From: Clostridia bacterium
GTDB lineage: Bacteria > Bacillota_A > Clostridia > Christensenellales > Borkfalkiaceae
Assembly: GCA_017399665.1 (NCBI GenBank)
Contig: JAFQBR010000132.1
Location: 1-23,670, forward strand
Length of the DNA: 23,670 nt
Direction: 5' to 3'
Part shown: one piece after another, positions 1 to 23,670 of the stretch
Position numbering within the stretch: position 1 is the stretch's first letter
Layout of the letters: every line of letters begins with the position of its first letter
Made by a program: the position numbers and the translations under genes
Notes under the pieces: model-generated
Told to the model about the DNA's origin: nothing
The model's input: the letters and a program-made list of their open reading frames with translations, nothing else
Database searches by the model: none

Positions 1-2
1 AG

Positions 3-485
3 CCTAACTTTGTGCTTGAGGCAGACTTTATCAATCATCAGGGCGGCGGCGGAATCTTCTTCGGCGGTGTTGCAGGCGGAATGAAGAAAAGCACTCCCGA
101 GGATGACAAGACAAACGGCTACTACGCTTTTGTAAGCGTAGACGGTCTCGGCGGCGCACTCGGCTGCACAACGCATCCCGGCAAGTGGAGCGGCAACTTT
201 ACCGCAAGCAAAAACGGCGACAGATTTACTATCGGTCAGGATCTTCACTTCTACATCCGTGTAAGCGGCGACTATATCGTTTACACAATTTCCGATTGCG
301 AAAGCAAGGAAGAGCTTTACAGAGCCGAGTACCGCAAGGGCGACAGTGCTTTTGACCGCTCTCCGTTTGAAACTGGCACTATCGCGATCCGCATCAACAA
401 TGACGGCGGCGTAGGCGGCTTTACCAACCTCAAGATTTATGAAAAGAAAGAGGCCACCACATTTACAGATGCCCCTTTCTGTTGA
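3..485 (+). CDS. Fragment of a jelly-roll (concanavalin-like) carbohydrate-associated protein, 5' partial and probably 3' chimeric
   Basis: The frame is open from the window edge (reading PNFVLEADF) and stops at 483-485. The pattern of alternating beta strands, with a 'NFVLEADF' opening, a 'GIFFGG' strand, 'YYAFVSVDG' and a final 'GFTNLKIYE' strand, resembles the concanavalin-like beta-sandwich domains at the ends of family 32 glycoside hydrolases and of the DUF1080/3-keto-disaccharide hydrolase group. No catalytic residue can be assigned. The base composition is clearly richer in GGC, GCC and CGC codons than everything downstream. The domain seems to end near residue 150. The last residues ([10 protein letters not shown]) run into sequence that belongs to the V-ATPase A gene in another frame, so the stop is probably an artefact of the join. 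The start lies outside the window. The fold assignment is moderate; the exact family is not resolved. Confidence 0.5.
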
Positions 486-2034
486 GCTTGCGCCCGGTTT
501 AATAGAGGGTATTTTTGACGGTATTCAAAGACCGCTTGCCGAAATCGTTAAAAATTACGGCAACAGAATTACCCGCGGTATAAAGGTAAATAACCTAGAC
601 CACGAAAAGCTTTGGAATTTTATTCCCACGGCAAAGGTTGGAGATAAATTACAAGCAGGCGACGAAATAGGTTACGTTCAGGAAACACCTGTTGTTCGCC
701 ATAAAATAACAGTTCCCTTTGGCGCAATGGGCGAGCTTGTAAGCGTAAACGCAGGGCAGTTTAACATAACTCAAACGGTTGCTGTTATTAAAGATGGCGA
801 TAAAGAAATTCCCGTTTGTATGCTTAAAAAATGGCCTGTAAGAAAGGCGCGTCCCTATAAAGAAAAAATGCCCCCCGCAATGCCAATGGTTACAGGTCAG
901 CGTGTTATAGACACACTTTTCCCAATTGCAAAGGGTGGTTGTGCGGCAGTTCCCGGTCCTTTCGGTAGCGGTAAAACGGTTGTTCAGCACCAGCTTGCAA
1001 AGTGGGCTGACGCATCAATTATCGTATACGTTGGTTGCGGTGAACGCGGTAACGAAATGACGGACGTTTTAAACGAATTCCCAGAACTAAACGACCCTAC
1101 CACAGGTCAACCTCTTATGAAAAGAACGGTGCTTATCGCAAACACTTCAGATATGCCTGTTGCCGCGCGTGAAGCATCTATTTACACGGGTATAACTATT
1201 GCCGAATATTTTAGAGATATGGGCTACGACGTAGCTATCATGGCTGACTCTACCTCACGTTGGGCAGAGGCTCTTCGTGAAATGAGCGGTAGACTTGAAG
1301 AAATGCCCGGTGACGAAGGTTATCCTGCATATCTATCTTCAAGACTTGCAGAATTCTATGAAAGAGCAGGTATCGTTAAGGTTTTAGGTAGCGAAAACGT
1401 AACCGGTTCTATTACGGCAATCGGTGCGGTATCACCTCCGGGTGGTGACCTTTCTGAGCCCGTTGCTCAGGCAACCTTGCGTATCGTAAAGGTATTCTGG
1501 GGCTTATCTGCTTCACTTGCATACAAGCGTCACTTCCCAGCTATCGATTGGCTTGTAAGTTATTCGCTTTATGCAGATAAATTGGGTGTTTGGTTTAAAG
1601 AAAACGTAGGTCAAGACTACAACGAGCTTCGCGCTTTTGTAATGAGAATACTTCAAGAAGAGGCAGAGCTTGATGAAATCGTACGTCTTGTAGGTATGGA
1701 TTCACTTTCTTATAAAGATAGAATGACCATGGAAACTGCAAAGGTTATCCGTGAGGACTATTTGCACCAAAACGCATTCCACGAGGTTGATACCTATACT
1801 TCACTTCAAAAGCAGTACAAGATGTTAAAGCTTATTTACGAGTTTTACAGACTTGGTAATATCGCGGTAGATAACTATGCAGAGCTTGATGATATTTTAG
1901 CTTGCGAGGGCAAGGAAAAAATCGGTAGAGCAAAATACGTAGAAGAAAAAGACTTAGAGCTTTTAGACCGCGCACTACGCGAAATGACGGCTGAACTTAA
2001 GAAAATAGCAGAGGCAGGGGATAGTGATGTATAA
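439..2034 (+). CDS. ntpA: V-type ATPase catalytic subunit A, N-terminally truncated
   Basis: Catalytic nucleotide-binding subunit of the V/A-type rotary ATPase, hydrolysing or making ATP in the peripheral V1 head. Recognisable A-subunit sequence starts at residue 11 (nt 469, [11 protein letters not shown]). The P-loop GPFGSGKT is at residues 173-180, followed by the subunit-typical [10 protein letters not shown], the Walker B region with [12 protein letters not shown], and [11 protein letters not shown]. The C-terminal helical part is complete. Bacterial A subunits are about 580-590 residues. In the Thermus protein the equivalent of PLSVEL lies near residue 70, so about 60-70 residues of the N-terminal beta-barrel are missing. 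The first ten residues ([10 protein letters not shown]) come from the preceding unrelated sequence, so the ATG at 439 is unlikely to be the true start. The stop overlaps the start of ntpB. A subunit assignment is very secure; the truncation is probably an assembly join rather than biology. Confidence 0.95.
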
Positions 2035-3400
2035 GGAATATAAAACGATAAAAGAAGTTGTTGGTCCTCTTATGCTTGTAGAGGGCGTAGAGGGCGTAGG
2101 ATATAACGAACTTGTTGAAATAACGCAAAAGAACGGCGAAGTTCGCCGCGGTAAAGTGCTTGAAGTTAAGGATGACAAGGCTGTCGTTCAGCTTTTTGAA
2201 AGCTCACAAGGGCTTGAAATTTCAACTTCTAAAGCGCGCTTTTTAGGCAGAGGTATAGAGCTTGCCGTATCTGAAGATATGCTTGGCAGAGTATTTGACG
2301 GTATGGGCAACCCGCGTGATGGCGGTGCGCCTATTATTGCAGATAAAATGCTGGATATTAACGGCGAACCTATTAACCCTGCAGCTCGCGATTACCCCAA
2401 CGAGTTTATTCAAACGGGTATTTCTGCAATTGACGGACTTAACACCTTGGTAAGGGGACAAAAGCTTCCCGTATTTAGTATGAGCGGTCTTCCCCATGCA
2501 GAGCTTGCTGCTCAAATTGCGCGTCAGGCAAAGGTTCGCTCTGGCGACAGTAAGTTTGCGGTAGTATTTGCGGCTATCGGTATTACCTTTGAAGAAGCAG
2601 AATACTTTATAGATGATTTTAGAAGAACGGGGGCTATTGAAAGAACGGTATTATTTACTAACCTTGCAAACGACCCCGCTGTAGAACGTATTTCAACCCC
2701 AAGAATGGCGCTTACCTGCGCAGAATACTTGGCTTTTGAGCTTGGAATGCACGTTCTTGTTATTATGACGGATATTACAAACTATGCAGAAGCATTGCGT
2801 GAAGTATCGGCTGCGCGTAAGGAAGTTCCCGGTAGACGTGGTTACCCCGGTTATTTATATACCGACCTTGCTTCTTTATACGAAAGAGCGGGCAGAATTA
2901 AGGGTAAAGAGGGTTCTATTACTCAAATCCCCATTCTTACCATGCCTGAAGATGATAAAACTCACCCCATTCCCGACCTTACAGGGTATATTACCGAAGG
3001 TCAGATTATTTTATCGCGTGAGCTTTATAAGAAGGGTATAGTTCCACCTATTGACGTTCTTCCTTCACTTTCACGTCTTAAAGATAAGGGTATTGGCGAC
3101 GGCAAAACGAGAGAAGACCATGCTGATACAATGAACCAGCTTTTCTCTGCGTACGCGCACGGTAAGGAAAGTAAAGAGCTTGCTACTATTTTGGGTGAGT
3201 CTGCTCTTACTGCTACCGATAAGCTATACGCAAAGTTTGCAGAAGAATTTGAAAAAGCATACGTTTCTCAGGGCTTTGAAACAAGCAGAACTATTGAAGA
3301 AACGCTTGACCTTGGTTGGAAACTACTTGCAATTCTTCCAAGAAGCGAACTAAAGAGAATTAAAGAAAAATATTTAGATAAGTATTTAAACAAGCAGTAA
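2027..3400 (+). CDS. ntpB: V-type ATPase non-catalytic subunit B
   Basis: Regulatory nucleotide-binding subunit that alternates with A in the V1 hexamer. The protein (about 457 residues) matches the family length. Where the A subunit has a P-loop, this protein has the B-type sequence [15 protein letters not shown] (nt ~2481-2525), which marks it as non-catalytic. Other B-subunit landmarks are [32 protein letters not shown], the [14 protein letters not shown] segment, and [24 protein letters not shown] chose ATG 2027 because it gives the usual [14 protein letters not shown] opening; a GTG at 2024 would add one residue. The start overlaps the ntpA stop at 2032-2034, which indicates translational coupling. 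The complete head domain, unlike ntpA, shows that the reading is sound from here on. Confidence 0.96.
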
Positions 3401-3483
3401 ATAAAAATTACCAAAATAAAAAGGCAAAATTGCGCTATTATATAATATATAGTCGCGCGAATAAAAAAAATTAAGGAATAAAC

Positions 3484-4128
3484 ATGGCAAGACTTAACGT
3501 AAACCCCACAAGAATGGAGTTGAAAAAACTTAAAACAAGATTAAAGACTGCCACTCGCGGACATAAATTGTTAAAAGATAAAGCGGACGAAATGATCCGT
3601 CGCTTTTCCGTTCTTATAAAACTTAATAAAAGCTTGCGTGATGAAGTAGAGCAATTTATGGGTAAAGTATTAAAGGAATTTTCTTACGCAAAAGGTCAGC
3701 TTTCTAAAGGTGCACTAGAAAATGCCTTTTTAATGCCCACCTCAACTTTAAAAATTACAAAGAGTACCACTTCTATTATGAACGTAGAAGTTCCCTCTTT
3801 AGCTGTTGAAGAAAGAAAGGGCGAGGATGCTTACCCATACGCCTTTTCTCAAATCACAAGCGAGGCGGATTATTCTGTAAAAAGAATATCAGAAGTTATC
3901 TATAAACTCGTTAAGCTTGCAGAGGTAGAAAAGCAGGTTGCTATGCTTGCAATCGAAATAGAAAAGAACAAACGACGCGTTAACGCACTTGAACACGTCA
4001 TGATTCCCCAGCTTGAAGAGACAATCGCTTATATTACTTCTAAATTAGATGAAAACGAAAGAGCCTCTATAACGCGTTTAATGAAGGTTAAGTCAATGAT
4101 AGCAGAGCGCCAAATTGCAGAAAATTAA
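3484..4128 (+). CDS. ntpD: V-type ATPase central-stalk subunit D
   Basis: Rotor shaft subunit that sits inside the A3B3 head and transmits rotation to the membrane ring. The 214-residue length is normal. The N-terminus reads MARLNVNPTRMELKKLKTRL, followed by 'RGHKLLKDKADEMIRRF', a signature of the D family. Both ends are predicted long helices that form the antiparallel coiled coil (the C-terminal one carries KVEKQVAMLAIEIEKNKRRVNALEHV-like heptads around residues 145-185), with a shorter globular middle. A Shine-Dalgarno-like AAGGA lies just ahead of the ATG. The 83-base gap from ntpB is AT-rich with no obvious terminator, so it is probably co-transcribed as the last gene of the ntp operon. 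A strong terminator follows immediately. Confidence 0.95.
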   Translation: MARLNVNPTRMELKKLKTRLKTATRGHKLLKDKADEMIRRFSVLIKLNKSLRDEVEQFMGKVLKEFSYAKGQLSKGALENAFLMPTSTLKITKSTTSIMNVEVPSLAVEERKGEDAYPYAFSQITSEADYSVKRISEVIYKLVKLAEVEKQVAMLAIEIEKNKRRVNALEHVMIPQLEETIAYITSKLDENERASITRLMKVKSMIAERQIAEN

Positions 4129-4133
4129 AAAAC

Positions 4134-4191
4134 AAAACCCGCCTTAAAAACCTGCGAAAGTGCAGTTAATCGACCTATAGGCGGGTTTTTT
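4134..4191 (+). terminator. Rho-independent terminator of the V-ATPase operon
   Basis: An 11-bp stem, AAAACCCGCCT (4134-4144) with AGGCGGGTTTT (4179-4189), is followed by a T run. The loop is long and holds a small inner hairpin (CTGC 4152-4155 with GCAG 4162-4165). The element lies six bases after the ntpD stop. The rest of the gap to 4423 is A/T-rich with no ORF. It also holds TATAGGTCGA (4210-4219), the reverse complement of TCGACCTATA at 4170-4179 inside this terminator. Confidence 0.85.
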
Positions 4192-4351
4192 ATATTTTTT
4201 TCTTTAAAATATAGGTCGAAAAAGTGCAAAAAATGCAAAAGACAGACGGAAAAAAAACGAACATTTTTATTTATAAAAATAAAAAATTATAAAAAAAACA
4301 AAAAAAATGGGCAAAAAGTATTGTAAAATTTGAAATCTTGTGTTAATATAT

Positions 4352-4379
4352 TTGTATCTGAAATTGTAATATGTAATAT
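4352..4379 (+). promoter_or_regulatory. Possible promoter for the 4423 membrane-protein gene
   Basis: TTGTAT (4352-4357), 16 bases, then TAATAT (4374-4379); an overlapping TATAAT sits at 4379-4384. It lies about 40 bases before the ATG, after the upstream terminator. The surrounding DNA is so A/T-rich that chance matches are easy, so this is tentative. Confidence 0.35.
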
Positions 4380-4422
4380 ATAATACATTTTTGAAGCATA
4401 TCTTTTTGATGGGAGATACGAT

Positions 4423-5619
4423 ATGGCAAGAAAAAATCGCACAAAATTAATACCGTTGCTGCTGGCAATGATATCTTGCATAACGCTGTTTTGCACAACG
4501 GCGCTAACCGTTTTTGCAGACGAACAAGCATCTTCATTTAGCGAAATAGTAGAAGCACTTACTAATGAAGACGTTGCGATGATAGCAGACGTTATAGTTG
4601 CCGAAGATTTAGAAATAAACAATAAAGACGACGTTCGCGATAATTTATTTGCCGACCCGGATCTGGATAATCAAGTTAAAGCTAAGCAACTTACAATCGT
4701 TTTAGAAATAGCTAAAGAAAAAGCAGAATGCAAAGCTCGTTTAACAGACGAGTATATAGCTCAAACAGTTGAGCCTGCAAGCGTTGCAAATTACAAGCAG
4801 GCAAGAGATCAGCTTTTAGCTAGTTACAAAATAGAAGGTGCAAGGCTAAACGCTTCTGATTGGGAAGCTTATCTTACAGATCTTCAAAGCTCCTTAGAAT
4901 TAAAAGCTCAGGTACTTGAAAATATTCTTAACGATGACCAAGCTGCTTTTAGTAAGTTTTCTAAAGATAGCGCACAAAAGGTTGTTGACGAGTACAACAG
5001 CTTAATTAAAATAACGAACGTCGGTGGCGGAGACGCCTTTTCGGTAGAAGGTTATTACGAACTTGAAAAAGCAGAAAAGTTAAAAGAAGTTCTTGATAAA
5101 TATGTAGAGCAGGAAAGCGAAGCTTACGTTTTTGTAAATCCCATCGAGTACGTAGCAAGCGAAGTAATGCGTTGCATAACAGAGGTTGAAGAACTTACTA
5201 AAAAGGCAATTAACGAATTAAAGGCAGTTCCCAAAAACAGTATTGAAGAAGCTTATCAGCTTTACAATTATTGGTTAACTATTAAGGGTGACCAAACGGC
5301 GCCTGATTATAACGATACGGTAGCAAAGCTTAAAACTCTTGCAAACAAGGCTATAAGCGATTACGAAAACAAAGCTACCGCGCAAATGAAGAGCTATTAT
5401 AGCGGTGAATATAGCGCACTAGTAGACTTTATTGAAAACATAGACGGCTACGATCTATACGTTCCTGTAAGGGTTGCATCTCTTACAGATGAAAAGGGTG
5501 TTGTAACGATTACTGCTCAATATGCAAACGGCCAAAAGGCAGAGGTTCTTCCCGATAACTGTTCACTAGTTATTTATTCAACTGCAAACGGCGTTGCAAA
5601 GAAAAACGCGTCAAACTAA
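4423..5619 (+). CDS. Secreted coiled-coil protein; N-terminal half of a membrane protein interrupted by an in-frame TAA
   Basis: The product starts with a clear Sec signal peptide: positive MARKNRTK, a hydrophobic run LIPLLLAMISCITLFCTTALTV, and a likely cleavage after FADEQ-adjacent residues near 33-35. The remaining ~365 residues are rich in Glu, Lys and Ala with long helical, coiled-coil-like stretches, ending in a beta-rich segment (VRVASLTDEKGVVTITAQYA). I recognise no catalytic family. The ATG at 4423 has a good ribosome site (GGGAGA about 7 bases upstream). The TAA at 5617-5619 interrupts a frame that continues open without any further stop to 7068, with protein-like codon use throughout. 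Upstream and downstream halves therefore look like one ~881-codon gene with a TMH and InlB-type repeat in the second half. Function is unknown; a cell-surface or envelope role is inferred from the signal peptide. Confidence 0.75.
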   Translation: MARKNRTKLIPLLLAMISCITLFCTTALTVFADEQASSFSEIVEALTNEDVAMIADVIVAEDLEINNKDDVRDNLFADPDLDNQVKAKQLTIVLEIAKEKAECKARLTDEYIAQTVEPASVANYKQARDQLLASYKIEGARLNASDWEAYLTDLQSSLELKAQVLENILNDDQAAFSKFSKDSAQKVVDEYNSLIKITNVGGGDAFSVEGYYELEKAEKLKEVLDKYVEQESEAYVFVNPIEYVASEVMRCITEVEELTKKAINELKAVPKNSIEEAYQLYNYWLTIKGDQTAPDYNDTVAKLKTLANKAISDYENKATAQMKSYYSGEYSALVDFIENIDGYDLYVPVRVASLTDEKGVVTITAQYANGQKAEVLPDNCSLVIYSTANGVAKKNASN

Positions 5620-7068
5620 ATCAAGAAAATAGACGACAATTTATCTGTTGCATACTTCCTTTCTTACAGAGTTATAAGACACAACAACAATTACACCTTA
5701 CCTTCTAGGGACGTAAACAACAAACAGATTACATATCAAGTAACCATTGATTTAAAAGGCTACTACGAAAAGTACTGTAACCCAACGGGTAGGGAAATCG
5801 ATAAAACAGAAAACATAGAAAAAGCGCTAGAAATTGTTTCTACGCTTGATAACGAAAACGCCTCAATGTGCTACGGCTACGAAAAAGGCGCTATCAAATC
5901 TTTTGAATACACACTTGAAGGAGGAGTTCTCGTGTTTACAACCACGTCTCTTTTAAACAACTTATGTGTTACGGGCGCAAACCTAGATTCATTAATAACT
6001 AATCCGTTATTCTGGGTTGCTTGTGTGCTTGCTTTAATTCTTCTTATCGTAATTATTAAGCTAATAGTTAAGCACGTTAAATATAGAATTAAGTTCGTTA
6101 CTAACGGCGGTACTCACGTTGACTCTATCAGAGCAGCTAAGGGCGAATATTTCGTTATGCCCACACCTCCTGTAAAAGACGGTTACGTATTTGCAGGTTG
6201 GTTTACCGATAAAGCGCTTACTCAAAGATTTATGGGCACTTATATGGCTCGTAGAAAAGGCTTTAAGCTTTATGCAAAATGGGCGTGTCCTGTTACTTCA
6301 ACAAGACTTGTTGAAATGTACGACGCATTACGCGATTTAATGAGATCTTACAAGAAAGAAAGCTTTAAACCCTTACTTGGTCTTACCGAAACGGAAATGA
6401 TCGCGTCAATGTACTATAAAACGACTCACATTCAGTTGAACCTTGCAATTAACCCCAGCGTTCTTGAAAAAGAAGGTATTAAGGTAAAATTAAGCAAGGA
6501 AAGAAAGTTTGCTGAAATACCCACTCAAATCATTATTTCAACTGAAGAAGTATTTGCAACTGCATTAGACCTTACAAAACGCGTACTTGTTTCTAAGGGC
6601 TTACAACCCATTGCAGATTACGTACCTGGCGAACCCTCTACCGAAAAGGATAGAGCAAACGGCTTTGCTTATATGTTACGTAACGACCGCGTTGCAAAAA
6701 CTGCTGAAGATTACTTTGAACTTCTTCGTATTGCTGTTAAGTCTTACGTTATGGAAGAAGATAACGGTAAGTTTAAACCCGGCGACAAGGTAACCTTAGC
6801 AAGACTATACGTAACCAACGAAGTTGCTTGCTTACACTTACCTGTAGTTAAAGGTATTAAGGGCTTAAAAGCATCACGCAATGCGCGCTTTGCAGATACC
6901 CCTGTTGAAGTTAAGATTTTAGCTCCTCGTGACGTTTTAGAAGCTTACGCTTTAATTGACGCAGTAATGAGATCTAACGGATTTGTTAAATCACCTGAAA
7001 ATGCTAACGATTTACAAGACGTTAAAGTTCCTGCAACCAACGGTTTTGCTTATACGTTAATATTCTAA
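5620..7068 (+). CDS. Membrane-anchored InlB-repeat protein; C-terminal half of the stop-split gene
   Basis: The frame is the same as the 4423 gene and is open from 5620. Possible restart codons are ATG 5866 and GTG 5932. The GTG has an excellent ribosome site (AAGGAGGAG, 5918-5926, five bases before it). The protein has one strong transmembrane helix (NPLFWVACVLALILLIVIIKLIV, nt ~5998-6066) followed by a basic KHVKYRIK, so the C-terminus should face the cytoplasm. Right after comes one InlB B-repeat/Flg_new unit (VTNGG...GYVFAGWFTD...LYAKW, nt ~6099-6282). The last ~255 residues contain two copies of an unnamed ~115-residue domain. Copy 1 has RKFAEIPTQIII ... DRANGFAYMLRND; copy 2 has ARFADTPVEVKI ... 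NGFAYTLIF. A terminator follows. Whether this half is made alone, by readthrough, or not at all cannot be told from the sequence. Confidence 0.7.
   Translation: MKKIDDNLSVAYFLSYRVIRHNNNYTLPSRDVNNKQITYQVTIDLKGYYEKYCNPTGREIDKTENIEKALEIVSTLDNENASMCYGYEKGAIKSFEYTLEGGVLVFTTTSLLNNLCVTGANLDSLITNPLFWVACVLALILLIVIIKLIVKHVKYRIKFVTNGGTHVDSIRAAKGEYFVMPTPPVKDGYVFAGWFTDKALTQRFMGTYMARRKGFKLYAKWACPVTSTRLVEMYDALRDLMRSYKKESFKPLLGLTETEMIASMYYKTTHIQLNLAINPSVLEKEGIKVKLSKERKFAEIPTQIIISTEEVFATALDLTKRVLVSKGLQPIADYVPGEPSTEKDRANGFAYMLRNDRVAKTAEDYFELLRIAVKSYVMEEDNGKFKPGDKVTLARLYVTNEVACLHLPVVKGIKGLKASRNARFADTPVEVKILAPRDVLEAYALIDAVMRSNGFVKSPENANDLQDVKVPATNGFAYTLIF
5918..5934 (+). promoter_or_regulatory. Strong internal ribosome-binding site and GTG start
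   Basis: AAGGAGGAG at 5918-5926 precedes GTG at 5932-5934 with near-ideal spacing and in frame with the downstream half. It would yield a protein that begins about 20 residues ahead of the transmembrane helix. The same bases also encode LEGGV in the unbroken frame, so a chance match is possible. Confidence 0.45.
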
Positions 7069-7084
7069 TTAACTAAACAAAATA

Positions 7085-7120
7085 GCACCCTTTACCAAAT
7101 GCGGTAAGGGGTGTTTTTTT
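7085..7120 (+). terminator. Rho-independent terminator after the InlB-repeat gene
   Basis: CACCCTTTACC (7086-7096) pairs with GGTAAGGGGTG (7103-7113) with one G-T pair and a 6-base loop, followed by seven T. It lies 17 bases past the stop codon at 7068. Confidence 0.88.
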
Positions 7121-7166
7121 ACCTAAAAACGTATAATAAGTTATAAAGCTATAAAATACGGGCTTA

Positions 7167-7255
7167 TGTGGATAAAATAGTGGTTTATCCACAAAAAAAG
7201 GGCAAAAATAAAAAATTGTTAATATCTTTGTGGATAACTGTTATATATATCCACA
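7167..7255. promoter_or_regulatory. Cluster of four DnaA-box-like sites in two inverted pairs
   Basis: Three perfect matches to the DnaA-box consensus TTATCCACA are present: 7167-7175 (minus), 7185-7193 (plus) and 7229-7237 (minus). A fourth site with one mismatch is at 7247-7255 (plus, ATATCCACA). The sites form two inverted pairs, each with a 9-base gap, and the second pair is offset from the first by exactly 62 bases at both boxes. The first pair is also a 10-bp perfect dyad (TGTGGATAAA / TTTATCCACA). A very A/T-rich stretch (7256-7300) follows. Possible roles are a replication origin, a DnaA-titrating site, or a DnaA-controlled promoter for the amidase. Against an origin: all genes on both sides run in the same direction, and dnaA, dnaN and gyrB are not nearby. 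Confidence 0.7.
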
Positions 7256-7301
7256 CTTTTTTTACAGTATTTTTTTAACTTTATATAAATATATATATAA
7301 T

Positions 7302-8009
7302 ATGTCAGTTAAAAAATCTTCTTTTGTTTTAAAGGTTATTGCCCTTTTTCTTACTTGCTTTTTACTTATTTTTAGCGTGGAGTTTGTTCTTTTTAGTTCA
7401 ACAGCCTTTTCCGCCTCTCTGCCAAAGCCTACCCACGTTATAGTTATTGATGCAGGGCACGGCGGTATAGACGGTGGTGTAACGGGTTCTGTAACAGGGG
7501 CTATAGAAAGCGATATTAATCTTGAAATTGCAAAAAAACTTTATGGAGTTTTTAAAAGTGCCGGCTTTGAGGTTGTTATGACGCGCACCTCTTCAGCTGG
7601 ACTTTACGGGCACACGGGCGCTGGGCATAAAATGCGCGATATGAAGGCTCGCGAAAAAATTATTAAAGATAGTGTGCCATCACTCTTCATTTCTATTCAT
7701 CAAAACAAATTTTCAAGTTCTTCGCGCCGTGGTGGTCAGGTTTTTTATAAAATGGGTAGCTCAACCTCTTTTTCGCTTGCAAAATGCGTGCAAGAGCAAA
7801 TAAACGCTCTTAAAGATAACGGCAGAAAAAGTAGCCCTTTAGCTGGCGATTACTATCTTTTAAACGTGGCTTCTTGCCCATCGGTAATCGTTGAATGCGG
7901 ATTTTTATCCAACCCTCAAGATGAAAGGCTTTTAATTAGTGAAAGTTACCAAAAAGAATTAGCCAACGCCATCTATTACGGCTGTATGCAATATTTAACG
8001 ACTGAATAA
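7302..8009 (+). CDS. cwlD: CwlD-like N-acetylmuramoyl-L-alanine amidase
   Basis: Zinc amidase (Amidase_3 family) that cuts the bond between N-acetylmuramic acid and the L-alanine of the stem peptide in peptidoglycan. From the ATG at 7302 the protein is 235 residues. An N-terminal hydrophobic signal or anchor (residues ~9-33) ends in FSAS, so it acts outside the membrane. Zinc ligands are visible as H53 (DAGHGG), E69 (IESDINLEIA) and H133 (SIHQN); the catalytic glutamate is E198 (VIVECGFLSNP). Length, the single N-terminal hydrophobic segment and the YYLLNVASCPSVIVE block are closest to B. subtilis CwlD, the amidase that makes the muramic-lactam of the spore cortex. A general wall-remodelling role is equally possible. 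A longer GTG start at 7230 would place coding sequence inside the DnaA-box cluster and is disfavoured. No clear Shine-Dalgarno lies before 7302. A terminator follows, so it is probably monocistronic. Confidence 0.88.
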   Translation: MSVKKSSFVLKVIALFLTCFLLIFSVEFVLFSSTAFSASLPKPTHVIVIDAGHGGIDGGVTGSVTGAIESDINLEIAKKLYGVFKSAGFEVVMTRTSSAGLYGHTGAGHKMRDMKAREKIIKDSVPSLFISIHQNKFSSSSRRGGQVFYKMGSSTSFSLAKCVQEQINALKDNGRKSSPLAGDYYLLNVASCPSVIVECGFLSNPQDERLLISESYQKELANAIYYGCMQYLTTE

Positions 8010-8025
8010 TAAACAAAACCAAAGT

Positions 8026-8057
8026 GCCAAGCAAAGCCCAGCTTGGCGTTTTTTTTT
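8026..8057 (+). terminator. Rho-independent terminator of the amidase gene
   Basis: GCCAAGC (8026-8032) pairs with GCTTGGC (8041-8047), loop AAAGCCCA, followed by G and nine T. Confidence 0.88.
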
Positions 8058-8071
8058 AAAATGCTTTTTTT

Positions 8072-8102
8072 ACTTGTTTATTAAGTAAAAAAGTGGTAGA
8101 AT
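8072..8102 (+). promoter_or_regulatory. Promoter with overlapping dyad for the 8177 lipoprotein
   Basis: TTGTTT (8074-8079), 17 bases, TAGAAT (8097-8102). The -35 is embedded in a dyad, ACTTG...AAGTA (about 8072-8088), and the bases AAGTGGTA lie immediately at the -10. The same arrangement occurs before the other large lipoprotein gene at 18809-18839. Confidence 0.65.
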
Positions 8103-8176
8103 AACAATAAGTAAACTTTTTTAAAGTTTAATTTTTATATAAAACAAACAAAATACATTTTTTTGGGAGTCGTTTT

Positions 8177-11100
8177 ATGAAAAAATCAGTATTACTAAAA
8201 GCTTTAATCGTGCTTTTAACGTTATGCGCTACGCTTTCTTTTTCTGTAGCTTGTAGCAAAAAGCATAGTTGTTCTTACAATATTGAAGGCGAGCAGTTAA
8301 GGGCTTCTACATGCATTGAAATGGGCGAAAAAGTAATGTATTGTTCTTGCGGACAATCAATTACGGTAAGCATTCCTAAAGCAAATCATGAATATGGAGA
8401 AGGTATTGTAACTAAAGCTGCTGATTGTAAAAATCAAGGAGAGATGGTTTATAGATGTGAGGTTTGTTTGGATGAAAAGAAACAAACTATTCCTGCAACA
8501 GGTGAGCATGATTACGCAGAAATAATGTTGAAACAGCCAACTTGTACAGAATATGGTGAAAATCTTCTTATTTGTACCACCTGTGAGAAGCAAGAACATG
8601 TAAAAATTTCAAAGAGTGAGCACGTAAACGTTCAAAGAATTAACATAAGCACACTGCGCACTAAGGCTACTTGCGAAAGTAGTGCTACGTACTGGTATTC
8701 GTGCGACAATTGCGGAAGTGTTTCTAGCAGTGAGTATTTTGAATATGGCGAGGCTTTAAATCATGATTGGGCTAATGACTATTCTTGTGTGCAAAATTAT
8801 TGTTTAAATTGTGAAGAAAAAGCGGATGGAGATGGGAAGCACCTTTATGGTGAGTGGCAAGAAGCCCCCATTAGCTTATGTAGCGCCACACCAATTCTTT
8901 TTCACGCGTGTGTAAATTGTGGGTATATTGAAGACGCTGAGGGTAGTCAAAACGCCATATTACACCACGATATAGAGTTTTTAATTAGTAAAGATGCAAC
9001 TTGTGAAGAGGGTGGCGAGTATACTATAGGATGTAAAAATTGTGATTTTATACAGACGACTTATACTGATGCGTTAGGGCATTCCTATAAATGGGTAACG
9101 ACAAGCAGTGCTCACAAGCAGGTTTGTAAACGACATGGTTGTTCAAGTGTAATAGATGAAGGTGCACACGTTGCAGGAGAAGATGCAACTTGTACGCAAG
9201 ACCAAGTTTGTATTTATTGCGATTACGTTATTACCCCTCATACTGGCCATGCATATACTGAGCTTGCCGATAAAGATCCTACCTGTACGCAAAGCGGTTA
9301 TAAAAATGCTATGGTATGTGATAACTGCGGTTATTTAAGCATGCAATTTTTACCTGCGTCTCATAAATATGTATACGTAAAAGGAATAGAGGCAACATGT
9401 ACGCAAAACGGTGTTATCAACCACTATAACTGTACGTCATGTAACAAGCTTTTTAATAGACATTATCAACAAATCTCAAATATTACAATACCTGCTACGG
9501 GGCATAACTTAGATGAAGTATGGGTGGCAAATAAAACTCAGCATTATCACGTTTGCATAACCTGTAACGAAAAACAAGAGGTTGGTGCGCATAGCTCAAG
9601 CGGACCTGCAACGGAAAAGAATGCAGAAGTGTGTACCGTTTGCGGTTATGAAATTGCTCCTAAATTAAAGCATAATCATAAATATACACATAGTGTAGTA
9701 GCGCCTACCTGTATAAGTAGGGGGTACGATCTACATAAATGTGAAAATTGTAAGTATAGCTATAAAGACAACTTTGTTTCTGCAACAGGGCATAATTATG
9801 TGAACTATACAGTAAAAACAGTTGCAACCTGTGAAGGAGCTGAAATAAGTGAAGGTGTTTGCTCTGTTTGCGGGGCAAAGAACAGTAAAACAACAGGCGA
9901 AAAGTTAGGGCATATTATAAGTGCATGGCAATATGGGACAGAATACGAATGTCCCAAGGGTGGATATATGTATAAAATCTGCCTGCGTGAAGGCTGTGGA
10001 ATAATTATCGATGAAAAAAATCCAAATAAGGGCGAACATAGATGGAGTAATTGGATTTACGAGCTTAATCCCACGTGCAACCAAACGGGACTAAAGCATA
10101 AAGAGTGTACTCTTTGTGGTGCGCATACGCAAAGTGAAGAAGATCCTATACTTGGGCATGATTATAGAAATTATACAACTGTAATTCAACCCACTTGTGA
10201 GTCCAGCGGAATAGGAAACAAAACCTGTTCAAGATGTGGCGATGTTGCGACTTACGATAAAGAGGCATTAGGTCATATTTTAGAAGATGTTATAGATAAA
10301 GCCCCATCTTGTATAGAGGAAGGAAGTGCTCACAAACAATGTAAAAGGAAAGGGTGCCTATACAAAGAGGCTAGTTATGGCTTGCCTATTGTAGATCACG
10401 AATATAAAATCAAAGTGGACGTAGAGCCAAGTTGTTTCTACAAGGGGCATTATGTTAAAATTTGTGCATGCGGTAAGATTAGCGAAAGCGGAGATCTTGA
10501 CGAAACAAATCACGTCTATGAAAAAATTTACGTTATAGAAACAACTTGCGATAAAGATGGCCGTTATTATGAAAGATGTAAATTCTGTCACCTGAAAAAG
10601 CAAACTCAAACAGAAGATGCATACGGTCATAATTTTGGCAGTTGGCAAACGGAAATTGCTGCAAAATGTGTAGTTCCTGGCGTTAAAAAGCATGAATGTA
10701 GTAGATGTTTGCTTGTGGAAAGAGAGTTAATTCCTGCAACTGATCATAAATTTGTAAAATATGAAAAAGATGATTACTGCCATTGGTTAAAATGCTCAAA
10801 CGGCAGTTGTCCTGAAAGAACGGGTTATGCTGTTCACAGTTATAGTGTAAGTGAAAAATCCTTAACCCAATATGGTGGCGGAAAAATAACATATACTCAT
10901 TGGTTAAGATATACCTGTGACGTCTGTGATTATTATTATGATGGCGAAAAAATTTCAAACGTAAAACATAATTCAGTTAGCATTAAAAAAGGCTATCCTG
11001 CAACTTGTACAGAAAACGGCTTAACGTACGGTATTGTTTGCGCTGTTGCTAATTGTGGAAAAGTTATATTAGAGCAACAAGTTATACCTGCAACTGGCCA

Positions 11101-13225
11101 TAAACAAAGCGATTGGCACGAAAAATCGGCCTCCACTTGCACAAAAGCAGGCGAGGAACAAATTACTTGTGTTTACTGTTGCGCAGTTTTACAAATTAGA
11201 AGTAAAGATATTTTACAGCATGTTGCTGGCAGTATGAAAACAGTAAAATGGGCTACGTGTGAGCAAGCTGGGTTAAAACAGCAAAAGTGCTTACATTGCG
11301 GTATTATTTTAAAAGAGGAGACAATATCCGCAAAGGGGCACGAATATAGCACCTCTTGGTCGTTTAATGGCGAAACTCACTATCAAACGTGTTTAAACGG
11401 TTGCGGTTTAAAACGCTACGAAGAATCGCACGAGTTTAGAGAGGAAATAGCAAGTTATAGCTATAGCGAAAACGGTATAGATACTTACAAGGTTTGGATT
11501 GAATACACCTGTTCTTGTGGTTATTCATACAATAGTGACGTAGCAACGGTAATTCAGCATAATTTATTTAAAATAATACCGGCTAAAGAGCCTACTTGTA
11601 CAGAACAAGGTCATAGCGCTTACGTTATTTGTGCTGTAGAAGGCTGTGATGATGTTTTAATTGAGCCTTCATATATTGATCCATTGGGTCATGATTTAGT
11701 TGACGGCAAATGCACAAGGTGTGGTTATGAACAAACTGACAACAAATATTTCATTTTTGAACTGCTAGATGATGACACGTATAGTGTGAAAGAAGACACA
11801 AGATATGTAAATTCACTACCAGCAAAAATTATTATTCCTTCAACATATCAAAACAAACCTGTTACAACCATTGCGGAAGATGCTTTCACTTCTTGTAATA
11901 ACATGGAAGAAATTGTTATACCGAATAGTATAACAAGAATAGAAAATTACGTTTTTTATCAATGCTATTCGTTACAAGAACTTATTATACCAGATAGTGT
12001 AAAGTATATTGGTGATGGATTTGCTAGAGAGTGTATAAGCATAAAAAATGTCAAAATTCCTAATGATTTCACATATATTAGTGGTAAATTTTTTGCATAC
12101 TGCACCGCTCTTGAGAATATAGAAATACCAAGTACTGTAACAGTAATCGACTCTAATGCCTTTAGGGGTTGTGAATCTCTTACGAGTATAGTTATTCCAA
12201 TTAGTGTTAATATGATTTGGGATGAGGCTTTTGCAGAGTGTCCTTCACTTATTGTTTTTTGTGAATCAACTAATAAAGATCCAACTTGGAACGCTGGTTG
12301 GGAGGACTCTTTGGTTTACTACTATAAAGAGACGCAGCCCACAGAAAGTGGAAATTATTGGCATTACGTAGATGGCATTCCAACAATTTGGGAAATTGTA
12401 GTAGAAGAAACAGCTTTTACACGAGATGGGGATTATATTTATATGGGTTTGTATCCGCAAACGATAAAGGCAGATAATATTACTATTAGTTCTATTAAAA
12501 ATGAACAGGGTTATTTTCTTGGTAGCGATAACGAATGGTATGCAAAAGTTGTTGCGACTCCATCAGGCACCGGGTACAAGTTTTCTAATTCAACGACTGT
12601 AATAAGTAATAATGTGTATTATTTTAAAGTTGAGCCAATTAAGTGGAGAATAATAACTGATGGAATTGACGGCATAGCCTATCTTTTGTGTGAGAGTGTA
12701 ATAGACAGTAAAAGGTATGATGACGATAGCAATGATTATGATTATAGTGAAATAAAAGCCTGGATAAATGAAGAATTTTATAATGTGGGTTTTAATGACT
12801 TACAAAAAGGAGTAATAGTGAGTGCTTATGTAAACAACAACTCATCTTTAACAAGTATTCATGGACCTAGTTTGTATGTTCCAAGCAACGAAGTGTTTTT
12901 ACTTAGCTATTATGAATTAACAAAAAACAAATATTTATTTAACACAAATGAAACACTGCCAAGTTCAAACAGAAGCAAGAAAGCAAGCGATTATGCAATA
13001 TGTGTGGGTGCAATAATTACCACAAACACAGATTATTATGGCTATTCGAGCTGGTATCTTCGTACTATTACAGAAAATCATAAGGACTGTGTTATGTATG
13101 TTAATGAAACGGGTGTTGTAAATAATAGTGTTTGTGTTTATGAAAAAGGATATGGAATAGCCCCTGTTTTATATATTCGTTTAAGAGAGAGCAACTTAAG
13201 TGGCGGAAATATTTCTTTGGCTTAG
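8177..13225 (+). CDS. Giant lipoprotein with ~two dozen Cys-rich repeats, BspA-type LRRs and a DUF6273-like domain
   Basis: The 1682-residue protein starts with a lipoprotein signal; the lipobox FSVAC puts the lipidated cysteine at residue 26. Residues ~30-1185 hold about two dozen degenerate 35-50-residue units of the form (A/P)TC-x3-G-x4-C-x2-C-x~10-IPA-x-GH-x-(Y/F), each giving two or three Cys plus a His. Residues ~1190-1365 are five BspA-like leucine-rich repeats (IPNSITRIENYVFYQCYSL, IPDSVKYIGDGFARECISI). Then follows the linker TQPTESGNYWHYVDGIPTIW seen after such repeats. Residues ~1410-1682 resemble DUF6273 (YMGLYPQT, ...EVFLLSYYEL, SSWYLRT, GIAPVLYIRL). The cell-surface location is inferred from the lipobox. 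The Cys/His spacing suggests small metal-bound or disulfide-locked knuckles, but this is not shown. The gene sits alone between two terminators with its own promoter; a GGGAG ribosome site precedes the ATG. Repeats of this type are common in gut Clostridia; no function is established that I know of. Confidence 0.9.
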   Translation: MKKSVLLKALIVLLTLCATLSFSVACSKKHSCSYNIEGEQLRASTCIEMGEKVMYCSCGQSITVSIPKANHEYGEGIVTKAADCKNQGEMVYRCEVCLDEKKQTIPATGEHDYAEIMLKQPTCTEYGENLLICTTCEKQEHVKISKSEHVNVQRINISTLRTKATCESSATYWYSCDNCGSVSSSEYFEYGEALNHDWANDYSCVQNYCLNCEEKADGDGKHLYGEWQEAPISLCSATPILFHACVNCGYIEDAEGSQNAILHHDIEFLISKDATCEEGGEYTIGCKNCDFIQTTYTDALGHSYKWVTTSSAHKQVCKRHGCSSVIDEGAHVAGEDATCTQDQVCIYCDYVITPHTGHAYTELADKDPTCTQSGYKNAMVCDNCGYLSMQFLPASHKYVYVKGIEATCTQNGVINHYNCTSCNKLFNRHYQQISNITIPATGHNLDEVWVANKTQHYHVCITCNEKQEVGAHSSSGPATEKNAEVCTVCGYEIAPKLKHNHKYTHSVVAPTCISRGYDLHKCENCKYSYKDNFVSATGHNYVNYTVKTVATCEGAEISEGVCSVCGAKNSKTTGEKLGHIISAWQYGTEYECPKGGYMYKICLREGCGIIIDEKNPNKGEHRWSNWIYELNPTCNQTGLKHKECTLCGAHTQSEEDPILGHDYRNYTTVIQPTCESSGIGNKTCSRCGDVATYDKEALGHILEDVIDKAPSCIEEGSAHKQCKRKGCLYKEASYGLPIVDHEYKIKVDVEPSCFYKGHYVKICACGKISESGDLDETNHVYEKIYVIETTCDKDGRYYERCKFCHLKKQTQTEDAYGHNFGSWQTEIAAKCVVPGVKKHECSRCLLVERELIPATDHKFVKYEKDDYCHWLKCSNGSCPERTGYAVHSYSVSEKSLTQYGGGKITYTHWLRYTCDVCDYYYDGEKISNVKHNSVSIKKGYPATCTENGLTYGIVCAVANCGKVILEQQVIPATGHKQSDWHEKSASTCTKAGEEQITCVYCCAVLQIRSKDILQHVAGSMKTVKWATCEQAGLKQQKCLHCGIILKEETISAKGHEYSTSWSFNGETHYQTCLNGCGLKRYEESHEFREEIASYSYSENGIDTYKVWIEYTCSCGYSYNSDVATVIQHNLFKIIPAKEPTCTEQGHSAYVICAVEGCDDVLIEPSYIDPLGHDLVDGKCTRCGYEQTDNKYFIFELLDDDTYSVKEDTRYVNSLPAKIIIPSTYQNKPVTTIAEDAFTSCNNMEEIVIPNSITRIENYVFYQCYSLQELIIPDSVKYIGDGFARECISIKNVKIPNDFTYISGKFFAYCTALENIEIPSTVTVIDSNAFRGCESLTSIVIPISVNMIWDEAFAECPSLIVFCESTNKDPTWNAGWEDSLVYYYKETQPTESGNYWHYVDGIPTIWEIVVEETAFTRDGDYIYMGLYPQTIKADNITISSIKNEQGYFLGSDNEWYAKVVATPSGTGYKFSNSTTVISNNVYYFKVEPIKWRIITDGIDGIAYLLCESVIDSKRYDDDSNDYDYSEIKAWINEEFYNVGFNDLQKGVIVSAYVNNNSSLTSIHGPSLYVPSNEVFLLSYYELTKNKYLFNTNETLPSSNRSKKASDYAICVGAIITTNTDYYGYSSWYLRTITENHKDCVMYVNETGVVNNSVCVYEKGYGIAPVLYIRLRESNLSGGNISLA

Positions 13226-13236
13226 TAATTAAGCTT

Positions 13237-13273
13237 AAAAGTAGCGGTAATCAACCTATACCGCTACTTTTTT
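13237..13273 (+). terminator. Rho-independent terminator of the giant lipoprotein gene
   Basis: GTAGCGGTA (13241-13249) pairs with TACCGCTAC (13259-13267), with extra A-T pairs below and a T6 run. The loop and closing bases read AATCAACCTATA (13249-13260), nearly the same as AATCGACCTATA (4168-4179) in the V-ATPase operon terminator. Confidence 0.88.
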
Positions 13274-13358
13274 AGTGGTTAATTGTATTTTTAAGATAAA
13301 ATGATGAAATAGGAATTACTGTAATATAAATAAAAAAATAAAGATTTACTTAAAACAA

Positions 13359-13394
13359 TTGTAAAAAAACGCAATATATGATATAATCATATAT
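13359..13394 (+). promoter_or_regulatory. Promoter of the mrnC-recR operon, with a palindrome over the -10
   Basis: TTGTAA (13359-13364), 17 bases, then a perfect TATAAT (13382-13387). A perfect dyad with 9-bp arms, ATATATGAT-ATA-ATCATATAT (13374-13394), spans the -10. It is the only strong promoter seen before the six-gene run, about 65 bases ahead of mrnC. The gap 13274-13358 shows nothing else apart from A/T-rich DNA. Confidence 0.7.
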
Positions 13395-13457
13395 CATAAT
13401 ACCGTATTATGCGCAAAAAGGGGAAAATTCTTTTTTTAGCGCAGATAAGAGGGAAAT

Positions 13458-13874
13458 TTGTTCGATATAAGCCAAAAAATTACAACAACGCAGGCAAAAC
13501 TAATGAATCCTGTTGTGCTTGCCTATATTGGGGATGCCGTGCACAGTCTTTACGTGCGCGAAAAGCTTGCCTTTAATAGTGATGCAAAAAGCGGAGCTTT
13601 AAACAAAAAAGAAGCAAAGCTAGTTTGCGCCACCGCTCAGGCAAGTTTAATGTCGGTTATTTTACCCCGCCTTACAGAGGAAGAAGAGGCTATATATCGC
13701 AGAGCAAAGAATTCAAAAAAGATTAGCAAAGCCAAAAACTCTACGGCGGGCGATTATTCTAAGTCCACAGGGTTCGAGGCGGTTATAGGATATTTATACG
13801 TAACAGATCAAGAGCAACGAATGAACGAGCTTTTAAGTTTAAGCGAAAAAGGAGAGCAAGCAAATGACGGTTGA
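13458..13874 (+). CDS. mrnC: Mini-ribonuclease III
   Basis: Double-strand-specific RNase of the RNase III fold without a dsRNA-binding domain; in B. subtilis it matures 23S rRNA ends. The 138-residue length is right for the family. Visible signature: AYIGDAVHSLYVRE with the catalytic-site aspartate D26, and the second acidic site in TGFEAVIGYLY (E107). The SKAKNSTAGDYSKSTGFEA region matches the family's 'K-x-N-x-YR-x-STGFEA' block. The start TTG at 13458 has a GAGGG ribosome site about 6 bases upstream and gives the normal N-terminus; the next ATG (13503) would remove family-conserved residues. First gene of the operon; its end overlaps the rlmB start by 11 bases. In B. subtilis mrnC also lies directly before rlmB. 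Confidence 0.9.
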   Translation: MFDISQKITTTQAKLMNPVVLAYIGDAVHSLYVREKLAFNSDAKSGALNKKEAKLVCATAQASLMSVILPRLTEEEEAIYRRAKNSKKISKAKNSTAGDYSKSTGFEAVIGYLYVTDQEQRMNELLSLSEKGEQANDG

Positions 13875-14583
13875 AGGAAGAAACGCAGTTAGCGAACTTA
13901 TAAAAACACAAAAAACGGTAGATAAGGTTTTGGTACAGAACGGTCTTCGCGATGCAGAATCCAAAAAGCTTTTATTTGAACTTCGCGAAGCAGGCGTAAA
14001 AGTTGCTTTTGCAGACAAAGCTGTTTTAGATAAACAATGCAAAAGCGGACGTCACCAAGGCTTTATAGCATTCGTTACCGATTTTGAATATTCTGATTTA
14101 GATGAAATGATAGAAAATTCTATGGGGCGCGACTGTTTCTTTTTAGTGCTAGACGGCATTGAAGACCCGCATAACCTTGGTAGTATTATTAGGGTTGCAG
14201 AGTGCGCAGGTATCGACGGTATTGTTATAGGCAAGCACCGTTCTGCAAGCGTAACCGATACTGTTATGCGTATTTCTGAAGGCGGAGCAAACCACGTTGC
14301 CATTGCAAAGGAAAGAAATATTAACGACAGCATAGAAAAATTAAAAGATGCCAACATTTGGGTTTATGGCTTAGAGCTTGGCGGTAGCGACCTGTATAAG
14401 ACCAACTTAACAGGCAGAATAGCCATTGTTATCGGTGGGGAAGATACAGGTATTAACCGCTTAACCAAAGAAAAATGCGACGGAGTTATGTCTATTAAAA
14501 TGCACGGCAAAATCAATTCGTTAAACGCATCCGTTGCAACGGGTGTTGCCGTGTTCGAGGCGCTACGTCAAAGGCAGGCGTAA
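13864..14583 (+). CDS. rlmB: 23S rRNA 2'-O-methyltransferase RlmB (SpoU/TrmH family)
   Basis: S-adenosylmethionine-dependent methyltransferase that modifies the ribose of a guanosine in 23S rRNA (G2251 in E. coli). The 239-residue protein has an N-terminal substrate-binding part (VEGRNAVSELI, residues 3-13) and a SPOUT trefoil-knot domain. The three SpoU motifs are clear: DGIEDPHNLGSIIRVAE (97-113), IVIGGEDTGI (188-197) and KINSLNASVATGVAVFEALR (216-235). The ATG at 13864 lies inside the end of mrnC with GGAGAG just upstream, so translation is probably coupled. The sigH start follows its stop by one base. In B. subtilis yacP lies between rlmB and sigH; here it is missing. Confidence 0.93.
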   Translation: MTVEGRNAVSELIKTQKTVDKVLVQNGLRDAESKKLLFELREAGVKVAFADKAVLDKQCKSGRHQGFIAFVTDFEYSDLDEMIENSMGRDCFFLVLDGIEDPHNLGSIIRVAECAGIDGIVIGKHRSASVTDTVMRISEGGANHVAIAKERNINDSIEKLKDANIWVYGLELGGSDLYKTNLTGRIAIVIGGEDTGINRLTKEKCDGVMSIKMHGKINSLNASVATGVAVFEALRQRQA

Positions 14584-14584
14584 A

Positions 14585-15145
14585 GTGGACTGTAATTTTT
14601 CGGACGAGCAGTTAATAAAAAAATTCAAAGCTGGCGAGGCTTTGGCGTTTGAAGTTATTTACGATAAGTATAAAAATATGATAAAGTCTTGCGCCAGAAA
14701 GTTCTTTCTTGTTGGCGGAGATAACGAAGATCTTATGCAGGAAGGGGTTGTTGGGCTACTTAATGCAGTTAACACCTTTAACGGCAAAAGCGGATTTTCT
14801 ACTTACGCTTATACCTGCATTAAAAACTCAATGATTACCGCGGTAACTCGCGCGCAAAGTCAAAAAAATCAACCGCTTAACAGTTCTCTTTCCATTCACA
14901 CCTTAACAGATGATTTTTTAAATCTCTATTTAGATCCGGAAATGGAAGTTATCGGTCAAGAAAGCGCAAACGAGCTTATGCAAAGAATAATGCTAGCACT
15001 TTCCTCGTTTGAAATAACCGTGCTTAAAATGTACGTAGACGGGCTTTCTTATTTAGAAATAGGCGAAAAGCTTAACAAAACGCCAAAGTCAATAGACAAC
15101 GCGTTACAAAGAATAAAAAGAAAAATAACAAAAGTTATAGGCTAA
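14585..15145 (+). CDS. sigH: RNA polymerase sigma factor, SigH (Spo0H) type
   Basis: Sigma-70-family factor of 186 residues, the size of the stationary-phase/transition-state SigH of Bacillota. Region 2 is visible as SDEQLIKKFKAGEALAFEVIYDKYKNMI, then EDLMQEGVVGLLNAVNTFNGKSGFSTYAYTCIKN, the RpoD-like -10-binding helix. Region 4 is LSSFEITVLKMYVDGLSYLEIGEKLNKTPKSIDNALQRIKRKI, the -35-binding helix-turn-helix; KSIDNALQR is nearly identical to B. subtilis SigH. The GTG at 14585 gives the family's MxxSDEQL start; an upstream start at 14534 would overlap rlmB. Its location after mrnC-rlmB repeats the B. subtilis order. In that species it drives early sporulation and competence genes, but sporulation here cannot be inferred from one gene. 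Confidence 0.9.
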   Translation: MDCNFSDEQLIKKFKAGEALAFEVIYDKYKNMIKSCARKFFLVGGDNEDLMQEGVVGLLNAVNTFNGKSGFSTYAYTCIKNSMITAVTRAQSQKNQPLNSSLSIHTLTDDFLNLYLDPEMEVIGQESANELMQRIMLALSSFEITVLKMYVDGLSYLEIGEKLNKTPKSIDNALQRIKRKITKVIG

Positions 15146-15196
15146 ACGGCTTATTCGCGCGCTTTATTTTTGCGTAGCGAGCCAAAAGGAGATAGT

Positions 15197-17119
15197 ATGT
15201 CTTATCTTGCCCTTTACAGACAGTTCCGCCCAAAGACCTTTGATGAAATTATAGGTCAGGAACACGTTGTACAAACTTTAACAAATCAAATAAACACAAA
15301 CAGAGTAGGTCACGCCTATTTGTTCTGTGGCGCAAGAGGTACGGGTAAGACTACCGCTGCCAAGGTTTTTGCGCGCGCTATTAACTGTTTATCTCCTGTA
15401 AACGGTAGCCCTTGCGGTGAGTGCGAGGTTTGCAAAAAGCTTGAAAGCCCCTCTAATTTAGACGTTTTAGAAATGGACGCGGCTTCTAACAATAAGGTAG
15501 AAAACGTGCGTGATATTCGCGACAAAATTCAATATCCGCCCGTTGCCGGCAAATATAAGGTTTATATTATAGACGAAGTGCACATGCTTACAACGGAAGC
15601 ATTCAACGCGCTACTTAAAACGCTGGAAGAACCGCCCTCACACGCAGTATTTATTTTAGCAACTACCGAAGTTCATAAAATCCCTGCAACCATTTTATCA
15701 AGATGCTTGCGTTTTGATTTTAAACTTATTTCAACTGCTAAAATTGCCGAATTTATTTGTGAAATATACGATAAAGTTGGCAAAAAATACCAAAAAGAAG
15801 CAGTTACTTTAATTGCAAAGGCTGGTGAAGGTAGCGTTCGTGATGCGCTTTCTATTGCTGATATTTGCCTTTCTTATTCTGAAAACGAGCTTACCTACGA
15901 CGACGTTTTAGAGGTTTTAGGCACTTCAGACCGCGCAGTTATCGAACAGCTTATTGGTGCAATGTTTGATGGCGAAACAGGTAAAATGCTCTCTTTAACA
16001 GACGAGCTTTTAATGCGTGGAAAATCAGTTGCAATTTTAAACCGCGACGTAGCTTCAGCACTTCGCGACATACTTGTTATTAAAACCTGTTCGAACGCAA
16101 GCGAGGTTCTTTCTATTCCTCAAGATAAACTAAAAGAACTTCAAAAATTAAGTGAAAAAACGGACGTGCACGCATTACTTCGCGATATAGAAATTTTCTC
16201 TGTTTGCGAGGCAGATTTAAAATATAGCACTCATCCCAAAATTGTGTTTGAAACGGCTGCAGTTAAAGCAAGTTTGCCACAAGCAGATTATAATATAGAC
16301 GCTTTAATGGCAAGAATAGCACTTTTAGAAAAGAAGCTTGAAAACGGAGAATTTACTGCAAAACAGGTAGCTCCGTCACAAAATTTAGCAAACGCTTCTC
16401 AAAATATTGACCAAACGACAAAAAAACAACCAGAAATTACTGCCGAAGTTAAGGCTGAAGAGCCTAAAAAGGTTGTTGTAGCGCTAGAAAAAACAGAAGA
16501 AAAAGTAGCAGTTAAGCCTAAAGAAGAAATAAAAGAAAATAAGGCAAAATCTATACCATCTTCTTTTGAAAGTGATGAAGATTTAGCAAGCTTATTAGCT
16601 ACGGCTGACCAAGGTGGTTATGGCGAAGAAGAGCAGTATTCATTTAATATGTTTGATGCTCCTGTGGCTAAAAAGCCTGCCTATAGCGCGGTTAACGGCA
16701 CAAAAGAGCAAAAAACAGAACAAAAAGCGCAAGAAAAAGAGCAACCCACTCGCCCTTCAGAAGAAGTAAAGCAAGAAACAAAATTGCCTTCAGGTGGCGA
16801 TGGCGAAAGAGTTTGGGGCTCTGTTCTTCGCAAGCTTAGAACAGATAAAGAAATTATGCTTTGGGTTGCTTGCCAAGACGTAAGCGCTAAAGCGGACGGA
16901 AATATGGTTGCTGTGTTTACACCGGGCGAAAACGAGTATAATTTACTTTCTAAACCGGAAAATGTTGCAAAGCTTACAAAGTACGTTAGTGAATTTGGTT
17001 TTGCTGGTGTTAAAATTTTAAGTGATAACAGCGCGCAAATTCAAGAGCAAGAAAACGAAGCCGAAACAGATGCAGTTAAGCAATTTTTTGGCGAAGAAAA
17101 AATAAAAATAGAAGATTAA
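15197..17119 (+). CDS. dnaX: DNA polymerase III subunit tau/gamma
   Basis: Clamp-loader ATPase of the replicative polymerase. The 640-residue product starts at ATG 15197 with a good AAAAGGAG site upstream. AAA+ landmarks: Walker A GARGTGKT (45-52), the zinc-binding cysteines C64, C73, C76 and C79, Walker B YIIDEVHML (123-131) and the arginine-finger SRC motif (168-170). The clamp-loader collar (domain III) runs to about residue 370 and is followed by a Glu/Lys-rich tether (about 390-540) and a C-terminal tau-type domain (GGDGERVWGSVLRKLRTDKEIM onward). A run of seven A in frame (A-AAA-AAA, 16420-16426) lies at the start of the tether. A -1 shift there would reach TAA at 16450-16452 and give a 418-residue gamma-like protein. 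The dnaX-ybaB-recR order is classical. Confidence 0.95.
   Translation: MSYLALYRQFRPKTFDEIIGQEHVVQTLTNQINTNRVGHAYLFCGARGTGKTTAAKVFARAINCLSPVNGSPCGECEVCKKLESPSNLDVLEMDAASNNKVENVRDIRDKIQYPPVAGKYKVYIIDEVHMLTTEAFNALLKTLEEPPSHAVFILATTEVHKIPATILSRCLRFDFKLISTAKIAEFICEIYDKVGKKYQKEAVTLIAKAGEGSVRDALSIADICLSYSENELTYDDVLEVLGTSDRAVIEQLIGAMFDGETGKMLSLTDELLMRGKSVAILNRDVASALRDILVIKTCSNASEVLSIPQDKLKELQKLSEKTDVHALLRDIEIFSVCEADLKYSTHPKIVFETAAVKASLPQADYNIDALMARIALLEKKLENGEFTAKQVAPSQNLANASQNIDQTTKKQPEITAEVKAEEPKKVVVALEKTEEKVAVKPKEEIKENKAKSIPSSFESDEDLASLLATADQGGYGEEEQYSFNMFDAPVAKKPAYSAVNGTKEQKTEQKAQEKEQPTRPSEEVKQETKLPSGGDGERVWGSVLRKLRTDKEIMLWVACQDVSAKADGNMVAVFTPGENEYNLLSKPENVAKLTKYVSEFGFAGVKILSDNSAQIQEQENEAETDAVKQFFGEEKIKIED
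16420..16465 (+). promoter_or_regulatory. Candidate -1 frameshift site in dnaX
   Basis: The heptamer A-AAA-AAA is in the correct frame for tandem slippage and is followed by CAACC. The -1 frame ends at TAA 16450-16452 after eight new codons. A small hairpin, AGGCT-GAAG-AGCCT (16452-16465), and a longer-range pair ACAACC (16426-16431) with GGTTGT (16471-16476) lie downstream. The hairpin is farther from the slip site than the usual 5-9 bases. Confidence 0.5.
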
Positions 17120-17134
17120 AAGGAGAATATAATT

Positions 17135-17476
17135 ATGGCAGGATTTAAAGGTGGTTTTGGTGGATTTGGCGGTAACGCTCAAATGCAACAACTTATGAGA
17201 CAGGCGCAAAAAATGCAAGAAGAAATGGCAAAGGCGCAAGAAGAATTAGAAAATGCTGAAATCGAAGGCGAAAGTGGCGGTGGTCTTGTTAAAGTAGTTG
17301 TAAACGGCAAGAAGATTGTTTCTTCAATCACAATTAGCCCTAATGCTGTTGACCCTGACGATATGGAAATGTTAGAAGATTTAATTATTGCAGCTCTTAA
17401 TTCTGCTTACGAAGAGGCTGACGAATTATATCAAGAAAAAATGGGTAAATTCGGCAATGCCGGAGGTATGTTCTAA
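17135..17476 (+). CDS. ybaB: YbaB/EbfC-family nucleoid-associated protein
   Basis: Small dimeric DNA-binding protein thought to help shape the nucleoid. It has 113 residues, close to the family average. The N-terminus is Gly-rich (MAGFKGGFGGFGGNAQ), followed by a Met/Gln-rich helix (MQQLMRQAQKMQEEMAKAQEELENAEIEGESGGGLVKVVVNGKK), which is the signature of YbaB. The C-terminal helix and GMF end are typical. AAAAGGAG lies about 9 bases before the ATG. It sits 15 bases after dnaX and 3 bases ahead of recR, the conserved arrangement. Confidence 0.93.
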   Translation: MAGFKGGFGGFGGNAQMQQLMRQAQKMQEEMAKAQEELENAEIEGESGGGLVKVVVNGKKIVSSITISPNAVDPDDMEMLEDLIIAALNSAYEEADELYQEKMGKFGNAGGMF

Positions 17477-17479
17477 AAA

Positions 17480-18073
17480 ATGAAGGTATTTATAGAGCCT
17501 ATTGGTAGGCTCATAAACGAATTTACAAAATTACCGGGGGTTGGCACTAAAACTGCTCAGCGTTTTGCCTATAAGGTTATTAATATGACTGATGAAGAAG
17601 CTCACGCCTTTGCAGAAAGCATTATCAATGCCAAAAAACAGGTAAAATATTGCTCCATTTGTGGGAATTATAGCGAAAACGAGGTTTGTGATATCTGCAA
17701 AGAGCGTTCTAAAGAAACTGTTTGCGTTGTAAAAGAGCCAAAGGACGTTATCGCTCTTGAAAAAGCGCATGAATTTTCTGGTGTGTATCACGTTCTTCAC
17801 GGCACGCTTAGCCCATTAGACGGTATTGGTCCAAACCAAATCCGCATAAAAGAGCTTTTAGATAGAGTAAGGGAAGGTGAAATTAAGGAAGTTATTATGG
17901 CTACCAACCCCGACGTAGAAGGGGAAGCTACCGCTATGTATATAGCAACTCTTTTAAAACCCCTTGGTGTAAAAGTTACCCGTTTAGCTCACGGAATTGC
18001 TGTCGGCACGGATATAGAGTATGCCGATGTTAGTTCGTTGTCAAGGGCTATTATTGATAGACGCGACATGTAA
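17480..18073 (+). CDS. recR: Recombination mediator RecR
   Basis: Ring-forming protein that acts with RecO and RecF to load RecA on single-stranded DNA at gaps. The 197-residue protein has the N-terminal helix-hairpin-helix (LPGVGTKTAQRFA, 18-30), a four-cysteine zinc finger (C58, C61, C70, C73), a Toprim domain (VCVVKEPKDVIALEK from residue 81, then MATNPDVEGEATAMYIA), and the C-terminal Walker-B-like region TRLAHGIAVGTDIEYAD. It begins three bases after ybaB ends and is the last gene of the operon. No terminator follows directly; transcription probably runs into the repeat array and ends at 18672-18703. Confidence 0.95.
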   Translation: MKVFIEPIGRLINEFTKLPGVGTKTAQRFAYKVINMTDEEAHAFAESIINAKKQVKYCSICGNYSENEVCDICKERSKETVCVVKEPKDVIALEKAHEFSGVYHVLHGTLSPLDGIGPNQIRIKELLDRVREGEIKEVIMATNPDVEGEATAMYIATLLKPLGVKVTRLAHGIAVGTDIEYADVSSLSRAIIDRRDM

Positions 18074-18076
18074 AAA

Positions 18077-18204
18077 AATAAGCTTTATATGCTTCGTTAT
18101 TGGCATAAAAATTTACGTTTTGGCTCAGTTACGTACGCAAAAGTACGCGCCTTTCGCCAAATCCGCATTTTTAAGCCACTAACTTGCATCTAAACCTTAT
18201 TTAC
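18077..18204 (+). repeat. Palindromic tandem repeat, unit 1
   Basis: The 128-base unit is the most diverged of three head-to-tail copies. It folds as nested stems: AATAAG (18077-18082) with CTTATT (18196-18201); ATGC (18089-18092) with GCAT (18186-18189); TGGC (18101-18104) with GCCA (18175-18178); seven A/T pairs 18106-18112 with 18167-18173; TTTGGC (18119-18124) with GCCAAA (18156-18161); and an apical CGTAC (18132-18136) with GTACG (18143-18147). The loop is GCAAAA. It begins three bases after the recR stop. Confidence 0.85.
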
Positions 18205-18331
18205 AATAAACTTTATATGCTTCGCATTTGTCGCAAAAAGTGCGTTTTTACTCAGTTGTTTACGCTAAGTAAACGTCCTTCGTAAAATACTCCTTGTTTG
18301 TGCCAACTGCTTGCATCTAAAACTTATTTAC
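18205..18331 (+). repeat. Palindromic tandem repeat, unit 2
   Basis: The 127-base unit keeps all stems of unit 1 but with different bases: AATAA (18205-18209) with TTATT (18324-18328); ATGC (18217-18220) with GCAT (18313-18316); TTGTCGCAAA (18228-18237) with TTTGTGCCAA (18297-18306), one mismatch and one G-T; TTTTAC (18246-18251) with GTAAAA (18282-18287); GTTTAC (18258-18263) with GTAAAC (18269-18274), loop GCTAA. It is near-identical to unit 3 between CGTTTTTACTCAG and the GTGCCAACTGC block. Confidence 0.88.
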
Positions 18332-18460
18332 AATAAGCCTTATCTGCTTCGTTATTGGTATAAAAATTTACGTTTTTACTCAGTTATTTACGCTAAGTAA
18401 ACGTCCTTCGTAAAATACTCTTTGTTTGTGCCAACTGCTCGCATCTAAACCTTATTTTAC
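18332..18460 (+). repeat. Palindromic tandem repeat, unit 3
   Basis: The 129-base unit has AATAAG (18332-18337) with CTTATT (18451-18456); TTGGTATAAA (18355-18364) with TTTGTGCCAA (18425-18434), ten pairs including two G-T; TTTTAC (18374-18379) with GTAAAA (18410-18415); and an apical TTTAC (18387-18391) with GTAAA (18397-18401), loop GCTAA. No ORF is carried inside or between the units. Confidence 0.88.
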
Positions 18461-18521
18461 CATAGCCATTTTGCGTGAGTAAATTACGCATTTATGCGCG
18501 CATGTAATCAAAGATTTATCG

Positions 18522-18703
18522 TTGTATGTAATTACACCGCAAGGTATGTATATAATAAGAGCGAGCACTAAGTTCTCACGGGTGCGAATATCATTTTGCA
18601 TTAGCAATAAAATTTATTAAAAGTGCCTATATGACGCGATTAACGGCATATTCATATTATATAAACAGTATAAAACAGTAGTAAAAAGGCTACTGTTTTT
18701 TTT
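18522..18703 (+). ncRNA. Possible short untranslated RNA downstream of the repeats
   Basis: The region 18461-18703 has no ORF and is not repeat sequence. A weak promoter-like pair is present (TTGTAT 18522-18527, 17 bases, TATGTA 18545-18550, with an overlapping TATAAT at 18551-18556). A strong terminator ends the stretch at 18703. A transcript of roughly 140 nt is possible. It contains no tRNA, SRP RNA, tmRNA or riboswitch signature that I recognise. It could equally be the untranslated tail of the recR transcript. Confidence 0.25.
18672..18703 (+). terminator. Rho-independent terminator
   Basis: AAAACAGTAG (18672-18681) pairs with CTACTGTTTT, 8-base loop TAAAAAGG, with an eight-T tail. It is the first terminator after recR, so it would end both operon readthrough and any RNA started at about 18560. 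The remaining gap 18704-18808 is plain A/T-rich DNA. Confidence 0.9.
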
Positions 18704-18808
18704 GTTTACTCTTAACTAAAAATGACTACTAAACTAATAAATTAATGAAAAAGAGAAAAAGTAATAGCAACAGAATTAAAGTAAAAAATTAATAAAAATT
18801 AACAAATC

Positions 18809-18839
18809 ACTTGCAATGCAAGTAAAATAGTGGTAAGAT
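18809..18839 (+). promoter_or_regulatory. Promoter with overlapping dyad for the 18897 lipoprotein
   Basis: TTGCAA (18811-18816), 17 bases, TAAGAT (18834-18839). A perfect dyad ACTTGC-AAT-GCAAGT (18809-18823) covers the -35 and AAAATAGTGGTA runs into the -10. The layout matches the promoter at 8072-8102 position by position. Confidence 0.65.
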
Positions 18840-18896
18840 TAAATTGATATTATACTAAAAGTATAATTAAATTTAATTATTTTTTGGAGGCGGAAG

Positions 18897-21800
18897 ATGA
18901 AAAAATCATTATTTGTGAAGCTTCTTATAGCTACTTTAAGCATTATGATGGCACTAGGTGGATTAGTTGCCTGCGGGGGAACACAAGAGCCTACTAACAG
19001 TGGCGAATCCTCTGCTATACAAAACAGTAGTAGCGCAGCGCATGAACACAGCTGGGTTGAGGCGGATTGTTTAAACCCTAAAACCTGTTCATCCTGTGGA
19101 AAAACGCAAGGCGAGGCTCTTGGGCATAATTTTGGCGAGTGGTTTGAAACTCAGCCTGCAACTTGCCAAGCAGAAGGAGAAAAGCGTAGGAATTGTAGCG
19201 TGTGCGGTTATTACGAAACCAGAATGATCTTCGTTATAGATCACGTTTATGAAAACGGCGCCTGCACCATGTGCGGAAAGGCAGAAGAAGTAGAACTAAC
19301 GATTGCTCAAATCAAAACCAAAATAGATGAAAATCCAAGTGGTTGTGAGGTTACTTTTACCGGGGTTGTTGTTGGTTTTGACTCAATGGGTTATGCGCAC
19401 GTAGGTGATGAAACGGGTATTATTTACGTTCGCGCAAAACACGCTAACTTAACGTTAGGTGCTTTAGTTAAAATTAGCGGCGAGGGTATCGTTTATGAAG
19501 GTAGTGCAAGCTATCCTGAATATACCCGCCAAATTAAAGCGGATGGAATTACCGTTGAACTTGCAAGTGGAAACGACCCCACCGTTAAGGAAGCGGTAAT
19601 CGTTAGTTCAAAGGATTTAAAGGTTAGTGCAGAAAGCGATAAATCCAAAGAATTTCACGGCAACCTAGTAACCGTAACCGGTACTGTATACGTTGGTAGC
19701 GATAAATTTAATTATTACCTATTAGATGATGAAGGAAATCAATTGGTTGGGCTTCATCACTATTCAATGCATTTTGCAAACAGCGTGGAAGATTCCGTAA
19801 ATAAGTTCAACGCGTTAAACGGCAAGAAGATAACCCTAACTGGCGTTATATACCGTTTATATACGGCGCAAAATCTTTGGACCTTGCAATATATTTATAA
19901 CGAGCTTGAATACACCGTTATTAGCGGTGGTGGCGAAAGCTGTTCTCACGCTTGGCTTGACGCTGATTGCTATAACCCTAAAACTTGCTCGCTTTGCGGT
20001 GCAACGGAGGGTGAAGCTTTAGGTCACGAAGAGGTTATAACTAAGGCTGAAGAGCCCACTTGTGAAGAGAGCGGTTTAAGCGCGGGTAAATACTGTAGCA
20101 GATGTGATGAAGTACTAGCTCTCCCTTCAGTAGTTCCTGCATTAGGTCATACCGAAGTTGTAGATAATGCAGTAGCGCCTACTTGTACGGAAACCGGCTT
20201 AACCGAAGGTAAGCACTGCTTGGTATGTAAAAAGGTATTAAAAGCGCAAGAAACGGTTGCTGCTTTAGGTCATAATTATTATAACGGAAGTTGCACCGTT
20301 TGCGGAGCGAAAGATGATGGATATCACGTTCACTCTTGGAAAGCTGCAACCTGTGATAATCCCAAGACTTGTTCAACCTGTGGTGAAACGCAAGGTCAAG
20401 CATTAGGACATACTTGGCAGGAAGCAACCTGTGATACGGCTAAAACCTGTTTAATCTGTAAAAAGACGGAAGGGGGCGTTTTAGGTCACAATTTTGGCGA
20501 TACGTATAGCTATGATTTAGCAAAACACTATAATTCTTGCGATAAATGCGGAAAGCAATCTTCTGCCGAACACAACTTTATAAACGGCGAATGTGAAGTT
20601 TGTAAGATGAGTAATCTTGTAACGGCTAAGCAGTTTAACGAATACGGTGAAACCTTTGCGCACAACACGACTTCAATCTTACAATATCGTATAAAAGGTG
20701 TTATTACTAAAATAGAAGACACTACTTGGGGTAACTGCTTTATTCAAGACGAAAGTGGGGAAAGCGTTTACGTTTACGGCTTATATAGCGAAGACGGGGT
20801 TGTATACGGCTCAATGCTGGTTAAGCCCCTTGTTGGCGACAGCGTAACTATTTTAACCGTATGCGGTAATTATAACGGACCTCAAGCTAAAAGAGCTTGC
20901 CTAGTTGAGTTAAGTTCACACGTTCACTCTTGGATAAATGCGACCTGCACAACACCAAAGACCTGTTCTTCTTGCGGTGCAACGGAGGGCGATGCTCTTG
21001 ATCACAGCTACGGCTCGGTAACATATAATTTAGAATGTCACGAAGTGGCGTGCACTGTTTGCGGAGAGGTTTTAGAGGGCGTTCACACTTTTGAAAACGG
21101 TGAGTGTAGCGAATGTGGAATGAGCGATTCCTTAACGCTAGCGCAGTTTAACGAATATGGCAGAACTTTTGCATTAAATAAGTATTCTACTTTAAAATAC
21201 CGCATATCGGGAAGAATCGTTCACGTAGATGAATCAAAATCTGTCTTTTATATTAGGGATGAGGAAGGTGAAGTCGTTTCCGTTGCCGGAATTGAGTATT
21301 TCGACGGCAACGTAACTAGGGTTGAGCTTACTAAAGAAATTGTTGTTGGAAACACTATTACGGTAGTTGCTAAATGCGGAAACAACGCTGGCTTACCCCG
21401 CGGAACAAAAGCAAATTTAGTTACTTTTACTCGCAACTTAGTTGACGGTTACATTGAATTTGAAGATTATATTTACTTTGGTTACTATCCTCAAACAAAG
21501 GTAACCGACGAAGAATTATTAGTTACCTTAAATCAAATGGTAGGCGCGCTTCCCACGGAAACAGACTCTGCCGATTGGATTGATTACGGTTACCGCCGTA
21601 TTTTAGTTAATAATAATCCTTTTATGTGGTATAAAGACGTTAAGGTTGGCGTTGATACCTATAGAGCCGTATATTTCAGCACTGCCCGTCCTTTACAAAG
21701 TTACGTTAGCTCAAATAAGGGAAATCAAGGTTCTAACGGTTATTACGCCGGAACGGTTTACTGGTTTAGGTTTGACGTAATTAGATGGAAGGTTTTAGAA

Positions 21801-22340
21801 AGAAAACAAGATAGAGTATTTTTAATTAGTGACTTGATTATTGATTCACAATGCATTTATAGAAGCTCGGCAGTAAGAAGTGAGGACGTTGCAATTTGGC
21901 CCAATAACTATGAAAGAAGTGATTTAAGAGCTTGGCTTCACTCAGATTTTTATAACGGAGCATTTACTGCAACACAGAAAGAAAGTATTTTGCTTACCAA
22001 CGTTGATAATAGCCTAGCAAGTACCGGCGACACAAGTAATAACTTTGTTTGTAACAATACGCAGGATAAAGTATTTTTATTAAGCCGTGTTGAAGCTAAT
22101 GCTTATTTAGAAGCAGGCGCAAACTTCTATAAGATACCAAGCGCATATACTTTATCTCAAGGTCTTTCAATCAATAATAATCACAATTATTCATGGTGGT
22201 TACGCACGCCTCATTATTATGATCACCAAAATCAAGGAAGAAGCTCATTACTTATTGATGGAGTTCTTAACGCCGTTGGTTCAACCGATTCTAACTATAC
22301 TGACGTTGGCGTTGTTCCCGTTCTTTGGATGAGTCTTTAA
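18897..22340 (+). CDS. Modular lipoprotein: Cys-rich repeats alternating with OB-fold-like domains, DUF6273-like C-terminus
   Basis: The 1147-residue protein has a lipoprotein signal with lipobox LVAC (Cys at residue 26). It is built from alternating modules. Cys-repeats are at ~49-130, 350-575 and 680-740 (HSW-x2-A-x-C-x3-KTCS-x-CG-x2-x-G-x-ALGH). OB-fold-like beta domains are at ~134-230, 232-345, 575-675 and 741-845, with the pattern 'VTFTGVVVGFDSMGYAHVGDETGIIYV'-like strands. The third and fourth are close copies of each other (AQFNEYG / KQFNEYG, TFA, YRI-G-I). Residues ~850-1147 are the same DUF6273-like domain as in the 8177 lipoprotein (YFGYYPQT, VFLLSRVEA, WWLRTP, VGVVPVLWMSL). A very strong GGAGGCGG site precedes the ATG. 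The OB folds resemble those in secreted nuclease-associated proteins, so binding of nucleic acid or sugar is possible; no catalytic residue is visible. Surface location is inferred. Confidence 0.88.
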   Translation: MKKSLFVKLLIATLSIMMALGGLVACGGTQEPTNSGESSAIQNSSSAAHEHSWVEADCLNPKTCSSCGKTQGEALGHNFGEWFETQPATCQAEGEKRRNCSVCGYYETRMIFVIDHVYENGACTMCGKAEEVELTIAQIKTKIDENPSGCEVTFTGVVVGFDSMGYAHVGDETGIIYVRAKHANLTLGALVKISGEGIVYEGSASYPEYTRQIKADGITVELASGNDPTVKEAVIVSSKDLKVSAESDKSKEFHGNLVTVTGTVYVGSDKFNYYLLDDEGNQLVGLHHYSMHFANSVEDSVNKFNALNGKKITLTGVIYRLYTAQNLWTLQYIYNELEYTVISGGGESCSHAWLDADCYNPKTCSLCGATEGEALGHEEVITKAEEPTCEESGLSAGKYCSRCDEVLALPSVVPALGHTEVVDNAVAPTCTETGLTEGKHCLVCKKVLKAQETVAALGHNYYNGSCTVCGAKDDGYHVHSWKAATCDNPKTCSTCGETQGQALGHTWQEATCDTAKTCLICKKTEGGVLGHNFGDTYSYDLAKHYNSCDKCGKQSSAEHNFINGECEVCKMSNLVTAKQFNEYGETFAHNTTSILQYRIKGVITKIEDTTWGNCFIQDESGESVYVYGLYSEDGVVYGSMLVKPLVGDSVTILTVCGNYNGPQAKRACLVELSSHVHSWINATCTTPKTCSSCGATEGDALDHSYGSVTYNLECHEVACTVCGEVLEGVHTFENGECSECGMSDSLTLAQFNEYGRTFALNKYSTLKYRISGRIVHVDESKSVFYIRDEEGEVVSVAGIEYFDGNVTRVELTKEIVVGNTITVVAKCGNNAGLPRGTKANLVTFTRNLVDGYIEFEDYIYFGYYPQTKVTDEELLVTLNQMVGALPTETDSADWIDYGYRRILVNNNPFMWYKDVKVGVDTYRAVYFSTARPLQSYVSSNKGNQGSNGYYAGTVYWFRFDVIRWKVLERKQDRVFLISDLIIDSQCIYRSSAVRSEDVAIWPNNYERSDLRAWLHSDFYNGAFTATQKESILLTNVDNSLASTGDTSNNFVCNNTQDKVFLLSRVEANAYLEAGANFYKIPSAYTLSQGLSINNNHNYSWWLRTPHYYDHQNQGRSSLLIDGVLNAVGSTDSNYTDVGVVPVLWMSL

Positions 22341-22412
22341 TAGGTAATTAAGTTTTTAGCTTAGTTAAGGAATTTAGTGTAATAACGTGAAAGATTAACA
22401 CAATAAAAATTG

Positions 22413-22445
22413 CCCGTTCATATAATGATGTGAACGGGTGTTTTT
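22413..22445 (+). terminator. Rho-independent terminator abutting the dapF start
   Basis: CCCGTTCA (22413-22420) pairs with TGAACGGG (22431-22438), loop TATAATGATG, then TG and five T. The T run ends at the base before the dapF ATG. The loop also holds a perfect TATAAT (22421-22426), which could be the -10 of a dapF promoter, although no convincing -35 lies 16-18 bases upstream. Confidence 0.8.
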
Positions 22446-23234
22446 ATGCAATTTTTTAAAATGCACAATCAAGGCAACGATTATATCTTTTTATTTGAAA
22501 AACCTTCGCGCGGTCAAATTGTTAGGCTGTGCGATAGAAATTTTGGTATAGGTGGGGACGGAGTAGTCTATATTTATAATAAGGATGGGATTTACGGTTA
22601 CGAAATTTATAATAAAGACGGTTCGCGCGCTAGCTTTTGCGGTAGTGTCACACTAGCGCTTGGGCTTTATATTTACAAAAAGGAAAATAAAAAGTCCTTT
22701 AGTATTTTAACTGACTGTGGAATAAAGAAAATATCAGTAGAGCCTTCAGCCTCTGTCAATAAGGTATGCGTGGAAATGGACAAGGTTATATTTCCTAAGG
22801 AATACAATCTTTTCAATAGACTTATTACGCTAACATGCTTGGGCGAAAAAATTTACGTTCGGGCAACACTTGTAGACGTGGGTAATAAGCATTTAGTAAT
22901 TCGTGGGTTATATAATGAACAAAAGCGCAAGAAAATTATTCAGGCACTTGAAAAGCATCCAGCATTTTTAGGTGGAATTAACGTTGAGTTTGTAGAAAGA
23001 AAAAGCAGTAGGCGTGCAAGAGTAATCGTTTACGAGCGGGGTAGCGGTAAAACACTTTGCTGTTCTAGCGGTGGAGTTGCCGTCTTTGCCGTGCTTAATG
23101 CGCTTGGACATGCCGATAAAGAAATGGATTTATGCTTTGACGGTGGAAGTTTAAATTTAAAAAAACAAGGCAAAAAAATACTGCTTTCTTCCTATCCTAA
23201 ATTTTTATATTTTGGTAATTGGTGTAATTTATGA
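22446..23234 (+). CDS. dapF: Diaminopimelate epimerase
   Basis: Cofactor-free racemase that converts LL- to meso-diaminopimelate, the lysine precursor and the cross-linking residue of peptidoglycan. The protein is 262 residues, slightly short for the family (about 270-280). The N-terminus MQFFKMHNQGNDYIFL matches 'KMHGLGNDF', which fixes the start at 22446 although no Shine-Dalgarno is visible. The two catalytic cysteines are C65 (SRASFCGS) and C206 (ERGSGKTLCCSSGG). The usual first motif is MCGNG and the usual second is LACGTGA, so both flanks are diverged but keep the Cys. GNKH (147-150) replaces the usual GNPH. The stop overlaps the dapL start as ATGA. Function is likely intact; the motif changes reduce certainty a little. 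Confidence 0.87.
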   Translation: MQFFKMHNQGNDYIFLFEKPSRGQIVRLCDRNFGIGGDGVVYIYNKDGIYGYEIYNKDGSRASFCGSVTLALGLYIYKKENKKSFSILTDCGIKKISVEPSASVNKVCVEMDKVIFPKEYNLFNRLITLTCLGEKIYVRATLVDVGNKHLVIRGLYNEQKRKKIIQALEKHPAFLGGINVEFVERKSSRRARVIVYERGSGKTLCCSSGGVAVFAVLNALGHADKEMDLCFDGGSLNLKKQGKKILLSSYPKFLYFGNWCNL

Positions 23235-23670
23235 ATATAAAGTGTGGCTATAAGTCGATTAACGGGGACTATATCTTTTCAAAGGTAAGTAAAACTGTTG
23301 CTCAGTTTAAAAAAGAAAACCCTAAAATAAAGGTGGTTGATCTTGGCGTCGGGGACGTAAAAAGTCCACCGCCAACAAAAATCTCTGCCGAAATTGTAAA
23401 GCAAAGCAAAAACTTTTCTTCTATAAAAGGCTTTTGTGGGTATCCCGATGAAAGCGGCATTAAAGAGCTTAAAAAGGCAATAAGTAAGTACTATAAACAA
23501 CAGGGCGCATGCGTATTAGAAGAAGAAATTTTTATAACAACAGGGGCAAAACCGGCTATTGGCGAATTGTTTGAAATTTGCAATTTTAATAAAGCTTTTA
23601 TACTTACCCCAACGTATCCTCTTTACGAAGAGCTTTGCTTGCTTCACGGGGTAGATGTTCAGTTTGAAAA
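23231..23670 (+). CDS. dapL: LL-diaminopimelate aminotransferase, 3' partial
   Basis: PLP-dependent class I/II aminotransferase that makes LL-diaminopimelate from tetrahydrodipicolinate in one step, bypassing the acyl branches of lysine synthesis. The ATG at 23231 overlaps the dapF stop (ATGA), and the frame stays open for 146 codons to the window edge. Family landmarks: the N-terminal 'GDYIFSKVSKTVAQFKKENP'-type block, DLGVGDVKSPPP, FCGYPDESGIKELKKAISKYY, EEIFITTGAKPAIGEL and a LTPTYPLYEE strand, matching DapL rather than a generic aspartate aminotransferase. The PLP lysine lies beyond the window. The adjacency to dapF supports the assignment: DapL's product is DapF's substrate. Too short a fragment to judge its integrity. 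Confidence 0.88.
   Translation, partial: MNIKCGYKSINGDYIFSKVSKTVAQFKKENPKIKVVDLGVGDVKSPPPTKISAEIVKQSKNFSSIKGFCGYPDESGIKELKKAISKYYKQQGACVLEEEIFITTGAKPAIGELFEICNFNKAFILTPTYPLYEELCLLHGVDVQFE

What the first reader, a model, noticed from the sequence alone, without database searches (positions are those of the whole stretch)
18077..18460. Three tandem ~128-bp units, each a long imperfect palindrome with compensatory base changes between copies
The three units are head-to-tail and cover the space just after recR. Each folds from end to end into nested helices. Where units differ, paired bases often change together: TTTGGC/GCCAAA in unit 1 becomes TTTTAC/GTAAAA in units 2 and 3 (two co-varying pairs), and the apical CGTAC/GTACG becomes TTTAC/GTAAA (two more). 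TTGGTATAAA/TTTGTGCCAA in unit 3 keeps ten pairs using G-T, and unit 2 keeps nine. Keeping the pairing while the bases drift indicates selection on a structure, in RNA or cruciform DNA. I recognise no named repeat family. Options are a structured non-coding RNA in multiple copies, a mobile palindromic element, or recognition sites for a DNA-binding or recombination protein.
Basis: seen in the sequence. Interest (0 to 1): 0.8.

Follow-up and report, generated by a model that had tools for sequence, protein, structure and literature searches.

The report
ERIC-like DNA hairpins at stop codons
Three 128-base hairpin-shaped DNA repeats behind a repair gene turn out to be local copies of a family of scattered repeats in uncultured gut bacteria that resembles the well-known ERIC repeats of E. 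coli and tends to sit exactly where genes stop, which gives a new way to ask how such repeats move.

Summary
In detail: three head-to-tail units (18077-18204, 18205-18331, 18332-18459) lie between the recR stop codon and a likely terminator; each folds end to end and the stated compensatory changes exist. They belong to a dispersed family: a covariance model of Clostridia copies matches in 115 of 151 sampled genomes of one GTDB family, 85 of 248 of its order and 9 of 299 of its phylum. Over 40 copies the pairing covaries strongly. G-T mispairs are no commoner than A-C, unlike in tRNAs, so pairing looks conserved as DNA rather than sense RNA. The model finds all 9 ERIC loci offered; a model of ERICs alone gives 24 hits in 1.1 Mb of Clostridia, all on these elements. 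On one contig 19 of 24 copies start within -13..+4 bases of an upstream sense stop codon (random 1.3% for -15..+5). One copy is missing from all 28 informative relatives. Likely an ERIC-like non-autonomous mobile hairpin; its enzyme is unknown (no Y1_Tnp or DDE_3 in 8 genomes).

The parts
17480..18073 (+). recR, the gene whose stop codon (TAA, 18071-18073) the array follows
Evidence: ORF of 197 aa; 193 places encode a relative, best 89% identical.
18077..18204 (+). unit 1 (ERIC-like hairpin, 128 bp); left box ATATGCTTCG 18087-18096, apex GTTACGTACG..GTACGCGCC 18128-18151, right box CTTGCATCT 18183-18191
   Evidence: TRF; fold; model R2 109 bits; ERIC-only model R3 13.0 bits with filters off, top hit of 901 bases
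18205..18331 (+). unit 2 (127 bp)
   Evidence: R1 127.4 bits; R2 90.3 bits with filters off, not listed by R2 with default filters; R3 11.4 bits with filters off
18332..18459 (+). unit 3 (128 bp)
   Evidence: R1 130.5 bits; R2 86.4 bits; R3 only 2.3 bits, on 18411-18459
18460..18607 (+). tail module, itself a repeat in a related genome
   Evidence: 96.4% identical over 18460-18710 in L001; 74-89% pieces elsewhere in G001, several beside such units
18672..18703 (+). likely intrinsic terminator downstream of the array (AAAACAGTAG..CTACTGTTTT, then T run)
   Evidence: terminator-like site 18672-18699 with T-rich tail, 11 pairs. Consensus match only.

Best explanation
The units are copies of a large family of ERIC-like elements: non-autonomous, mostly 125-130 bp, quasi-palindromic mobile DNA. 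Shown: dispersed copies; nearly fixed length; constant short boxes at the base and apex with freely changing but complementary arms and mid-stem; near-identical dispersed copies in G030; sense placement at the stop codon of the upstream gene in G376 and most G001 arrays; a filled site against empty sites; profile relationship to ERIC. Inferred: what is recognised is the DNA hairpin (single-stranded or cruciform), moved in trans by an enzyme not yet identified, and joined at gene 3' ends so that the gene keeps a stop codon and the element lies ahead of the terminator. Three successive units behind recR would then reflect repeated insertion beside each other, perhaps with one duplication (units 2 and 3). 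Once there they should be transcribed as a 3' UTR hairpin array and may change mRNA decay, as reported for Yersinia ERICs.
For: Dispersal and range: (in only 11-150 candidates per genome were scored, so copy counts are lower bounds). Covariation. Strand-symmetric pairing. Gene-end placement: on G376:C1 21 of 24 copies are sense to the upstream ORF and 19 of 24 start within -13..+4 of its stop codon, against 1.3% of random intergenic position-and-strand draws for -15..+5; orientation follows the gene, not the replichore. Empty sites: of 29 relatives with the same gene, 28 hold 600 or more bases beyond it and none has a copy at E up to 1; the 29th holds 64 bases. Recent spread in G030. ERIC relationship: R2 gives one hit in each of 8 further ERIC loci, at the ERIC, and nothing else in 28.6 kb, and the first E. 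coli ERIC; R3 gives 24 hits in 1.11 Mb of Clostridia, all 24 on known copies and their strand.
Against: No enzyme was found: Y1_Tnp 0 of 8, DDE_3 0 of 8, RVT_1 2 of 8 high-copy genomes; no copy split by a gene and no arm-bounded element in about 2.2 Mb of contigs. No excess of direct target duplication. The window's own genome is not held. R1 does not find ERIC, and unit 3 hardly matches the ERIC model. G376 copies look old: none of 18 has a 90% partner. In G030 about a third of the 35 copies printed sit, by eye, behind a GC-rich hairpin rather than directly at a stop codon, and 9 G030 copies have an antisense ORF upstream.
Confidence: 0.72

Rival explanations
1. A structured non-coding RNA or 3' UTR element: pairing is kept because the transcribed hairpin controls decay or termination of the upstream mRNA.
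For: Sense orientation at stop codons, ahead of terminators; good folds; conserved unpaired bases; Yersinia ERICs are said to affect upstream mRNA (PMC2229807, passages).
Against: G-T mispairs are not commoner than A-C in the sense strand while tRNAs show 42 to 5; no Rfam family; absent at one site from 28 of 28 informative relatives.
Confidence: 0.15
2. Fixed, non-mobile DNA sites bound by a nucleoid, replication or recombination protein, kept by selection at gene ends.
For: Constant boxes and length across Clostridia; DNA-like pairing.
Against: Orientation follows genes, not replichores; matches run from 0 to 52 among recR-relative genomes; near-identical dispersed copies in G030.
Confidence: 0.06
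3. An integron-like attC site: a folded single strand recombined by a tyrosine recombinase at the 3' end of genes.
For: Length, imperfect hairpin with conserved unpaired bases, sense position at gene ends. The attC features are recalled.
Against: Arms share no constant core between genomes; upstream genes include ordinary chromosomal ones such as recR and a phosphoglucosamine-mutase-like gene. No integrase was searched for.
Confidence: 0.04
4. The likeness to ERIC is convergence of two unrelated palindromic element families.
For: Outer arms differ and the TA target of ERIC was not seen; scores are modest (18.5-31.8 bits).
Against: Each ERIC locus offered was found in place and strand, and all 24 reciprocal hits fell on copies; the linear order of boxes is the same.
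Confidence: 0.15

Closest known systems
ERIC / IRU / RU-1 (enterobacterial repetitive intergenic consensus; MITEEc1, MITEPlu5)
   Same: 126-127 bp, one long imperfect hairpin, same order of boxes (left ATA-CTTC, apex GTCACNTAC..GTANGCTCC, right GCCTT..TGCAACTCG beside TTGCTCGCATCT), multi-copy and intergenic; in the few ERIC loci fetched a stop codon is often close; recognised reciprocally by covariance models.
   Different: Host phylum (Bacillota, Clostridia); outer arms differ per genome and are not TATACCC; no excess of direct duplications; tandem arrays; in G376 the arm often carries the stop codon itself; no DDE_3 protein in 8 genomes, though termini like those of IS630-type transposons are reported for the Photorhabdus ERIC (PMC6267812, passages).
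REP / BIME / REPIN with RAYT transposase
   Same: Extragenic palindromes in high copy, mosaics with other modules.
   Different: REPs are 20-40 bp (PMC3733652, start of abstract in the listing); here about 128 bp; Y1_Tnp found in 0 of 8 genomes. The RAYT link is recalled and in the abstract of PMC2817692 (listing).
IS1272 and its inverted-repeat-replacing insertion (PMC5678879, abstract and outline seen)
   Same: Insertion tied to inverted repeats without target site duplications.
   Different: IS1272 carries a transposase gene; these elements carry none. Only an analogy.

Membership tests
ERIC/IRU | about 126-127 bp imperfect palindrome folding as one long stem-loop | tested here: met
   units 127-128 bp, folds, copies mostly 125-130 bp
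ERIC/IRU | ERIC sequence-structure profile | tested here: met
   for the family: R2 finds 9 of 9 ERIC loci (two of them the same Rahnella locus) and R3 gives 24 hits, all on copies. For the window's units the direct match is weak: 13.0, 11.4 and 2.3 bits; R1 finds no ERIC
ERIC/IRU | terminal TATACCC repeats with TA target duplication | tested here: not met
   arms are AATAAG, TGAGGCGG, TAAACTTCG and others; no excess of direct repeats in 19 G376 copies. The Rahnella and one Pantoea ERIC also lack these ends
ERIC/IRU | reported hosts: Enterobacteriaceae and Vibrionaceae | tested here: not met
   115 of 151, 85 of 248 and 9 of 299 genomes of G001's family, order and phylum samples; reported range from PMC10969869 (passages)
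ERIC/IRU | transcribed, affects mRNA | not testable with these tools
   no RNA data
REP/REPIN | 20-40 bp palindrome and RAYT (Y1_Tnp) in the genome | tested here: not met
   length; PF01797 0 of 8
Rfam RNA families | match at gathering score | tested here: not met
   0 matches in the window; the two weak hits at E up to 5 lie at 18584-18705, not in the units
integron attC | integron integrase and conserved R'/R'' core | tested here: inconclusive
   no constant arm core seen; integrase not searched
IS630-mobilised MITE | IS630-type DDE transposase in the genome, TA duplication | tested here: not met
   PF13358 0 of 8; no direct-repeat excess. The genomes are assemblies of unstated completeness

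The most novel reading that the evidence does not exclude
A cross-phylum superfamily of DNA hairpins that insert at stop codons by a fold-back route: the hairpin is joined to the 3' end of the coding strand and its free 3' end copies back the last codon (and sometimes more) of the host gene, which makes arms that are partly host sequence and leaves an inverted instead of a direct target duplication. In 19 G376 copies the bases beyond the TGA pair at 18, 17 and 11 copies at the first three positions, then at 3, 7 and 2; inverted flank repeats exceed all 300 shuffles, direct ones do not.
Probability: 0.2. Interest if true: 0.92.

Novelty: new variant of a known kind. Interest (0 to 1): 0.72.

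Why it matters
ERIC elements have been known since 1990-91 as an enterobacterial repeat whose mover is not established. If the relationship holds, the family is far older or more mobile between phyla than described, and Clostridia offer many sequence-divergent copies with structure intact. That separates what stays constant (boxes, length, some unpaired bases) from what may change (arms, mid-stem), points to DNA rather than RNA as the form recognised, and gives empty and filled sites and a stop-codon rule with which to look for the enzyme.

Tried and rejected
Rfam at gathering score and at a loose E-value found nothing in the units. Recent local triplication: unlikely. Replichore placement was suspected because orientation is uniform along many contigs, and rejected: on G376:C1, where GC skew turns at about 470 kb, copies follow the upstream gene on both sides. 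Palindrome correction by template switching as the whole cause of covariation: not favoured, since eight unpaired columns hold one base in 37-40 of 40 copies; it cannot be excluded for single pairs. RAYT, IS630 and reverse transcriptase as movers: 0, 0 and 2 of 8 genomes. Copies with a gene between the halves or between arms: none in the contigs held. One G001 copy against plasmids and one G030 copy against phages: no blastn match. R3 over 61 genomes at E up to 1e-5 found nothing, G001 included, so that search says nothing. Host origin of longer arms: in G376 copy 176076 the left arm encodes the last three residues (SKS) of a GlmM-like protein, whose relatives end FASKG, FAMKC, FALKD, and its right arm is the complement; whether those relatives carry the element is unknown. 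Copy 71889 looks alike but its CTTAAG is self-complementary, so it proves nothing. Literature: nine searches of the held open-access library; no title or abstract start that they listed reports ERIC-like elements in Clostridia. The lists were capped at 12-20 rows while up to 8,080 papers held the terms, and most subscription papers, among them De Gregorio 2005, are not held.

Full report
What is there. The window's own genome is not held; its closest recR relatives are Clostridia assemblies. A 197-aa ORF read as recR ends with TAA at 18073; after three bases, units of 128, 127 and 128 bp follow head to tail to 18459. A terminator-like hairpin with a T-rich tail starts at 18672, so the array would lie in the recR 3' UTR.

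It is a dispersed family. Unit 1 as a DNA query found 13, 9 and 3 places at E up to 0.01 in the genomes of the three closest recR relatives. A first covariance model (R1, 24 copies) matched in 15 of 45 recR-relative genomes at E up to 0.001, with 43, 21, 30 and 52 matches in G001, G002, G003 and G030. A second model (R2, 40 diverse copies) matched in 115 of 151 sampled genomes of G001's GTDB family at E up to 1e-5, 85 of 248 of its order at 1e-7 and 9 of 299 of its phylum at 1e-7; each sample includes G001 itself. Only 77, 23, 14 and 11 candidates per genome were scored in these four calls, so copy numbers are lower bounds. The family sample includes G044, reached through a Candidatus Borkfalkia locus; NCBI places that genus in Christensenellales. 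The eight other genomes of the phylum sample, whose kinship is not told, were searched again with 150 candidates each and hold 1 to 12 matches at E up to 0.001, 125 to 130 bases long, with the same boxes in those I printed.

Anatomy. Constant: a left box like ATAARCKTCGC, an apex like GTCACGTAC-loop-GTACGCTCC, a right box like TTGCTCGCTTCT, and the total length. Variable but complementary: the outer arms (11-12 bp in G376) and the middle stem. On the 40-copy alignment, made on sequence alone, 80.4% of 1990 cells pair (59.8% shuffled, 31-46% slid) and 405 cells have changes on both sides (145 shuffled, 71-84 slid); covariation score 0.502 against 0.162 and at most 0.111. On 24 G376 copies, none used to build R2 but aligned to it, the figures are 79.1%, 203 and 0.406 against 59.5%, 68.0 and 0.133 shuffled. 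The structure was derived from the 40 sequences, which favours 'cells paired'; the 24-copy alignment was fitted to the model and leans towards it.

RNA or DNA. If the sense RNA were what is selected, G-T mispairs should outnumber A-C mispairs. In pairs with at least 75% Watson-Crick cells I count G-T 22 to A-C 34 (34 pairs, 1354 cells), 59 to 48 (33 pairs, 2215 cells) and 13 to 22 (36 pairs, 773 cells); binomial p-values 0.14, 0.33 and 0.18. The first two sets share copies, and the last two are alignments fitted to R2. For 35 tRNAs of the G030, G001 and G032 contigs the count is 42 to 5 over 595 cells (p 2e-8); an earlier tRNA count on ARAGORN's brackets could not show A-C pairs and is not used. 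So pairing is kept in a strand-symmetric way, as expected for DNA. Template-switch correction of palindromes would also give this, but bases that do not pair are conserved too, three columns at 40 of 40.

Placement. Of the R1 copies on the fetched contigs and the window, opposite-strand doubles of the same copy dropped, 55 of 64 with an upstream ORF are sense to it; the 9 exceptions are all in G030, and two further copies had no upstream ORF. Many of these 66 belong to the same arrays. In several of the 9 the flank shows a sense stop codon directly before the element although my simple ORF caller chose an antisense ORF (inference). On G376:C1, a whole 702-kb contig, 21 of 24 copies are sense and 19 of 24 start within -13..+4 bases of the stop codon; random intergenic draws give 1.3% for -15..+5. 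The stop codon (mostly TGA) lies at the start of the arm TGAGGCGGTTA in many copies. Ten of 15 G001 arrays begin within 5 bases of a stop codon (counted by hand); three more, 33 to 40 bases off, look like a longer form whose extra arm would reach the stop, as seen behind recR in L001. Orientation follows the gene and not the replichore. In G030, of the 35 copies printed, part sit right behind a stop codon and about a third behind a GC-rich hairpin, by eye.

Mobility. At G376:C1:411998 the gene ends GAC GAT TGA and the element follows. The same gene in 29 further loci, 24 of them 77-86% and 5 of them 67-70% identical, shows no copy with R2 at E up to 1; 28 of these loci hold 600 or more bases beyond the stop and one (L324) only 64. 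L321 and L322 have a gene with a like start (ATGAARAAATATATWGC) within about 50 bases behind, as G376 has behind the element. Behind recR itself L002 has no element while the window, L001 and L003 do. In G030 30 of 34 copies have a partner at 90% identity or more, in G001 11 of 25, in G376 0 of 18.

The mirrored codon. In 19 G376 copies with a TGA and a TCA at the two ends (5 of the 24 hits were dropped because no such pair was found) the next outward bases pair at 18, 17, 11, 3, 7 and 2 of 19 copies. Inverted flank repeats average 5.5 bases against 3.9 (maximum 4.5) in 300 shuffles; direct ones 3.2 against 2.8 (maximum 3.3). For copy 411998 the mirrored GAT is likely the host's codon, since relatives end GAT TAA or GAT TGA among other D/E codons. 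Reading: either the insertion copies back a few host bases, or the target already had a small inverted repeat, or selection lengthens the stem afterwards. This is the least secure part.

Relation to ERIC. After I noticed (from memory of ERIC primers) the likeness of apex and right box. Tests: R2, built without any ERIC, gives one and the same ERIC as its only hit at E up to 10 in three E. coli loci (28.8 bits, E 5.9e-5; one ERIC in three strains), and in eight further loci from E. coli (2), Klebsiella aerogenes, Pantoea (2), Kosakonia and Rahnella (2, the same locus in two species) exactly one hit each, at the ERIC and in its orientation (18.5-31.8 bits, E 6e-6 to 0.015). R3, built from seven ERICs, gives 24 hits at E up to 10 in 1.11 Mb of Clostridia; all 24 lie on R2 copies, same strand, best E 0.0035 (coincidence checked by eye). 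It misses most copies there. In 65.7 kb 7 of 8 hits are elements. The window's units score 13.0, 11.4 and 2.3 bits with R3 when filters are off and R1 does not find ERIC, so the link of these three units to ERIC runs through the wider family. ERICs too were found behind sense stop codons, with gaps of about 0-6 bases in K. aerogenes, one Pantoea and the Rahnella locus; in Kosakonia and the E. coli loci the nearest stop belongs to a convergent gene, and the other Pantoea has none within 20 bases.

What is known. Passages of PMC2759123, PMC2229807, PMC10969869, PMC2267715 and PMC6267812 and the abstract of PMC5678879 were seen. They describe ERIC as a hairpin MITE of about 123-127 bp in Enterobacteriaceae and Vibrionaceae with TA duplications, effects on mRNA in Yersinia, and IS630-like termini in Photorhabdus; PMC2229807 states that how such sequences move is a question for future work. 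None of the nine searches named in Tried and rejected listed such elements in Clostridia, within the held library and the rows shown.

Verdict. An ERIC-like family in Clostridia, a new variant of a known kind: the same architecture and profile, but other hosts, other arms, no TA rule seen, and a strong stop-codon rule. It is not filed as ERIC in the strict sense because the terminal-repeat and target features were tested and not met.

Noticed in passing
window 18460-18607: A second repeat module follows the units; it is 96% identical behind recR in L001 and recurs in pieces elsewhere in G001, several of them beside such units.
   Followed up: partly
window 8177-13225 and 18897-22340: Two very large ORFs (1682 and 1147 aa) with lipoprotein-like starts (by eye) and many CxxC repeats; the second starts alike in L001 behind the array.
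   Followed up: no
G030 contigs (L136-L154): Intergenic mosaics: a GC-rich hairpin plus CTTTGCTNCCG before some elements and TTCGTAATTGCA or AAATAATATCGGAGC..ATTAAGGCACT modules after some.
   Followed up: no
L286:12174-12250, L304:6814-6942, L315:11448-11576, L317:18903-19030 (G376): A second G376 subfamily with a left end like TTGAAAGCACATTCATCGCG; 3 of these 4 start within 5 bases of a stop codon.
   Followed up: no
L285:9907-9954, L305:15646-15713, L305:10913-10986, L311:9726-9793 (G376): Short derivatives of 48-74 bases that keep arms and base boxes but lack the apex.
   Followed up: no
L099, L101 (G002), L103, L105 (G001): Copies with the usual ends but another apex (like CCTGCGACCAACAAGGTCGCTCCCTGCG), as if the apex stem were exchangeable.
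   Followed up: no
L255 (G587), L111 (G032): These copies sit directly behind an intrinsic-terminator-like hairpin instead of a stop codon.
   Followed up: no
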